Shown here piece by piece: positions 1 through 64,000 of a DNA stretch of 64,000 bases. The first letter of the stretch is position 1, and every line of letters begins with the position of its first letter. Under the pieces are notes generated by a model that did no database searches, had not been told where the DNA came from, and worked only from the letters and a program-made list of their open reading frames with translations. The stretch is from Leptospirales bacterium (GTDB lineage Bacteria > Spirochaetota > Leptospiria > Leptospirales > Leptospiraceae): positions 1 through 64,000 of the forward strand of contig JAAFIR010000003.1 of NCBI GenBank assembly GCA_013297885.1, in the 5' to 3' direction. The translations under genes were made by a program, and so were the position numbers.

Positions 1-107
1 GCTAGTTAGGTTGTAAACCTTGAAAGTGATGGTAGGCTTCTTCTACAGTTTGTTCGGTGAACTTTTTTACTGATAATTTAAAACAGGAAAAAAGTCACCT
101 TTTTATC
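1..107. other. Left edge, no supported gene
   Basis: No complete gene is visible. On the minus strand about 27 codons between two stops read like protein (VKKFTEQTVEEAYHHFQ, then stop near the left edge), but they have no start codon. They lie immediately beside element copy A, so this could be the 3' remnant of a gene cut off by the element, or chance. Confidence 0.3.
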
Positions 108-250
108 TAATGGAAAGTGATTGAAAAGGGGTCAATTTTTTTTGTATAAAAAAAATTGACCGAAGTTGAAAGCACGGTTTTTTTGTGTCGTAGATCATAG
201 GCACGCCTCTCATTCTACTAAATGATTTCGACACAAAAAAATTCGCCCAA
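108..250 (-). repeat. Structured dispersed element, copy A
   Basis: This is a complete copy read on the minus strand. It enters with CATTTGGGCGAA (rc of 240-252). The first hairpin has arms 229-234 and 185-190 (GTGTCG/CGACAC), extended by T and A runs. The middle joint is ACCGTGCTTTC. The second hairpin is a 14-bp stem, 148-161 with 130-143, over a 4-nt loop. The exit is TTCAATCACTTTCC. The end-joining helix is degenerate here, because the exit reads TTTCC instead of TTCGC. It points away from the gene that starts at 298. Confidence 0.8.
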
Positions 251-297
251 ATGAATTTACAAGTTATCTAAAGATTTTTTTTTCCGATATTATAGAG

Positions 298-2199
298 GTG
301 AGAATCTTTTTATATTTGATAAGTTTAGTTTTATTTTCCCATGATGAAAGATTGGATAAAAAGAAAATTTATAAACTTCCAAATGAAGTAATTTCGGTAG
401 AAAACAAAAACAAATTAATTGCTGAAACTGAAAATTTATCTGAGCAAAATTCTGAAATTCTCAACAAGCTTGCAGAATACTATTCTCAATTTATAGAAGA
501 CAAAAGAATTGAAGCAATTCGTGAAAAAGGAATTCCATACAAAGATAAAACTTCTGAGGTTACAAAAGATTTTAAAAACCAAATGGGGACTTTCCCAATT
601 CCATCAGATGTAAATTCGATTCGTATTTTTGGAGATAATATTCGCAAATCAAATAATGAGTCTTATACTACTCGCGATTCAGAAATTTTATTTGCACTAC
701 AAAAAAAATTAGCAGAAAATTTTGCAAAACTTGGAGATAAAAATAAATCCAAAGAAGCTTATCTTCAAGCTTTGAGATATAGAAATTTTTCAGTTGTCGA
801 AGATCGTTTTTTTAAAGATGAAGTTTTATCTGAATTAGAGCCTGAAAAAGTTGAACAAATTAATACTCATAAAGCTACTAAAGAAGCTTTTGAAAAAAAT
901 AAATCTGAATTAAAAAGAATTAAAGATGAATATTATAAAGTTCATTCTGATTATGCAAAAAAAAATATAAATGAAGCTGATTCAAATGAAAAATTAAAAA
1001 CCTTAAAAGAAAATATTTTGTATTTGGAAGAAGCTGTTAAAGTCTCTGAAAAAAATTACAATGATTCTTATACTAAAAATTTTAAAGTATATGTTGAGAA
1101 TAAAAATTTTGAAGATTCAGAATTTGTTTTAAATTTTGCAAAATTAATTTTTCAAGTTGAAAACGAAAATAAGAACTTAACTAAAATTGAAAAAAAATCA
1201 GGTGAATTAAAATCAGGAATTTTTATAGATTTAGATAATTCCAAAAATAGAAATTTTGATTCATATGCTGAATGGTTGAGATTTGCAATTAGACTTAACC
1301 CAAAAAATTCAGAAGCAATTTTTTTACTTGCTGAAGAATTGAGAACTTCAGGAAAAAGAAAAGAAGCAATTTCCATGTATTTGCAATATTTAAGTCTTGA
1401 TAAAAAAGATAATTTATATAGAGTTTATAGAAGTCTTGCAAGTCTTTACAGTGAAGAAAAAAAATATGTATTGGCTTCTTATTATTATGATTTAATTTCA
1501 AAATCAATTACTAATGAAGAAACTTTAAAAAACGATCCCTATTTATTTTTTCAAATGTCTCATTTTTATTTTGAAAAAATTGGGGATTTAGAAAAATCAA
1601 AAATCAATTCAGAAATAGTTTTGGAATATATCAAAAATAAAAGAATTGAAGAAGAAGAAATCCGCAATAAAGATGATAAATTTGGAATTTCTTTATATGA
1701 AATTATTAGAAGATTAAAAACAGAATTTATTTGTAATTTTTATATTTCTGAAAATTATCATAAAAATAAATATCCTGAAAAAGAATTAACAAGTTTAGAA
1801 AAATCTTATGCAGCAAATAAATCAATTGATGAATACATCAAAGAATACAAAGAGCTTTACGCATCTTCAAAAACTGATTTTGATAATTTGAAAAAAACTT
1901 TACTGGCTTCAACAACTGGATATGATTTAGAAAAATTAAAAGAACAACAAGATCGATTGGATGATGTTAAAAATGACTTAAACTTTTTATTAATTGAAAG
2001 TGGTTCACTAAAAAAAGTTGCTGTATTCAATCGAATGATTTTAATTGAAGAAGAAAATCGAAATTATAAAAGAGTAAAAAATTTATACCAAGAAATTATT
2101 TCTGTTGGCAATCAAGATGAAGCAAGTATCGCGATTAGAAATTATGAAAGAATCAAAAAAATTGAAGCTGATGGTTATAATAGAAAAAAATTATTTTGA
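298..2199 (+). CDS. TPR-like repeat protein, probably exported
   Basis: This is a 633-residue protein of unknown function. Residues about 1-16 are hydrophobic and look like a signal peptide or anchor. Residues about 180-260 are rich in K and E and likely coiled coil. From about 320 to 400 there are helix pairs with the TPR pattern (RLNPKNSEAIFLLAEEL, then GKRKEAISMYLQYLSLD). TPR proteins act as protein-binding scaffolds; no catalytic motif is seen. The only early start is GTG at 298, with a GAGG almost touching it, so the start is uncertain; a TTG at 316 is an alternative. The 3' end overlaps the convergent lipoprotein gene by 9 bp. Confidence 0.7.
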   Translation: MRIFLYLISLVLFSHDERLDKKKIYKLPNEVISVENKNKLIAETENLSEQNSEILNKLAEYYSQFIEDKRIEAIREKGIPYKDKTSEVTKDFKNQMGTFPIPSDVNSIRIFGDNIRKSNNESYTTRDSEILFALQKKLAENFAKLGDKNKSKEAYLQALRYRNFSVVEDRFFKDEVLSELEPEKVEQINTHKATKEAFEKNKSELKRIKDEYYKVHSDYAKKNINEADSNEKLKTLKENILYLEEAVKVSEKNYNDSYTKNFKVYVENKNFEDSEFVLNFAKLIFQVENENKNLTKIEKKSGELKSGIFIDLDNSKNRNFDSYAEWLRFAIRLNPKNSEAIFLLAEELRTSGKRKEAISMYLQYLSLDKKDNLYRVYRSLASLYSEEKKYVLASYYYDLISKSITNEETLKNDPYLFFQMSHFYFEKIGDLEKSKINSEIVLEYIKNKRIEEEEIRNKDDKFGISLYEIIRRLKTEFICNFYISENYHKNKYPEKELTSLEKSYAANKSIDEYIKEYKELYASSKTDFDNLKKTLLASTTGYDLEKLKEQQDRLDDVKNDLNFLLIESGSLKKVAVFNRMILIEEENRNYKRVKNLYQEIISVGNQDEASIAIRNYERIKKIEADGYNRKKLF

Positions 2200-2664
2200 G
2201 TATTTAAGAATATCATCTTTAATTTCAGAAATTTCTTCTTTTAAGGGATATCCTTCATCACCAATAACATCAAATTCTATGTTATCAATTACTTCTTGTT
2301 CTAAAACAATTTGAAGTCTATATTTTCCAACTTCTAAATTTGCAAATTTATCTTTTAAACTTGAAGATTCTGGTTCAATAAATTTTTTCTTTAAATCAAT
2401 TTCTACAAATCCCATTGATTCTTTTTCAAGCCGAATAACATATTCAACACTTGGACCTGGGTTTGAGTCAAAAGTATAAATATAATGAATTGTTTCATTT
2501 GGAGAAAAAACTAAATTTTTTCTAGTCATTTTAAAATCTGTTACATTATAAACTTCTTTTTCTAAAATAGATTTTTCAGAATCGTCAGTAGTTGCCCAAC
2601 CAAATTCTCCATTGTTTCCACAATTGAATAAAAAAAATAAAATAATTAGAAAATAAAATTTCAT
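2191..2664 (-). CDS. Putative lipoprotein
   Basis: This 157-residue protein starts with a short hydrophobic segment followed by a lipobox-like cysteine (LIILFFLFNCGNN, Cys about 15), so it is probably a lipoprotein. The mature part looks beta-rich and has charged strands; I do not recognise a family. A small membrane-protein gene lies 29 bp upstream on the same strand and probably shares its transcript. The gene converges on the TPR-like gene and overlaps its end by 9 bp, leaving no room for a terminator between them. Confidence 0.65.
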   Translation of the reverse strand: MKFYFLIILFFLFNCGNNGEFGWATTDDSEKSILEKEVYNVTDFKMTRKNLVFSPNETIHYIYTFDSNPGPSVEYVIRLEKESMGFVEIDLKKKFIEPESSSLKDKFANLEVGKYRLQIVLEQEVIDNIEFDVIGDEGYPLKEEISEIKDDILKYSK

Positions 2665-2693
2665 TAATATTAAAATCGGTTATTAATAAGAAT

Positions 2694-2855
2694 CTATTCT
2701 TCATTTTTTACTATTTTTGCTCTGTCAGTGATATTTTTTTCTCTTTCTAGACCAGTCTCTCTAAGATTTTTGGTTATATGGAATAGGTTTTTTAATTTAT
2801 TTCTGATATACCAATATGCTAAAAATAGAAGCAAAAAAAATAAAAATATTTTCAT
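2694..2855 (-). CDS. Small single-pass membrane protein (53 aa)
   Basis: This short ORF encodes an N-terminal membrane helix (MKIFLFFLLLFLAYWYI), then a basic amphipathic tail ending in DRAKIVKNEE. It has an ATG start and a TAG stop. The hydrophobic-then-charged layout and the same-strand position 29 bp before a lipoprotein gene support it being real. I do not recognise the family. Small anchors of this type are common in spirochaete genomes but usually have no assigned role. Confidence 0.55.
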   Translation of the reverse strand: MKIFLFFLLLFLAYWYIRNKLKNLFHITKNLRETGLEREKNITDRAKIVKNEE

Positions 2856-2899
2856 AATAAAAATATATTTATGAATCTAAGTAGGTCAATCTTTTTCTA

Positions 2900-4051
2900 A
2901 TGTTAAATTCAGTTTTTAAACCAATCCATTTTGATACTACCAAATTAGAATTTCATGCTTCTTGCGGGGAAGGATTAGATGTTTTTTTACAACATGAAGT
3001 CAAGTCTTTTGGCTTAAAAATTATTTCTTCAAATCGCGGTGGAGTTTATTTTGAAACTAGAGATTCTTCAAAACTTTCCAATTTTTTACTTAACACAAGA
3101 TTTTCTTCAAGAGTCTCTTTCAGCTTAACAAAAATTCTTGCCGAAACACCGGATGAATTGTATGAAAAATCAAAAAAACTTCCTTGGGAAAAAATTTTCC
3201 CACTTAAATCTAGTTTTAAAATTGACTCTACTACCAAAGATACTTTAAAACATTCTCAGTTTGCAATGTATCGTTTAAAAGATGCAATCATGGATAGACT
3301 TAGAGAATATAGTAGAGATGATGTTTTTATTGAAAGAGATAATCCAGATATGGTGATCTTACTACGTTCAAGCCAAAACTTTGTAAATATACAAATTTCA
3401 ATAACTTCAGATCCATTTCACAAAAGAGGTTATCGCTTAGAATCTGTTACTGCACCAATAAAAGAAACAACTGCACAAGCCTTATTGGAATTTTCTGGTT
3501 GGAATGGAGATGATGTAATCATTGATCCAATGTGTGGTTCTGGAACAATTTTAATTGAAGCAGCTTTATTAATTAAAAAAGAATTTTTGAATCATTATTT
3601 AATTTTTAAATCAAAAGTATATTCGATGTTATTCGATGAAATTCCAAAAAACAGAATTGATCATGAAGCAAAAAAACTTTTTTATGGATTTGATAATGAT
3701 AAAAGAGCAATTGAAATTGCTAAAGAGAATGCAAAAAGAGCTGGAGTTGATGATTTAATTCATTTTGAAGTTTTGGATATTTTAGATTTAACAAAAGATG
3801 AAAATTTAAAATCAGGTTTTATCGTTTTTAATCCTCCTTATGGTGAAAGACTTGGAACTGAAGAAGAGTTAAAAGAGCTTTATAAAAAAATTGGTGAAAT
3901 TTTTAGAAATGAATTTAAAGGATTTAAAATTAGCTTAGTTTGCGGAAACAAATCTTTACTTGGACAATTTAAACTTAAAGAAACTAACTCAATGAATTTA
4001 AGTATTGCAAAGCAAAAAGCAAAATTTGTAAATTACGAAATTCATGAATGA
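2900..4051 (+). CDS. THUMP-domain class I RNA methyltransferase (RlmL N-half type)
   Basis: This is a 383-residue SAM-dependent methyltransferase of the UPF0020 type. The N-terminal part (about 10-170) is the ferredoxin-like plus THUMP RNA-binding region (FHASCGEGLDVFLQHEVK). The catalytic part carries motif I, DPMCGSGTILIEAALL, at about 207, an acidic motif II (YGFDNDKRAIEIAKENA), and the NPPYGERLG catalytic motif at about 310. Relatives (RlmL N-terminal half, YpsC type) make m2G in 23S rRNA; the exact target nucleotide here is inference. Its 3' end overlaps the next gene by 8 bp, suggesting translational coupling. Confidence 0.88.
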   Translation: MLNSVFKPIHFDTTKLEFHASCGEGLDVFLQHEVKSFGLKIISSNRGGVYFETRDSSKLSNFLLNTRFSSRVSFSLTKILAETPDELYEKSKKLPWEKIFPLKSSFKIDSTTKDTLKHSQFAMYRLKDAIMDRLREYSRDDVFIERDNPDMVILLRSSQNFVNIQISITSDPFHKRGYRLESVTAPIKETTAQALLEFSGWNGDDVIIDPMCGSGTILIEAALLIKKEFLNHYLIFKSKVYSMLFDEIPKNRIDHEAKKLFYGFDNDKRAIEIAKENAKRAGVDDLIHFEVLDILDLTKDENLKSGFIVFNPPYGERLGTEEELKELYKKIGEIFRNEFKGFKISLVCGNKSLLGQFKLKETNSMNLSIAKQKAKFVNYEIHE

Positions 4052-5132
4052 AAAAGAGTTATTATCTAGATTAATTAAAATTACTGGTAAAGAAAATGAC
4101 TCAAAAGTTTTTCTTAATGCATTCAAATTAATTGAAAAAGAAAAATTTGCTCTTTTGTATATTAGCCCAAATTCTGTTTTCTCATTTATACAGAATATTT
4201 TAGTTGATATAAAATTTCTTCATTCTTTAGAATTATACCCGACAATTTTAATTTCAAAAGAAACAAAAGACTATTTAGATTTATTTTTTAAAAAACAGTT
4301 TTTAGAAGAGAAAGATTTTGAAATTATTGAAAAAAGTAAAATAGATTTTATAAATTTAAAAGAAATAATTAATCAGAAAAAAATCCCTTTTGTAATCATT
4401 AAATCTGATCAAGAAATTTTTTCAGATTTGGATTTTTTTCAAAATAATTTTCTTTATAAAAAAATTATTTATTTAGATACTGAAGCTCCATTTTTGAATC
4501 ATAGCCAAGAAAAAATTTCAATAATCAATTTAAATCAAGAACTAGTTCAAATTAGAAAAGAAGATTTGCTTTTTTTTGAAAAAATCAAAGCTTTAGTAGA
4601 AAATAGTGATACTAATTTTGTTTATACTTCACCAATAACTTTACTAACTGAATTATTCACGATCAAAGGTGCAGGAAGTCTAATTCGGAAAGGTACTGAG
4701 TTAGAAATTTATTCCAGCTTTAATGAAATAGATATTAAAAAATTAAAAGAAGTTTTAGAAAAATCTTTTAGAAAAAAAATCAAAGACTCTTATTTTGATA
4801 AAAAAATTGAATCTTTAATTTTAGAAAAAAATTACAAAGCTGGAGCAATTTTTTTTAAAACTGAATTTGGAATTTATTTGTCAAAATTTTTAGTGGATGA
4901 AATTGCTAGAGGTGAAGGAATTGGTCGAGAAATATGGGACTTGATGAAAAAAAAATATAAAGAAATTTTCTGGAGAGCAAAAAAAACAAACCTAATTCAT
5001 CCTTGGTATTTAAAAGAATGTGAGGGATTTTTTAAAACTGAAAATTGGAATTTTTATTCTATTGGAATTCCCTTAAATAAATTTCAATTGATTGAAAAAT
5101 ATATTTCCAATTTAGAAGAAGATTTTTTATGA
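4044..5132 (+). CDS. N-acetylglutamate synthase-like protein (kinase-like fold plus NAT domain)
   Basis: The C-terminal part of this 362-residue protein matches, by motif memory, the acetyltransferase domain of NAGS/NAGK enzymes. It has ITLLTELFTIKGAGSLIRKG at about 197, GEGIGREIWDLMKKK at about 290 (acetyl-CoA loop), and FWRAKKTNLIHPWYLKECEG at about 308. The N-terminal 180 residues have the length of a reduced amino-acid-kinase domain but lack recognisable kinase glycine motifs. I infer acetyl-CoA:glutamate N-acetylation, the first step of arginine synthesis. No arg gene is adjacent. It overlaps the genes on both sides. Confidence 0.65.
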   Translation: MNEKELLSRLIKITGKENDSKVFLNAFKLIEKEKFALLYISPNSVFSFIQNILVDIKFLHSLELYPTILISKETKDYLDLFFKKQFLEEKDFEIIEKSKIDFINLKEIINQKKIPFVIIKSDQEIFSDLDFFQNNFLYKKIIYLDTEAPFLNHSQEKISIINLNQELVQIRKEDLLFFEKIKALVENSDTNFVYTSPITLLTELFTIKGAGSLIRKGTELEIYSSFNEIDIKKLKEVLEKSFRKKIKDSYFDKKIESLILEKNYKAGAIFFKTEFGIYLSKFLVDEIARGEGIGREIWDLMKKKYKEIFWRAKKTNLIHPWYLKECEGFFKTENWNFYSIGIPLNKFQLIEKYISNLEEDFL

Positions 5133-5464
5133 ATGTATTTTTTTATGATGGAAATTGTAAGTTCTGTTCCAATCTTGCTTTTAAACTAAAAAGTCTAAAT
5201 TTGAATCGTAAAATTAGTATTTTCTCATTTAGAGATTTTAGTGAAATTGAATTAAAAAAAATCCATCCTGAGTTAAATTTTGATTTGCTTCAAGGGAATG
5301 TTCAATTGATTTTTGGAAAAAAACGTTATCCAGGTTTTTTTGGAATTAGAAAATTTAGTTTTTATTTAAAAGGTTATCGTTATTTTTTTTGGATACTTTA
5401 TCTTCCTTTAATCCCTTTCATTGGTATAATTATCTTACAGCTTCTAAAAAGATTAAAAAACTAA
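5129..5464 (+). CDS. DCC-family (DUF393) thiol oxidoreductase-like protein
   Basis: This 111-residue protein opens with FYDGNCKFCSNLAFKLKSLN. That is the YDGxCxxC signature of DUF393 proteins, named for their DxxCxxC motif and predicted to have a thioredoxin-like thiol-disulfide role. The last 25 residues are hydrophobic (FWILYLPLIPFIGIIILQLL), so the protein may be membrane-tethered at its C-terminus. Its ATG overlaps the preceding stop (ATGA), so it is probably coupled to the NAGS-like gene. The substrate is unknown. Confidence 0.8.
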   Translation: MNVFFYDGNCKFCSNLAFKLKSLNLNRKISIFSFRDFSEIELKKIHPELNFDLLQGNVQLIFGKKRYPGFFGIRKFSFYLKGYRYFFWILYLPLIPFIGIIILQLLKRLKN

Positions 5465-5505
5465 ATTTTACTTGTAAAAAAACAAAGTAAAAAAAACTTT
5501 ATGTT

Positions 5506-5889
5506 ATGAAATTTTATATCTTAATTTCCATTATAATTTATTTACTATCAAATTGTTCTGGAATTAATTTAAGAAATAATCCCATAAAATTTTCTCCTAA
5601 TATGAACCCTTCCTCTGAATATGCAGAAATTGGAACTGTGATTTCTAAAGGTGGTTTTTTTTTTCACCAAGACTCATCTATTCTATACATTGGTGAAGCA
5701 GATTTGAATAGAACTGGGAGATCTTGTGCACAATCTTTTTTTTATTTATTAGCATTTGGTGATGCAAGTATTGATGCTGCAAGAGTTAATGGAGCAGTTA
5801 CAAAAATTGGAATTATAGAACAACAAACAACTGCAATATTAGGAACAGTTTTTCACAGACATTGTACAATCATAAGGGGAGATAAATGA
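5506..5889 (+). CDS. TRL-like lipoprotein 1
   Basis: This 127-residue protein has a lipoprotein-type leader (IIIYLLSNCSGIN, Cys about 17). Its C-terminal half matches the TRL-like pattern: GRSCAQSFFYLLAFGDASI, then a VTKIGIIEQQ strand, then HRHCTIIRG at the end. TRL-like proteins are small bacterial lipoproteins of unknown function with a conserved pair of cysteines. This is the first of three tandem paralogues, and its stop overlaps the next start (ATGA). A long insert between the leader and the TRL core makes it the longest of the three. Confidence 0.7.
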   Translation: MKFYILISIIIYLLSNCSGINLRNNPIKFSPNMNPSSEYAEIGTVISKGGFFFHQDSSILYIGEADLNRTGRSCAQSFFYLLAFGDASIDAARVNGAVTKIGIIEQQTTAILGTVFHRHCTIIRGDK

Positions 5890-6188
5890 AATATATTTTA
5901 ATTTTATTATTTCTAAATTGTGCAACTTCACCTGTTTCGGGATTACTATTCAGTTATATTGACTTTGCAGGTGAAATGAACAAGGATAATATGATTCCTG
6001 CTTCCACAAAAGCTCAAGGTTGCCAATATAATATTCTTGGATTATTTGCCTTCGGAAATTCTGGTGCAGGACAAATTGCATACGACAAAGGTATCAAAAG
6101 AATTTCTTCAATTGATCATTCTGCTTTATCTATTTTAGCTGTTTTATTTCAAAGAAACTGCACAATAGTAACAGGAGCAACTTACTAA
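5886..6188 (+). CDS. TRL-like lipoprotein 2
   Basis: This 100-residue paralogue of its neighbours has a leader ending at a lipobox (ILILLFLNCATSP, Cys about 12), the core QGCQYNILGLFAFGNSGAGQ, the strand IKRISSIDHSAL, and terminal FQRNCTIVTG. The two core cysteines (CQYN and NCTIV) line up with those of the flanking copies. It overlaps the upstream gene by 4 bp and the downstream gene by 1 bp, so the three are almost certainly co-translated. The function of this family is unknown. Confidence 0.72.
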   Translation: MKYILILLFLNCATSPVSGLLFSYIDFAGEMNKDNMIPASTKAQGCQYNILGLFAFGNSGAGQIAYDKGIKRISSIDHSALSILAVLFQRNCTIVTGATY

Positions 6189-6520
6189 TGAAAAAAAAAT
6201 ATCTATTTCTTATATTATTATTTTTAAATTGTGTTAGTACAATTGCTCCGGGAATAATTTTTAATTCAACTGAAGAGCATGTCTACCCCAATCGTGGAGT
6301 AAGTTATCTCGGAATAGGGATGATTTCTAAAAAAGTAGAATCCTGTACTTATCATTCTTTAATTATTGATATATTTGTGAGAACTAGACCTTCGAGTTTG
6401 GAATCATTATTAAAAGAGTACAAAATAAAAAAACTTGGAGTAGTTGATCATTCTTCTTACTCTTTTTTTGCACCGTTATTTTATAAAAATTGTTTTGTGA
6501 TTTGGGGAGAATTAGAATGA
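6188..6520 (+). CDS. TRL-like lipoprotein 3
   Basis: This 110-residue third paralogue has a leader with lipobox (LFLILLFLNCVST, Cys about 15), a core beginning VESCTYHSLIIDIFVR, the IKKLGVVDHSSYSF strand and a final FYKNCFVIWG. The glycine/alanine-rich GDASI segment of copy 1 is replaced by a charged stretch (RTRPSSLESLLKEYK), so it is the most divergent of the three. Its stop overlaps the ATG of the DUF5683-type gene (ATGA), extending the same operon. Confidence 0.68.
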   Translation: MKKKYLFLILLFLNCVSTIAPGIIFNSTEEHVYPNRGVSYLGIGMISKKVESCTYHSLIIDIFVRTRPSSLESLLKEYKIKKLGVVDHSSYSFFAPLFYKNCFVIWGELE

Positions 6521-7680
6521 AGTGTATTTTATTTTTATTAGTTGCTGGTAGCTTATTTGGGGATAAGATACTATTAAAAAATGGAAAATCTATTCAAGGG
6601 GAAGTGGTTTCTCAAAATTCAGGAGTTGTAATTATTAAAACTGCTAATGGACAAAAAAAAATCAATATGAAAGAAGTAATGTCAGTTGTTTATGTTGAAG
6701 TAAAAAACAAACCTCAAAAAAGAATTGTTAGAAAGAAAAAAGAAATCTTAGATGAATCAGAAATTTTTACTTCAGTGAAAGAAGAAAAAGAACCAATTGT
6801 AATCATTAAAGAAACAAATTCTAAGCCATCTGATAAATCAGAAAAAATTATTGAGAAATCAGAAAAAATTACAATTGATAAAGAGTTAACAGACAAAGTG
6901 ATGCAAAAGTTTGAAGACGCAGATAAAAGAAGAGCTGAGCAAACAAAAGGTGAAGTTGTTATTCTAAGAGAAGAGTTAGATTATTTAAAAAAAGAAAAAG
7001 ATAGAGCTAAAACTATTAATGATGATAACGATAAATTAAAAAAAGAGTATGATAAAAGAATTGCAGCTGTGGAAATCCGTACAAGAAGATTAGAAAAATA
7101 TCTTGGTATGGATGAAACTATGGTTGATTATTACCAAAAACCAAGAAGCCCTTGGGATCTAGTTTGGAGATCTGCACTTTTTCCAGGATGGGGGCATCGT
7201 CATGCAAAAGAAGAATATACTGGAAACACTTACACCACCACAATTTTAATTTTGTTACCTCTTGGATATTTTATTAATTACCAAGCTGATGCTGCTAAGG
7301 CTGCTCTTGACTCTAGCTTAAGAACAAAAATGGTTTCCACTTATTTACAGTATACTTCTGTTGGAATTCCTGTAAGTTTAACAAATGCCTCTCTTTATAG
7401 TATTTATGGAAATTACGAAACAGCTGTTACAGCAATTGATTCACAAAAAGAACTTTCTAGAATATTTTTTAATACAGCTATATTAATTTATTTTTTTCAG
7501 ATTGGTCATGCTTATTTTACAGGTGTGGAATGGGCTAAAACAAAACCAAGAAATTATTCAAACGAAGAATTAATGAAACCAACAGGTCTAAATTTAAAAA
7601 CTGTTCCAGATAACCAAATCCAATTTGGAGCAAATCAACGTGGCGTTGAGTATAGAATGGAATACACTTCAATTTTTTAG
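6517..7680 (+). CDS. LKNG-module / DUF5683-type membrane protein
   Basis: The chosen start is the ATG at 6517, which overlaps the upstream stop and gives a clean signal peptide (MKCILFLLVAGSLFGD); the frame is open back to 6490. Residues about 18-60 form a small beta module (KILLKNGKSIQGEVVSQNSG, ending in a VVYVEV strand). Residues about 100-195 are charged and coiled-coil-like. The C-terminal part (about 205 onward) begins PRSPWDLVWRSALFPGWGH, typical of DUF5683-like domains, with two or three membrane helices. The function is unknown. Element copy B begins 6 nt after its stop. Confidence 0.7.
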   Translation: MKCILFLLVAGSLFGDKILLKNGKSIQGEVVSQNSGVVIIKTANGQKKINMKEVMSVVYVEVKNKPQKRIVRKKKEILDESEIFTSVKEEKEPIVIIKETNSKPSDKSEKIIEKSEKITIDKELTDKVMQKFEDADKRRAEQTKGEVVILREELDYLKKEKDRAKTINDDNDKLKKEYDKRIAAVEIRTRRLEKYLGMDETMVDYYQKPRSPWDLVWRSALFPGWGHRHAKEEYTGNTYTTTILILLPLGYFINYQADAAKAALDSSLRTKMVSTYLQYTSVGIPVSLTNASLYSIYGNYETAVTAIDSQKELSRIFFNTAILIYFFQIGHAYFTGVEWAKTKPRNYSNEELMKPTGLNLKTVPDNQIQFGANQRGVEYRMEYTSIF

Positions 7681-7686
7681 TTTTAA

Positions 7687-7850
7687 TTTGGGCGATTTTT
7701 TTTCCACCTAATATTAATTAAACGATATAATTTTTTTATGTTAATGGAAAAAAATCGTTCTATCCGCTTCAATCTTTTGCAATAAATCGAATTGAATTAA
7801 AAAGCTAAATTATGCAAAAGGATTTTCGCTTCTATCACTATCGCTTTGTG
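7687..7850 (+). repeat. Structured dispersed element, copy B
   Basis: This is a complete copy that starts 6 nt after a stop codon, in the sense direction. The end-joining helix is GCGAT 7692-7696 with ATCGC 7840-7844. The first hairpin pairs the T-run plus CCA at 7697-7706 with 7745-7754. The joint is TCTATCCGCTTCAATC. The second hairpin is TTTTGCA 7775-7781 with TGCAAAA 7813-7819. The exit is GCTTCTATCACTATCGC. The remaining 150 bp to 8000 hold nothing I can support. Confidence 0.82.
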
Positions 7851-8000
7851 TTGAGTAGATTTATTTTTCAGATATTTACTATAGATAAAATTATATTTGA
7901 TAGGACTTTTAGTTACAAACATTCAGAAAATCTTGCAGAAAGAATTTGTAAATATGATTTTGGAATTTCAAGTTTTTGTTAGTTTAAAAAAATTTCTTAA

Positions 8001-9056
8001 TCATTCCAAATCGTTAATTTCAAAAATTTCTTCTTTATTAATTTTTATTTTTTTATCAAGTGTTATAATTTTAAAATGATCATCCTCCATTATTAAATGC
8101 CCCTTAATTCTAGACCCATTTTTTAAGACGATTTCATTTAAACTTCCATATTCTTTTTTTATAGAATCTAAATTTTCATAAATTTTAGTATCTTCTTTTT
8201 GATAAAACTCAGTTTCAAGACTTTGTACAATTTTTTTATCAAACTTTTTTAATTCAGATAAATCTAAAAACATTTCCTCAATTGATTTTTCTTCTAAAGG
8301 TAAAATATTTTCTAATTTAGGTATTTCATTTTGTTTTAAACTAATTTCATGATTAGAATCAATTTCGATACTTAAATTTTGAGAAAAAATTTTGATTTTT
8401 CCTTCTTTTAATTTAACTTTGCTGACCAATGGACTTGTAATAATATTTGCTTTAGTGTTTAGTAGCTTAAAAACAGTATTTCCAGATACTAAACTTAAAT
8501 TTTTTTCAATTTGTTTTTCAGAAAAAAATACTAAGTTAGAATTTAATCCTTCGAAAATAAAGTGGTAATTTTTTAAATCTAATTTAGTTATTTTTAAAGC
8601 AGAATTTTCTTTTAATATAAAATAAATCAAATTTTCGTTTTCTTGTTTTACTGAAAAAATTACTTTTTGTGAAATAGAAGTAATTAGCTCATCACCTTCT
8701 TTAAGTTCTGTATTTGTCTCTAAAATCTTTTTTTCATTATTTCTAATTATTTGAACATCTCCATTTGTAGAAAGGACTTGAAAAGTTTTTTTTCCAGTTA
8801 GTGAATAAAGATAAAATAAAAAAAGAACAATGAATGTTGAAAAAACAAAACTTAATTTAAATTGAAATATTTTTTTCTTAGGTTTTTCTAATATATATTT
8901 TTCTTCAGATTTCCGTATTAAGAATAAAATTTGTTCTTCTTTTGTGGAGCTAATGTTCATTTCATCTTCCTGTAGATTTTTCCACAAACTAGGCCAATTA
9001 CGAAAATCAGTCTTTAGTAACTTAGAAAGAATTGATTCGGGGTTATTCTTTTTCAT
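8001..9056 (-). CDS. FecR-like membrane protein, partner of the ECF sigma factor
   Basis: This 351-residue protein starts at the ATG at 9056, preceded by GAGGAT at good spacing; the frame is open to 9074. Residues about 1-60 are cytoplasmic and helical, and a membrane helix follows (LSFVFSTFIVLFLFYLYSL, about 70-90). The periplasmic part has FecR features (VLSTNGDVQIIRNNEKKILE, then LKEGDELITS). The C-terminal 40 residues repeat the LKNG module (LKNGSRIKGHLIMEDDHFKI). I infer an anti-sigma or signal-transducing role for the overlapping sigma factor gene. No TonB-dependent receptor is next to it, unlike classical FecIR loci. Confidence 0.72.
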   Translation of the reverse strand: MKKNNPESILSKLLKTDFRNWPSLWKNLQEDEMNISSTKEEQILFLIRKSEEKYILEKPKKKIFQFKLSFVFSTFIVLFLFYLYSLTGKKTFQVLSTNGDVQIIRNNEKKILETNTELKEGDELITSISQKVIFSVKQENENLIYFILKENSALKITKLDLKNYHFIFEGLNSNLVFFSEKQIEKNLSLVSGNTVFKLLNTKANIITSPLVSKVKLKEGKIKIFSQNLSIEIDSNHEISLKQNEIPKLENILPLEEKSIEEMFLDLSELKKFDKKIVQSLETEFYQKEDTKIYENLDSIKKEYGSLNEIVLKNGSRIKGHLIMEDDHFKIITLDKKIKINKEEIFEINDLE

Positions 9057-9579
9057 ATAAATCCTCGATATCATATCCAGAGTTTAAAATCTTTTTTCTT
9101 AACTCAGAAATTCCTAGTTCAAAATCTCTATATATAGTACGCTTTGAGGTTTGAATAATGTCAGAAATTTCTTCAATATCTAGATGTAATTGTAATTTTA
9201 ATTTTAACACATCTTTCACTCTATCTTTTACTTCTAAATTTTCAATATTATGAATAACAATTTTTTTAAATAAATATGGATCTATTTGATTATTAGTTTC
9301 AGCTTCATTTTTGATTTTTATTTCGATATAATTTTCAACTAAAGTTATAGATTTTTTATTTTTTCTATACAAATCTATAAATAAATTGTAAGCTATTTTA
9401 AAAATAAATGATTTAATATTTCTTCCATCAATTTTGTCTTTACTATTTAATAAAACTAATTTAGAAAATGTTTCATGTAAAATATCCTCCGTATCTTCTA
9501 GATTTTTTGTGAGAGTATAGATAAACTTTATCAAAGAATCTTTATACTGAAAATAGATTTTTTCCAAATCGATATGCAT
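9043..9579 (-). CDS. ECF-type RNA polymerase sigma factor
   Basis: This roughly 178-residue protein has both conserved regions of ECF sigma factors. Region 2 is at about 10-75 (FIYTLTKNLEDTEDILHETF, then NIKSFIFKIAYNLFIDLYR). Region 4 is at about 120-170 (LHLDIEEISDIIQTSKRTIY, a helix-turn-helix that reads the -35 site). The ATG at 9579 is chosen; a TTG at 9594 is possible, and no clear ribosome site separates them. Its 3' end overlaps the FecR-like gene by 14 bp, the usual arrangement of a sigma factor with its regulator. Confidence 0.82.
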   Translation of the reverse strand: MHIDLEKIYFQYKDSLIKFIYTLTKNLEDTEDILHETFSKLVLLNSKDKIDGRNIKSFIFKIAYNLFIDLYRKNKKSITLVENYIEIKIKNEAETNNQIDPYLFKKIVIHNIENLEVKDRVKDVLKLKLQLHLDIEEISDIIQTSKRTIYRDFELGISELRKKILNSGYDIEDLYEKE

Positions 9580-10171
9580 TAGAGATACATTCAAGTTTAT
9601 TTATAATATTTTATTGTCAAATTTTGTTTTTTAATTTTTACAAGAACAAATTATACAAATTTTTAAAAAAATATTTTACTTTATCTAAAACAGATTTTTT
9701 ACAAGAATACATTAATTTATTAGAGTATTTAGAAAAATTTACAAAAAAGATTTACTGTTTCCTACTTAATTGGATTAATTTCATTCTATTTGTTTAACTA
9801 TTTTTTTGTAAAAGGCAGAATCAATATTTTTATATCGCGTCTAATATTTCCTGCTAAAGAGATGAATAGAAATTTTGAAACCTACAGAAGAGCTATTAAA
9901 AGTATAGAAACTCCAATATCATAAAATATTGGAACTGTTGCTCGAAATGGTTGAACAATTTGTAATTGCCTTTCATCAAGTAGAGCTACATATTATTTAT
10001 TACATGCAACAAAGTATTAATTTTGGATTTCACTTCATTTAAATTAAAGGATTTTACTTGATGGTTTTTTCTTTTCATTATTGAAAAAATTTCTTAGCCA
10101 TAATAAAAAGGGTTTCTTTGGGTACTTTTCTTTTTTGAGAAATTATTTATTTTAAAATCAGTCTAAAAGAT
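9580..10171. other. 592-bp gap with possible gene remnants
   Basis: There is no intact gene. On the plus strand a frame ending at the TAA near 9923 reads VSYLIGLISFYLFNYFF then MNRNFETYRRAIKSIE. A different frame just upstream reads TDFLQEYINLLEYLEKFTKK, and a one-base shift would join them. On the minus strand about 33 codons near 10050-10145 read KYPKKPFLLWLRNFF but have no start. These could be fragments of decayed genes or chance in AT-rich DNA. An 8-bp inverted repeat (9912-9919 with 9926-9933) lies over the TAA. Confidence 0.3.
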
Positions 10172-10645
10172 ATGACAGCAATTTTTGAATGTAAATCTGA
10201 ATTTGATATAAATGTAGAACAACTTTTTTCTTTTCATGAAGAACCAATTGGTTTTGAAACTTTAGTTGGGCTTGATAAAAATGTAAGAGTAGTCCAAGCT
10301 CCAAAAAACATTTTTGTAGGTGCAAAAGCAATTATCGAAGTGCAAATTTTACCTTTTGTAAAAAAAACTTGGGTAGCGAAACATACTGGTTATGAAAAAA
10401 ATAAATTCTTTATAGATGAACAAGAATCAGGCCCGTTTAAAAGTTTTAAACATACTCATTCTTTTGAACAAATTGGAAATAAATCAATTTTAATTGATCA
10501 TATTGAATTTGAGTTTTATATAAATTTTATAAGCAAATATTTTGTAGTTGAAAAATTAAAAACTCAATTTAAAGAAAGACATACTGCTACATCAAAAACT
10601 TTAAATACAAATTCAAAATTGATTTTTGTTGGATTAATATCATAG
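10172..10645 (+). CDS. SRPBCC/START-like ligand-binding protein
   Basis: The layout of this 157-residue protein fits the SRPBCC fold: a first strand (FECKSEFDINVEQLFSFHE), an early helix, then antiparallel strands (VGAKAIIEVQILPFVKKTW, HTHSFEQIGNKSILIDHIE) and a long C-terminal helix (VVEKLKTQFKERHTATSK). SRPBCC proteins bind hydrophobic ligands or act as cyclases; nothing here fixes the ligand. The family call is by pattern and moderate. The patatin gene follows 18 bp downstream on the same strand, so the two may be co-expressed. Confidence 0.6.
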   Translation: MTAIFECKSEFDINVEQLFSFHEEPIGFETLVGLDKNVRVVQAPKNIFVGAKAIIEVQILPFVKKTWVAKHTGYEKNKFFIDEQESGPFKSFKHTHSFEQIGNKSILIDHIEFEFYINFISKYFVVEKLKTQFKERHTATSKTLNTNSKLIFVGLIS

Positions 10646-10663
10646 ATTAAAAAAATAATTTTT

Positions 10664-11485
10664 ATGAAATCAAAACTAAAACCATTTGGTTTATCTTTAA
10701 ATGCAGCATTTTTTGGATTTTTTACTCATGCTGGTTTTATGAAAGGTTTGGAAGAAGAAAAGCTAGTTCCAAAATTTTTAACAGGTTGTTCAGCTGGTGC
10801 AATTATAGGTTCACTTTTTGCAAAACAAATTCCAATGAGTGAAGTAATTGATTTTATTAAAAATTTAGAAAAAGAAAATTTTTGGGAAGGAACAAAATTC
10901 TCTCAAATTTTAAAACCAATCAAAGTGGGTTTCAAAAATTATTCAGGTGCTTTAACTGGAAATAATTTAAAAAAATTACTTAAACCTTATCTAGGTGAAA
11001 CAGATATTCAAGATTTAAAAATAAAATTTGGAATTTCAGTTTCAAATTTAACTAAAAGAAAAAGAGAACTTTTAGTTAAAGGTAAGCTTTTGGATGCTGT
11101 TGTTGCTTCATCTGCATTTCCATTGATGTTTGAAATCCAAAACATGAATGGAGACGAATTCACTGATGGTGGTTTAGTTGATCACGAACCAATTAAAGAA
11201 ATGATCTTGGATTCTAAAATCGAAAAAATTTTTTCGCATAACATTATTTCCAATAAAGAAGAATCAAAATATATTTTAGGAAAATCTATTTCAAATGGAC
11301 TTGGAGTAATTGAATCAGAAATAGATGAACTAAAAAAAGAGCTAGCTAAATTAAAAAATAAACAAATTATCAGAATTAATTCTTATACTCATGCAATTAA
11401 CGAAAATAATTTTAAAAAAGGAATTGAAAATATTTCGATTGGTTATGAGAGTTTTCAAAAAAATAAATTTTCATTTTATAAATAA
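10664..11485 (+). CDS. Patatin-like phospholipase
   Basis: This 273-residue lipase-like protein has the nucleophile elbow TGCSAGAIIGS at about 43 (GxSxG with Ser as nucleophile) and the DGG motif, FTDGGLVDHEP, at about 167, whose Asp completes the Ser-Asp dyad. The N-terminal oxyanion loop that is usually glycine-rich (GGGxRG) reads LNAAFFGFFTHAGF here, so activity may be altered. Family members deacylate phospholipids. The enzyme is probably cytoplasmic, since no signal peptide is visible. Confidence 0.85.
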   Translation: MKSKLKPFGLSLNAAFFGFFTHAGFMKGLEEEKLVPKFLTGCSAGAIIGSLFAKQIPMSEVIDFIKNLEKENFWEGTKFSQILKPIKVGFKNYSGALTGNNLKKLLKPYLGETDIQDLKIKFGISVSNLTKRKRELLVKGKLLDAVVASSAFPLMFEIQNMNGDEFTDGGLVDHEPIKEMILDSKIEKIFSHNIISNKEESKYILGKSISNGLGVIESEIDELKKELAKLKNKQIIRINSYTHAINENNFKKGIENISIGYESFQKNKFSFYK

Positions 11486-11762
11486 AAAAATTACACTTTT
11501 AAAAAATTTCTAAGATTATTTCTTATTAGAATATTTATTTACTAATTAATTATGTTTAATTTATATTTACGATTATCTTGGATTTATTTTTTTTTAATAA
11601 CTTTAAGTTTTAATTATTCCTGATTCTTTTCTAGATTTATTTAATATTTTTCTAAACTGCACAGCTTTTTTAAAAACAGATAAAATTTCTGAATTTTAAA
11701 AATCCAACTCTACATTTTTCACTACTCAATTCTAATTCTTGAGCGATAGCTCAATATTGTTC
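11486..11762. other. AT-rich spacer with half of a direct repeat
   Basis: No gene is supported. A 23-bp sequence at 11730-11752 (ending GAGCGATAGCTC) is repeated exactly at 11896-11918 inside element copy K. The similarity extends leftwards imperfectly to about 43 bp. The rest is low-complexity AT-rich DNA. Confidence 0.5.
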
Positions 11763-11940
11763 CTGCGTTAAGGATTGAAGCGTTTTGCGAAGCAAAGTAG
11801 CTGAAAGCCTGACCCTTTCTTTCACAATAAAATGAAAAATGAAGAGTTAAAAATTTTTATTCCGATTTAATCATTCTTCATTTTTCATTATAAATTTCTA
11901 ATTCTTGAGCGATAGCTCGAGGAAAGGGGAACGCCCAAAA
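11763..11940 (-). repeat. Structured dispersed element, copy K
   Basis: This is a complete copy on the minus strand. The end-joining helix is changed on both sides: GCGTT (rc of 11930-11934) with AACGC (rc of 11765-11769). The first hairpin closes with CCCTTTC/GAAAGGG and encloses a long AT-rich insert with its own inverted repeat (ATGAAAAATGAAGA and TCTTCATTTTTCAT). The joint is TCAGGCTTTCAGCTAC, the second hairpin TTTGCTTCGCAAA, and the exit CGCTTCAATCCTTAACGC. It is antisense to the genes on both sides. Confidence 0.8.
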
Positions 11941-11993
11941 AAAACTAAAAGAAAATCCTTTACTAGAATTTGTCCAATTCCTTAATTGAAATA

Positions 11994-12941
11994 ATGATTT
12001 TAAAGATAGAGAATTTAGTTAAAACTTATAAACCATTTTTCTTGTCCAAAAAACCTCCGATGCACGCCGTGAAAAATGTAAGCTTCGGAATTGGAGAAGG
12101 AGAAATTTATGCACTGCTTGGACCAAACGGTGCTGGCAAATCCACCATCATCAAAATGATCGCTGGACTTGTAAAACCCACTTCAGGAAAAATTAGTTTT
12201 AAAGGTGCTGAAGTTTCCAAAAACACTGCATATAAAAATTTGAGTGCAGTATTAGAAGGAACTAGAAATGTTTATTGGAGATTAAATCCTCTAGAGAATC
12301 TAAATTATTTTGCAAACCTTCGCGGAGTTTCTTCAAGTGAAATTTCTGGCAAGTCACTTGAACTTTTAAAAGAGCTAGATATTGATGCTAAGAAAAAAAA
12401 TCAATCCCAACATCTTTCTCGTGGGATGTTACAAAAGCTTGCACTAGCTGTTTCACTAATTACTAATCCAGATATTTTACTTTTGGATGAACCAACTCTT
12501 GGACTTGATGTGGCAAGTTCCAGAAAAATAAAAGACATCATTTTTCATTTAGCAAAAAAAGAAGGCAAGTCGATTTTGCTTACAACTCACCAAATGGATT
12601 TGGTAGAAGAGCTAGCAGATAGAGTTGGAATTATTCGTGGTGGAGAACTTGTGCGTGAAGGAAGTATCGCAAATTTAAAATCAATTTTTAAATCCAATAT
12701 TTATACTCTTAAATTAAAAGGTAAAATGTCATTACCCGATGTTTGGAAAAAAAATTACAAAGCTATTTTAAAATCTGATGCAAAAGAATTTACAGAAGTG
12801 GAACTAGATTTAAAAAATCGAGAAGGTTTTTTTAAATTGATGAGTGAATTAAACAAACAAAAAAAAGAAGTTTTATCTATATCAAGAGTGGGTGAAGATT
12901 TGGAAGAAGTATTTTTAAGGGTGTTAAAAGCAAATGATTAA
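11994..12941 (+). CDS. ABC transporter ATP-binding protein
   Basis: This 315-residue ATPase starts at the ATG at 11994 (the frame is open from a TTG at 11970). Walker A is GPNGAGKSTIIKMIAGL at about 43, the signature is LSRGMLQKLALAVSL in place of the strict LSGGQ, and Walker B is ILLLDEPTLGLD at about 160, with the switch histidine in LLTTHQMD. A C-terminal extension of about 90 residues follows, as in DrrA/NodI-type exporters. It energises the ABC-2 permease encoded next, whose start it overlaps by 8 bp. The exported substrate is not predictable. Confidence 0.9.
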   Translation: MILKIENLVKTYKPFFLSKKPPMHAVKNVSFGIGEGEIYALLGPNGAGKSTIIKMIAGLVKPTSGKISFKGAEVSKNTAYKNLSAVLEGTRNVYWRLNPLENLNYFANLRGVSSSEISGKSLELLKELDIDAKKKNQSQHLSRGMLQKLALAVSLITNPDILLLDEPTLGLDVASSRKIKDIIFHLAKKEGKSILLTTHQMDLVEELADRVGIIRGGELVREGSIANLKSIFKSNIYTLKLKGKMSLPDVWKKNYKAILKSDAKEFTEVELDLKNREGFFKLMSELNKQKKEVLSISRVGEDLEEVFLRVLKAND

Positions 12942-13755
12942 CTATATAACTTTAATTTATGATTTTTTATTAATTTTAAAAGCGGAATGGAAACGAGATT
13001 TAATTTATATGAAACGTTATCCATTAGAAATTATTTCTTTTATTGTGTTTATGTACATTATTTTACTAGCTGTGTTTTTTGGTTTTTCTCAACTCACAAT
13101 TGGAAATATGAATACTTTAAATAAAGAAAAAATGATTATTGGATATTGTTTGATGCAATTCGTGATGTCCACTCAAATGGGCTGGGCAGGACAAATCCAA
13201 AACGAAAGCCAAACTGGAACACTAGAACAACTTTCTGTGTCGAGTCATTCACTTGGAGAAGTTTTATTTGCTCGCGGTGTCTCTCAACTCCCTCGCCAAA
13301 TTATCAGTTTTATTTTGTTAATTTTTATGTACAAAGTTTCTTTAAATGAACTTCAAATTGGATTTCAAAATTTTTTCTCAGTGATTCTTGTACTTATGAT
13401 TTTGACCATTGGACTATTTGGTGTTTCTTATATTTTTGCTGGTTTAACATTATTATTCAAAAGAGTTGGATTCTTTTTTCAAATAATCAATTTTGCTTTT
13501 CTTGGATTATTTTGGCAAGATAGAAGTAAACTTGGCAACGGTATACTTGGAATTATTTATGATCATTTTCCATTAACGATGGGAATGAGTACCCTTCAAA
13601 AAGTTATGATCGTTCAATTTGGTGAACTTGGCCTTTTTGATTTTCAACTATTTACATTTTTTATTTCTTCAGTTTTATTTTTTTCAATTGGGTATTATTT
13701 TTTCTCTAAAATGGAAGAGAAAGCAAGAGAATATGGTTTGTTGTCACAGTATTAA
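12934..13755 (+). CDS. ABC-2 type transporter permease
   Basis: This 273-residue protein has about six membrane helices, starting at about 28 (LEIISFIVFMYIILLAVFF), with the pattern of ABC-2 permeases: an amphipathic N-terminus (LKAEWKRDLIYMKRYP), a central segment (QNESQTGTLEQLSVSSHSLG) and a C-terminal helix ending in a charged tail. It is overlapped by its ATPase gene, so the two form one exporter in the inner membrane. Element copy C begins 22 nt after its stop. Confidence 0.85.
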   Translation: MINYITLIYDFLLILKAEWKRDLIYMKRYPLEIISFIVFMYIILLAVFFGFSQLTIGNMNTLNKEKMIIGYCLMQFVMSTQMGWAGQIQNESQTGTLEQLSVSSHSLGEVLFARGVSQLPRQIISFILLIFMYKVSLNELQIGFQNFFSVILVLMILTIGLFGVSYIFAGLTLLFKRVGFFFQIINFAFLGLFWQDRSKLGNGILGIIYDHFPLTMGMSTLQKVMIVQFGELGLFDFQLFTFFISSVLFFSIGYYFFSKMEEKAREYGLLSQY

Positions 13756-13777
13756 TCAAATGTATTTTTTTCTAATT

Positions 13778-13963
13778 TTTGGGCGAGTTTTTTTGTTTGG
13801 CGGTTCGATACAAAATTTTTGTTTTCAAACAAAAATTTCATGGTTCGACACGCTTCCGCTGCTCACCACATCGCTCACCGACCGCCACAAAAAAAGCAGG
13901 CTTTCCTCTCTTGTCAAAATTTTGCATTCGCAAAATTTTGACACCGAGTCAATCCCTCTCGCT
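13778..13963 (+). repeat. Structured dispersed element, copy C
   Basis: This is a complete copy, sense to the upstream ABC permease gene. The end-joining helix is GCGAG 13783-13787 with CTCGC 13958-13962. The first hairpin closes with TGGCGGTTCG and CGACCGCCA inside T and A runs, and encloses a second inverted repeat (AAATTTTTGTTT / AAACAAAAATTT). The joint is GCAGGCTTTCC. The second hairpin is a perfect 14-bp stem, 13912-13925 with 13930-13943, over ATTC. Open frames crossing it are by-products of the hairpins. Confidence 0.83.
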
Positions 13964-14017
13964 GAAATCAATTGTATTTCAGAAATTATAACTTTTAGGA
14001 AAATTTTGAGTTAGTAT

Positions 14018-14644
14018 ATGACAATAAAAGTTCTATTTATTTTCCTAATTTTTCCAAATTTAATTTTCTCTCAACTTGGCAAAGATGATAGAAAAAAAAT
14101 GAGACAAACTATAAAATGGATTTCTGAATTTGATATTCGATATTCCAAAACTTGGACTCCACCAGATACTTCAAAGCCAGTTCGGTTTGATTGTTCTGGA
14201 ACTGTTCAATATATTTTTTCTAAAGCATTAAATTTTTCAATTCCTAGAGATTCATTTTCTCAATATGTTTTTTTTAAAGAAAAAGAATTTTATTCTGATC
14301 CACCAATGCAAGATTCAGACACAGTGAACACAGATGAGTTAAGAAAAAATCTTCGTTTTGGTGATGTACTTTTTTGGACTAATACGTATAATATTCCTCC
14401 AGGTAGAAACCCACCAATTTCTCATGTGATGATTTATGTTGGACGTGATAAAAAAGGTGTAATGAAAATGGCTGGTGCAAACACTTGGGGAAATGGATAT
14501 TTTACTTCTTCAGGTGGACCAGATGTGTATATTTTTGATCCAAACCAAATTCTTGGATGTGTGAGAGAAGTGGAAGGGGATCGAAAAAGTAGATGTATCA
14601 AACAAGGACAATTTGTGGGATTTGGGAGATTTATTAAAAACTGA
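14018..14644 (+). CDS. NlpC/P60-type cell-wall hydrolase, secreted
   Basis: This 208-residue protein has a signal peptide (VLFIFLIFPNLIFS) and an NlpC/P60 papain-like domain. The catalytic Cys sits in RFDCSGTVQYIF at about 57, and the His in ISHVMIYVGRDK at about 134, followed by an MAGANTWGNG strand. The GDVLFWTN block is also typical. Such enzymes cleave peptide bonds in peptidoglycan stems. It ends one base into the ATG of the next lipoprotein gene, so the two are probably co-translated. Confidence 0.82.
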   Translation: MTIKVLFIFLIFPNLIFSQLGKDDRKKMRQTIKWISEFDIRYSKTWTPPDTSKPVRFDCSGTVQYIFSKALNFSIPRDSFSQYVFFKEKEFYSDPPMQDSDTVNTDELRKNLRFGDVLFWTNTYNIPPGRNPPISHVMIYVGRDKKGVMKMAGANTWGNGYFTSSGGPDVYIFDPNQILGCVREVEGDRKSRCIKQGQFVGFGRFIKN

Positions 14645-15300
14645 TGAAACTAATTTTTATATTATTTATTTTATTTTGTTCTAGTCCAGAAAAAAAAGTT
14701 ATTCCGGAACTAGAAAATTTTACTCAAATTGAAGACGAAGTTATAGCAAAAAAATTTTTGCCGATTATTTTGGATTCAAAAGAATTTGGAAATCCTGTGG
14801 AAGTTTTGTATAGAGCTTCAAAAGATACTTCTGGAAAAATTTATATCACTTACCATTTTGTTTGGGAAAAAGAAGAAAATTTAACTTCCGGATTTTATCC
14901 ATTTTTAAGTAGAAATATTTATACAGGTGGTTTGTCTCTTCAAAAAATTATGTTTGGCAAAAAAGATATTGAACTAGTTTCTCTTGAAATTGAAAAAGAT
15001 AAAATTTTAGCTCTTGAATTTGAAACCGCTGAAAATTATGATCCAAAAAAATTTGGAGTAAAACACAAACATTTAATAATCAAAGATGGAATTAGTAAAC
15101 CAATTTGTTTTAAAATAAAATCATGGAATCATTTGTTTGAAGAAAAACCAATTTTTTCTTGTTCTGAAAAACAAAATTTAACTGAAGTAAATTATTTTAC
15201 AGAAAAACTTTGGGCTGAATATACAATGACCAAAGAAAAAGAAGGATTTTTTTCTAGAAACAGAGCTCATAAAATTTATGAAAGAGAATTTATTCGTTAG
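14644..15300 (+). CDS. Putative lipoprotein
   Basis: This 218-residue protein has a very short leader and a lipobox-like cysteine (FILFILFCSSPEKK, Cys about 12). The rest looks beta-rich with many Lys and Glu; I recognise no family. It sits between the NlpC/P60 gene and recO with 1-bp overlaps on both sides, so it belongs to the same transcription unit. Confidence 0.62.
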   Translation: MKLIFILFILFCSSPEKKVIPELENFTQIEDEVIAKKFLPIILDSKEFGNPVEVLYRASKDTSGKIYITYHFVWEKEENLTSGFYPFLSRNIYTGGLSLQKIMFGKKDIELVSLEIEKDKILALEFETAENYDPKKFGVKHKHLIIKDGISKPICFKIKSWNHLFEEKPIFSCSEKQNLTEVNYFTEKLWAEYTMTKEKEGFFSRNRAHKIYEREFIR

Positions 15301-16064
15301 TGTCTTTAAAAAAAACTTCAGGGTTTGTGGTTAAATCAATTACCGTTTCTGAAACAGATTGTATCATTCATTTGCTTGGTGATGATGGAATCAAATCCAA
15401 GTTTAAAATTAAAGGAATCAAAAAAAGTAAATCCAGACCAATTGTATCTTCAGAAATTGGATCTTTGATTTCTATTGATTATTATTCCCACGAAAAAAAT
15501 GAAATTTCAAATATCAAGGAAGTTACTATTTTAGATAGATTTGATAAATTAAAATCAAACTATACTGGTTTTTTAATTTTGACTTATATTTCAGAGCTAA
15601 TAGATTCTATCATTCCAGAAAATTATGAACAAAAACAAATTTATGAACTTTACCAAAAAGCAATTTTTACTTTAAATGAAGAAAAAGTATATTTTCAATT
15701 TTTACCTTTTTTTAAAATTCGATTATTACATTTGCTTGGACTTTTATCTCGTGATCAAAATTGTTCAGTTTGTGGAGAAGATTTAAAAGAAATTGGTTCA
15801 GCTTCTATCCATTATCAAAATATGGAATTTATTTGTAAAAATTGTGTTCAAGTTACTAAAGAACAAATTGGACTTATTTTTTTAATTGATTATTTATTTA
15901 AAAATAGATACATCAATATTGATTTTACAAAAACATCTAATTCGGATATTTTTGAACTGGATAGAATTTTAAATGAATATTTGAGAATTTATTTGAATAA
16001 AGATTTAAAATCATTTAAAATTTTATACCATTCAATTGGAGGACAAATTGAACTTCTCGATTAA
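15300..16064 (+). CDS. recO: DNA repair protein RecO
   Basis: This 254-residue RecO has an N-terminal OB fold (SGFVVKSITVSETDCIIHLL, about 5-80), a helical middle, and a zinc-finger-like segment, CSVCGEDLK at about 156 with FICKNCVQ at about 178. RecO loads RecA on SSB-coated single strands with RecR. The start is the GTG at 15300, which overlaps the previous stop. The 3' end overlaps the following small gene by 17 bp. Confidence 0.86.
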   Translation: MSLKKTSGFVVKSITVSETDCIIHLLGDDGIKSKFKIKGIKKSKSRPIVSSEIGSLISIDYYSHEKNEISNIKEVTILDRFDKLKSNYTGFLILTYISELIDSIIPENYEQKQIYELYQKAIFTLNEEKVYFQFLPFFKIRLLHLLGLLSRDQNCSVCGEDLKEIGSASIHYQNMEFICKNCVQVTKEQIGLIFLIDYLFKNRYINIDFTKTSNSDIFELDRILNEYLRIYLNKDLKSFKILYHSIGGQIELLD

Positions 16065-16266
16065 ATTATTTTTTTTAATTTTTATTTTTATGGTCACAAT
16101 TCTTTTTGTGGGAATATTTAAAAACAAACAAAACCCACCAGAATTAATACAAATCCAAAATGAAAATTTAAAAGGTTTTGATTTTCTCACTAGTTTGAAA
16201 AAGAAAGTATTTAACGACTTAGAAAAAGAATTGAACAAAAAAAATGAAAGAAACAGAAACCCTTAA
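16048..16266 (+). CDS. Small single-pass membrane protein between recO and argS
   Basis: This 72-residue protein has one membrane helix (LFFLIFIFMVTILFVGIF) and a lysine-rich cytoplasmic or periplasmic tail (LKKKVFNDLEKELNKK). The start is the TTG at 16048, with GGAGG at 16038-16042 at proper spacing; the frame is also open from a TTG at 16036. It overlaps recO by 17 bp and argS by 23 bp, so its translation is tied to both. The family is unknown. Confidence 0.62.
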   Translation: MNFSIKLFFLIFIFMVTILFVGIFKNKQNPPELIQIQNENLKGFDFLTSLKKKVFNDLEKELNKKNERNRNP

Positions 16267-17998
16267 ACAACTAATACTAGAAGATTTAAAAAAAGTATCT
16301 AAAGAATTTATAAAACAAAAAAATTTAAACGACGATTTAGATTTAAAAATCAGAATTGAATATTCTCGCTCAGAAAAATTTGGTGATTATTCCACTCCTT
16401 ACTTAATGGAAAACAAAGATGTTTTGGGAGATGCAAAAACCAATTCAGAAATTTTACTTCCTTTATTTGATAAAAATTTATTCAGAGAAATCAATTTTAC
16501 AATGCCCGGATTTATCAATTTTAAAATTTCAGACGTCTTTCTAAAAAAATTTGTAAAAGAAAAAATTTTTTCTGAAAAAGAAATTTATGCAAAAAGTTTA
16601 AAACAAGAAAAAATTATTTTTGAATATGTTTCTGCAAATCCAACAGGTCCATTAAATATTGTTTCAGCTAGAGCATCTGCAACGGGAGACTCAATTTGCA
16701 ATTTGCTTGAAACTCTTGGTCATGAAGTTCATAGAGAATTTTATGTAAACGATTTTGGGAATCAAGTTTTTTTACTTGGTGCATCATGTTTGATGAGACT
16801 AAGAGAAAAATACTTTGGTGTGGAATTAAAACTCCAAGAAGAAAATGACTCCACCCCAATTGGTATTTTATTAGAAAAAAATATTCTACCACTTGAGGCT
16901 TATCGTGGTGAATACATCAAAGATATTGCAACTAGTTCTTATGAAAATCCAGAAAGAAAAAAAAATATAGATCAGTTATTAGAAGAAAAAAAATATTCTG
17001 AACTCGCATCTGAGTTTTCTTTATGGGCAGTGGAATTTAATTTGAACTCTCAAAAAAAAGATTTAGAAAATTTTGGAACTAAATTTGATTTGTTCTATTC
17101 TGAAAAATCTTTACACGATAAAAATTCTGTGCTTGGAATTTTACCTAAACTAGAAAAAGATATTTTTTTGGAAGATGGAAAAAAAGTTTTTAAATCCACT
17201 AATTATGGAGATGATAAAGATAGAGTTGTTCTTCGTGAAGATGGAAGACCCACTTATTTACTTGCGGACATTGCATACCATCACACCAAGATTGAAAGAG
17301 GTTTTACAAAAATCATTAATATTTGGGGACCAGATCACCACGGATATATCGCAAGATTAAGAGGTGCAATGATTTCACTAGGCTACAATTCTGAAAATTT
17401 TCAAATTTTAATTGCGCAACAAGTTAATCTTTTGTCCAAAGGTGAAAAACAGAAAATGGGAAAACGAATTGGTAAATTCCAAACCATGTCCGATTTAACT
17501 GAATATTTAGGTGAAAATGCAAAAGATGTGGGAAGATATTTTTTTATCATGCGGGCTTTAGAATCTCCCCTTGATTTTGATTTGGATTTGGCAAAAGATG
17601 AGTCCGACAAAAATCCAGTTTATTATATCCAATATGCTCATGCCAGAATTTGTTCTATTTTTAGAGAAGTGATTAACGAAATTGATTTTGACTCATTCGA
17701 CAAATTGGAATTAAACGAAGAAAGAAGAAATTTACTTTTTTACATTACAAGATTTTCTGAAGAAGTTTTGGACTCAGCAAAAATGATGGAGCCACATAGG
17801 CTTTGTGTATATCTGCAAAATTTAAGTAAAGTGTTTACTAAATTTTATTCTGGAAAAGAAAATCGTTTAAAAGAAGTGGATGAAGTCACAAAAAAAGGAC
17901 TTTCTACTTTATGCAAAGCAACAGCAATTTGTTTAAAAAATGGTCTTGGTTTACTTGGAATTTCTGCTCCAGAAAAATTGGAGAAATCAATTGCTTAA
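16244..17998 (+). CDS. argS: Arginyl-tRNA synthetase
   Basis: This is a 584-residue class I synthetase that charges tRNA-Arg. The N-terminal Add1 domain (about 1-100) is followed by the HIGH-equivalent region ANPTGPLNIVSARASATGD at about 129. The KMSKS-equivalent reads GEKQKMGKRIGKFQTM at about 402. The C-terminal helical anticodon-binding domain starts with YYIQYAHARICSIFRE, which is typical of ArgRS. The ATG at 16244 lies inside the upstream small gene. The stop overlaps the cinA start. Confidence 0.95.
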   Translation: MKETETLKQLILEDLKKVSKEFIKQKNLNDDLDLKIRIEYSRSEKFGDYSTPYLMENKDVLGDAKTNSEILLPLFDKNLFREINFTMPGFINFKISDVFLKKFVKEKIFSEKEIYAKSLKQEKIIFEYVSANPTGPLNIVSARASATGDSICNLLETLGHEVHREFYVNDFGNQVFLLGASCLMRLREKYFGVELKLQEENDSTPIGILLEKNILPLEAYRGEYIKDIATSSYENPERKKNIDQLLEEKKYSELASEFSLWAVEFNLNSQKKDLENFGTKFDLFYSEKSLHDKNSVLGILPKLEKDIFLEDGKKVFKSTNYGDDKDRVVLREDGRPTYLLADIAYHHTKIERGFTKIINIWGPDHHGYIARLRGAMISLGYNSENFQILIAQQVNLLSKGEKQKMGKRIGKFQTMSDLTEYLGENAKDVGRYFFIMRALESPLDFDLDLAKDESDKNPVYYIQYAHARICSIFREVINEIDFDSFDKLELNEERRNLLFYITRFSEEVLDSAKMMEPHRLCVYLQNLSKVFTKFYSGKENRLKEVDEVTKKGLSTLCKATAICLKNGLGLLGISAPEKLEKSIA

Positions 17999-19232
17999 AA
18001 TAAATATTTTTTCAACAGGAACTGAAATCACTTCAGGAAAATCTGTGGATACAAATTCCACTTGGATAGCAAATGAATTTTCAGGACTTGGTTTTAAAAT
18101 AAACAAATTTGTTGTGCTACCAGATGATCCACTCCTCATTGAATCTGAAATTCGTTTTGTGATGAATAGCAATGAAAAAAATTTGATTATCATGACTGGT
18201 GGACTTGGTGCAACTGATGATGATTATACTTTGGAAGTAGCTTGTAAAATTTCAGATTCCAAAGCAGTAGTGCTACCAGAAGCAGAAGAAAAATTAAAAC
18301 AAATTTCTTTAAAACGTGGAAAAGAATTTAAAGATATTTTACCAGTTACAAAAAGACAAACTACTTTCCCTGAAAAATCAGAATATTTAGATAACGAAAA
18401 TGGTCTTGCAGTTGGTTTTTATCTCAAACTAAACGAGAACACAATTCTCGCTGCAATGCCCGGTGTTCCAACTGAAATGAAAATCATGTTTGAAAAAAAA
18501 CTAGTTCCAAAAATCAAAAGAGATTTTGCTGTAGAAAATTTAAAATCAGAATCTAGATGGATTTGGGGACTAAGTGAAGCAATTTTTCAAGAAAATTTTA
18601 TTCGCAAAAATGAGTCAAAATTTCAAAACAAATTGGAATGGGGCGTAACTGCAAAACCCGGTTTTATCAAAGTGAGTTTTAAATCTGAAGATGAAAAATT
18701 ACTCAAAGAAATAACTTCTGAACTAGAAAAAGAATATTCAGATCGAATAGGAAATGAAGTTTATCAAAAAATTCACACCCTACTCACTGAAAATAAAAAA
18801 ACTTTATCCACAGCTGAAAGTTGTACAGGTGGACTTTGTGCAAAAATTATTACTGATATGTCAGGCTCTTCTGCATACTTCTATGGCTCGGTAGTATCGT
18901 ATGACAATAGTATAAAAGAAAATGTAATTCATGTAAAAAAAGAAACACTAGAAAAATTTGGTGCAGTGAGTGAAAAAACTGCTGAAGAAATGGCAATTGG
19001 TGTAAAAAATCTTTTAAAAACAGATTATTCAATTTCGCTCACAGGAATTGCTGGACCACTTGGTGATACTAAAACCAAACAAGTTGGACTTTTATTTATT
19101 TGTATTTCTGGACAAAATTCAAATTCTATTTATCAATATGATATTCCTCTTAGCAGAGAAATTTTTAGAGAATATGCAGCAAATATCGCTTTATTTCATT
19201 TGTACCAAAAATTAATTCAGGAACTAAAATGA
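17991..19232 (+). CDS. cinA: CinA-like protein (nicotinamide mononucleotide deamidase family)
   Basis: This 413-residue protein starts at the TTG at 17991, preceded by GGAGA at 17980-17984. The N-terminal MoCF/COG1058 domain has IFSTGTEITSGKSVDTNSTW and LIIMTGGLGATDDD, linked to ADP-ribose pyrophosphatase activity. The C-terminal CinA/PncC domain (about 265 onward) has TLSTAESCTGGLCAKII and ISLTGIAGPLGDTKTKQVG, the NMN amidohydrolase signature. The fused form recycles NMN. The gene overlaps argS by 8 bp and the next gene by 4 bp. Confidence 0.92.
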   Translation: MLKINIFSTGTEITSGKSVDTNSTWIANEFSGLGFKINKFVVLPDDPLLIESEIRFVMNSNEKNLIIMTGGLGATDDDYTLEVACKISDSKAVVLPEAEEKLKQISLKRGKEFKDILPVTKRQTTFPEKSEYLDNENGLAVGFYLKLNENTILAAMPGVPTEMKIMFEKKLVPKIKRDFAVENLKSESRWIWGLSEAIFQENFIRKNESKFQNKLEWGVTAKPGFIKVSFKSEDEKLLKEITSELEKEYSDRIGNEVYQKIHTLLTENKKTLSTAESCTGGLCAKIITDMSGSSAYFYGSVVSYDNSIKENVIHVKKETLEKFGAVSEKTAEEMAIGVKNLLKTDYSISLTGIAGPLGDTKTKQVGLLFICISGQNSNSIYQYDIPLSREIFREYAANIALFHLYQKLIQELK

Positions 19233-20293
19233 TTTTATACACAGTATTTTTTTTCTTGTGCAGTTTTTTATTGTTTTATTTTTCACCAAAAGAATTTGAA
19301 CAAATCATTCATTTACAAGAAAATTGGGCTTGGGACAAAAAAGAATTTGCAGGACTCCGAACAGATACAAGATTTAATTACAAACCAATTGACTTTATAA
19401 ATGGATACAAAACAGAAACAGGGGTATTTTTTTTTAAAGGTGGATCTTTTGCAATTCCAGAAAATCAATTCTCAGAATTTCCCATAATTGGAAAAGGTCA
19501 TTTTTTGTATAAAAAAATTGGCTCCACTATTTTGTATTATTCTTCAGAAGGAGAAATTCTCTGGGAAAAAAATTACAAATCATATCCAAGATCAAACCCA
19601 GATGGAAGTTTGATTTTACTTACAGCTGGAGATGGCAACCAAGTTTTAGTTACAAATAAAAATGGAGACCCGACTGGTGTAGAAAGAGTTGATGGAAAAT
19701 TTTTAACAGATATTTCTTATTCAATTGAAAAAATTTCTGCTTTAATTTTATTTTCAGGTGGAGAAATTTATAAATTAGATGAAAATGGAAAATTGATTTT
19801 TCAAAAAAATTTTTCTAATGAAAAAGAAATTTCTTTTTTTAAAAGCTCTGCAATTTCTCCAAATTCAAATTTAATTGCAATTCATTCATTTAGAAACAAC
19901 AAAGATTTAATTGAAATTATAAACGAAAAAAATATAATTCTTTATTCTCATGTTTTAGATTCTGTTTATGCTCATCGAATTTATATGGCAATTAATGATA
20001 AATCTGAATTGCTTTTGAATCTTCCCGATAAATTGATTTTATTAAATAAAAATGGGAAAAAAGAATTTGAAAAAAAGAAAACATCCAAAGAAGGAATTTA
20101 CCAAATTGCTTTTGCAAATAATTTATTTTTTGCATTTAATGTTGATGGTGTATTAAAATTTACTGATAACAAAGGAATTAGTTTTAAAGAAAAAAAAATT
20201 CCTTCAGAATCTAGAATTATTTTTACAAAAAAAGATTCTTTATTATTTTTAGAAACTCCAAAAGAAATTTACTCTATTCAAAAAATGGAATGA
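19229..20293 (+). CDS. Membrane-anchored beta-propeller-like protein
   Basis: This 354-residue protein has an N-terminal membrane anchor (TVFFFLCSFLLFYFSP). The rest shows repeated short strands with D/N-G turns (YYSSEGEILWEKNYKS, LDENGKLIFQKNFSN, LNKNGKKEFEKKK, FTDNKGISFKEKK), about 40-45 residues apart, the look of a WD40 or PQQ-like propeller. Its role is unknown. It overlaps cinA and the cysteine-cluster gene by 4 bp each, so it is in the same run. Confidence 0.6.
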   Translation: MILYTVFFFLCSFLLFYFSPKEFEQIIHLQENWAWDKKEFAGLRTDTRFNYKPIDFINGYKTETGVFFFKGGSFAIPENQFSEFPIIGKGHFLYKKIGSTILYYSSEGEILWEKNYKSYPRSNPDGSLILLTAGDGNQVLVTNKNGDPTGVERVDGKFLTDISYSIEKISALILFSGGEIYKLDENGKLIFQKNFSNEKEISFFKSSAISPNSNLIAIHSFRNNKDLIEIINEKNIILYSHVLDSVYAHRIYMAINDKSELLLNLPDKLILLNKNGKKEFEKKKTSKEGIYQIAFANNLFFAFNVDGVLKFTDNKGISFKEKKIPSESRIIFTKKDSLLFLETPKEIYSIQKME

Positions 20294-20946
20294 AATTAGA
20301 TAAAAATTCTCTCATTCCAATTCTATGTGTTGCAACTGGAAGATGTTGTATTCATAATTTAGTAATTCTTTCTCCATTTGATATTTTTAGAATGGGAAAA
20401 TTTTTGGAGAAAACTGCAAAACAACTTTTTGAAGAAAAAATTATTACTTATAGAATCAACCAAACAAGTTTTTGGATGGAGCCAATGATTTATTCCAATG
20501 AAGAAGAAGTTTGTCCATTTTTAGAAGCAAAACAAATTGAAGGTAAAGATAAATTTTTATGTAAAATTTATGAAGCAAGACCCATCGTTTGTAGAATTTA
20601 TCCGCTAAAATATGATAAAGAAGAAAATTCATTCCTAAGATTTTTTCCTGCTGAAGATAGATGTAAAGAATGTATTGATTTTGATAATTTTCAATCTACA
20701 GAAAATTTTTTAAATTCTGGCTCTGTTCCAAGTCTTTTAGAAGATTATAAAAAATTTGATGATTTATTAAAATTAATTTTAAATCAAAAATTTGATTTGA
20801 ATGGAATCAAAAATAATAAAGAAAAACAAAAAAAGTTTTTTGAAATTCAAAAAATTCTATACGAAACTTATCCAAACAATGAAGAAAATTTTTCTGAATA
20901 TCCTTTTGAAAAAGTGAAACTTGAGATTTTAGCAAAAATTTATTAA
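20290..20946 (+). CDS. YkgJ-family cysteine cluster protein
   Basis: The cysteines of this 218-residue protein are spaced as in the YkgJ/CxxCxxCC family, proposed to bind Fe-S or zinc: TGRCCIHNLVIL at about 16, then VCPFLEAKQ at about 76, then FLCKIYEARPIVCRIYPLKY at about 95, and RCKECIDFD at about 125. The biochemical function is not known. It ends the recO-to-here run of overlapping genes; a 500-bp gap follows. Confidence 0.8.
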   Translation: MKLDKNSLIPILCVATGRCCIHNLVILSPFDIFRMGKFLEKTAKQLFEEKIITYRINQTSFWMEPMIYSNEEEVCPFLEAKQIEGKDKFLCKIYEARPIVCRIYPLKYDKEENSFLRFFPAEDRCKECIDFDNFQSTENFLNSGSVPSLLEDYKKFDDLLKLILNQKFDLNGIKNNKEKQKKFFEIQKILYETYPNNEENFSEYPFEKVKLEILAKIY

Positions 20947-21445
20947 ATAAAGGAATTTTATAAACCCCTCACTCTGAAAAAGAATCCCCTAAACAATTGC
21001 TTAATACAATATACCACTTGAGGTTCTTATGAAAATATTCATAGCTTCTCTCGAAACTTTGATAGAAGTTAGAAGAATTTTTTAGCTAAGTCACAACCTG
21101 TTAATATCACTCTATTTTATATGAAAGATTTAGTGTTGAATAGGTGTATTTAAATAGAACAGAAATTATAAAATAAAATGAATTTTTAAAATAAGATAAA
21201 TGAATTTAGCTAAAAAAAATTTTGAAATTTTTTTTTAACCTCAAGCACTATTAACTAAACTTCTATTATTTTAAAATATACTAAACATTTATTTATTCTT
21301 TTAATTATAAACCTGCATCAATTGAAACCCATTCTCAATTAGAATTATCTTTTTTTATAGATTATAAAAAAATTGTGGAAACAATTAAGTTGAATTTAAC
21401 TATGTCCAGTAGTTATCATACAAATTTTCAAAAGGACTCTTTTGG
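20947..21445. other. 499-bp gap upstream of the act operon
   Basis: No gene of useful length is seen on either strand. The last 60 bp before actA probably hold the promoter and leader of the act operon. The rest is AT-rich and without clear repeats. Confidence 0.5.
21390..21419 (+). promoter_or_regulatory. Candidate promoter for actABCDEF
   Basis: TTGAAT at 21390-21395 and TATCAT at 21414-21419 are 18 bp apart, close to the sigma-70 consensus, 27 bp before the actA start. A ribosome site AAAGGA follows at about 21431. In DNA this AT-rich such matches are common, so support comes mainly from position. Confidence 0.3.
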
Positions 21446-21985
21446 ATGAACATACAAGCACTTAAAGTAACAGTTCCAATTATTGGGGTTGTGGTTCTAG
21501 CCTATCTCATATTTTCCCCATCTAGGTATGTGGGCTACGCACCAACTCAACCTCTTCCGTTTAATCACAAAATTCATGCTGGTGACAATAAAATGGATTG
21601 TCGCTATTGTCATACTTCTGTTGAAACTTCTGCACATGCATCAGTTCCTCCAACTGCAACTTGTATGAATTGTCACACTAATGTTGCCACAACTCAAAAA
21701 GATGTTAAATGGTTAACAAAACAATATGATGGAGAAAAAACAACAGGTAATTCAATTGAAGGAAAAGGCCGGCCTGTTCGTTGGATAAAAGTACATGACC
21801 AACCAGATTTTGTATATTTTAATCACTCACGTCATATTTCACGCGGAGTAGATTGCTCCAAATGTCATGGAAACGTGGCCGAAATGGTGAAAGTAAAACA
21901 AGTAGAATCCCTCAACATGGGTTATTGTGTAAACTGTCATCGTGAGAACAATGCCCCAAATGATTGTTCAACTTGTCATAGATAA
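21446..21985 (+). CDS. actA: ActA, pentaheme cytochrome c of alternative complex III
   Basis: This 179-residue cytochrome has an N-terminal membrane helix (VTVPIIGVVVLAYLIF) and five CxxCH haem sites: CRYCH at about 52, CMNCH at 72, CSKCH at 137, CVNCH at 161 and CSTCH at 174. Spaced histidines (FNHKIHAG, YFNHSRHIS) can serve as distal ligands. In alternative complex III the subunit takes electrons from the Fe-S subunit on the outer face of the inner membrane. It heads the operon and is followed after 18 bp by actB. Confidence 0.93.
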   Translation: MNIQALKVTVPIIGVVVLAYLIFSPSRYVGYAPTQPLPFNHKIHAGDNKMDCRYCHTSVETSAHASVPPTATCMNCHTNVATTQKDVKWLTKQYDGEKTTGNSIEGKGRPVRWIKVHDQPDFVYFNHSRHISRGVDCSKCHGNVAEMVKVKQVESLNMGYCVNCHRENNAPNDCSTCHR

Positions 21986-22003
21986 TATATAAGGAATTCT
22001 TAA

Positions 22004-25000
22004 ATGTCTAAAGAAAATTTTCAAGAAGAAAAAAAATCTCACTGGCAATCTTTTGAAACCAAAGATGCAAAAGATTTAACTGCTGTTCAAAACCAAGAAT
22101 TTTATACATCACCAGATCCTGTTATCAACAGAATAAAGAGCGGTGAATACGATAGAAAAACATTTCTTCAAATTATGGGTGCTAGTTCAGCAATGCTCAC
22201 TCTCAATTGCATTCAAAAACCTGCTGAAAAAATTGTTCCTTTTACAAAAGCTCCTGATTATTTAAAACCGGGTCATGCCACTTATTATTCTTCAACTTGT
22301 TCAGGTTGTTCTGCTGGTTGTGGAGTTTTAGTAAAAACAAAAGACGCTAGACCTTTAAAACTGGAAGGTAACCCCACAAACCCGATTTCTAAAGGTGCTT
22401 TATGTGCAGTGGGTCAATCTTCAATTTTGAATTTATACGATCCAGATCGTTCCAAAGAACCAGCTGAAATTTCAAAAGGTTCTGAAAAAACTATCAAATG
22501 GGCTGATTTAGATTCTACAGTAAAAGTAAAACTAGCAGAATCAAAAGGTAAAACTAGAATTTTATCTTCTGCAATTAATTCTCCTTCCACAAAGACAATC
22601 ATTGCTGAATTTTTAAAATCAGTTGGCGGTGGAAAACATTTTGAATTTGAACCAAATTTAACTGAAGAAACAATTGCAATCGCTGCTGAAAAGTCTTATG
22701 GAAAAGCAATTGTTCCGAATTACCGTTTTGACAAAGCAAAAGTAATTTTATCTATTGATGCAGATTTTCTTGGAACTTGGATTTCTCCTGTAGAATATGG
22801 CGTTCAATTTGCATCTCGTAGAAAACTAAAAGATGCTTCCTCAAAAATCAATACTTTTTATGCTATTGAATCTGTTCCTACAATCACTGGAACTAACGCT
22901 GACAAAAGAATTGCAATCAAATCTGGAGATGCAAAAAAAATTGCACTTGGAATTTTAATTGCACTTGGAAACACTGGACTTGCAAATGGTGCAACACTTG
23001 ATTCCATTTCATCTGAAACTGGTATCGACAAAAAAGTTTTTGAAAAAATTGCATCTGATTTGAAATCTGCAAAAGGTGAATCTCTAGTAGTTGCTGGTGG
23101 TATTTCTTCAGGGACGCTTGACGCAGTTGATTTACAGATTTTAGTAAATGCAATTAACTCTTTCTTAGATAACGATGGCAAAACAATCGATTCTGTAAAT
23201 TACAGATCAGATGTTGCTGGAAGCTACACAAAAAATTTACTTGAACTAAAAAAAGAATTAGATGCAGGTGAAGTTGGTGTTCTATTTGTTTATGGTGCTA
23301 ATCCAGTTTATGCTGCTGGTTATTCAAAAATCGCTGAATCCATTTCAAAAGCAAAATTTGTAGTATCTCTTTCTGATAGAGTTGATGAAACTTCTGCACT
23401 TTCAAATCATATCGCACCAACTAATCACGCTATGGAATCTTGGGGAGATGTGGAAGCAATAAAAGGTGTGGTTTCAATTAACCAACCAACTATCAAACCA
23501 ATTTACAACACAAGATCGTTTGAAGATTCTTTAATTGTTTGGGCGGGTGGAAAACTTTTAGATTCACCTTCCTATTATGAATATTTAAAAAATTCATACA
23601 TTAAAAAACTTGGTGGCTTGTCTTCATGGGAAGATTTTTTAAGAAAAGGAACTTTATTCAGAGAATCCGACCTTATTTCCTCCAAACCATCTCGTAACTT
23701 TAAAGGAACAATTTCAAAACTAGAACCAAAAAATTCTTCTATCACACTTGCACTTTACGAAACAGTTGCAATTGGTGATGGAAAAAATGCAAATAATGCT
23801 ACCCTTCAAGAACTTCCAGATCCAGTTTCAAAAGCTACTTGGGATAATTTTGTTGGAATTTCTCCTTCTCTTGCAAACAAAGAAGGAATTGTATCAAATG
23901 ATGTTGTCACTGTAAAATTAGCTAACAAATCAATTACTCTTCCAGCTCAAATTCAACCGGGTCTTCATCCTGAAACAGTTTCAATCGCTGTTGGTTATGG
24001 TAGAACTCATGCCGGTAAAGTTGGAAATGGTGTAGGAAAAAATGCATTTGATTTAGCTTCTTTAAAAGATGGTCTTCCTGTATTTGCGGGATTTTCTGTT
24101 ACACTTGAAAAAACTGGAAAAAAATACAAAATTGCTACTACTCAAGATCATCATATGATGAATCCTGCTGCAACTCCTGGTCAACCTCTCAAAGGCGGAT
24201 TGTATAAGTCTTATGAAAAAGATAGACCTTTAATCCAATCAGTTGACTATCAAGATTTTATTAAAAATCCATCTGCAGGAATTGCCCCTTCAGAAATTCC
24301 TGTTATTCAAAAAGATGGAAAAGAAGTTCTTTCAAAAGGTTTTAATTCTGGTCATGCCTATACAGGTTATCGTTGGGGAATGACTGTTGATCTGACTTTA
24401 TGTACAGGTTGTTCAGCTTGTGTAACTGCTTGCCAAATCGAAAACAATATTCCAGTAGTTGGAAGAGACGAAATCCGTGTAGGACGTGAAATGCACTGGA
24501 TTCGTATTGACCGATATTACGTCGGTGATCCAACTAAACCAGAATCAATGGAAATTGCTCACCAACCTGTTATGTGCCAACATTGTGAAAATGCACCTTG
24601 TGAGACTGTTTGTCCAGTAGCAGCAACTGTTCATGGTTCAGAGGGCACAAACGATATGGTCTATAACAGATGTGTTGGAACTAGATATTGTTCAAATAAC
24701 TGCCCTTACAAAGTAAGAAGATTTAACTGGATGATGCATTGGAAAGATAAAGACCCACAAAGAGAGCCACGTCATTTGGGTTTAAACCCTGATGTCACAG
24801 TGAGAACTCGCGGGGTAATGGAAAAATGTACTTTCTGCTCTTCAAGAATAGCTGAGAAAAAAATCAAAGCTAAAAATGAAGGTAGAACAGTTAAAGACGG
24901 TGAATTAAAAACTGCATGCCAAGAAACTTGTCCAGCTGACGCAATTTCATTTGGTAACACAAATGACCCTGAAGCACAAGTTACAAAAAATAGAAATGAT

Positions 25001-25087
25001 AAGAGAGCTTATAAAATCTTAGATTTCTTAAATGTATTACCTCAAGTAAGTTATCTTACAAGAGTTAGAAATAAGTTGAACGTTTAA
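22004..25087 (+). CDS. actB: ActB, molybdopterin-oxidoreductase-like/Fe-S subunit of alternative complex III
   Basis: This is a 1027-residue fused subunit. The N-terminus has a Tat-like but non-canonical stretch (YDRKTFLQIMGASSAML) and a lipobox-like LNC at about 69. Residues about 95-780 resemble the large molybdopterin-enzyme subunit, with a cysteine patch CSGCSAGCG; this part is thought to have lost its cofactor in ACIII. The C-terminal ferredoxin-like part carries four clusters' worth of cysteines: CTGCSACVTACQ at about 799, CQHCENAPCETVCP at 857, CVGTRYCSNNCP at 889, and KCTFCS at 942 with CQETCPAD at 971. It passes electrons from quinol to ActA. Confidence 0.93.
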   Translation: MSKENFQEEKKSHWQSFETKDAKDLTAVQNQEFYTSPDPVINRIKSGEYDRKTFLQIMGASSAMLTLNCIQKPAEKIVPFTKAPDYLKPGHATYYSSTCSGCSAGCGVLVKTKDARPLKLEGNPTNPISKGALCAVGQSSILNLYDPDRSKEPAEISKGSEKTIKWADLDSTVKVKLAESKGKTRILSSAINSPSTKTIIAEFLKSVGGGKHFEFEPNLTEETIAIAAEKSYGKAIVPNYRFDKAKVILSIDADFLGTWISPVEYGVQFASRRKLKDASSKINTFYAIESVPTITGTNADKRIAIKSGDAKKIALGILIALGNTGLANGATLDSISSETGIDKKVFEKIASDLKSAKGESLVVAGGISSGTLDAVDLQILVNAINSFLDNDGKTIDSVNYRSDVAGSYTKNLLELKKELDAGEVGVLFVYGANPVYAAGYSKIAESISKAKFVVSLSDRVDETSALSNHIAPTNHAMESWGDVEAIKGVVSINQPTIKPIYNTRSFEDSLIVWAGGKLLDSPSYYEYLKNSYIKKLGGLSSWEDFLRKGTLFRESDLISSKPSRNFKGTISKLEPKNSSITLALYETVAIGDGKNANNATLQELPDPVSKATWDNFVGISPSLANKEGIVSNDVVTVKLANKSITLPAQIQPGLHPETVSIAVGYGRTHAGKVGNGVGKNAFDLASLKDGLPVFAGFSVTLEKTGKKYKIATTQDHHMMNPAATPGQPLKGGLYKSYEKDRPLIQSVDYQDFIKNPSAGIAPSEIPVIQKDGKEVLSKGFNSGHAYTGYRWGMTVDLTLCTGCSACVTACQIENNIPVVGRDEIRVGREMHWIRIDRYYVGDPTKPESMEIAHQPVMCQHCENAPCETVCPVAATVHGSEGTNDMVYNRCVGTRYCSNNCPYKVRRFNWMMHWKDKDPQREPRHLGLNPDVTVRTRGVMEKCTFCSSRIAEKKIKAKNEGRTVKDGELKTACQETCPADAISFGNTNDPEAQVTKNRNDKRAYKILDFLNVLPQVSYLTRVRNKLNV

Positions 25088-25104
25088 CGAAAGGAATATA
25101 GACT

Positions 25105-26475
25105 ATGTCAATGAGTGTTGCTGTTCAAGAAAAATTAGGTATTACCCCACTAGTTGGTGGCAATAAAGACTATAAGCAAATTACTGAAGATATTTTAAAA
25201 CCCACTGAAGCTTTTCCAACAAAAGTTTGGTGGACAGCTTTTTTAATCGCTTTAACTGTTACTTTAGCTGATATCGGTGTAATCGGTTATTTGATGTATG
25301 AAGGTCTCTATATCCTAGGAATCAATAATCCTGTTGGTTGGGGTTTCTTTATTGTAAATTTCGTCTTTTGGATTGGGATTGGTCATGCTGGAACTTTGAT
25401 TTCTGCAGTATTGTATCTATTCCGCCAAGAGTGGAGAACTGGTATTAACCGTGCAGCTGAAGCCATGACGATTTTTGCAGTAATGGTTGCAGCTTCAGAA
25501 TTAATCGTTCATATTGGTCGTCCTTGGCTTGGATTTTGGTTATTTCCATATCCAAATGAGAGAGGTCCACTTTGGGTAAATTTCCGTTCACCTTTAATTT
25601 GGGACACATTTGCAGTTTCCACTTACTTCTCCGTTTCACTTGTATTCTGGTATATTGGTTTAATTCCTGACATAGCTTCAGTTAGAGATAGAACTGTTAA
25701 CAAATTCAAATATGGTATTTATGATCTTTTATCATTTGGATGGACAGGTTCAGCTAAAGCATGGTCACATTTAGAAATGGTATGTATGATTTTAGCAGCA
25801 CTTTCAACTCCTCTTGTTCTTTCAGTGCATACAATTGTTAGTTTTGACTTCGCGGCATCCTTACTTCCAGGTTGGCATACAACAATTCTTCCGCCATACT
25901 TTGTGGCTGGAGCGATTTTTTCTGGCTTTGCAATGGTTGTAACTTTAATGGTGATTGCTCGTGAAATGTTCAACCTTAAAGAATACATCACAATTAAACA
26001 TCTAGAGAATATGAACAAAGTTATCATGGTCACTGGTTTGATGGTTGGATATGCTTATGGTTCGGAATTTTTTATTGCTTGGTATTCTGGAAATGAATAC
26101 GAAGGATTTACTTTTGTAAACAGAGCATTTGGTCCGTATTGGTGGGCATATTGGATTATGATTTCTTGCAACGTAATTTCTCCACAATTATTCTGGTCAC
26201 ACAAACTTAGAACCAGCATCCCAGTTATGTTTGTGGTTTCAATATTTGTAAATATTGGAATGTGGTTTGAAAGATTTGTAATCGTGATGACTCTCCACAG
26301 AGATTTTATGCCAAGTAGCTGGGCATTATATGTTCCAACTATATTCGATTATGCGATGTTGATTGGTTCGTTTGGAATCTTTTTTACATTGTTTTTGTTA
26401 TTCTGTAGAATTTTACCTGTGGTTGCAGCTGCAGAAATTAAAAGCATACTTCCGGTAAAAGGAGCAAGTCATTAA
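25105..26475 (+). CDS. actC: ActC, NrfD/PsrC-like membrane subunit
   Basis: This 456-residue protein has about ten membrane helices and the NrfD/PsrC fold that binds quinol near the outer face of the membrane. Recognisable stretches are [20 protein letters not shown] at about 92 and [20 protein letters not shown] at about 248. It is the second-largest membrane subunit and a paralogue of ActF. A good ribosome site (AAAGGAA) precedes the ATG. Quinol oxidation here is known from the family, not visible in the sequence. Confidence 0.92.
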
Positions 26476-26476
26476 T

Positions 26477-27037
26477 ATGTATTTACCAAAAAAAGAACAA
26501 TTTTTTATATACGATGAAACAACAGATGGTGTAATAGCAGTTTTTGACGAAGTTGCAGAGCTTATTCATGCTGCTGAAGAAACTAGAGACAAAAAATACT
26601 ATGTAGGATTTGATTGTTTCTCACCATTTCCTATTCATGGTATAGATCAAGCTATGGGAACTCCAAGATCTGGAATTCCTTGGATCACTTTTGTGATGGG
26701 TTTATTTGGTGGATCAATGGGATTTGCTTACCAATATTTAACAAATGTTATTGACTGGCCAATTGTTTATGCTGGAAAAGACTATTTAGCTTGGCCTGCA
26801 TTTATACCAGTCACATTTGAAATGACAATTTTCTTTGCTGGTATATTTACTGGACTTAGTTTATTTGCATTAGCTAAATTAAAACCTGGTCGAAAAATTT
26901 TACATAAAGATTTTACTAGTCACAAATTTGGTTTATTTATTCCAACAACAGCACCTGGATACAAAGAAGCAGATACAGTAAATTTTTTAAAATCTCTTGG
27001 TGCTTCTGAAGTTAGAGTTGTAAAGGATAACAAATGA
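26477..27037 (+). CDS. actD: ActD, DUF3341 subunit of alternative complex III
   Basis: This 186-residue protein has an N-terminal soluble domain (GVIAVFDEVAELIHAAEETR, then YYVGFDCFSPFPIHGIDQAM) and two membrane helices (about 75-95 and 115-140). This matches DUF3341/ActD in length and layout. It is a structural membrane subunit of the complex. One base separates it from actC, and its stop overlaps the actE start (ATGA), so translation is coupled. Confidence 0.9.
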   Translation: MYLPKKEQFFIYDETTDGVIAVFDEVAELIHAAEETRDKKYYVGFDCFSPFPIHGIDQAMGTPRSGIPWITFVMGLFGGSMGFAYQYLTNVIDWPIVYAGKDYLAWPAFIPVTFEMTIFFAGIFTGLSLFALAKLKPGRKILHKDFTSHKFGLFIPTTAPGYKEADTVNFLKSLGASEVRVVKDNK

Positions 27038-27600
27038 TTAGATATTTAATTTTAACTTTTATTTTAATTTCGAATTGTGAATATTCAAAACCAGTTTTAG
27101 AATTTTTTCCAGATATGTATGATTCTTATGCTGTAGAAGCTCAAGAATTTGATTCTTACAATAATGATTATGGAAGAAGAATTCCTCCTGAAGGAACAAT
27201 TCCAGTAAATTATTTCCCTTATCCATTTCAATCTGAACCAACTCCTGATGACCTAAAAAATTCAGAAAAAGGTTTAGTTAACCCAATGAAAAACTTAAGT
27301 CTAGCAGATTACAAACGCGGTGAAGAAAGATACCAAATCTTTTGTTCCCCATGTCATGGGGTTCGTGGAGCTGGAAATGGACCTGTGGTTGGACCAGCAC
27401 CTAGATTTCCTGCACCTGTTCCAAGTATGCTTACTGAAAATGTCACTAAATGGACAGATGGACAAATTTATCACATGATCACAATGGGTCGTGGTAGAAT
27501 GTCTTCTTATGCAGCACAAATTGAATCAGATGATAGATGGAAAATTATTGCTTATATTAGAAAATTACAAGAAGCTGATAAAAAAGGACTGAATAAATAA
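27034..27600 (+). CDS. actE: ActE, monohaem cytochrome c lipoprotein
   Basis: This 188-residue protein has a lipobox-type leader (LILTFILISNCEYS, Cys about 15), then a proline-rich linker and a class I cytochrome c domain with CSPCHGVRGAGNG at about 104. The likely distal ligand is in ITMGRGRMSSYAAQI. The first mature part (FFPDMYDSYAVEAQEFD) is characteristic of ActE. In the complex it receives electrons from ActA and may pass them to the oxidase. It ends one base into actF. Confidence 0.92.
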   Translation: MIRYLILTFILISNCEYSKPVLEFFPDMYDSYAVEAQEFDSYNNDYGRRIPPEGTIPVNYFPYPFQSEPTPDDLKNSEKGLVNPMKNLSLADYKRGEERYQIFCSPCHGVRGAGNGPVVGPAPRFPAPVPSMLTENVTKWTDGQIYHMITMGRGRMSSYAAQIESDDRWKIIAYIRKLQEADKKGLNK

Positions 27601-28823
27601 TGAAAGCAGAACTTAAAGATGAATTAATTAAATTTCAATTAAAAAGTAGTACAAAAATTACTTTGTTACTTATGATTTTAGTTGGGATTGCGAGCTTTGT
27701 AGTTGGATTTGGTTTAGACAATCATTCACGTCATCATGGTGAACATTCAAACCAGGCATGGTCAGCGTTATTAGTTGCCACATTTATTACTCTTGGTGTT
27801 TCAATTACTGCGATTTTATTTACTGCAATTGGTTTTGTTACCGGTTCCCATTGGAATGTAACTATTAGAAGAATTGCTGAATCGTTTAGTAAATTTTTGC
27901 CTGTTGGTCTAGTATTACTTTCTGCGATTGTATTATTCGGTGTACATGATTTATATGAATGGTCACATACTTCTGAAAAAGTATTAAACGACCATTTGAT
28001 TCAACATAAATCAGTTTGGTTAAATGTTCCATTTTTCCCAGCAAGATTAATTATCATAGGTGCATTATGGGTATTTTTTGGTTGGATGTTTTACAAAAAC
28101 TCTACTGCTCAAGACACTGACCACGATGTGGAACGTACCACAAAAGCAGTCTCACTTTCAGCTGGATTTATTTTAGTATATGTAATTAGTTTTTCTGTTT
28201 TAGCTTATGACCTTTTAATGTCACTCACCCCCCATTGGTTTTCAACTATGTGGGCGGTATATTGCTTTGCTGGAATTTACCAAACTATGTTTGCAATTTT
28301 TGCAGTATTTGTTTTTTTCTTGAAGAAAAATGGATACTTAGGTGACTTAGTCAACGACAATCACATTCATGACATCGGAAAATTTATGTTATCGTTCTGT
28401 ATATTCTGGGCGTATATTGGATTTTGCCAATTTATGTTGATTTGGTATGCAGATCTTCCTGAGGAAACTTTTTGGTATGAGCAAAGAATGACTGGTGGTT
28501 GGTCTTTTATCACTTATTCCATTCCATTTATCAAATTTATACTTCCATTTTTATTACTTTTAAACAGACCAAACAAAAGAGATATTAACTTTTTAGTAAA
28601 AGTAGCATTGTGGATTATACTCACTGAAGTAATAGAAATTTTTTGGATTGTATTTCCTAGTAATTTTGAACATTTTAGCCCAATGTCATTCGTCATAACC
28701 CTTGGGGTTACAATTGGAGCTTTTGGTTTATTTGGATTTACAATTTTGAAAGGAATGGAATCAAACAAGTTGGTTCCAGTTGGAGATCCACGTTTTGATC
28801 AAGCGCTTAACCATCACCAATAA
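27600..28823 (+). CDS. actF: ActF, polytopic subunit of alternative complex III
   Basis: This 407-residue protein with about ten membrane helices is a relative of ActC. Typical stretches are DLYEWSHTSEKVLNDHLIQHK at about 118 (split over two helices) and FCIFWAYIGFCQFMLIWYAD at about 264. It contributes to the membrane arm and possibly to a proton path. The gene follows actE with a 1-bp overlap, completing actABCDEF. Confidence 0.91.
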   Translation: MKAELKDELIKFQLKSSTKITLLLMILVGIASFVVGFGLDNHSRHHGEHSNQAWSALLVATFITLGVSITAILFTAIGFVTGSHWNVTIRRIAESFSKFLPVGLVLLSAIVLFGVHDLYEWSHTSEKVLNDHLIQHKSVWLNVPFFPARLIIIGALWVFFGWMFYKNSTAQDTDHDVERTTKAVSLSAGFILVYVISFSVLAYDLLMSLTPHWFSTMWAVYCFAGIYQTMFAIFAVFVFFLKKNGYLGDLVNDNHIHDIGKFMLSFCIFWAYIGFCQFMLIWYADLPEETFWYEQRMTGGWSFITYSIPFIKFILPFLLLLNRPNKRDINFLVKVALWIILTEVIEIFWIVFPSNFEHFSPMSFVITLGVTIGAFGLFGFTILKGMESNKLVPVGDPRFDQALNHHQ

Positions 28824-28832
28824 GGAAGAAAA

Positions 28833-29237
28833 ATGAAAAAGAATTTAATTTTATTATTATGTCTAATATCCATTTATTGTGGAAAAAATTCTGAGGTTAC
28901 TTGGAATACAGAACTTTATTCAGATCCAGATTTAACAACCAAAATTATGGATGTAAAAAAAGGGACTGTAGTAACTGCTTCTGAATATAGAAACCATAAA
29001 TGGAATCAAAAAAAATCAATCAAAGTTATGATTGATGGAAAAGAAGGTTTCATCTCTCCAAAGTATATTGTGATTGGTCAAGATCCTGAAAAATCTGTTT
29101 ACAAATGGGCATACAATCCAAAGTATAAAAAGTTTTATGAAGCTACTGATAAAAAACATTACAAAGATGGTTATGTTTATCCTTCTTTAGATTCGCTCCC
29201 AAAAGACAAAATCCCTCTAGACGACTTACTAAAATAA
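28833..29237 (+). CDS. SH3-like lipoprotein at the end of the act operon
   Basis: This 134-residue protein has a leader and lipobox (LCLISIYCGKN, Cys about 16), then a bacterial SH3-like fold: LYSDPDLTTKIMDVKKGTVV, then IKVMIDGKEGFISPKYIVIG. The tail is rich in Lys and Tyr. SH3b domains often bind cell wall or peptides; the role here is unknown. It follows actF by 9 bp with GGAAGAA as ribosome site, so it is likely part of the act operon. It may be a species-specific assembly factor. Confidence 0.65.
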   Translation: MKKNLILLLCLISIYCGKNSEVTWNTELYSDPDLTTKIMDVKKGTVVTASEYRNHKWNQKKSIKVMIDGKEGFISPKYIVIGQDPEKSVYKWAYNPKYKKFYEATDKKHYKDGYVYPSLDSLPKDKIPLDDLLK

Positions 29238-29263
29238 CAATATAACCTTTTAAAAGGGGATTA

Positions 29264-29394
29264 TTCGCGCGAATTTTTTTCAAAGCAGTGGTGGGTCTAG
29301 ACCCACTGTTGAAAAAAACCGGGCTATCCGCTACTTCTGAAACCTCGTGTTAAAACACGAGGCTATTCAGAAACGCTTCTATCCCTTTCGCAGA
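29264..29394 (+). repeat. Structured dispersed element, copy D
   Basis: This is a complete sense copy, 26 nt after the last gene of the act operon. The end-joining helix is GCGAA 29269-29273 with TTCGC 29387-29391. The first hairpin is TTTTTTTCAA/TTGAAAAAAA around CAGTGG...TAGACCCACTG. The joint is ACCGGGCTATCCGCTA. The second hairpin combines TTCTGAA/TTCAGAA with CCTCGTGTT/AACACGAGG. The exit is CGCTTCTATCCCTTTCGC. Confidence 0.83.
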
Positions 29395-29456
29395 GAAAGC
29401 CTTGTGTTAGAGAAAATTAGTTTGACTTACATAATTAAATCTTCCTCACTGAAAAA

Positions 29457-29900
29457 ATGTTCCCATTTACTATAAAAGGAAAAAAATCTAAGGTTTGTGA
29501 CCTTAAACCTCTAATCGAAATAGTTAAAGAAGTGGCTCTTGAAATAAAAAAAGCTGGTTGGGCTGAAGTTGTAGTCGTAGGGAATAAACTTATTTTATCA
29601 AGTTATATAATTGAAGGTAGATATGGGAGTAATTCCTTTTCACCAATTGGTTTTTTGAGTAATTGTGAACTAGAATTTTTTTCTACTGATATTGGTTATG
29701 ATATTCATTACAAAATTTCTTTTTATCCACTTTTTTTAATCAATTTAATTTTTCTTCCAATTCATTTAGTTTCAATTTTACCTCTCGGAGAAAATTCTAA
29801 AATTTCTCTCGAAATTCCAATTTTTGTAATGAGCTGGATAAATCTTATTTTATATGGTATTATTAGGATATCTTATAGAGATTTTATCAAATGGTTATGA
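29457..29900 (+). CDS. Hypothetical protein with two membrane helices
   Basis: This 147-residue protein has a cytoplasmic-looking N-terminal half (ILIEIVKEVALEIKKAGW-like region, then VVVVGNKLILSSYIIEG) and a C-terminal half with two hydrophobic helices (FLINLIFLPIHLVSILPLG and IFVMSWINLILYGIIRI). I do not recognise it. It is not close to an operon partner and is followed by another orphan membrane protein. The start at 29457 is the first ATG of the frame, and no strong ribosome site is seen. Confidence 0.5.
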   Translation: MFPFTIKGKKSKVCDLKPLIEIVKEVALEIKKAGWAEVVVVGNKLILSSYIIEGRYGSNSFSPIGFLSNCELEFFSTDIGYDIHYKISFYPLFLINLIFLPIHLVSILPLGENSKISLEIPIFVMSWINLILYGIIRISYRDFIKWL

Positions 29901-29956
29901 GTCATTATTTTATGCTTATAGTAAAGTCCATTCTGAACTTTACTTTTTGAAAGACT

Positions 29957-30316
29957 ATGGTTTTAATTTTATTTTTAATTCTTGTAATCGTTTACTTTAT
30001 TTTTACCTATTATGGTATTGATCTTTTATTAAATATTCTGATTTCATATCAAGCAGAATCAAGAATTCTTGATTTTCTCAGTATAAATTTAGAAGTATCT
30101 TTTTTTATAGGAATTTACTTTTATTTAAAGAATAGAACAGTTACAAATAAGTATAAAAATTTTCCGAATACAAAGTTGTTTTTTTTATTTACAATACTTT
30201 TTTTTCTATCAATTCCATTTATTTTATTTTTATCGGTTTTGATGGTTTTTTATGGTGCAATAATTCTATCTACGTTTATTCTATTCATGAGAAAATATTT
30301 TTTCATTTTACGATAG
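29957..30316 (+). CDS. Hypothetical membrane protein
   Basis: This 119-residue protein is almost entirely hydrophobic, with about four predicted helices (MVLILFLILVIVYFIFTY, LEVSFFIGIYFYL, FFLFTILFFLSIPFILF, VLMVFYGAIILSTFILF). No family is recognised. In AT-rich DNA, T-rich codons can mimic membrane helices, so this could be a non-coding frame. The clean ATG, the positively charged turn after helix 2 and the absence of competing frames favour a gene. Confidence 0.42.
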   Translation: MVLILFLILVIVYFIFTYYGIDLLLNILISYQAESRILDFLSINLEVSFFIGIYFYLKNRTVTNKYKNFPNTKLFFLFTILFFLSIPFILFLSVLMVFYGAIILSTFILFMRKYFFILR

Positions 30317-30380
30317 AGTTTTAAATTAAATTTTTCTTGCAAGTTTTTAATCCACACATAATATGTGCATGAGGTTTAAG

Positions 30381-30605
30381 ATGAAAAATATTACTTTATC
30401 AATTGATGACGAGATACTTAAATTAGGTCGCGAATATGCAAGACAACATAAAGTTTCGTTTAATGTTCTTGTGAGACGTTTGATTGAACAAACTGTTAAA
30501 ACTTCCTCTACACAATGGCTAAATGATACTTTTTCGTTGATGGACAAAACAAATGTTTCATCCAAAAATCAAAAATGGAAAAGGGAAGACCTTTATCGTG
30601 GCTAA
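30381..30605 (+). CDS. vapB: VapB-type antitoxin (ribbon-helix-helix)
   Basis: This 74-residue protein starts at the ATG at 30381, preceded by GAGGT; the frame is open to 30363. The N-terminus, NITLSIDDEILKLGREYARQ, is a ribbon-helix-helix DNA-binding motif like that in DUF6364/VapB antitoxins. The tail (WLNDTFSLMDKTNVSSKNQK) is suited to wrap the toxin. The toxin gene overlaps by 8 bp. By family precedent the protein binds its own promoter and neutralises VapC. Confidence 0.82.
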   Translation: MKNITLSIDDEILKLGREYARQHKVSFNVLVRRLIEQTVKTSSTQWLNDTFSLMDKTNVSSKNQKWKREDLYRG

Positions 30606-31008
30606 AATATTTTTAGATACAAATATATTAGTTTACACTGTTGATAGAAATGACAAAAAGAAATTATCTAAAGCTAGAAAAATATTAGAAAATCTAACAA
30701 AGTCAGATATACCTGTTATTTCAACACAAGTGCTACAAGAATTTTATTCTGCAACAACCAAAAAATTAAAATTAGATAAAATCATCGCAAAAAACATAAT
30801 ACACAATTTTAGAAATATTGAAATTGTAAATGTTGATTTGGGAGTTATAGAACAAGGAATCGACATTAGCATTTTATCTCAAATTTCTTTTTGGGATGGT
30901 TTGGTAATCGCTTCAGCAGAACAAGCAAATTGTAGTTTGATTTATTCTGAAGATTTAAACAACAATCAAACGATTCGAGGGATTAAAATTATAAATCCGT
31001 TTTTGTGA
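30598..31008 (+). CDS. vapC: VapC-type PIN-domain toxin ribonuclease
   Basis: This 136-residue PIN domain has the usual four acidic positions: IFLDTNILVYTVD (Asp at 7), QVLQEFYSATT (Glu at about 46), FWDGLVIASAEQ (Asp at about 99) and LIYSEDLNN (Asp at about 118). VapC toxins are Mg-dependent RNases that cleave tRNA or rRNA. The GTG start at 30598 overlaps the vapB stop (GTGGCTAA) with GGGAAG upstream. A longer frame from the ATG at 30553 has no ribosome site and would add an unlikely N-terminus. Confidence 0.86.
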   Translation: MAKIFLDTNILVYTVDRNDKKKLSKARKILENLTKSDIPVISTQVLQEFYSATTKKLKLDKIIAKNIIHNFRNIEIVNVDLGVIEQGIDISILSQISFWDGLVIASAEQANCSLIYSEDLNNNQTIRGIKIINPFL

Positions 31009-31299
31009 GAGTGGGCATTTAATACACTTGAAAGTCAATTAGTAAATTCCGAAAACAAATTGCTAGACATTGAATTCTCTAATCAGGAACACCAGTAAAA
31101 GTAATTTTTCAGTTCTTCTAAGTGAGTTGTCTTTAAAGTAATAACTTTTATTCTAATATAATTAAGAAAAAATCTACCCACCAATAAAACCTCATCTTTA
31201 TTTTCTGATTGAATTTATTCAGGGTCATTACAAAATATACAAATCTGAGTTTATCAAAATTAGAAAGAAAAGGTTTTGAATTCGCATTAAAATCAAGTT
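31009..31299. other. 291-bp intergenic spacer
   Basis: AT-rich spacer between vapC and the next gene. I see no ORF, no element copy and no convincing hairpin. Confidence 0.4.
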
Positions 31300-31899
31300 A
31301 TGAAAACTACATTACCTGAACAAAATCTTTTAGAAGGAATAAAAATTCTTTCAACTTATCTTGAACCTTTAGGTTTTCAATTTAAATTTTTAGGGAAAAG
31401 GCAAAGTTCTGGAGGAAATTTTGCATTTGGAGAATTTGTTTGTGGTGATAGAAAAATAGAATTACATTATCGCTATTCATTAGGACTTGTTTCTTATCAA
31501 GTTAGTAGTTTGATTTTAGGGCATGAACATTATATAGATTTATTAGATAAACATGGAAAAAATAAATATCCAAATTTTTCAGATGAGTCAATGGAAGCTT
31601 TTAAATGTTTAAAGTTTGATCTTGAAAACTTATTACAAGATTTTGCTGAAAATAATGCAAACATTTTTAGAGAAAAAGCCCCAACCAAAATAATTGAATT
31701 TAAAATAAATCAAGAAATTAAAAAAGAAGCCAACAAGAAGATTGATTCAGGTGATCAAAAAATAATTGAAGAAGCAAAAATTGAGTTTAAAAAAGGAAAT
31801 TATTTAGAAGTTCAAAAATTTAAACTACAAATTAAATATCCAGAATTAATGACAAAAGCAGAGAAAAAATTATTTGAAATAAATGATAAGAGAATCTGA
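31300..31899 (+). CDS. Hypothetical protein (199 aa)
   Basis: This is a soluble protein without signal or membrane segment. The first 110 residues look like a compact alpha/beta domain (SGGNFAFGEFVCGDRKIELH, then SYQVSSLILGHEHYIDLL). The remainder is helical and lysine-rich (KINQEIKKEANKKIDSGDQK). The size and GHEHYIDLL-type core resemble small immunity-like or DUF proteins found beside toxin loci, but I cannot name a family. It lies alone, about 290 bp after vapC. Confidence 0.55.
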   Translation: MKTTLPEQNLLEGIKILSTYLEPLGFQFKFLGKRQSSGGNFAFGEFVCGDRKIELHYRYSLGLVSYQVSSLILGHEHYIDLLDKHGKNKYPNFSDESMEAFKCLKFDLENLLQDFAENNANIFREKAPTKIIEFKINQEIKKEANKKIDSGDQKIIEEAKIEFKKGNYLEVQKFKLQIKYPELMTKAEKKLFEINDKRI

Positions 31900-32023
31900 C
31901 TTAATTAGTTTTGAAGCTTGTTCAAAATTCTTTTGCTAAACCTGAATCTAAATAATTAATCTTGCATGAATGAAAACACTAAAAAAAATGAAATTCACAA
32001 AAACTATTCTTTAAAGTAAAACT

Positions 32024-34408
32024 ATGAAACTATCTTATAACTGGCTAAATGATTTTGCCGATTTTAACTCAATTCCTTTTGAAAAAATTCATGAAAAAAT
32101 TTCTTTGTCTATTTGTGAAATTGACGAAGTAATTGAGTATCAAAATTTTTTAGAAAATATTCTCGCTGCAAAAATTTTAGAAACTTCAAAACATCCTGAT
32201 GCAGATAAATTAACTGTTTGTAAAGCGAGCATCGGGAAAAAATTACTTCAAATTGTAACAGGTGCAAAAGTTGAAGTTGGCCAAATTGTTCCACTTGCAA
32301 TGATTGGAACCATTTTTCCAGATGGAAAAGAAATCAAAGAAGGAAAACTTCGCGGTGTAGATAGTTTTGGAATGTTTTGTTCCGAAAAAGAACTTGGTCT
32401 TAAAGAAGAATCAGATGGATTATATCAATTGCCAAATAATACTGAGCTTGGTAAAGACTTCAGAAAAATTTTAAACTTTGAAGATAAAATTTTACTCATT
32501 GATAACAAGTCCATTACTCATAGACCTGATCTTTGGTCTCATTTTGGATTTTCAAGAGAGCTTGCTAGTCAGTTAAATATAAAAATCAAATTTAATCCAT
32601 ATCAATCTAAATTTGAATTTGGTAAATTAGCAAAACCTAATGTAGTTAAATCAGAAAATGCTATTGCTTATTATGCAGTGAATATAGAAAATTTGGAAAT
32701 TAAACCAAGTCTAGAAAAAATTTCTTCAAGACTAATTCGTTGTGGAATCAAATCAATTAATAATGTTGTGGATGTTTCAAATTATGTATTACTTGAAATG
32801 GGTCAGCCAACTCATTTTTTTGATCGTGAAAAATTAGGGGAAGTAAATCTAGAAATTGGGTTTGTAAACGAGAAGAAAAAAATTGCTCTCCTTGATAAAT
32901 CAACTTTAGAATTAAACGAAAAAATTTTAACAATTCAGAATAACAAAATTCCAGTTGCACTTGCTGGTGTAATGGGTGGAGAAGAATCTGCAATTTCATC
33001 CAATACAAAAAATTCTATTTTAGAATCTGCAATTTTTAAAAGAGAAGATGTTAGAAAAACAATACGAACAACTGCAATTAGAACTGAATCTGCAGTGAGG
33101 TATGAAAAAGGTTTAGATTCTTATTCTGTTTTGCCTGTTATTAATAGATCATTAAATTTATTAAAAGAAAATGGTTGTGAAAATTTAAATTCCTCTGACC
33201 CAACAGGATTTGTTTTTGAAAAAGAAAAAGTTTTTATAAACACAAATTTTAGTTTTATCAATGAAAAACTTGGAACAGTTTTTTCTAAAGATATTATTTT
33301 AGATATTTTAAACAGGCTTCAATTTAAAGTAGAAGTAAAAGAAGATTCTTTAAAAATAGAAGTTCCAAAATTTAGACAAAACTACGATATCACAATTGAA
33401 GAAGATATTGTAGAAGAAGTTGGTCGCTCACTTGGTTATGCAGCAATTGAATACAAACCAATTCTTTCAGAAACAAAACCAAAAATTTTAAATTCCAGAA
33501 GAGGATTAGAGCGTAAAATCAAAACTTATTTAGTTCATGAATTTAGATTTAATGAAGTCTTCAATTATTCATTTGTATCTGAAATGGATAATGAATTTGA
33601 AAGTGAAAATTCTGGATCTCTAAAAATTGCAAACCAAATGCCTGATGAATTTTCTCATCTCAGAACTTCAACTTATCCTTCTATTTTAAAAAATGTTCGT
33701 TCTAATTTTGATAGATTTTCAGTGATTAAAATTTTTGAACTAGGTAGAACTTATCACAAAGAAAAAAAAGATGAACTAGCAAACGAAAATCGTTTTTTTA
33801 CATTAGCTTACATTCAAAATCGAAAATCATCTGAATTAAAAGATTTAGAATTAGATTTTTATTATTTAAGAGATTTGCTTTTATCTTTGTTTAAAACTCT
33901 TGGAATTTCAGAAATCAATTTAAACAAAGCTGAAAAAAAATACTTTCATCCAAATGCTGCATTGGAATTGATTTCAAATGGAATTAAACTAGCTGAGGTT
34001 GGAATTTTACACAAAGAAAAATTGGATATTTATGAAATCAAAAAAGATTTAGTTTTAGCAAAAATTGATTTTTTAAATTTAGAAAAACTAATTTCACAAC
34101 TTGAAAGAAAAAAATTCCAAATTCCATCTCAATTCCCAAGTTCCCAAATAGATATTTCTATTTTAATGAATGAAGAAGATTCCACTTTTCCATTTGTGGA
34201 AAAAATTAAATCTTTAAATTTAGATGTTCTAGATGAAATTTGGGTACATGATATTTTTAGAGGTGGGAATTTACAGCAAGACCAAAAATCAGTAACTTAC
34301 CGTGCAAATTTAATTAACCACAAAGAAACATTTACTTCAGCTGCTGTTGGAGAAATTTTAAATCAATTGATAGATGTTGCAAAAAAAGAAGGTTTTAGTC
34401 TTCGTTGA
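32024..34408 (+). CDS. pheT: Phenylalanyl-tRNA synthetase beta subunit
   Basis: This 794-residue PheT has standard domain order: N-terminal segment MKLSYNWLNDF; EMAP-like tRNA-binding domain at about 42-150 (AKILETSKHPDADKLTVCKA); B3/B4 editing domain at about 200-400 (DVSNYVLLEMGQPTHFFD); B5 at about 405-475 (FRQNYDITIEEDIVEEVGRS); catalytic-like core; and anticodon-binding FDX domain at the C-terminus (FPSSQIDISILMNEED). With PheS it charges tRNA-Phe; pheS is not in the window. Its stop overlaps the start of the next gene. Confidence 0.95.
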   Translation: MKLSYNWLNDFADFNSIPFEKIHEKISLSICEIDEVIEYQNFLENILAAKILETSKHPDADKLTVCKASIGKKLLQIVTGAKVEVGQIVPLAMIGTIFPDGKEIKEGKLRGVDSFGMFCSEKELGLKEESDGLYQLPNNTELGKDFRKILNFEDKILLIDNKSITHRPDLWSHFGFSRELASQLNIKIKFNPYQSKFEFGKLAKPNVVKSENAIAYYAVNIENLEIKPSLEKISSRLIRCGIKSINNVVDVSNYVLLEMGQPTHFFDREKLGEVNLEIGFVNEKKKIALLDKSTLELNEKILTIQNNKIPVALAGVMGGEESAISSNTKNSILESAIFKREDVRKTIRTTAIRTESAVRYEKGLDSYSVLPVINRSLNLLKENGCENLNSSDPTGFVFEKEKVFINTNFSFINEKLGTVFSKDIILDILNRLQFKVEVKEDSLKIEVPKFRQNYDITIEEDIVEEVGRSLGYAAIEYKPILSETKPKILNSRRGLERKIKTYLVHEFRFNEVFNYSFVSEMDNEFESENSGSLKIANQMPDEFSHLRTSTYPSILKNVRSNFDRFSVIKIFELGRTYHKEKKDELANENRFFTLAYIQNRKSSELKDLELDFYYLRDLLLSLFKTLGISEINLNKAEKKYFHPNAALELISNGIKLAEVGILHKEKLDIYEIKKDLVLAKIDFLNLEKLISQLERKKFQIPSQFPSSQIDISILMNEEDSTFPFVEKIKSLNLDVLDEIWVHDIFRGGNLQQDQKSVTYRANLINHKETFTSAAVGEILNQLIDVAKKEGFSLR

Positions 34409-35055
34409 AAGCATTTATATTATCTGCTGGTTTTGGAACAAGAATGAAAGAACTAACAAAAGAAATTCCAAAACCACTTTTAAAAGTAAATGATAAAACT
34501 CTACTTGACCACTCTATGGATTTTTTAAAAGAAATTGGAGCTACCGAATTTATCATTAACACTCATTATCTTGCAGAAAAAATTCATCTTCATCTAGAAA
34601 ATCTAAACGATGTAAAAATAAAAATTTCTCATGAAGAAAAAATTTTAGGCACTGGTGGAGGAATTTATTATGCACTAAAAGATTCAATTCCAGAAAAAAT
34701 TATTTTGCTCAATCCTGATATGTTGTATGAATCTAGTGACAAGGTTTGGCTAAAAGAAAAAATATTAAATTTTAAAGAAGATATTTTATTATTCTTAACA
34801 AAAAAACAAAATGAGGACAATACTAGTTTAGATTTTAAAAATGGAAAAGTTTATTTTGAAAATGGAGATTTTTCTTATATTGGTTTAGCTGTAATGAATA
34901 CTCAAATTTTAAAAGATTTGGAATATAATGAATTTTATGATTTGTCTAATAAATTTCGAATCTTTAGTAAAAATAATCAATTATTTGGAGAAATTTTTAA
35001 AGGTAAGGTGATCGATTTAGGAGATAAACAAAAATATTTGGATTTTATTTCTTGA
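34405..35055 (+). CDS. Sugar-1-phosphate nucleotidyltransferase (MurU/NTP-transferase family)
   Basis: This 216-residue Rossmann-like enzyme has the nucleotide-binding signature AFILSAGFGTRMKELTKEIP with KPLLKVNDKTLLDH, then the metal-binding stretch IILLNPDMLYE (Asp near 111). The compact form resembles MurU-like uridylyltransferases of cell-wall recycling; the sugar is inference. It starts at a TTG at 34405 that overlaps the pheT stop, so expression is probably coupled to pheT. Confidence 0.8.
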   Translation: MKAFILSAGFGTRMKELTKEIPKPLLKVNDKTLLDHSMDFLKEIGATEFIINTHYLAEKIHLHLENLNDVKIKISHEEKILGTGGGIYYALKDSIPEKIILLNPDMLYESSDKVWLKEKILNFKEDILLFLTKKQNEDNTSLDFKNGKVYFENGDFSYIGLAVMNTQILKDLEYNEFYDLSNKFRIFSKNNQLFGEIFKGKVIDLGDKQKYLDFIS

Positions 35056-35085
35056 TTTTATTTTTGAATCAAGTAAAATGAATTT

Positions 35086-35508
35086 ATGAAGTCGAAGCCA
35101 GTCAAAAAAAAACAAATTGATGAATTTCTTAGAAAGCGATTAGATAAAAAAGGCTTCAAAATGAATCACCACAAATCTGATTCCATTATTGCACAAAAAG
35201 AAAAAATATTACTTTATATTTCTTGTATAGGACTAAAACCCGATTACCTAAAATCAATTAATGAATTTACAAATTCATTGTTCCAAGCTTTTGAACATAT
35301 TGAAAAACCTGACTTAAAATATTCTGTTCTTGCTATGCCATTAGATTTTTTTCAGATTTTAAGAAATTACATGTCAAATAGAAAATCTGCTTGGGTTAGA
35401 ATTTGTATTGGATTTCCCGAAATCAGAATTTATTTAATTGATTTAGAACAAAAAAAAATTATCAAAAAAAAATTAATTGAAGTCATCAGTGATGACGAAG
35501 AAATTTAA
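35086..35508 (+). CDS. Hypothetical protein (140 aa)
   Basis: This soluble protein begins with a basic helix (KKKQIDEFLRKRLDKKGFK), then strands (IIAQKEKILLYISCIGL, YSVLAMPLDFFQILRN) and a strand-helix end (AWVRICIGFPEIRIYLIDL). I recognise no family. It is placed 30 bp after the nucleotidyltransferase on the same strand. Element copy E starts 25 nt beyond its stop. Confidence 0.55.
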   Translation: MKSKPVKKKQIDEFLRKRLDKKGFKMNHHKSDSIIAQKEKILLYISCIGLKPDYLKSINEFTNSLFQAFEHIEKPDLKYSVLAMPLDFFQILRNYMSNRKSAWVRICIGFPEIRIYLIDLEQKKIIKKKLIEVISDDEEI

Positions 35509-35532
35509 TTCATTTAAATTTTCTTTATACAC

Positions 35533-35612
35533 TCTGGGCGAATTTTTGCTAAATCAAAAACCGTGCTTTCCGCTACTTCACTTCGTGAAACGCTTCAATC
35601 ACTTTCGCATAA
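35533..35612 (+). repeat. Structured dispersed element, copy E (minimal form)
   Basis: This is the shortest complete copy, about 80 bp, and shows the frame most clearly. The end helix is GCGAA 35538-35542 with TTCGC 35604-35608. The first hairpin is only TTTTTG/CAAAAA with a 6-nt loop. The joint is CCGTGCTTTCCGCTAC. The second hairpin is TTCAC/GTGAA over TTC. The exit is CGCTTCAATCACTTTCGC. It is sense to the upstream gene. Confidence 0.85.
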
Positions 35613-35653
35613 ACAATTTTGTATTTAAGAAACTTACTTAATTAGTGGATTAA

Positions 35654-36127
35654 ATGAAAGAAGAAATTATTTTTATAACAGAAGAACATAGAAATGAATC
35701 AATCAAATTAGTCCAGGAATTTTTTAATCTTATCAATTCACTTAATCTGGATGGAGTTTTTAAAATCAAATCTTCAGCAGCAAAAAAAATGGTAGATGTC
35801 TATTTAAAACTTACTGGAACAGAAAAAGTTTTATTTGTAGGTTATCTTTTAGAAAAAGAATTAGTTTCATTATTAATTGCAAAAACTGAAGAAAGACCTT
35901 ATTTAGAAGAAGAAAAAATTTTATATATTGATTTAGCAATTACTAAAAAATCAAAACAAAAAAAAGGATATATGAAATCACTTTTAGAATTTAGTTATAA
36001 ATGGGCAAAAAAGAAAAATTTCAAAATCATAGAGCTTCGAGCAATTAAAGAAAATAAACCAGCAGTAGCTTATTGGTTTCAAAATGGTTTTGAAGATTTT
36101 TATATTCGATTTAGAAAAAAAATTTAA
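35654..36127 (+). CDS. GNAT-family N-acetyltransferase
   Basis: This 157-residue protein has the GNAT topology: a central strand with an acidic turn (KILYIDLAITKKSKQKKGY, where the acetyl-CoA loop is basic rather than the strict Q/RxxGxG/A), the helix MKSLLEFSYKWAKKK, then FKIIELRAIKENKPAVAYW and QNGFEDFYIRF near the end. The substrate is unknown. It converges on the tyrosine recombinase gene with a 9-bp gap and no visible terminator. Confidence 0.7.
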   Translation: MKEEIIFITEEHRNESIKLVQEFFNLINSLNLDGVFKIKSSAAKKMVDVYLKLTGTEKVLFVGYLLEKELVSLLIAKTEERPYLEEEKILYIDLAITKKSKQKKGYMKSLLEFSYKWAKKKNFKIIELRAIKENKPAVAYWFQNGFEDFYIRFRKKI

Positions 36128-36136
36128 AATTCTGTT

Positions 36137-37033
36137 TCAAATAATGTCGTTAAATGCCTCTTTAACATCTTCTCTTGAAATTTTTGTAGTAAGATAATTT
36201 TCTATTGTAGTGCGAACAGATGAATGCCGTAGTCTGTCTTGGACTTTGTTTACATCTTTGAGTTTGTCCATTAAAATTCTACCACAAGTGTGACGGGTCA
36301 TATGAGGATTAATTCTTTTGCCAAGTATTTCAAGACTTGCTTTTTCAATCATAACATACATTTGTCTTCTTGTAAATTTTAAATCATAGTCGATGTTTTC
36401 ATTTGGACGTTTTGGTTTTTTATCTCGTTCGAATAAAAATTCTTTACCTTGGTAATTCTTTTTTATTTCTTCAATTAGATCTTTTGGAATTCCCAGAACA
36501 TAACCTTCTTTGTTACCTTTACCAATTACATAAATAGAGTAATCTTTTTGGTCGGAAGATAATAAACAATCGCTTAAGCGGATATTTATCATTTCAGAAA
36601 TCCTTAAACCAGAGATAACTAAAAAACGAATAATTAAAGAAGTTCGAATTTCAGATTCGGTTATTAATTCTTGTAAATCATCAGTGGATATAAATTTAAT
36701 TTGTCGTGCAGCTTTTGGAAGTTTAATTTTTTTAAAAAATAATTCAAATGCAACTTTTTCTTCCGTGGTCATTTTAAAAGATTTACTAACAGATTTTTTG
36801 ATTGCTGATTTATAACCATGTAATGTAGCAGCTTTATTTTTTCTTTCGTATTTATTTTTATCTTTTAATAAATGCTCAAAAAACTCTTTTATAACTGAAG
36901 TTGAAATTAAAGTATTTTTAGGATTTGTTTCCAAATGCCAACGATTAAATTGACGAATATGAGTATCTAAAGTTACACTATCCACATACTTAAGTGTAAA
37001 AATTTCATTTTTAATAGTTTCTAATTGGTTCAT
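36137..37033 (-). CDS. Tyrosine recombinase (XerC/phage-integrase family)
   Basis: This 298-residue recombinase has an N-terminal SAM-like DNA-binding domain (about 1-95) and the catalytic domain with the full set of active-site residues: Arg in VISGLRISEMI at about 142, His-x-x-Arg in INPHMTRHTCGR at about 244, His in QDRLRHSSVRTT at about 268 and nucleophile Tyr in IENYLTT at about 279. It may be a chromosome-dimer or element recombinase. Its start overlaps the DUF445 stop (ATGA), which suggests a resident housekeeping gene. No attachment sites are seen. Confidence 0.88.
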   Translation of the reverse strand: MNQLETIKNEIFTLKYVDSVTLDTHIRQFNRWHLETNPKNTLISTSVIKEFFEHLLKDKNKYERKNKAATLHGYKSAIKKSVSKSFKMTTEEKVAFELFFKKIKLPKAARQIKFISTDDLQELITESEIRTSLIIRFLVISGLRISEMINIRLSDCLLSSDQKDYSIYVIGKGNKEGYVLGIPKDLIEEIKKNYQGKEFLFERDKKPKRPNENIDYDLKFTRRQMYVMIEKASLEILGKRINPHMTRHTCGRILMDKLKDVNKVQDRLRHSSVRTTIENYLTTKISREDVKEAFNDII

Positions 37034-38268
37034 AATATTGGGAAAGCGATCATATACAATCCTTGTCCTAGACCAACCATTGCACCAAGAACTGCACCAA
37101 TTAAAATTAACAACAACTCATCTTCCTGAAATGCAGATCGTAAAATAGATTCAAATTCCTCAGGAGGTAAAATACGCATTCTACTAGCCATTGTCTCCTC
37201 AATATCCATAGCTTTTTCAACATATTTTTCAATTTTGTCAATTGATTTAGGTGCTACATCAGAAAGTCTTTTTACAATTTCTTCCCGAATACTTAAATAT
37301 TTATCCGAGCCAAGTGAAAAAGTTAAAATGGGATGTGCGACAGTAGAAGTATTTTCAAAAGCTTTAATAATTGCTTTTTGAATTATTTCATAAACATTAT
37401 CAGCGGCTTTTCCATATAAGACTTCTTCTAAAATATTTTTGGAAGTTAAAATATTTTTTGCAACAAATTTTGAATATTCATTTGCAACTTCAGTTTGACG
37501 TTTTAAAAAAAGTCCTTGGTATTTAAAAAAGAAAAAATATTTTTTTTCATAAAATGGTCTAAAAATCATTTCAAGAGCAATCCAGTTTGTTAAATAACCA
37601 ACAATAATTCCTTGAATAGGAAGTGTCCACCAAATTGGAAACATAAACCAAATTCCCATTTGAAAGAGACCGAGTAACAAACCAAAATATAAACCAGACA
37701 ATTCAATAAATCTAAATTCTGGTTTGCCGACAGTTTGAAACAAATCCACAACTAATTTTACATTATCCCCTGAAAGTTTTTTTAATACCATTCCTTTGAG
37801 ATCAAAAACTTGGTACACATTTTTTCTTATTCCCAAAATCACAGATTTAATTGCATCTGGAATTTGTTTTTCAGCCTCAGCATAAATTTGTTTACGGGCT
37901 GGTTCTGGTAAAATAGGCCAAAGACCAGGTCTAATTTGGTCAGCAATATCTTTTGCTAAATCACGAATAATTGGTTGAATCATGGGTCTTAATTCTTTTT
38001 CAATTATTTTTGGATCAACTTTATCAAAAATTTCTTCCACTTTTAAGAGTCTGCCAGTAATTACATCTACTGATTTACTGGCCATCTTATGCGCCTTGCG
38101 AGGAATAATTCCTTGCCAACCAATAAACGGTGGAATTCCCCAAAACTTAATTGGATAAAAAGTCATTTTTAGTGCAACCCAATTTGTAAACCAACCTACA
38201 AATCCATAAGTGATTGGCATAAACAATACACCAATCAATTCAGCGTGTTTCGTAAAAAAATCTTGCAT
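37030..38268 (-). CDS. DUF445 membrane protein
   Basis: This 412-residue protein carries two copies of the DUF445 signature: FVGWFTNWVALKMTFYPIKF at about 24 and GIIVGYLTNWIALEMIFRPF at about 217. Each is followed by a helical, charged region. A last hydrophobic segment closes the protein (LLILIGAVLGAMVGLGQGLY). DUF445 proteins (YheB type) are membrane proteins of unknown function in Firmicutes and spirochaetes. It is first in a two-gene unit with the recombinase. Confidence 0.82.
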   Translation of the reverse strand: MQDFFTKHAELIGVLFMPITYGFVGWFTNWVALKMTFYPIKFWGIPPFIGWQGIIPRKAHKMASKSVDVITGRLLKVEEIFDKVDPKIIEKELRPMIQPIIRDLAKDIADQIRPGLWPILPEPARKQIYAEAEKQIPDAIKSVILGIRKNVYQVFDLKGMVLKKLSGDNVKLVVDLFQTVGKPEFRFIELSGLYFGLLLGLFQMGIWFMFPIWWTLPIQGIIVGYLTNWIALEMIFRPFYEKKYFFFFKYQGLFLKRQTEVANEYSKFVAKNILTSKNILEEVLYGKAADNVYEIIQKAIIKAFENTSTVAHPILTFSLGSDKYLSIREEIVKRLSDVAPKSIDKIEKYVEKAMDIEETMASRMRILPPEEFESILRSAFQEDELLLILIGAVLGAMVGLGQGLYMIAFPIL

Positions 38269-38495
38269 AATAATATTCTCGGATTTGTAAATTTGAAAAA
38301 ATAGAAATTTAAGCTTTTAAACATTTTTAATTTTTTCATTCAAAATTTGATATTTTTTAAAAACGGATCAAGATAAAAGAAAGAATAGATAAAAAATAAT
38401 TTTTATGATAATTAATTAGTTAGGCATTTTTAAACAAGTAGTTTTTTATATAATCACTTGACTTTAAGAAAATTTTCGAAAATGTAAAGAAAGAA

Positions 38496-39698
38496 ATGAA
38501 CAAAATTATTCATCAAACTTTAATACCCAAACTAAAACTCATAACTTTAGAATCTCAAGGTTTGCTCAAAGAGTCATATTTTGGAAAAGGAAAAAATGCC
38601 GTCCTTATTGTTTTGGAGCATCTTGGTTACATTCAAATTGATACACTATCCATCATTGAAAGAGCACATCATCATACTTTATGGACAAGAATTCCAGACT
38701 ACAAGCCCAAACATTTAGATGAATTAGTGGAAGAAAAAAAAGTTTTTGAATATTGGTTTCATGCAGCTTCTTATTTACCGATAGAAGACTTTCGATTTTG
38801 TTTACCGCAAATGTTAGATGTGAAACGAAATAAATTTCATTATTATAATGCAGATCCCAAAATTATGAATTATGTGATGGAAATAATTCGTAAAGAAGGT
38901 CCAAAAAAAGCAAAAGATTTTGAAAGTCAAAAAAAAAGAACTGGGACTTGGTGGAATTGGAAACCAACTAAAATTGCTTTAGAAAGACTATTTATGCAAG
39001 GTGATTTGATGATTTCTAGCCGAGAAGGAATGTTAAAAACTTATGATTTAACAAAAAAAGTTTTACCAAAAAAAATAAATACTAAAATTCCAACTCCTTT
39101 TGAATTTGCAGAATATTTAGTAAAAAAAAATCTTTCCGCACATGGGTTTACTGATTTAAAACAAATTACTCATCTTAGAAATTCTCAAGTTTTAAAAAAA
39201 AATATAGTTGAAATTTTAGAATCTCTTGTGCTAGAAAAAAAAATCCAAAAAATCAATTTAGAGAATTTACCAAGTATATATATAAAATCAGAATTATTAG
39301 AAAAAAAAACGAAATACCAAAAACCTTTTATTAAACTTTTATCTCCATTTGATAACTCAATTATTCATCGTGAGAGAATTAATGATTTTTTTGGTTTTGA
39401 TTTTAAACTAGAATGTTATATTCCAAAAGAAAAAAGAAAATTTGGATATTTTTCTTTGCCTATTCTTTTTGGTGATAGTTTCATTGGAAGGGTCGACTGT
39501 AAAACTCATAGAAAAGAAAAAGAGTTGGAACTAATTCATTTGTATATTGAGAATCAAGACTTTGAAATTGAATCTTGGTTAGAATCATTTATAAAATCAA
39601 TAAAAAATTTTGCTGAATTTAATAATTGTGAATCAGTTAAAATAACTAAAGTCAGTCCAATAAAATTTGAAAAAATTATAAAGAGATTACTAAATTGA
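38496..39698 (+). CDS. YcaQ/AlkX-like winged-helix DNA glycosylase
   Basis: This 400-residue protein has the hallmark N-terminal region with the catalytic Q-x-D, LGYIQIDTLSIIERAHHHTL at about 45, and then a helical segment with EYWFHAASYLP. These match the HTH_42 (DUF1006) family, in which E. coli YcaQ and Streptomyces AZL unhook DNA crosslinks. The length equals that of the family. The preceding 227 bp is a divergent spacer with a TATAAT at 38449 but no good -35. Its stop overlaps the following TTG start. Confidence 0.85.
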   Translation: MNKIIHQTLIPKLKLITLESQGLLKESYFGKGKNAVLIVLEHLGYIQIDTLSIIERAHHHTLWTRIPDYKPKHLDELVEEKKVFEYWFHAASYLPIEDFRFCLPQMLDVKRNKFHYYNADPKIMNYVMEIIRKEGPKKAKDFESQKKRTGTWWNWKPTKIALERLFMQGDLMISSREGMLKTYDLTKKVLPKKINTKIPTPFEFAEYLVKKNLSAHGFTDLKQITHLRNSQVLKKNIVEILESLVLEKKIQKINLENLPSIYIKSELLEKKTKYQKPFIKLLSPFDNSIIHRERINDFFGFDFKLECYIPKEKRKFGYFSLPILFGDSFIGRVDCKTHRKEKELELIHLYIENQDFEIESWLESFIKSIKNFAEFNNCESVKITKVSPIKFEKIIKRLLN

Positions 39699-40414
39699 AA
39701 ATTTTTAACTATCTATTTTTTTTCTTAGTTTTTAATCAAATAAACTGTTACCAAGCAAATAGACAATTTGAACTAATCCAAAATAAAAAAAATTTTGAAA
39801 ATGTTAAAGTTGTTCATGTATCAACTGACATTAATGAGATTAGAATTAATAGAAAGTGGGGACAAAAAAGTTATTTAAATCCTTCAAGTTTAAATTCTTA
39901 TACAATTTATTTAAATAACGAAGAATTTAAAGTTTATTTAAGAAACAAACTTCAAGAAAAATTAGCAGAGTCAGATTTAAATAAAGATAAGAATGTAATT
40001 GTTAAGTTAAATTTTACTGAAATCACTTATCTTATAGAAAAAGATTCTGGAATTTTTTTTCCTATGGATTCTTATTTTATAAATTTAAAAGCAAAAATTA
40101 TAATTTTATTTGATAAACAAAAAAAAGAAATTAACTACGAATTGATTCCCACTTTTAAAAATAAATCTAATGGACTACCATTATTGAGTTGGTCTGGATC
40201 CCAAGGATTATTTAGAGCTGCAAAAGTAAATCCACCATTTTCAGGTTTGGGAGCAACTGTAATTACAACTTTGATTCATTATTTTATTGGAAAAAATGAA
40301 AAAATCGAAAAATACTTAGATAATGATTTAGATCAGTTTGGTTACTTTTTAAGAGATAAATTAGAATTTTTAGAGTTTAAAAATAATAAAAAAAAATTCC
40401 ACTTCACCGACTAA
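39695..40414 (+). CDS. Putative lipoprotein
   Basis: This 239-residue protein has a leader ending in a lipobox-like Cys (FFFLVFNQINCYQ, Cys about 19). The mature part has alternating strands; the block GLPLLSWSGSQGLFRAAKVN is glycine/serine-rich, with a helix after it. No family is recognised. It starts at a TTG overlapping the previous stop, and its 3' end overlaps the convergent CPBP gene by 11 bp. Confidence 0.58.
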   Translation: MKIFNYLFFFLVFNQINCYQANRQFELIQNKKNFENVKVVHVSTDINEIRINRKWGQKSYLNPSSLNSYTIYLNNEEFKVYLRNKLQEKLAESDLNKDKNVIVKLNFTEITYLIEKDSGIFFPMDSYFINLKAKIIILFDKQKKEINYELIPTFKNKSNGLPLLSWSGSQGLFRAAKVNPPFSGLGATVITTLIHYFIGKNEKIEKYLDNDLDQFGYFLRDKLEFLEFKNNKKKFHFTD

Positions 40415-41216
40415 TATTACTAAAATAAAATAAAGCTGTTCCTGTAAAAAAATGAATAATACATACACCCAAAATAGAACGAGATTGCTCATAAAAATAC
40501 CCAAGCAAGATTGAAAGAAAAGTGCTTAATAAACAAATTGCATAGCCATAAGGAATATGCATCATTCCAAAAATAAGTGAAGAAAAAAATATAGATAAAA
40601 ATTGATTCAAATTCGTTTTATCATAAATGGAATAAAAATAATTTTGTAAAAAACCTCTAGACATTTCTTCTTGTGCAAAAACAGAAATTGGATAAATAAA
40701 GAAATCTAGTTCAGGGATAGGATTAAAAGAATATTCTAAATAATTTTGTTCTACTAAATACATTCTTAATAAAATTGCAAGTCCAGAAGTGATAATGCTT
40801 ATTAAAATTCCATACACCAAATTAAATTTTAAACGATTTAAATTGATTCCATAATTTCGCATTTTATAAGGCAAGACAAATAAACCAATTAAAATTGTGA
40901 CTAATAAAACTGAAAAAGAAACTCTTACATAGAATGTTCTAGAAATTAATTTTTCGCTAATTAAACTTACTAAAAAAATACTTAAACTAAAATTTAGAAT
41001 GATACAGATCAAAAAAAAATTTGTTTGTAAAACTTTATTTTCATAAAGTTTGAACTTATCTAATTTCTTTAAATCAACTTTGTATTTATAATATAAATTT
41101 TTAAAAAAACTAAAAATAGAACTTTCTTTTAAAACATTTTTAACAGGTTTAAAAAAATTTGTATTTTTTTTGGAACTAAACTTGGATTGTTTTTTTAACT
41201 GTTTTTTTTCAGTCAC
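40404..41216 (-). CDS. CPBP-family intramembrane protease (CAAX-like)
   Basis: This 270-residue protein with about six to eight helices carries the CPBP motifs: the EExxRG signature in FAQEEMSRGFLQNYFYSIYD at about 180, and the second histidine motif in IFGMMHIPYGYAICLL at about 213. A long basic N-terminus precedes the first helix. Relatives (Abi/Rce1-like) cleave prenylated proteins or process bacteriocins. It follows the OsmC gene by 6 bp on the same strand. Confidence 0.83.
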   Translation of the reverse strand: MTEKKQLKKQSKFSSKKNTNFFKPVKNVLKESSIFSFFKNLYYKYKVDLKKLDKFKLYENKVLQTNFFLICIILNFSLSIFLVSLISEKLISRTFYVRVSFSVLLVTILIGLFVLPYKMRNYGINLNRLKFNLVYGILISIITSGLAILLRMYLVEQNYLEYSFNPIPELDFFIYPISVFAQEEMSRGFLQNYFYSIYDKTNLNQFLSIFFSSLIFGMMHIPYGYAICLLSTFLSILLGYFYEQSRSILGVCIIHFFTGTALFYFSNISR

Positions 41217-41222
41217 AGATCT

Positions 41223-41672
41223 TTAATGTTCAATAATCACTTCTGATTTTACAGACAGACCAATAAAACAATTTCGATGTGCTGAATCATGCATTTTATC
41301 TAGCTCTTCTTTATCAACTGGAGTTTCTTCAGCAAAAGTAATTACTGGTTTTAAAATAATTTTTGTCACCATCATTTTTCCGGTCTCAGCCTTGTCCAAA
41401 ATTGCAGTTGCAGAATCAGAATAAGACAAAACAATTTTTTTCTTTTTAGATGCAACAGCAAGAAATGTCAACATATGACAACTTGAAACAGCAGCAGCAA
41501 GAAGCTCTTCTGGGTTTGTGTTTTCTGGGTTTCCAAAAGTTGCTTTTGTTGAGGAGCTTAAAATATTTTGTCCACCTTCAAAATGAATTTGGTGGTTTCG
41601 ATTATAAGTTTCGTATGTAAATTCTTCAGAACCTTTTTTCCAAGCTAAATCAATTTTATGTTCACTCATCAA
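41223..41672 (-). CDS. OsmC/Ohr-like peroxidase family protein
   Basis: This 149-residue protein has the OsmC fold and the conserved cysteine pair. The first is in [16 protein letters not shown] (reactive Cys at about 63), the second in [16 protein letters not shown] at about 134. [13 protein letters not shown] is the classical OsmC signature. Family members reduce organic or hydrogen peroxides. Its start overlaps the trxB stop, fitting a redox operon that begins with trxB. Confidence 0.88.
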
Positions 41673-42610
41673 TGTCCTGCCAAATATCTTTCTGCTTCAA
41701 GAGCAGCCATACAACCAGAACCAGCAGCAGTGATCGCTTGGCGATAGACTCTGTCTTGAACATCTCCAGCAGCAAATACACCAGCAATATTTGTGTTAGT
41801 AGTCCCTGGTTTTGTTTTGATATAACCCACTTCGTCTAATTCTAAATAGTCTTTAAAAATTTCCGTGTTTGGAGTGTGTCCAATTGCATAAAAAAGTCCA
41901 CCGATTGGTAAAGTTTTTAATTCACCACTAACAGTATTTTTTAATTGGATTGCATTTAAACCACCAGCAGCACCATGTGCTTCCACAACTTCAGTGTTCC
42001 AAAGCATTTGAATTTTTGGATGATTTATTGCTCTATCTTGCATGACTTGAGATGCACGAAGTTTGTCTCTTCTATGAATCAAATAGACTTTAGAACCAAA
42101 CTTAGTCAAATGAGTTGCTTCTTCCACAGCAGAGTCTCCACCACCTATTACAGCTAGTTCCTTATTTTTAAAAATTGGTAAAGCACCATCACAAACAGCA
42201 CAAGCAGAAATTCCTCTTTGCCAAAAATCGTGTTCACCTTTGATGTTCATTCTTTTTGCAGTTGCACCAGTTGCAATAATCACAGACTCAGTTTCAATTA
42301 AAACATCATCAGCAAATAATTGAAAAGGTCTTTTTGTAAAATCAACTCTAGTGATTGTTTCAGTAATTATAGTTGTTCCATATTTTACAGATTGTTCTCT
42401 AAATAATTCAGTGAGTTTGGTTCCATCAATTCCATGTGGGAAGCCCGGAAAATTTTCTACTTCAGTTGTAGTCGTGAGTTGTCCACCAGCAGCTACACCA
42501 CCAGCCATAAAACCTTCATACATAAGTGGATTCAAATTTGCTCTTGCTGCATAAATTGCTGCTGTGTGCCCAGCAGGTCCTGACCCAATGATTACTACTT
42601 TGTGAACCAT
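41669..42610 (-). CDS. trxB: Thioredoxin reductase
   Basis: This is a 313-residue FAD/NADPH reductase. The FAD motif is [20 protein letters not shown] at about 7, the redox-active pair is in [11 protein letters not shown] at about 135, the NADPH motif is [18 protein letters not shown] at about 155, and the C-terminal FAD motif is [20 protein letters not shown]. It reduces thioredoxin in the cytoplasm. Its product probably recharges thiol peroxidases such as the adjacent OsmC-like protein. Confidence 0.95.
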
Positions 42611-42778
42611 AAATACTCCTAACTATTAGACAGAATTTTGAATTTTGATTTTTGGAATAGTTTTATTTTTTTTATTAAATGATTAGAAAAATATTTTAGT
42701 AACTTTTTTGCTTAATTGTAATGGAACAATACAAACTATTTACAACAAAAAACGATTCACAAAAAATATTTTTCAATT

Positions 42779-42912
42779 TAAGCGATAGAGATACAAAAAG
42801 TCTGAAAGAGTCGCTTTAGCGACCAAGCTTTTTGTAGCTCGGGTCAGTTTAAGAAGGGATTCAAATAAATTTTTTATCTTCTATCTCACTTCTAAAACTG
42901 ACATCGCCAAAT
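42779..42912 (-). repeat. Structured dispersed element, copy L
   Basis: This is a complete copy on the minus strand, starting about 13 nt after the parE-like stop, in the sense direction of that gene. The end helix is GCGAT (rc of 42903-42907) with ATCGC (rc of 42782-42786). The first hairpin is GTCAGTTT...AGAAG with CTTCTTAAACTGAC. The joint is CCGAGC. The second hairpin is CTACAAAAAG/CTTTTTGTA, enclosing GGTCGC/GCGACT. This second hairpin is clearly related to that of copy F. Confidence 0.82.
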
Positions 42913-42925
42913 TAAAAATTTAACA

Positions 42926-45043
42926 TCAGTCTTGAAGAACTGCCATTGCATATTCTGAAATTGCTTCTCTTCTTTGCTCTGCGTAATCTTTATGAAACCA
43001 AAGGTCTTGAGTTTTAAGTGCAGACTTTTTATTGTTCACAATAATTTTTGTCATACATTCGTTTACAGCAAACTTCATCGCCTCTTTTCCAGTTTCACCA
43101 AGACCTTTATTTCTTTTTTTGCGAGTCATTTCGCCACCTTGTTTTTTGAGGCGGTTTAAAAGTTCTTCGTAGTCTTTGTCATCAATACAAAAAATTGTTT
43201 CTTTTTTTGCATCCTTCCACTTTACATCCACTTCATACAGAGGAGCAGCGGAAATATGGATAACTCCAAACTCAAAAAGCTCAGGCCAATATTCAAAAAA
43301 GAAAGATAACATGAGTGATCTAATTGCATAGCCATCAAAATCTGCATCAGTAATAATGCTTACTTTATCGTAAGTTAATTCATCTGCAGATTTTAATTTT
43401 TCATTTAGTGGTAAATTTAAAATAGCTACAATGTTTTTTAACTCTTCATTCGCAAGTGCTTTTGCTAAACTCATACCTTTACAGTTTAAAGGTTTACCTC
43501 TTAGGGGAAACAAACCATGAAGCTTTGGATCTCTTGCAGGACGAAGACCTGCGATTGCAGAATCACCCTCTGCGATAAATAAAACTCTTCCTTCATCATT
43601 TGGCTTGCCTGTTGGAGGCATTAGTTTTGGAATATTATTTTTGGAAGCTTTACGAAGACCTTTTTGAGCATCTTCTAATTCTTTGAGCTGAGTTCTTTTT
43701 TCCATTTGAAGTTTAACTTCTTCAAGAAGATCAGTTTTTTTAATTAACTTGTCTAAAGATTTATCTACTGCTTTTCTAATGTCTTCATTCAGATCGTTAA
43801 TTAAATAAGATTTATCTTGGGACTTGAATCTAGGATTTAAAATTCTCAAATTTACATACATATGAAAACAATTTCTTACATCGTTTCTTGTGGACTGAGT
43901 TTTTAATTTTTTTTCTAGTGCAACAATTTGAGATTTTTTTCTAACTTCATCACAAATCCGATTTTCTAAATATTCAATTGCTGATCCACCTTGAACTGCA
44001 AAGTTTGAATTTACCCAAGTGAGAGTTTTGTTTTGTCCAATTACAAAAAAAGTTTCTAAATTAATTTGTGAACCTGAAGCTAGATCTTTATAATCCAATT
44101 TATAATAAGTTAAATCTGAGTTCAGAAATATTTCTTCAAGACCTTTTTTAAATTTGAATTTTTCTGATTTATTTTTATGATGAAATTGAACTTCAAGTCC
44201 AGGATTTGTCATTGCAATATCTTGAAGATATTGTTTTAATAAATCAGGATTAAATTTTGTGTCTAGTTTGTTAAAGTATTTTGGTTCTAATTCAAATTCA
44301 ACTTTTGTGCCATGTGAATCTCCACAAGGTTTGATTTGTTCAATCATAAAAGTTCTTTTCATTTCTGCATCTAGTTTTTTTAGATGTTCTGGAGTTACAA
44401 AAGGACAATCATCAAATTTTCCATGTTCATCAAAATATAATAAAACTTTTTCAATTTCATCTGGACTTAGTTTTAATCCTCGAACAATTTTTTTTACATC
44501 ATCATGAACAGTAAAAAGTTTTTTATAAGACTGGCCGTTATTTTCGGTAGTAACTCTGAAAAAATTGGAAACCATTCTCACAAGTGAAATCCCTACTCCG
44601 TTTTGACCAGCAACATGATCTTGTTTAACATGGTCATCAAAATTTTCTCCATACATTAAATGCAAAAATACTCCTTCAGCATTTTTTGCAGGAATACCAC
44701 GACCATTATCTTCAACAGTGATAGTTTTCTGTGTTGCAGAAAGTGAAACAATGAGTTTCGTCATTTTTTTTTCGGGTTTGATATTTTTATCATTTTGATT
44801 TTTTCTGTATTCATCCACAGCATTCATACAAGCTTCATCAAGACATTTTAATTTTGCAGGAATATCATTTAACTCATCATGAGAAATTTCATATTCACCT
44901 TTGGAATTTTTTTTGAAAAAATGTTGTTCAAATGTGGACATAGAATTTTGACCAAGCCACATTCCGGTTCTCATTCTAACATGTTCTACATTGGATAATT
45001 TTTTAAAATTTCTTTCATCAGTTTGTTTTTCTTTTCCTGCCAT
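42926..45043 (-). CDS. parE: Type IIA topoisomerase subunit B (ParE/GyrB-like)
   Basis: This 705-residue subunit has the GHKL ATPase domain ([17 protein letters not shown] near 19, then [20 protein letters not shown] and [14 protein letters not shown]). It has a transducer, then the TOPRIM motifs [20 protein letters not shown] at about 488 and [19 protein letters not shown] at about 563. With the next-listed A subunit it cuts and passes double-stranded DNA. It differs from standard GyrB by MWLG instead of MYIG, so it is probably the secondary topoisomerase of spirochaetes rather than gyrase. It follows the A subunit gene directly. Confidence 0.85.
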
Positions 45044-46416
45044 TATTTAGTTCCCCATTTTTGATTTAACTCAGCTAACTCTTCGATCATAAAACCAGTT
45101 AGTTTTTGATCATTTTTGGAAAGTAAAGTATATTCAGTAAATTTTGATTTTGCCTCAAGAATAGCTTCTTCACATTTTTTAACTTCTTCTAGTGTCATTC
45201 TGTAAACAGGAATGGAAGCAAGCCATTCAAAATATTTGAATTTTGCATTTTGTAATTGAGTTTCAAAGTCTGATTTTGATTTTATTTGTGTAACTTTTAA
45301 ATTCCATTGTTCTTTAATGAATCGAATTAACTCAGAATTTCTATCAACTTTTTCTTGTTCAATTGCTGCAAGGCGCTTAAATCTTCTAATTAAATGTTTT
45401 TTTCTGAACTCACAAAATCTTTTTATAATTTCATCAGGTAGAATATTTTTTAATCTTCCTTCATGAGTTATAATATTAAACGCAAGAGTGTCTAAATTTT
45501 CTTTTGCAAATAATTCTTTTATCCCAGCATCATTCGGTTTTTCACCTTTTTTGTATTGAAGTTCAATTCTAAAAGTCTGGCTGGAATGATCTACGTAATC
45601 TTTTAGCCATGAATCTTTTTTTTCTAAAATATCTTCGATATAATTAATTACTTTTTCACGATTCCAAGTTTGAGGAGCATGGGTTAAATATAATGTTTCA
45701 CCTTCCCAATCAAATGCAAAAGAAGTGTACATGATATCAGAACCGTTTTCATTTTTTGCAACACGAACTTGTCCTTTAAAATCTTTGTACCAAGGTGAAA
45801 TTTTCTTGGTCTTACCATTTTTTAAATAAGAAACTTGTGAATCAATTATATCTGATAATTTATGCCCCGGAATAAAAGCTCTAAACCCAGTTGCAATTCC
45901 TTGGATTTGGTTTAAAAGAACGATTGGCACTTTTCCAACAAAATGAATTGGCTCGTCTTCTGTCTCATCATAATTTTTTACATAATCAATATCTTGCAGA
46001 CTTTCAAAAAATCCCAAATCTTTTACAAAATCAGAAAGTTTCACTTCAGTATATCTTGGAGATGCAATTGCACCAGGATCTAACACGTCTCCAAAAGTTC
46101 CTTCACCGTGGACTAGTGTGATATTATTTGCAAATGTAAAATCTTGCGCCATTGCTGAAAGAGCGTCTTGAATTGACTTGTCACCATGAGGATGATATCC
46201 CATTGCAAGTCCTGCAACCTTTACAGTTTTAGTATGACGGTTTCTAGCATCAGAATTCCACATTGCCCAAAGAATTCTTCTTTGTACAGGTTTAAGCCCG
46301 TCTATTTCATGAGGAATTGCTCTTGAATCACACACATATCTTGAATACTTTCTTTGGTCATCGTTGACCTGATCTTCAAATTGAACTTTAGGAAAACTAT
46401 CATTATTATTTTTCAT
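45043..46416 (-). CDS. parC: Short type IIA topoisomerase subunit A (ParC-like, no C-terminal domain)
   Basis: This roughly 457-residue protein starts at the ATG at 46416 (the frame is open to 46455). It has the winged-helix and tower core of GyrA/Par[40 protein letters not shown], and the catalytic tyrosine in [16 protein letters not shown] at about 120. The protein ends after the coiled-coil gate ([20 protein letters not shown]). The C-terminal DNA-wrapping pinwheel found in GyrA (usually over 800 residues in all) is absent, so it is probably a decatenase rather than a supercoiling gyrase. It precedes parE with a 1-bp overlap. Confidence 0.84.
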
Positions 46417-46485
46417 GTTTTTTGCGAGGATTTTAACACCTATTCTACTTGTCAATCATTAATCATTTAACAAATTGACATTATA

Positions 46486-47256
46486 TTGTTAATCTTCGAT
46501 AAATATCCCATAAATAAATTAATTTTTCTATTAAAAATCATTGTTTTTATTGCAATTTCTAACAATTGTTCTGAGGTTTTAGTTAAATCTTCAAATTTAG
46601 AAAATTTTTCTGAAGAAAAGAATTTTTTTTATGAATACAAACAAAATCAACTAGAAGAAGTTGATAGATTTTTTGATTTAGGAAAAAAAATTCTGAAGTT
46701 AATTAACCTTAAAAAAACCTCTGATTCAGATTTTTTTATCACTGAAACGAGCATTCATTTTTTTAATTATAAAGATGAATTTTTAGAAAAAACAAAAAAA
46801 AATTCTAATTTAAATTTAAAAAAATACTATTATTATCAAATTACAAAAACTGGAACTGGTAGAAAAATCAATAATAGAAATTTATTAGTTGAATTTACAA
46901 ATTTTTATACAAAAAAAGTCCAAGAGAATTCATTAAAAGAATTAATCCAAAAATTACCTCAATCCAAAATTGACTCCAAAAACTTTTTTCTTGAAAAAAA
47001 GAATTTAATTTTTAAAGGAAATAATTTGATTTTTGAAGATGAAGTTTTATACAAATCGAAAGATTCAAGCATAATGATTTCAGATGAATTAAATGAAGAA
47101 TTTATTTTTAGTTATTTTGAAGAAAATAAAATGAAAATTTTTGAAAATGAAACTAACAAATTAGAGCTGATATTAAATGAAAAAAAAATTATCGATTTTA
47201 AAACAGAAAATAAATTTGAAATTTATGAAGATCCATTAATTTTATATAAGAAGTGA
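46486..47256 (+). CDS. Putative lipoprotein
   Basis: This 256-residue protein has a leader and lipobox-like Cys (IIVFIAISNNCSEVLV, Cys about 28). The rest is Lys/Asn/Phe-rich with no recognised domain. The only early start is the TTG at 46486. A TTGACA at 46475 lies so close that, if it is a -35 box, the true start would have to lie downstream at a rare codon. It is 10 bp before gltX. Confidence 0.55.
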   Translation: MLIFDKYPINKLIFLLKIIVFIAISNNCSEVLVKSSNLENFSEEKNFFYEYKQNQLEEVDRFFDLGKKILKLINLKKTSDSDFFITETSIHFFNYKDEFLEKTKKNSNLNLKKYYYYQITKTGTGRKINNRNLLVEFTNFYTKKVQENSLKELIQKLPQSKIDSKNFFLEKKNLIFKGNNLIFEDEVLYKSKDSSIMISDELNEEFIFSYFEENKMKIFENETNKLELILNEKKIIDFKTENKFEIYEDPLILYKK

Positions 47257-47266
47257 TGAATAAGAT

Positions 47267-48799
47267 ATGACAGAAATTAGAACAAGATTTGCTCCATCCC
47301 CATCTGGATTTTTACATGTAGGGGGAGCTAGAACTGCATTATTTAATTATTTATATGCTAAAGCAAAAGGTGGAAAATTTATTTTAAGAATTGAAGACAC
47401 TGACCAAGACAGATCTTCCGATTCATCTATGCAAATTATTCAAGACTCTTTAAAATGGCTCGGGCTCAATTGGGATGAAGGTCCGGAGGTTGGTGGAGAT
47501 TACGGTCCATACAAACAATCAGAAAGATTAGAAATTTATAAAAAATACACCGACCAGTTAGTTGCTGAAAATAAAGCTTATCGTTGTTTCTGCACAACAG
47601 AAGAATTAGAAGCTATGAAAAAAAATTCTGAAGCAATGGGTATTCCAAATATTTACGATGGACGTTATGCAAATTTAACAGAAAAAGAAATCAAAGAAAA
47701 ACTAGATAAGAACATTCCATTTTCAATTAGATTTAGAACCAAACCAAAACAATTAATTGTGGAAGATTTGATCCAAGGCAAAGTTAAATTTGATACAAAA
47801 TTAATTGGTGACTTTATCATCGTTAAGTCAGATGGATTTCCTTCTTATAATTATGCTGTAGTGATTGATGATTATTTAATGAAAATTTCTCATGTGATCC
47901 GTGGAGTTGGACATTTGTCAAATACTCCAAGACAAGTAATTATTCATGAAGCGTTTGATTTTCCAATTCCTAAGTATGCGCATGTTTCTGAAATTGTAGG
48001 TGCTGATGGAAAAAAATTATCCAAACGAGCTGGAGCTACTTCTATTCTTGCTTTCCGTGATCTTGGTTACACAGAAGAAACCTTTAGAAATTATATGTCT
48101 TTACTTGGTTGGTCTCCCGAAGATGGCGGGGAATACATTCCAACTGAAAAATTAAATTCTATTTTTGATGTAGAGCGTTGCTCAAAGTCTCCATCTCTTT
48201 TTGATGTATTTAAAAAACAAAAAGAAGAAGATGAAAAAGTAAGTTTTATTGGAATAAGTCTTTCAGAATTAGCAGACCAATTAAATCCAAAATCAAAATT
48301 AAATTGGCTTTCCAATAAATTCATTAGAGATGCAGATATAAAAGATTTGACTTCTCGTTTAATTCCATTTATCCGCGAAAACACTTCAATACCTGAAGAA
48401 ATAAAAAGAGCTGAAAACTCTGAACTTCAAGCCATTTTAAATTCAATCCGAGTTTATTTGGATAGGCTTTCTCAAGCTCCAGATTATATTGCTGAATTTT
48501 ATAATAATGATATAAGTCTAGAAAATTCTGAAGCAGAAGAAATTTTAAAATTGGAATCAGCACCAAAAGTGATTTCTTCATTTAAAAAATTAATTGAAAC
48601 TGAATCTCCAAATTCTTCAGAAGATTACAAAGCTATTTTTGATAAAGTTAATAAGGAAACAAATGAAAAAGGTAAAAATTTATTTATGCCGATTCGTGTT
48701 GCAACCACTGGAAAAGCACATGGTTTGGAACTACCAGTTTTATTTAATCTTCTCGGAAAAGAAAAATTAATTTATAGAATGAAAAAAATTCTTGGTTAA
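47267..48799 (+). CDS. gltX: Glutamyl-tRNA synthetase
   Basis: This 510-residue class I synthetase has the HIGH-type motif [20 protein letters not shown] near 8, the GluRS signature IEDTDQDRS at about 43, and the KMSKS motif [17 protein letters not shown] at about 247. The anticodon-binding domain is helical, with [20 protein letters not shown] near the C-terminus. It charges tRNA-Glu. Whether it also charges tRNA-Gln cannot be told from this window. Element copy F begins 5 nt after the stop. Confidence 0.95.
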
Positions 48800-48800
48800 A

Positions 48801-48924
48801 TTCAGGGCGATTTTTTTTGTTTCGAGAAGTTGCATGCAACTCCTCTACAACAAAAAAACTGTGCTACAAAATGCTTGGTCGTTTCACGACTCTCTTCGAG
48901 ACATTTTGTATCACTTTCGCATAG
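48801..48924 (+). repeat. Structured dispersed element, copy F
   Basis: This is a complete copy starting right after the gltX stop (sense). The end helix is GCGAT 48807-48811 with TTCGC 48916-48920 (four of five pairs). The first hairpin is TTTTTTTGTT/AACAAAAAAA around the palindrome AGTTGCATGCAACT. The second is ACAAAATG/CATTTTGT, enclosing GTCGTTTCACGAC. The exit is TATCACTTTCGCATAG. Confidence 0.82.
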
Positions 48925-48965
48925 TGCTGAAAAATTTTTTTCTTTTCTGAAGATTATTTCTAGCC

Positions 48966-49382
48966 TCAATGAACAAATTCTAAAATAGAACCTCTAACTG
49001 GTTGATACCTTCCAATACCTATCTTATACTTCTTTCCCTCAATTAGTGGTTTAGCTTGAATTGAAGTATATGTTTTTGATAAAGCTTTTTTTTCTATAAA
49101 TGATTCAAAATTATCCCCATATTCAAATCTTCCTTGAAAAATTACATATGACTCATAATTCATACGTATATCAACTGACCATATTGGATTATGTGGAACA
49201 TATTCATTAGGTTTTAAGTTTATAATTTCAATGACTTCAATTCCATTTACTTCAAATCTTCTATCACTTTCAAAAGAAAAATATCTTTTTCCATCAATTT
49301 TTTCTGTTTTAATTTCAAAAGGTGGTTCATGGTTCAACCAACAAAAATTTGTTGTTAGTATAAATAGAAATATTAGTTTCAT
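48966..49382 (-). CDS. Putative secreted protein or lipoprotein
   Basis: This 138-residue protein has a short leader ending in a lipobox-like Cys (LIFLFILTTNFCWLN, Cys about 14). The mature part is beta-rich (KRYFSFESDRRFEVNGIEVI, and IGIGRYQPVRGSILEFV at the end). No family is recognised. It is the last of a minus-strand cluster whose upstream members look damaged, but this gene itself appears intact. Confidence 0.5.
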   Translation of the reverse strand: MKLIFLFILTTNFCWLNHEPPFEIKTEKIDGKRYFSFESDRRFEVNGIEVIEIINLKPNEYVPHNPIWSVDIRMNYESYVIFQGRFEYGDNFESFIEKKALSKTYTSIQAKPLIEGKKYKIGIGRYQPVRGSILEFVH

Positions 49383-49444
49383 AAGTTCTTCAATAATCTT
49401 AAATCCTTAAATATAGCAATTGTAAATTTCCAAATAAAACCTTA

Positions 49445-49882
49445 TTACCAAGGTTGGATTCTAATAACTCCATTTTTCACAAAAATTACAGTATCTTTAA
49501 ACTTATCCTAATTTTGGTAAATATATCTGAGCTCTCGAGCTGTTATATCTTGGTTGTATTTACTTTTAAATTGAAGAATATTTTGTAGATCTGACATTCC
49601 TGTTAAATCAAAATAAACCTTTCCTTTTCCAATTTGGTTATTCAAATTTTGTTTTGTAAAATCAAACAAAGATTGATTTAAATTTTTTTTTAAATCTCGA
49701 ATCAAAATTCCACCATGTTGAGATGAAAATTTGGTTATTGTCTTATGAATTCCATAAACCAAATCTTCTTTTGAAACTAAAATTTTATCTGGCTTTCTCA
49801 AACCAAACTTTACAAATATTCCTTTTGTATCATACAGAAAAATTTTTAAGAAAATTTTTATTTTTTTTAAATCTATTTTCAT
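49445..49882 (-). pseudogene. Gene with in-frame amber stop (possible toxin-like domain)
   Basis: The frame gives 124 residues up to TAG at 49508-49510, then continues open for 20 codons (DKFKDTVIFVKNGVIRIQPW) to TAA at 49445-49447. The segment before the stop (KGKVYFDLTGMSDL, TARELRYIYQN) and after it read as one domain. I recall the pattern RELRYI..NW.-.F...V.F from C-terminal domains of polymorphic toxins, so a TGG-to-TAG change is likely. That family link is unverified. The start (ATG at 49882) overlaps the stop of the small lipoprotein gene. If the stop is real, the protein is just 124 aa. Confidence 0.5.
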
Positions 49883-50043
49883 TTTAAATCAAAAATTATT
49901 TCTTTACCATTTCTTTTTATAAATACTTCAGAAATTTTTTCTTTTATGAAATTCATATCGTTTTCAACAAAAACATTAAGAAGTTTTTTTTTGCAATTAT
50001 TTATCATTAAACTGATGAGAAAACAAATTAAAATAATCCTCAA
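49879..50043 (-). CDS. Small lipoprotein with TTG start (54 aa)
   Basis: This short gene has a hydrophobic leader (RIILICFLISLMINNCKKK, lipobox-like Cys at 17) and a charged 37-residue mature part ending in RNGKEIIFDLK. TTG is the start, with the upstream gene's remnant ending over it (TTGA). Its own stop overlaps the next ATG (ATGA). The nested overlaps on both sides support it. The role is unknown. Confidence 0.45.
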   Translation of the reverse strand: MRIILICFLISLMINNCKKKLLNVFVENDMNFIKEKISEVFIKRNGKEIIFDLK

Positions 50044-50323
50044 ATAATACTTTTAAAAACTTCCATAAATTCTTTGTTTGGTGTGATTCCTCTTTCATCT
50101 TTAGAATATTTTTCTTTAATTCTATTTAAAAATTACATATCGATCATCTTTATTTTTTGCTTCAATTTTTCGGAGTCATATAAATTTAATAAATAAATAT
50201 CGCTCTTAAAAGAGATATTTTACCAGAATTATTTTCTCCTTCAATTAATTTGATTCTTTTTAGATTTTCAATTTTTAAATCTTTAAGACCTCTAAAATTT
50301 TGGATATAGATTGAATTTATCAT
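50040..50323 (-). pseudogene. Remnant of an AAA/ABC-type ATPase gene (internal deletion and frameshifts)
   Basis: The minus strand opens with YIQNFRGLKDLKIENLKRI and EGENNSGKISLLRAIF, an AAA-15/OLD-like N-terminus with Walker A. The strict GKT/GKS is GKI here, and the frame stops after about 46 residues. Two other frames follow: KIEAKNKDDRYVIF, then LNRIKEKYSKDERG and EFMEVFKSII to TGA at 50040. These look like the C-terminus of the same family. Over 200 residues of the middle are missing, plus at least two frameshifts, so it cannot make a working ATPase. Confidence 0.62.
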
Positions 50324-50714
50324 TTTAAAAAAAGACCTTTTCTATTTTTAAATTTTAATCTTGAACTATGTCAACTAATTAAACAGATTTACGTTCAAAC
50401 AAAGCTACAAAGGGTATAAAACTACATCAAAATTTTGATAAATATGCAAATAACTTGTATTGATCCCTATCAGTTCTAATTCCTAAAAGTTCATTCAATT
50501 AGAAAATTCTCTTGTTTTTACCATTATACTCTTCATAAAAAAAATGATGATTAAAATATAATTTTAATAATATTTTATAAAGTTCGTTTTTTGTAAAATT
50601 ATACATAAAAGCGAACTTTTTTCGATAATTTTTTTAAGAATTTTTGATTTAAAAAAAATTAGTAGTCTGAATTTTAAATAAATCATCAGGTGTAAATTAT
50701 ATAAGGAGAATTTT
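50324..50714. other. 391-bp spacer before the coiled-coil nuclease gene
   Basis: No gene is seen. It contains one hairpin of interest (50579-50622, listed separately) and a good ribosome site, AAGGAG, just before the ATG at 50715. Confidence 0.45.
50579..50622 (+). terminator. Candidate hairpin terminator
   Basis: AAAGTTCG at 50579-50586 pairs with CGAACTTT at 50612-50619, followed by more T. The 25-nt loop can pair further inside. On the plus strand it resembles an intrinsic terminator, but no plus-strand gene ends just before it. It may serve the minus strand or be a relic. Confidence 0.3.
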
Positions 50715-51338
50715 ATGGAATCAACAGGGTTAACTTATGAGAAAGTTTTAGAGATGTTTAAAGAAACAGATAAGCAAATTCAAGAAACAAGTAAACAAAT
50801 GAAAGAAACAGATAAACAAATCCAAGAAACAAGTAAACAAATGAAAGAAACAGATATAAAATTCCAAGAGACAGATAAACAATTTAAAGAAACTGATAGA
50901 AAACTTAGAAAATTAGAAAACCTTTTTGTGGGACAATGGGGAAAATTAATGGAATCACTTGTGGAAGGTGACCTAGTTCCTATTTTGAATGCTCGTGGTA
51001 TTCCTGTGAATGAAACTTTACAAAGAGTAAAAAGAAAGTATAATAATAAACAAATTGAAATAGATTTAATCGCAATAAATGGTGATGAAATTGTTTTTGT
51101 TGAAGTAAAAACTACTTTAGAAGTTGAAGACGTAAAAGTTTTTTTAGAAAAATTAGATAATGTTAAATCTATTTTTCCTAGGTATGCAGAAAATACAATA
51201 TATGGAGCAGTGGCTTTTTTAAGATCTGAATCCAATGCTGAAGATTTTGCAATTAGAAAAGGTCTTTTTGCAATTAGAGCAACTGGAAATTCAGCAAGCA
51301 TTATAAATGAATTGGATTTTAAACCTGCTATGTTTTAA
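50715..51338 (+). CDS. Coiled-coil plus PD-(D/E)XK nuclease-like protein (DUF3782 type)
   Basis: In this 207-residue protein, residues about 16-70 are a regular 7-residue repeat (KETDKQIQETSKQM twice, then degenerate), surely coiled coil. Residues about 100-200 form a restriction-endonuclease-like core: IEIDLIAINGDEIVFVEVKT, with Asp and ExK in the usual spacing. This matches DUF3782-type proteins, whose function is unknown and which may be nucleic-acid enzymes. The coiled-coil codes for an exact 42-bp DNA repeat. AAGGAG sits before the ATG. Confidence 0.75.
   Translation: MESTGLTYEKVLEMFKETDKQIQETSKQMKETDKQIQETSKQMKETDIKFQETDKQFKETDRKLRKLENLFVGQWGKLMESLVEGDLVPILNARGIPVNETLQRVKRKYNNKQIEIDLIAINGDEIVFVEVKTTLEVEDVKVFLEKLDNVKSIFPRYAENTIYGAVAFLRSESNAEDFAIRKGLFAIRATGNSASIINELDFKPAMF
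50760..50843 (+). repeat. Two 42-bp tandem repeats inside the coiled coil
   Basis: Units 50760-50801 and 50802-50843 are nearly identical (AAAGAAACAGATAA...ACAAATG). Each encodes two heptads, KETDKQI and QETSKQM. A third, degenerate unit follows to about 50900. Being in frame, slippage would lengthen or shorten the coiled coil without a frameshift. Confidence 0.85.
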
Positions 51339-51443
51339 AATAATTTAAATCAAGCTTTATTCTATTTCTAAAGTTGACAACATTCTTTATGATTCAATTC
51401 TAAATTTAAGTAGTAATAACTTAGATTTTTAGTGAGGGATTGT

Positions 51444-52838
51444 ATGAAAGAAACTATTCCATTTAAACCAGAATCTGAAGAAAAATTTTTACCCAGTCAA
51501 GATAAAAACCAATATTTAACTTCAGAATTAATTCATTCTTTATTAGAAACAAAAAATTTTATAGAATTAAAATCACATTTAGAAAGACTACATCCTGCTG
51601 ATATTGCTGAAATTATTTCATCAACTGATATTGACTCAGCGTTAGAAATTTTTAGATTAGTAGAGCAAGAAAAACAAAAAACCACTTTTGTGGAATTAAG
51701 TGAAGAAACTCAAAGTGAATTTGTTGGCTACTTAAGATTAGATGAAATTGCTTATATCTTAGAAGATATTAGCTCTGATGATGCAACCAATTTTATTTCT
51801 GAAATTGAACCTGAAAAAGCAGAAGAAATTTTAAATTCAATTGATAAAAAAGATTCAGAAAAAATTCGTTCGTTAATGAGTTTTGATGAATATACTGCTG
51901 GTCGTCTAATGAATTATGATTATGCAGTTGTTAAAGAAAATGAAAATGCAAGTAAGGGAATTGCAAATCTTAGAAAAGTTGCAAAGTCAACTGATAATAT
52001 TTATATTTTATATGTTATCAGCCAAAAAGGAATTTTGAGAGGATATGTTTCTCTAAAAGATTTAATATTAGCTCATCATAATACTAAAATTTCAAAAATT
52101 ATGAAAATAATTCAAACCATTCATTATAGTACTGACCAAGAAGAAGTCGCAAGATTTTTTAAAAAATATGATTTAGTTTCAGCTCCAGTAGTGGATGATG
52201 AAAATAAATTTTTAGGTCGCATAACAGTTGATGATGTAATGGATATTGTTGATGAAGAAGCAAACGAAGATATGTTACGCCTTGGTGGTGTGGGTGAAGA
52301 TGAAAAATTAAAAACCTCTGTTTGGGAATCTTTAAAAAGAAGAATCATTTGGCTTGGATTAAATTTATTTACAGCAATGATTGTTTCAGCAGTGGTAAGT
52401 TATTTTGAAGAAACAATTCAAAAGTTAGTAGTATTAGCCACATTAATGCCAATTGTTGCTGGCATGGGTGGTAATGCTGGTACTCAAGCAATTACAATTG
52501 TAGTGAGAAATTTAGCAACAGGTGAACTAACACTTTACAATTGGTTTCTAGCTGTGAAAAAAGAATTTTTTATTGGCGTATTAAATGGATTTGTTCTTGG
52601 AATAATTATTTTTATTTTAACTTTTATTGTAAAATCAGATTTTAAATTATCGTTAGTAATTGGTTCAGCTATGTTATTTAATTTAATAGTAGCAGGATTA
52701 ATTGGTTCTGTTGTTCCACTAATTCTAAAATTTTTTAAAATAGATCCAGCAATTGCTTCTTCTATATTTGTAACATTCTGTACAGACTCATTTGGATTTT
52801 TTTGTTTTTTAGGACTAGCAAAATTATTTCTATATTAG
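51444..52838 (+). CDS. mgtE: Magnesium transporter MgtE
   Basis: This 464-residue transporter starts at the ATG at 51444, preceded by GTGAGGGA (the frame is open to a GTG at 51432). The MgtE N-domain (about 40-150; LKSHLERLHPADIAEIISST) is followed by a CBS pair (about 160-275; LVSAPVVDDENKFLGRITVD), then five membrane helices with the pore signature VAGMGGNAGTQAITIVVRNL at about 335. It imports Mg2+, gated by Mg binding to the CBS domains. Element copy G follows. Confidence 0.93.
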   Translation: MKETIPFKPESEEKFLPSQDKNQYLTSELIHSLLETKNFIELKSHLERLHPADIAEIISSTDIDSALEIFRLVEQEKQKTTFVELSEETQSEFVGYLRLDEIAYILEDISSDDATNFISEIEPEKAEEILNSIDKKDSEKIRSLMSFDEYTAGRLMNYDYAVVKENENASKGIANLRKVAKSTDNIYILYVISQKGILRGYVSLKDLILAHHNTKISKIMKIIQTIHYSTDQEEVARFFKKYDLVSAPVVDDENKFLGRITVDDVMDIVDEEANEDMLRLGGVGEDEKLKTSVWESLKRRIIWLGLNLFTAMIVSAVVSYFEETIQKLVVLATLMPIVAGMGGNAGTQAITIVVRNLATGELTLYNWFLAVKKEFFIGVLNGFVLGIIIFILTFIVKSDFKLSLVIGSAMLFNLIVAGLIGSVVPLILKFFKIDPAIASSIFVTFCTDSFGFFCFLGLAKLFLY

Positions 52839-52853
52839 ATTTTTCTAATATAG
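52830..52853 (+). other. Inverted repeat over the mgtE stop codon
   Basis: CTATATTAG (52830-52838, including the TAG stop) pairs with CTAATATAG (52845-52853) over a 6-nt loop. No T-run follows, so it is not a standard terminator. Element copy G starts 3 nt later. Confidence 0.45.
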
Positions 52854-52855
52854 TA

Positions 52856-52998
52856 TTTGGGCGAATTTTTCCCTTCGCCAATTAGAAATGAAAAATTAAA
52901 AATATAGAATGAAGGGAAAAAACACGCTTTCAACTCTGGTCAATATTTTGTAACTACAAAATATTGACCCCGTTTCAATCGTTTTCGCTTTGTGTTGA
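52856..52998 (+). repeat. Structured dispersed element, copy G
   Basis: This is a complete sense copy after mgtE. The end helix is GCGAA 52861-52865 with TTCGC 52984-52988. The first hairpin is TTTTTCCCTTC/GAAGGGAAAAA around an AT-rich insert. The joint is ACACGCTTTC. The second hairpin is GGTCAATATTTTGT/ACAAAATATTGACC over AACT. The exit is CGTTTCAATCGTTTTCGC. The second hairpin shares its base, GGTCAAT, with copy A. Confidence 0.83.
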
Positions 52999-53051
52999 AT
53001 GAAAATTTAGTTGACAATGTATATCATACATATTACCTTTAAGGAAAATTT

Positions 53052-53339
53052 ATGAGTGAATTATGGTGTTCATGTTGGAATTGTAAAAATTATATTAAGG
53101 GGAATACTTGTATCGCCTTCGATGAAATTCCAATTGAAATTGCTGCAGGAATTCACGACCACCGAACTCCTTTTGATGGTGACAACAGAATTCTTTTTGA
53201 AGAAAAAGTAATACCCAGATTTAGAATCTCACTACGTTCGATTCTAAATCTGGGACTGATTTTATTAGCTTTGATAAAAATTTTACTTTTAAAAAAACAT
53301 CACATTATGTTAAAAGCCAGACAAAAAAGTTTTTTTTAG
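53052..53339 (+). CDS. Small cysteine-rich protein with an atypical C-terminus
   Basis: Residues 1-52 look like a real, conserved small protein: CSCWNCKNYIKGNTCIAFDE has a CxxC-type metal-site pattern, followed by IEIAAGIHDHRTPFDGDN and ILFEEK. After that the frame runs through a 15-bp hairpin (53214-53254) and low-complexity DNA to 53339. A one-base deletion in the AAAAA before GTAA would end the protein as FEEK. So the tail is probably an artefact of a frameshift or of hairpin insertion. AAGGAAAATTT precedes the ATG. Confidence 0.6.
   Translation: MSELWCSCWNCKNYIKGNTCIAFDEIPIEIAAGIHDHRTPFDGDNRILFEEKVIPRFRISLRSILNLGLILLALIKILLLKKHHIMLKARQKSFF
53214..53254 (+). repeat. 15-bp perfect hairpin inside or after a small gene
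   Basis: CCCAGATTTAGAATC (53214-53228) and its exact complement (53240-53254) flank an 11-nt loop, TCACTACGTTC. It has no T-run. It sits at the natural end of the 53052 protein. Confidence 0.75.
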
Positions 53340-53401
53340 AAAAACACAAATTCAAAAGGAAAATTTGTAAATTTTTCTAAAAAAAACTTTTTCGTCTGGC
53401 T
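53315..53401. repeat. 30-bp inverted repeat with one mismatch
   Basis: AGCCAGAC plus 22 bp of A/T-rich arm (53315-53344) pairs with 53372-53401 over a 27-nt loop; only one position fails. It is among the longest stems in the window. Neither arm matches the conserved frame of the dispersed elements, though the T/A-run style is alike. Confidence 0.75.
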
Positions 53402-53494
53402 CTGATTCTTTATTTGAGTAATAGAAGACCCCCAAGATTATAATTGGTAAAGAAATTTTTTAAATTTTTTTATACAGGAAACCAAAAAAAAATC

Positions 53495-53515
53495 AATGAT
53501 TTTTAAAAAATCATT
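53495..53515. repeat. Short AT-rich inverted repeat
   Basis: AATGATTTTT (53495-53504) and AAAAATCATT (53506-53515) are complementary. It lies 7 nt from the edge of element copy H, within the same hairpin-rich gap. Confidence 0.5.
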
Positions 53516-53521
53516 CCAATA

Positions 53522-53694
53522 CTATGCGAAAGTGATTGAAGTGGTATCAAAAATTTGCAAATGCAAATTTTTGATAAGAACGGAAAGCACGCTTTTTTTT
53601 ACCTAACCCAATTTTATTTGTATTGAATAAATTTTCTTTTTAGTCCCTTCCCTAACAAGGCTAAAGGGGGTTAGGTAAAAAAAATTCGCCCAAA
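53522..53694 (-). repeat. Structured dispersed element, copy H
   Basis: This is a complete copy on the minus strand. The end helix is GCGAA (rc of 53685-53689) with TTCGC (rc of 53526-53530). The first hairpin is TTTTACCTAACCC/GGGTTAGGTAAAA around a roughly 60-bp insert. The joint is GCGTGCTTTCCG. The second hairpin is TATCAAAAATTTGCA/TGCAAATTTTTGATA over TT. The exit is CTTCAATCACTTTCGCATAG. It is antisense to the genes on both sides. Confidence 0.83.
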
Positions 53695-53755
53695 TAATCT
53701 TCTAGATAAGTCTTTTTGTATTGGACAAAAGTGTAAAAACGAAAAATTTAAACTT

Positions 53756-54478
53756 ATGATTGAAGAGTTAAAAAAGCCGGGGAGAAAATTAAAAAGAAGT
53801 ATTATCGAAGAAATAGATAAAAATTCCAAAAAATACATTCCTGAATTTTTACAAATTTTAAAACAAGAATCTGAAAATCCACAAGATCCAAATTCCAGAG
53901 TTGAAAAAAATGATTACCTTTATGCAATGTATTTTTTAGCAAGAGATAGAGTTGTAGAAGCAGAACAATATATTCTAAAACTTTTTTCAAGAGATGGAAA
54001 TTATTTAAACATTCTCACTGGTGATATGATATTTACAGATATACCTTCTATTTTGGCTTCAGTTTTTTCAGGTGATTTAACAAAATATAAAGAAGCTATT
54101 TTAAATCAAAAAGGAAATGAATTTGCAAGAGCTGGAATTTTACAAGCAATAGCAATTTTAACTTATAACAACAAAGTAGAACGTGAAAAAATAAACCATT
54201 TTTACAAAGAGTTATATTACGAATTAGAAAAAGAACCCATTTTTGTTTATTGCATTTTAGTTCAAAGTTCTGCACTTATTTTTAATAAACTTCATGAAAG
54301 AGAAATTAGAAAAATATATAAAAATCATTTAGTTGATGAAATTTATATTCCATTAAAAGAAATTGAAGAATTTTGGGAAGGTAACGAATTTGCTGTATTA
54401 AACAATGAATTTTCGGATTATGTTTTTTTAGACGATCCAATATATAGAATGGAAGAATGGGCTGATTTTAGTGATTAA
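53756..54478 (+). CDS. Hypothetical all-helical protein (HEAT-like)
   Basis: This 240-residue soluble protein of helix pairs (KYIPEFLQILKQES, DYLYAMYFLARDRVVEAEQY, FARAGILQAIAILTYNNKVE, LYYELEKEPIFVYCILVQSS) looks like DUF1186/HEAT-type repeats, which bind proteins. The acidic tail has FWEGNEFAVLNNEFSDYVF. I do not assign a function. It overlaps the following transferase gene by 8 bp. Confidence 0.62.
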   Translation: MIEELKKPGRKLKRSIIEEIDKNSKKYIPEFLQILKQESENPQDPNSRVEKNDYLYAMYFLARDRVVEAEQYILKLFSRDGNYLNILTGDMIFTDIPSILASVFSGDLTKYKEAILNQKGNEFARAGILQAIAILTYNNKVEREKINHFYKELYYELEKEPIFVYCILVQSSALIFNKLHEREIRKIYKNHLVDEIYIPLKEIEEFWEGNEFAVLNNEFSDYVFLDDPIYRMEEWADFSD

Positions 54479-55508
54479 AGTTTTTTTTGTTTCTTTTTAT
54501 TTATTTTTAATTTTACTATTTTTTTATTTTAGTCATTCATCTGTCTTAAGTTTATTTTTGTTAGGACTTAGTATTTTTTTACATATTTTATTTTATAAAA
54601 TTTCTTTTTTGGGAAATCTTGATAAACCAAATGAAAGAAGTATGCACAAAATTCCCACAAAAAAATCAGCAGGAATCATTTTTATACCACTATTTATTTT
54701 TTTAAGTTCTGGTTATGAATATTTACTAAACGGTAGAATCACTAATCTAGATTTTTTCATTTTATTATTTTGTTTATGTTTACTTGGTTTTATTGATGAT
54801 ATTAAAAATCTTTCATTTAAAACAAAACTTTTAATTGAATTTGTACTCTTTGGAATTTATTTTCATCTAAATCCACCAAGTATCAGTTTTGTTCCAAATT
54901 ATTTTTCAATTCCAATATATGTTTTGCTTTCAATTTATTTTATCAATATTGTAAATTTTATGGATGGTATTGATTCTTATTTAGTAATTTTTTCCAATTT
55001 AACATTAACTATTTTTTTATTTTGGAAAACTGAATATTTATTTAATTTAGACCTAGCTTATTTTTTTCTGATTAGTATTTTTGGATTTAGTTTATTCAAT
55101 ATCTCAAAAGCTAGATTATTTATGGGTGATGCTGGCTCGTTACCAGTTGGATTTTTTTTATTCTATTCCAATTTTTTGTTTTTAAAAGAGCCCATTTCTT
55201 ATGAAAATTTTAATATTCTTCTGACTCCTTTCCTGACTTTATCTATTTTTGTAGTTGATTCAGTTCTGACAATTTTTATAAGACTACAAAATAAAGAAAA
55301 TATTTTTAAAGCACACAAAGAACATTCGTATCAAAAACTTTCTGAGAATCTGCACAATACAAATAAAGTAGTAATTTTATTTGGAATATTTCAATTTTTA
55401 ACAATTCTTTGTACTCAGTTTTTTATGAATCAAATTTTAATTTATTTAAGTTTAGTTTTTTTGATTAAAATTATTCTATATTTTTATATTAGAAAAAGAA
55501 TTGTTTAG
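54471..55508 (+). CDS. Polyprenyl-phosphate sugar-1-phosphate transferase (WecA/MraY family)
   Basis: This 345-residue protein with about ten helices has the family's key motifs: DKPNERSMHKIPTKKSAGII at about 50, the acidic pair in LGFIDDIKNLSFK at about 108, NFMDGIDSYLVIFSN at about 162, and FMGDAGSLPVGFF at about 217, with KEHSYQKL near 283 (the HIHH-like loop). It transfers a HexNAc-1-phosphate from UDP-sugar to undecaprenyl phosphate to start O-antigen or another glycan. The short form lacks MraY-only features, so I favour WecA-like. It starts at a GTG within the previous gene's end. Confidence 0.86.
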   Translation: MIKVFFVSFYLFLILLFFYFSHSSVLSLFLLGLSIFLHILFYKISFLGNLDKPNERSMHKIPTKKSAGIIFIPLFIFLSSGYEYLLNGRITNLDFFILLFCLCLLGFIDDIKNLSFKTKLLIEFVLFGIYFHLNPPSISFVPNYFSIPIYVLLSIYFINIVNFMDGIDSYLVIFSNLTLTIFLFWKTEYLFNLDLAYFFLISIFGFSLFNISKARLFMGDAGSLPVGFFLFYSNFLFLKEPISYENFNILLTPFLTLSIFVVDSVLTIFIRLQNKENIFKAHKEHSYQKLSENLHNTNKVVILFGIFQFLTILCTQFFMNQILIYLSLVFLIKIILYFYIRKRIV

Positions 55509-56779
55509 ACTTTTTTTAATTTATTTGTTAAAAATAAAATTCCTAATATTAAAATGCCTGATATTAAAAAAACTTTTTCGTGTCCTAGTGTAAAATAAAT
55601 AAATCCAAAACTAAATGGTGCAATTGCACGAGCTAAAGATCCAAAGCCTCTCATTATCCCTAAATTTTTTCCTTGTTCAGTTGTAGATGAAAAGATAGAG
55701 GTAATTGCTGAAATAGATGGATTTAAAAAAGCAGACCCAAAAGCCGTAAAAATCAAACTGAACATAGAAAAATAAAAATTTTTAGAAAAATACAACATAC
55801 TAAATCCAATCACTAAAAGAATTATACCATAATTTACTAATTTTAAATTAGAAACTTTTCCTGATAATCTTCTGATTAACCCACCCTGCACAAAAACAAT
55901 TAATAAACCTAGATAAACAAATACATATCCTATTTGTAATTGATTTAAATTAAAAAATAAATTTAAATAAAAATTAAAACTAAATTCAAAACCAGAAAAA
56001 GCAAATGTATAAATAAAATAGATAAAACAAATTAGAGGTAATTCTTTAAGGTTAGAGTTTTTTAAATCTAAAACAGGATGTGTAAAATCTTTTTTTTCAG
56101 ATTTTGTAATCAAAGTCTCTTGGTAATAAAATAAAATTAAAAATAAATTAATTAAAGCCAAAGTTAAAGAACCAATTGCAGCTAAAGGATAATAGGTTAA
56201 AAAAGGATAAGAATTGTTTAGTTCATGATTTAAATTTAAACTTGCAAGTAATCCTCCGATTGGAGGACCAAAAATAAATCCAAGACCAATCCCTGCACCA
56301 ATTAACCCCATAGATTTTGCCCTGTCTTTTTCAGAACTTAAATCAGCCATTGAAGCTGAAGCCACTGAAATATTCCCACCCATCGTACCAGAAATGATTC
56401 TTGATATTACAAACAAATTAAAACTATCTGAAAAAATCCATAACGCATAACTAAACACTGAACCAATAGTTGTTAAAGTTAGAATTTTTTTTCTACCAAT
56501 TTGATCAGAAAGTCTTCCCCAAACAGGAGAGAAGATAAACTGTAAAAATGAATACAAACTACCTACAATTCCACCTATTAGAACAAAATAGTATGGATTT
56601 GAATTTGATAGTCCAAAATATTCTGGTATTTTTAGTAAAGCTTGAATTGAAAAAGAATCTTTATCATTTTCCAAAAACCATTTTAAAAGATTTGGAAAAA
56701 TTGGAAATAAAATTGAGAATCCAACCATATCCACAAAAACAGTCAAGATTAGAGAGAATTTGGAAGGATTTTTATTCAT
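55505..56779 (-). CDS. MFS transporter (TetA/MdtG-like)
   Basis: This 424-residue protein has twelve helices. The motif between helices 2 and 3 is SPVWGRLSDQIGRKKILTL at about 90, and the antiporter-like motif is GAGIGLGFIFGPPIGGLLAS at about 160. This resembles the tetracycline-resistance-type efflux subfamily. The substrate cannot be told. It converges on the WecA-like gene with a 4-bp overlap. A clean terminator sits upstream, after the phasin-like gene. Confidence 0.85.
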   Translation of the reverse strand: MNKNPSKFSLILTVFVDMVGFSILFPIFPNLLKWFLENDKDSFSIQALLKIPEYFGLSNSNPYYFVLIGGIVGSLYSFLQFIFSPVWGRLSDQIGRKKILTLTTIGSVFSYALWIFSDSFNLFVISRIISGTMGGNISVASASMADLSSEKDRAKSMGLIGAGIGLGFIFGPPIGGLLASLNLNHELNNSYPFLTYYPLAAIGSLTLALINLFLILFYYQETLITKSEKKDFTHPVLDLKNSNLKELPLICFIYFIYTFAFSGFEFSFNFYLNLFFNLNQLQIGYVFVYLGLLIVFVQGGLIRRLSGKVSNLKLVNYGIILLVIGFSMLYFSKNFYFSMFSLIFTAFGSAFLNPSISAITSIFSSTTEQGKNLGIMRGFGSLARAIAPFSFGFIYFTLGHEKVFLISGILILGILFLTNKLKKV

Positions 56780-56782
56780 TAG

Positions 56783-56812
56783 GAAAAACCGGTCTTATGA
56801 AAAAAACCGGCG
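56783..56812 (-). terminator. Intrinsic terminator of the phasin-like gene
   Basis: Read on the minus strand, CCGGT (rc of 56806-56810) pairs with ACCGG (rc of 56789-56793) over a 12-nt loop and is followed by TTTTT. It lies 15 nt after the stop of the phasin-like gene. GC pairs are rare in this region, which makes it stand out. Confidence 0.6.
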
Positions 56813-56824
56813 ATTTCATTTGAA

Positions 56825-57205
56825 TTATTTTGTAGAACCTGATTGAGGTTTGTATTTTTCAATTAAAGCTTTTAACTCATCAAGAGCTGATTTAGCTTGA
56901 GTTTTTACGTTCTCAGGTAAGGCTTGATCAATTTGAGCATAAATATCTTCAAAGTTTGTTTGAGCTTTAGTGATAATGTCTTTGTAACTTCCATTAGCAT
57001 TTTCTAAAACATCTTTAGTGTCTTTGATTGTTTTGTTTAATAGATCTCTTACTTGAACTGCTTGTTCAGATTGATCCAATTCACCTTTTTGCTTAATTTC
57101 GTTGAATTTTTTTTCAAAATCAACTACAGAATTTTTTAATGCTTCTTCTCCTGCTCTAAATAGTGCAATCCCAGCATTTACCACATCTGTTAAAACTTTT
57201 TCCAT
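56825..57205 (-). CDS. Phasin-like protein
   Basis: This 126-residue all-helical protein starts at the ATG at 57205, preceded by AAGGAG; the frame is open to 57238. Helical stretches are EKVLTDVVNAGIALFRAGEE, SVVDFEKKFNEIKQKGELD, and the tail VKTQAKSALDELKALIEKYK. It resembles phasin/PhaP-like polyhydroxyalkanoate granule proteins, but the family is loosely defined. No PHA synthase is nearby. It is probably transcribed together with, or just after, the bifunctional nuclease gene. Confidence 0.7.
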   Translation of the reverse strand: MEKVLTDVVNAGIALFRAGEEALKNSVVDFEKKFNEIKQKGELDQSEQAVQVRDLLNKTIKDTKDVLENANGSYKDIITKAQTNFEDIYAQIDQALPENVKTQAKSALDELKALIEKYKPQSGSTK

Positions 57206-57294
57206 AGAAAACTCCTTTTCATCGGTATTTGATACCATTTTTTTTTCAAACGATAGATTAGAAAGTCTAATAAAATTGGAAAAATATAATTTTT

Positions 57295-57888
57295 TTAAGT
57301 ATTGTCTATGATTTTTTTTATTTGATCTCTTAATTTAGCAGCAGTTTCATACTCTTCATCAGTAATTGCTTTATCTAATTTATCTTGTAAAATTTCTAAA
57401 TTTGATTTGGGTGTTGATGGTTCGTTTAAAATTGTGCTTTCATCACTAACAAATTCATCTTTTACACCTAAAAATTCATTTGATTTCATTGATACTCCAG
57501 CTTCATCCAAAACTTTTTTTGAAATAAAAATGGGTGCATCTGCTCTAAGGGCAAGTGCAATTGAATCGGAAGGTCTAGCATCAATTAAAAAAATTTCTTC
57601 ATCTTTTCGGAGTGAAATTTTTGCATAAAAAGTATTGTCTACAATTTCATCAATAGTAACTTTTACTACTTGGGCACCGAGAGCAGGAATAAACATCATA
57701 ATTAAATCATGAGTCATTGGTCTTGGTGGAGTGATTCCATCTAAAACAGAGGTGATTGCATGTGTTTCAAGAGGACCTATAAAAATGGGAACAACTTTTT
57801 GTTCAGGATAATCTTGTGGTTTTAAAAAAATAGCAAAACCAACATTAGTGAGAGTTATATCTGAAATTTTTACTTCAATCAAGTCCAT
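57295..57888 (-). CDS. Bifunctional nuclease (DUF151) with UVR motif
   Basis: This 197-residue protein has the DUF151 core, VGFAIFLKPQDYPEQKVVPI and FIGPLETHAITSVLDGI, with RPSDSIALALRADAPIFISK at about 103, as in plant and bacterial bifunctional RNase/DNases. The C-terminal 35 residues are a UVR motif (LQDKLDKAITDEEYETAAKL), as in UvrB/UvrC and ClpC. Fused DUF151-UVR proteins are common in spirochaetes. It starts 59 nt away from the divergent membrane protein gene. Confidence 0.85.
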   Translation of the reverse strand: MDLIEVKISDITLTNVGFAIFLKPQDYPEQKVVPIFIGPLETHAITSVLDGITPPRPMTHDLIMMFIPALGAQVVKVTIDEIVDNTFYAKISLRKDEEIFLIDARPSDSIALALRADAPIFISKKVLDEAGVSMKSNEFLGVKDEFVSDESTILNEPSTPKSNLEILQDKLDKAITDEEYETAAKLRDQIKKIIDNT

Positions 57889-57966
57889 AAAAACAATATA
57901 ATTGTAGTTGGTTTTTTTAAAAACTAATTTATGTCTATTAAGGCTTTTTTCTGAATTAATTTAAGA

Positions 57967-58809
57967 ATGGAAATATATTTTTTTTGTTTTAATTTTACAA
58001 TTTTTTCGTTTTTAGGATTTAGTTTTTTTGAAAGAAATATTGATTTTGGTAATAGAATCAAATTATTTTTTCAAATAATATTTTTTTCAATTCTATTCTA
58101 TTTATTTTTTAAAAATTCTGATTTTTTTGGATTAGAGTTGATTGCCCTAAAAAAAAGTTTTTTTAATATAAAATATTTAATTGTTTTATTTTTATTTGCA
58201 ATTTTATTCTATTTTTTTTTGAACAAAGAAAATTCCACACTATTTAAAATTTTATATGTTCCAAGTTCCATTTATATCTTTTTTTATTTATTTGGAGTTG
58301 AAGAATTCTTTTTTACAGAAAAAATTGAATCTTTACAACTTTTAAAAACCCAAAATTTATTTATTGGATTTTTTTCGTTTCTTTTAATTTTAATACCATC
58401 GCGTAGTATTAGATTTTTAGTTTTTACTTTAACATTATTTTTACTGTATTATTTAATTTCTGAACAAAAAAAAATCAATTTTAGCGAAATTCACCAAACT
58501 TATATTCCAAATGAATTTTGGAAAGATCAAGCTTTTCTAGTAGAAGAAGAAAATGGAATTTATATTTTAAAACAAAATGAAAAAGACGATCAATATTTTA
58601 AATTTTCTATAAAACAAATTCCCTTAGAAAATCCAAATATAAAAAAATTAGCTGAATATTATATTTCTAATTTTGAATTTCCTATTCTCATTCGAGAAGA
58701 AAATTTTCTAATTATTTATGAATTAAAAAGAAGTTTTAAAACGGAAAATTTTAAAGTGGTTTTAAACTTAAATTCCAATCAAAAAAAAATAGATGGTCCA
58801 ATTTTTTAG
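57967..58809 (+). CDS. Hypothetical membrane protein
   Basis: This 280-residue protein has about five to six hydrophobic helices in the first 165 residues (FCFNFTIFSFLGFSFF, LIVLFLFAILFYFFL, LFIGFFSFLLILIP), then a soluble end with strands (FLVEEENGIYILKQNEKDDQ, FEFPILIREENFLIIYEL). I recognise no family. The soluble tail is probably periplasmic. A weak inverted repeat, CAAACC/GGTTTG (58810-58835), lies just past the stop and may end transcription. Confidence 0.55.
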   Translation: MEIYFFCFNFTIFSFLGFSFFERNIDFGNRIKLFFQIIFFSILFYLFFKNSDFFGLELIALKKSFFNIKYLIVLFLFAILFYFFLNKENSTLFKILYVPSSIYIFFYLFGVEEFFFTEKIESLQLLKTQNLFIGFFSFLLILIPSRSIRFLVFTLTLFLLYYLISEQKKINFSEIHQTYIPNEFWKDQAFLVEEENGIYILKQNEKDDQYFKFSIKQIPLENPNIKKLAEYYISNFEFPILIREENFLIIYELKRSFKTENFKVVLNLNSNQKKIDGPIF

Positions 58810-58851
58810 CAAACCCAAAGTATTGTAATGGTTTGAACTTATTTTATAATT

Positions 58852-59595
58852 CTAAACAATCTCCGTGAGACCACCATCTACAACAATACTTTGACCAGTG
58901 ATATAAGAAGAAGCATCAGATGCAAGAAAAATGGCAGCACCTACAAGGTCTTCAGTTGTACCCATTCTCTTCATGGGAATTTTGGAGTTGATTTCTTTTA
59001 GCATTGATTCTTTGGAAGTCATTCCACTTACCATATCTGTATTTATAAAACCGGGGCAAATTGCATTTAGGCGGAAATTATTTCTAGTCCATTCTGAAGC
59101 ACAAGCTTTTGTGAGTTGTATAACTGCACCTTTAGTTCCAGAATAAACAGTTGCAAGAGCAAAACCTCTAAGACCAAGAACAGAAGCAATATTGATAATG
59201 TTGCCTCCTTTTGTTTTATGAGTTTTGTAGTAGGCTTGAGAGGCACGGAACACTGCTTTGAAGTTTACAGAAATTAACTCTTCCATATCTTTTTCAGAAA
59301 GTGCTGATCCAGGAATATCTTTTGAAATACCAGCATTATTAATTAACACATCCAATTTTCCATGTTTCGTTTTTATTTCTTCGATGATGTCTTTGATATT
59401 ATCTTGTTCCAAAACATTGTTTACTTTTCCAATAATACCAGATTCACTCATCCATGAAATTGATTTATCAGATGAACCAGTTCCATAAACAATTGCACCT
59501 TCTTCTTTAAAGCCAAGAGCAAAGGCTTTTCCAATTCCCCTACTCGCTCCTGTAATTAAAATTGTTCTATCTTTTACACTAAACCTGCTCATCAT
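58852..59595 (-). CDS. Short-chain dehydrogenase/reductase (SDR)
   Basis: This 247-residue classical SDR has TILITGASRGIGKAFALGF at about 12 (NAD(P) binding), DVLINNAGIS at about 83, the catalytic Ser in INIASVLGLRG at about 135, and Tyr-x-x-x-Lys in VYSGTKGAVIQLTKACASEW at about 152. The C-terminal GGLTEIV is standard. Family enzymes reduce ketones or acyl-ACP (FabG-like). The substrate is unknown. Its start overlaps the mtnP stop (ATGA), so the two form an operon. Confidence 0.9.
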   Translation of the reverse strand: MMSRFSVKDRTILITGASRGIGKAFALGFKEEGAIVYGTGSSDKSISWMSESGIIGKVNNVLEQDNIKDIIEEIKTKHGKLDVLINNAGISKDIPGSALSEKDMEELISVNFKAVFRASQAYYKTHKTKGGNIINIASVLGLRGFALATVYSGTKGAVIQLTKACASEWTRNNFRLNAICPGFINTDMVSGMTSKESMLKEINSKIPMKRMGTTEDLVGAAIFLASDASSYITGQSIVVDGGLTEIV

Positions 59596-60449
59596 AACTC
59601 CAAAATAGTTTGTAATTTTTTCATTTGTTCTGGATTTCTTTTTTCAGTTGAAGTAATAATCGAAAATTTAGAAGTTCCAACTAGACTTAAATCATCTCCA
59701 TTTCCAAGAAGAGGAATGATTTCAGAAATAATTTTTTTTGCTGTTGTATTATTATCAGTTAGATTAGCAATCACCATTTCAACTGTAACAGGTTCTTCAT
59801 GTTCTTTCCATGAATCATAGTCAGTTGACATACAAATCATTTGGTAATGAATTTCTGCTTCTCGAGCGAGTTTTGCTTCTGGTAAAACTGACATATTTAT
59901 AATATCTCCACCAATTTCACGATATAATTTTGATTCTGCTCTAGTTGAAAAAAGCGGTCCTTCCATACAAACCAAAGTTTTTTTAGTGTGTAATTTGATT
60001 TTTAAATCTTTACAAACTTTAATAACTTTTTCAGCAATTGAAGATGAAAATGGTTCTCCAAAACTTGCATGTGCAACAACTCCTTTGCCAAAAAAACTTG
60101 ACTCACGAATTCCTTTTGTTCTATCTATAATTTGATTTGGCAATACAAAATCTTTTGGAGCAATTTTTTCTTTGAGTGAACCAACTGAACTAAATGCTAA
60201 AATTTCTTCTACTCCTAAAAGTTTTAAAGCTGCTATGTTTGCTAAATTCGGAATTTCAGAAGGAGATAAAAAATGTCCTCTACCATGTCGTGGTAAAAAA
60301 GCAATTAATTTTTCTTTGTATTTTGCGATTGTGATACTGTCTGAAGGTTTTCCCCATTCAGTATTTGGAAAATATTCTTCAATAACTTCCATTCCTTCCA
60401 AATTATAAAGTCCAGTTCCGCCAATAATTGCTGCTTTTACTTTTTCCAT
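59592..60449 (-). CDS. mtnP: S-methyl-5'-thioadenosine phosphorylase
   Basis: This 285-residue purine-phosphorylase-family enzyme has AAIIGGTGLYNLEGMEVIEE at about 7 and IAFLPRHGRGHFLSPSEIPN at about 49 (phosphate and base site). It also has LVCMEGPLFSTRAESKLYRE at about 158 and MICMSTDYDSWKEHEEPVT at about 203 (Met and Asp in the base pocket), as in MTAP. It splits methylthioadenosine into adenine and methylthioribose-1-phosphate in methionine salvage. The adjacent SDR is probably not part of that pathway. Confidence 0.91.
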   Translation of the reverse strand: MEKVKAAIIGGTGLYNLEGMEVIEEYFPNTEWGKPSDSITIAKYKEKLIAFLPRHGRGHFLSPSEIPNLANIAALKLLGVEEILAFSSVGSLKEKIAPKDFVLPNQIIDRTKGIRESSFFGKGVVAHASFGEPFSSSIAEKVIKVCKDLKIKLHTKKTLVCMEGPLFSTRAESKLYREIGGDIINMSVLPEAKLAREAEIHYQMICMSTDYDSWKEHEEPVTVEMVIANLTDNNTTAKKIISEIIPLLGNGDDLSLVGTSKFSIITSTEKRNPEQMKKLQTILEL

Positions 60450-60530
60450 TATTTCCTACTTATATAATTATTTTAAGAACATGAAAAAAGAATTCCTAAG
60501 AATCACAAATCATTTTTATAAAGTTTTTTT

Positions 60531-60650
60531 GCGAATTTTTTTTGTAGATTCAATCCCTAAGACGATGAGTTTCAACCCAGTGGACAGCCGGAGCTACATG
60601 TTGTTTAATTTCAAAATAAAGTTCTTTAAAAAAAACCGGGCCTTTCAAAT
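60531..60650 (+). repeat. Partial or degenerate copy of the dispersed element, copy I
   Basis: GCGAATTTTTTTTG and the joint AAAAAAAACCGGGCCTTTC match the family, with a T-run/A-run pairing between them. The second hairpin and the exit sequence are absent. A GC-richer insert (about 60550-60600) contains TTCAATCCCTAAGACG, which resembles a displaced exit. A short open frame across it is not a gene. Confidence 0.55.
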
Positions 60651-60737
60651 AGTATTGAAGAAATTGGTAATCTAGGTAAATGAATTTATAGTTTTTTTAT
60701 TCACTAACTAGAAAAACTAGCTAGTGAATTTTGGGAA

Positions 60738-61334
60738 TTAGAGGTTTTGAGAAATTTTATTTTCGAAATTAGTTAATTCTTCTGTTGAAATAACTTTTTG
60801 AGAATTTGTTTTTCCATTTTCAATTAATTTCAAAATAGTTTTATCTTGAATATTTTTTGAAATTACAGTTACTTCTTTTAATTTTCCATTTACTTCAGTG
60901 AAAAATTGTTCTGGTTTGTTTTTGAAAAGAACTAAATTTTTGTCAGAATCTGAAGTTGTAATTGTTAATTTTTTTCCAAACTCAGAATAATTTAAAGACA
61001 TTTTTCTATTTTCTTTTTCATAATAAACACTACAAACACCTTCTTCATCATAATTACAAAGTGGATTACCTTTTTCAGTTCTCCAATATTCAATTACATT
61101 AAATACTGCAAGATCTGCTAAACCAGAAAAAAAATAAATTGGTGATAAAACTGTCATAAAAATTGTTCTTAAAGTTTTACGTAGAAATGGATTACCGTCT
61201 ATTTTTAAAGATTTATTTAAAGTGTAAAAAGTTCTAGTGAGTGCAAATTCTCCAAAGCAATTGGAAAAAGATGAAATCGAAATTGAAACTACAGCGATTA
61301 GGATTATAGTTTTTTTCGTAATTTTATTTAACAT
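60738..61334 (-). CDS. DUF3332 membrane-associated protein
   Basis: This 198-residue protein has an N-terminal hydrophobic segment with a cysteine (AVVSISISSFSNCFGEFAL) and then FLRKTLRTIFMTVLSPIYFF. This matches DUF3332, small exported proteins of unknown role. The C-terminal half is beta-rich (VYYEKENRKMSLNYSEFGKK). A ribosome site (AGGGAGA) precedes the ATG. It stands alone between spacers. Confidence 0.74.
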   Translation of the reverse strand: MLNKITKKTIILIAVVSISISSFSNCFGEFALTRTFYTLNKSLKIDGNPFLRKTLRTIFMTVLSPIYFFSGLADLAVFNVIEYWRTEKGNPLCNYDEEGVCSVYYEKENRKMSLNYSEFGKKLTITTSDSDKNLVLFKNKPEQFFTEVNGKLKEVTVISKNIQDKTILKLIENGKTNSQKVISTEELTNFENKISQNL

Positions 61335-61431
61335 GGATTCTCCCTTATAAAAAAACTAGTTCTATTTTAAATTTTAGAATGTCTTATTTTTCAAGCAAAA
61401 AAGATTTTTTGGATAAATTTATTTCAGAGTT

Positions 61432-62178
61432 TTAATTTAGATTTTCTGCTAGAATTGAGTAAATTTTAGATTTTTCAAATTCTTGTTTATAATCCAAATT
61501 CGTTTTATCATAAAAACTTGCAAAATCGAGTCTTAAATCATGAATATTTTTTTCAATATAAAATTTAGAATTTTTTGATTTCTTTTTTTCAGAGTCAAAA
61601 TCGTAAAAAGTTTGGTTTTTATAATCCCAAACTAGTTCATTAGTCCATGTTTTTTTTTCTTTTAGCTTATTACTATTTTTTAAGCTTCGCTCATAATTGT
61701 ATTCCAAAAATAAAGAAACTCTTTTAGTTCCAAAATCTTGAAATTTAAACTCAGTGCTTAGATTATTTTTTTCTATTCCTTTTAAATTATTATAGGAGAT
61801 TGTTTCAAAAAAGACTGGTTTAAAAGTTTCATTATGCCATCTAAATATGATTAATAGTTTTTGGTTTTGTTCTTTTTCTTTTTTAGATTCCAATTCAATA
61901 AAAATCATTTTTCTACCTTCCCCAAGCCAATCTTCAAATCTAATTCTAGCTAAGTTAAATTCAACGGGTATAATTATTTTTTCAGGGTTTTGTTTTAAAG
62001 ATTCATTTTCATAATCAAATATATTCACATGTAGTTCTGTATCTTTAAATTCTTCAATAATACAATTTGTTTTTTTTGATTCTTTGAGATGAATAAAATT
62101 ACAATTACTAAAACTAGACTTGGATTCAGCTTTGATTGAAAAAACAAGAAATAGAGTTAATATTAATTTTAATTTCAT
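61432..62178 (-). CDS. Hypothetical exported protein
   Basis: This 248-residue protein has a signal peptide (LKLILTLFLVFSIKAESKS). The mature protein is beta-rich and highly charged (LGEGRKMIFIELESKKEKEQ), with a long lysine-rich stretch. No family is recognised. The ATG lies about 260 bp from metG, with which it is divergent. Confidence 0.55.
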   Translation of the reverse strand: MKLKLILTLFLVFSIKAESKSSFSNCNFIHLKESKKTNCIIEEFKDTELHVNIFDYENESLKQNPEKIIIPVEFNLARIRFEDWLGEGRKMIFIELESKKEKEQNQKLLIIFRWHNETFKPVFFETISYNNLKGIEKNNLSTEFKFQDFGTKRVSLFLEYNYERSLKNSNKLKEKKTWTNELVWDYKNQTFYDFDSEKKKSKNSKFYIEKNIHDLRLDFASFYDKTNLDYKQEFEKSKIYSILAENLN

Positions 62179-62280
62179 TTTGGAATCCTAAATTGATTAA
62201 CGACAGGATTTGTAAAAGTCTGAGTAAATTGAAAAAAATTTGATTGTAAATTACAATTAGGAATTTTTTTGTAATATTCT

Positions 62281-62345
62281 TTGGGCGAATTTTAATTCAG
62301 TTGGTTGCAACCAGTTTTCTAAAGCTTACAAATGCTTAGAGAAAC
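62281..62345 (+). repeat. Partial copy of the dispersed element, copy J
   Basis: It starts with TTGGGCGAATTTT and a hairpin (CAGTTGGTTGCAACCAG); an outer arm, ATTTTAATT, can pair with AATTAAAAT near 62370. The conserved joint, second hairpin and exit are missing, so it looks like a 5' half. It lies in the intergenic region before metG. Confidence 0.5.
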
Positions 62346-62437
62346 TTTTATTGCAAATAGAAATTAAAATGAATGTATCTTTTTTAAATTAATCAAAATC
62401 CTCTTGAGTCAAGGAAGGTTTAAAAAATCTTAGATTC

Positions 62438-64000
62438 ATGGCACAAAAAAAAAAAATTTTAGTTACAACTGCCCTACCTTATGCAAATGGTCCAATTCAT
62501 CTTGGTCATTTATTAGAAGGAATTCAAGCAGATATTTGGGTCAGATTTCAAAAACTTTCAGGAAATGAATGTTACTTTTTTTGTGCAGATGACACTCACG
62601 GAACTCCGGTGATGTTAGCTGCAAAAAAAGAAGGTATCAGTCCTGAAGAATTAGTTTCTAGAATTCACAAAGAACATTATAAAGATTTAACCAGCTTCCA
62701 TATTGAATATGATAATTATTATACAACTAACTCAGATGAAAATAAATTTTATTCTGAAGATATCTATTTAAAACTAAAAGAAAAAAAATACATCAATGAA
62801 AGAGAAATTGAACAAGCTTATTGTGAACATGATAAAATGTTTTTACCTGATCGTTTTATCAAAGGAACTTGTCCAAAATGTGGAGCTAAGGACCAATATG
62901 GTGATGGTTGTGAAGTTTGTGGTGCAAGTTATTCACCCACAGATTTAGTTGATTCTACTTGTGCTATTTGTGGAACCAAACCAGTTCGCAAAAATTCTAA
63001 ACATCTTTTTTTTGATCTAAAAAAATTAAAAAATGAAATTTGGTCATGGATAGAAAATCCAAATCATGTTCATGATGGTGTTAGAAATAAATTAAAAGAA
63101 TGGTTTAAAGAAGATTTAAGAGAATGGGATATTTCTAGAGATGCTCCTTATTTTGGTTTTAAAATTCCTGGTGAACTCGAAAAATATTTTTATGTTTGGC
63201 TAGATGCTCCTGTAGGTTATATGGCTTCATCTAAAAATTTTTTTAAAGAAGATTCTATTTTTACTAATTTTTGGGAAAAGGGGATCGGTGAAATTGTTCA
63301 TTTTGTTGGAAAAGATATTTTATATTTTCATACATTGTTTTGGCCAGCGATGTTAATTGGATCTGGATACAAAACTCCTACTCGTGTAAATGTCCACGGA
63401 TTTATAAAAGTAAATGGCGAAAAAATGTCTAAGTCAAAAGGGACATTCATAAAAGCTTCTAGTTTTGCAAAAAATTTGAACCCAGAACATTTTAGATATT
63501 TTTTAGCATCTAAGCTAAATGATAATCTGGAAGATATTGATTTGAGTTTTTCAGAATTTAGTTCCAAAATTAATTCTGGTCTTGTTGGAAATATTATCAA
63601 TATTTTATCTAGGACTTCCACTTCTATTTTAGATAAACTAGATAGAAAAATAGGAAAATTAAATGATGAAGGTAAACAAATTTTATCCTTGTTAGTTTCA
63701 AAAAAATCAGAAATAGAAAAACATTATTCTGAAAAAAATTATATTAAAGTAATAAAAGAAATTGAATTACTTGGTGATTTAGTAAATAAATTTGTAAACG
63801 ATAAAGCTCCTTGGAGTTTAGTAAAATCAAATTTAGAAGAAGCAAGATTTGTAGTTACAACAGCAGTTAATGCTTCTAGAATTTTAGGAATTTATTTACA
63901 ACCAATTTTACCAAATATATCATCAAAGATTTTTAACCAATTTGGTTTATCCGAAAAGATAAATTTTTCTGAAATAGAAAATTTTATAGAAGAAATTAAA
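62438..64000 (+). CDS. metG: Methionyl-tRNA synthetase (3' end beyond the window)
   Basis: At least 521 codons are open to the right edge, with no stop. It starts at the ATG at 62438 within a good context (AGGAAGG upstream). The HIGH-type motif is TTALPYANGPIHLGHLLEG near 9, and the zinc knuckle region has GTCPKCGAKDQYG, GCEVCGASY and CAICGTK. The KMSKS motif is VNGEKMSKSKGTFIKASSF at about 329. A helical anticodon domain follows. It charges initiator and elongator tRNA-Met. A 12-A run near codon 4 codes for three lysines and keeps frame. Confidence 0.95.
   Translation, partial: MAQKKKILVTTALPYANGPIHLGHLLEGIQADIWVRFQKLSGNECYFFCADDTHGTPVMLAAKKEGISPEELVSRIHKEHYKDLTSFHIEYDNYYTTNSDENKFYSEDIYLKLKEKKYINEREIEQAYCEHDKMFLPDRFIKGTCPKCGAKDQYGDGCEVCGASYSPTDLVDSTCAICGTKPVRKNSKHLFFDLKKLKNEIWSWIENPNHVHDGVRNKLKEWFKEDLREWDISRDAPYFGFKIPGELEKYFYVWLDAPVGYMASSKNFFKEDSIFTNFWEKGIGEIVHFVGKDILYFHTLFWPAMLIGSGYKTPTRVNVHGFIKVNGEKMSKSKGTFIKASSFAKNLNPEHFRYFLASKLNDNLEDIDLSFSEFSSKINSGLVGNIINILSRTSTSILDKLDRKIGKLNDEGKQILSLLVSKKSEIEKHYSEKNYIKVIKEIELLGDLVNKFVNDKAPWSLVKSNLEEARFVVTTAVNASRILGIYLQPILPNISSKIFNQFGLSEKINFSEIENFIEEIK

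Follow-up and report, generated by a model that had tools for sequence, protein, structure and literature searches.

Features of the region at 52.8–53.8 kb

The region forms part of a 64,000-nt stretch of DNA (hereafter the window) and contains a small gene on the forward strand (53052–53339), a 205-bp MITE-like repeat on the same strand (family 1; 53214–53418), and two complete copies of a second, folding repeat (family 2), namely copy G (52856–52988, forward strand) and copy H (53526–53694, reverse strand). The first-pass annotation had reported four distinct inverted repeats here, all of which exist: a hairpin at 53214–53254 with perfect 15-bp arms and an 11-nt loop; an inverted repeat at 53315–53401 with 30-bp arms (53315–53344/53372–53401) that are 97% complementary; a hairpin at 53495–53515 with 10-bp arms and a 1-nt loop; and the hairpin of copy H, with 15-bp arms (53545–53559/53562–53576). 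They are not four separate entities, as the first two belong to the single 205-bp repeat. The same annotation had correctly placed copy G some 220 bp upstream (the fitted element ends at 52988, 217 bp before 53205) and had noted the lack of a coding gene over 53340–53755, a stretch covered by no ORF of at least 60 aa.

The hairpins were compared with chance using dinucleotide shuffles. Perfect hairpins with arms of at least 9 bp numbered 28 in the window against 18.6 in the shuffles, and those with arms of at least 12 bp numbered 7 against 0.9. The 15-bp hairpins accordingly stand far above the chance expectation, whereas the 10-bp hairpin does not exceed it. DNA folding yielded z-scores of −5.0 for copy G, −5.6 for copy H, −6.5 and −9.1 for the hairpins at 53214 and 53315, respectively, −10.7 for the whole of 53212–53418, and −2.6 for 53490–53520. 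The hairpin at 53495–53515, which consists of A and T only and has no assigned strand, lies in single-copy sequence and has nothing special about it.

A search of the region against the whole genome and a comparison with relatives had been proposed with the annotation. In the former, G, H and the 205-bp repeat proved to be dispersed, and no match elsewhere in the genome was reported for 53424–53517; in the latter, relatives of both repeat families were found in other genomes. These relatives, together with the presence of both families on many contigs, make an assembly artefact at the hairpin cluster very unlikely. What was reported as a pile-up of hairpins is a small, mobile-looking element lodged between two copies of a folding repeat that is widespread.

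The native part of the small gene ends near 53208, and the remainder of its ORF is read from the inserted element. Removal of the element together with one TAATA leaves the frame intact and yields a protein of 62 aa. Three homologues (two paralogues in this genome and one in the congener G005) have about the same length, with ends within approximately 10 aa of that position. From this comparison, family 1 would have inserted into the last codons of the small gene, generating the TAATA direct repeat. The gene at 53052–53339 had no Pfam match, and no relatives of the downstream gene were found in the named genomes. Proteins encoded in the window match the NCBIfam models Lepto_7_Nterm and phas_rel_Lepto, both named for Leptospira, above their cut-offs, which makes a spirochaete related to Leptospira the likely source.

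The 205-bp repeat

The window copy is delimited by a left (53214–53228) and a right (53404–53418) terminal repeat and is flanked by a TAATA direct repeat (53209–53213 and 53419–53423), a putative target-site duplication. The two reported hairpins lie within it on the forward strand: in the first (53214–53254), an inverted copy of the left terminal repeat directly follows that repeat, and the second (53315–53401) is a long stem near the right end. In the latter, the window copy carries a change on both sides of the stem, with CCAGAC/GTCTGG replacing the commoner CCTGAC/GTCAGG.

Searches of the same genome returned 11 matches of at least 118 bp at E≤1e-34, the window copy included, plus one more divergent copy at C15:63911 and fragments. 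The commonest form starts with CCCAGATTTAGAATC and finishes with GATTCTATATTTGAG; its terminal inverted repeats, with CCCAGATTTAGAATC and CTCAAATATAGAATC as the commonest ends, are identical at 12 of 15 positions, compared with 11 of 15 in the window copy. Among the seven copies with both ends readable, the flanking 5-mers were identical in five, namely TAATA/TAATA in the window copy and L032 and TATTA/TATTA in L005, L012 and L041, and differed at one position in two (TATTA/TATTT in L004 and TAGTA/TATTA in L033), giving a 5-bp direct-repeat consensus of TAWTA. Two congeners (G005 and G006) contain elements with related ends, CCCAGATTTCTAATC, in which both arms of the left hairpin, whose stem is 15 bp long, have changed at two positions.

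An autonomous parent was sought by terminal-repeat pattern searches among the own-genome matches listed and in three congeners, and no end pair of transposon size was found; the opposed terminal-repeat pairs among these matches lay approximately 30–200 bp apart. Near-identical copies of the first hairpin also occur on their own, without the rest of the repeat, at L042 (G000:C10:15228–15264) and L045 (G000:C17:138342–138376), and sequence resembling the left end is located at L065 (G000:C2:3882–3897), immediately upstream of the ATG of an open reading frame.

Architecture of the folding repeat

Family-2 elements range from roughly 75 to 200 bp and are recognised by a covariance model, R1, from whose training alignment both G and H were absent. 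Copy G scored 118.6 bits (E=3.5e-19) and copy H 105.8 bits, and unsupervised DNA folding of each produced the same three-way junction. In copy G, the outer stem spans 52861–52865/52984–52988, stem1 spans 52866–52876/52911–52921, and stem2 is the hairpin 52938–52969, with 15-bp arms at 52938–52952/52955–52969. In copy H, stem1 is the ACCTAACCC..GGGTTAGGT repeat and stem2 the hairpin 53545–53576.

Alignment of the copies revealed three conserved blocks, TTTGGGCGAATTTTT (A), AAAACCGTGCTTTCCGCT (B) and CGCTTCAATCACTTTCGC (C), between which lie two hairpins whose letters differ from copy to copy. The junction consists of P1, the outer stem GCGAA/TTCGC, in which block A pairs with the end of C; P2, a hypervariable hairpin between A and B; and P3, in which B pairs with the start of C around conserved pyrimidine-pyrimidine mismatches and which is closed by the second hypervariable hairpin, stem2. 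The stem1 type ACCTAACCC..GGGTTAGGT is combined with any of three stem2 types (at L008, L019, L022, L026, L037, L051 and window 53526–53694), which means that the two hairpins reassort. At window 62280, a lone block A (TTTGGGCGAATTTT) is present, with blocks B and C not detected; it is perhaps a degraded copy.

Covariation and the nature of the folded molecule

Covariation was analysed in 52 elements of this genome, i.e. all those that passed the three-block rule in the loci examined, some of which had been chosen for their likeness to the window, making the set non-random. Among 1275 column pairs, the predicted pairs rank 1, 2 and 7–11 by mutual information, with ranks 3 to 6 taken by neighbours of the predicted-pair columns. 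Pair B7–C10, for instance, reads TA in 23 elements, GC in 15, AT in 7 and CG in 5. In the subset of 21 elements with a stem1 of 28–60 nt and a stem2 of 33–44 nt, 97.0% of the cells were paired, against 73.9% after shuffling and 43–60% when the arms were slid by 1–3 columns, and 24 of 34 pairs had changed on both sides. Covariation extends to every helix of the junction.

G.U pairs are tolerated in folded RNA, where one-sided changes are consequently common. We considered it unlikely, on balance, that family 2 is a small or cis-acting RNA family present in many copies, even if the conservation of the fold and of the internal-loop bases agrees with such a role. Against it, there is almost no wobble in this genome: in the 21 elements, 154 changes were both-sided and only 2 one-sided, and the hairpin arms of the 52 elements comprised 1435 Watson-Crick, 16 G.T and 27 A.C pairs. 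Seven tRNAs of the same genome had 137 Watson-Crick and 11 G.T pairs (Fisher p=1e-5 against the hairpin arms), and 13 tRNAs over all loci had 254 and 22, respectively; the comparison was confined to G.T because A.C pairs may go unreported by the tRNA finder. Covariation of family 2 here is therefore almost purely Watson-Crick, unlike that of tRNAs, and fits DNA rather than RNA.

The 88 elements read from other genomes (see below) provide one point in favour of RNA, as their stem2 contains 63 G.T against 17 A.C pairs. Of these G.T pairs, 48 fall at two fixed positions of one stem type, so this excess looks like a fixed feature, yet it lacks the G.T/A.C symmetry of the own-genome elements. P1 in these elements had 425 Watson-Crick pairs, one G.T and one A.C, under a placement that demanded at least 3 of 5 pairs.

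Strict Watson-Crick arms with freely drifting letters, as found in stem1 and stem2, would also be produced if template switching during replication (quasi-palindrome correction) kept the stems perfect neutrally, with recognition of the fold not needed. This is a rather improbable account, as the same arms keep their mismatches: columns B9.C8 and B12.C5 are paired in 0 of 52 elements and B17.C0 in 1 of 52. Moreover, P1 pairs strands that are far apart, on either side of two hairpins, and the dispersal of the element is left unexplained. The conserved mismatches argue against neutral palindrome repair, and the main reason for thinking that the fold itself is recognised is that such repair should erase B9.C8 and B12.C5, which never pair.

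Copy number, context and mobility

R1 returned at least 150 matches in this genome (150 of 150 scored candidates), compared with 7, 8 and 14 in three congeners and 0–3 in four other members of the family. Independently of the model, a block scan of a 459-kb sample (contig C17 and most of C51) yielded 30 elements, or 34 with looser rules, and 0 in shuffled sequence, which extrapolates to some 340 elements per genome. Numbers this high, and specific to the lineage, also speak against the RNA reading.

Context, defined by simple ORFs of at least 90 aa, could be assigned to 27 of the 30 elements, the other three having no neighbouring gene on one side. Twenty-five were intergenic (15 between tandem, 6 between convergent and 4 between divergent genes) and 2 lay inside ORFs. 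The A end faced the 3′ end of a gene in 17 of the 25, and in 10 of these 17 it was within 30 bp, an orientation that could mean a role in transcripts. That family 2 provides 3′-end structures for the preceding genes, as transcription terminators or mRNA stabilisers, is nonetheless decidedly unlikely: T's precede and A's follow stem1 on both strands, the reverse of an intrinsic terminator; for the C end, the count facing the 3′ end of a gene is 10 of 25, close to the 44% expected from base-weighted gap types; and four elements are situated between divergent genes and two within ORFs. No strand bias was seen on two contigs (9 forward and 7 reverse; 10 forward and 8 reverse).

We infer mobility of family 2 rather than observe it: close relatives supplied no empty site, no enzyme was found, and flanking matches of 3–5 bases occurred near the shuffled mean, with those of 6 bases numbering 3 against 0.48, too few for a duplication to be claimed. 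The copy number relative to the congeners is supportive of mobility, as is placement within genes in genome G176, where copies inside protein-coding ORFs are at odds with an RNA family.

In G176, duplicated ORFs, presumably of an RHS-like family, carry family-2-like elements in frame near their starts (L171–L173; G176:C1:2585000–2644999). Between paralogous copies of these ORFs, the stem1 and stem2 hairpins at the corresponding position differ, which gives the impression that stems have been swapped as modules. An integron attC array was considered for this genome and rejected, as the eight same-strand Flavo-1 matches within 57 kb lie near the starts of the duplicated ORF family and not in cassettes.

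The only Y1-transposase gene of the genome under study (L175; G000:C42:60000–67601) has palindromes of a third kind, CAGTGGGTC..GACCCACTG, on its flanks, and sequence resembling these makes up stem1 of the element at window 29264–29391. A Y1/RAYT mobiliser for family 2 was unsupported, with an element present at 1 of 8 Y1 loci of the genus in the stretches examined, approximately 650 bp upstream.

Relation to Flavo-1 and spread across genomes

The window sequence 7749–7860 matches the Rfam family RF01705 (Flavo-1), an entry for an sRNA gene, at 48.7 bits, above the gathering score of 42. Copy H scored 33.0 bits, below that value, as did matches at 101–183 and 29313–29399, and copy G had no RF01705 match even at E≤1; several other own-genome copies pass the gathering score. 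The entry and these scores constitute a further argument for an RNA. Flavo-1 originates from PMC2864571, according to an excerpt of that paper, and a partial text of a 2022 review (PMC9029176) lists it among the abundant sRNA families. Conversely, an excerpt of PMC9723704 describes the matches in F. psychrophilum as lying sense or antisense alike, with many untranscribed, which counts against an RNA.

A pattern scan of the named genomes retrieved at least 119 stretches, mostly from Bacteroidota and Spirochaetota, and 88 elements were read from 80 loci; these are uninformative on the GGG/CCC pair of P3, because the scan pattern fixes it. The strand complementary to the C end, which would close P1, was present upstream in 84 of the 87 other-genome elements with enough flank, and P1 together with an adjacent stem1 of at least 4 was found in 61 of 87, against 2.0% of 14472 trials with the strand of another element. 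The outer stem thus recurs in Bacteroidota and in other spirochaetes.

Flavo-1 itself exceeded the Rfam cut-off in three of eight loci checked, two from the pattern scan. RF01705 was detected in 16 of 198 genomes of the phylum and in 10 of the 11 genomes reached through scan loci. Copies numbered 22–58 in each of six Flavobacteriales genomes (Algibacter, Seonamhaeicola, Tamlana, Flavobacterium, Crocinitomix and Kaistella). Two spirochaete MAGs had 140 and 138 copies and a Clostridiales MAG had 36, compared with 1 in Defluviicoccus and 0 in Mucilaginibacter.

It seems that the folding repeat is the complete version of what has so far been catalogued as a small RNA, and this complete element was not found described in the open-access literature. 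As a tentative extension, Flavo-1 might not be an RNA but one arm of a high-copy three-way-junction DNA element of Bacteroidota and Spirochaetota that an enzyme recognises as a folded single strand by its shape and conserved mismatches, a new kind of structure-guided mobile site to be placed alongside attC and REP. Should Flavo-1 prove to be a structured DNA repeat, many loci of flavobacteria and spirochaetes now annotated as sRNAs would be misannotated, and there would be an enzyme to look for that reads folded single-stranded DNA. In screens for conserved structure, the near-absence of wobble pairs offers a simple and general test of folded DNA versus folded RNA.

Interpretation of the region

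In our preferred reading, to which we assign a probability of about 0.6 as a whole, two families of dispersed DNA repeats, both non-autonomous, are nested in the region, and family 2 is recognised as folded single-stranded DNA and is not a small RNA. An enzyme would recognise the folded single strand by its shape and conserved mismatch bases and would move or copy it without a target-site duplication; the hairpin tips would then be free to drift, provided that pairing of the arms is kept.

The first-pass annotation had attributed the cluster to a preferred landing site for palindromic DNA or to replication slippage. That palindromic DNA arrived here has been upheld in part: it seems to have landed in this region, given that copies of another repeat lie on both sides of the 205-bp repeat with its 5-bp direct repeat. 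The idea of a general hotspot was not borne out. When 13 complete or partial family-1 copies were compared with random intergenic positions, a family-2 element lay within 500 bp of 4, against 17.7% expected (p=0.19). Within 30 bp the figures were 3 of 13 against 3.5%, a fourth copy being located beside a partial element; the test itself used a background of 3.0%, giving p=0.006 at a cut-off chosen after seeing the data, so that the close neighbourhood of the two families is suggestive and post hoc. The spacing of 538 bp between G and H is not unique either, as another family-2 pair in the sample is 729 bp apart. Slippage is countered by the hairpins being not local products but copies of dispersed families, which keep their architecture and pairing while their letters change. 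Attraction of palindromic DNA to a hotspot, like slippage, is accordingly a highly improbable explanation of the cluster.

Comparison with known systems

Family 1 resembles MITEs in its terminal inverted repeats, short direct repeat and lack of a gene of its own, and departs from them at the left end, where an extra inverted copy of the terminal repeat forms a perfect hairpin. An origin from IS200/IS605 elements, which have subterminal hairpins and fixed TnpA cleavage sites, is made less likely by the terminal inverted repeats and the direct repeat of family 1. No MITE paper naming Leptospira was found in the open-access literature.

Among RNA families, the 76-position Flavo-1 model corresponds to the P3 arm with its hairpin. 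It is without P1 and P2, which complete the three-way junction of the larger family-2 element, and it is defined as an RNA, whereas the covariation of family 2 in this genome fits DNA.

REPs and REPINs are folded repeats, short and non-coding, that occur in high copy number and mostly between genes, traits that family 2 shares. They consist of one or two hairpins, as opposed to a three-way junction, and in REP/RAYT systems the element flanks the Y1 gene, whereas here other palindromes flank the single Y1 gene. An excerpt of PMC12306157, which treats REPs, does not describe the family-2 fold.

The attC sites of integrons act as a folded single strand with conserved ends, conserved unpaired bases and variable stem tips, and family 2 is, on paper, alike in all these respects. 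The two differ in their core: the attC R-box consensus RYYYAAC/GTTRRRY is absent from the 51-column block consensus of family 2.
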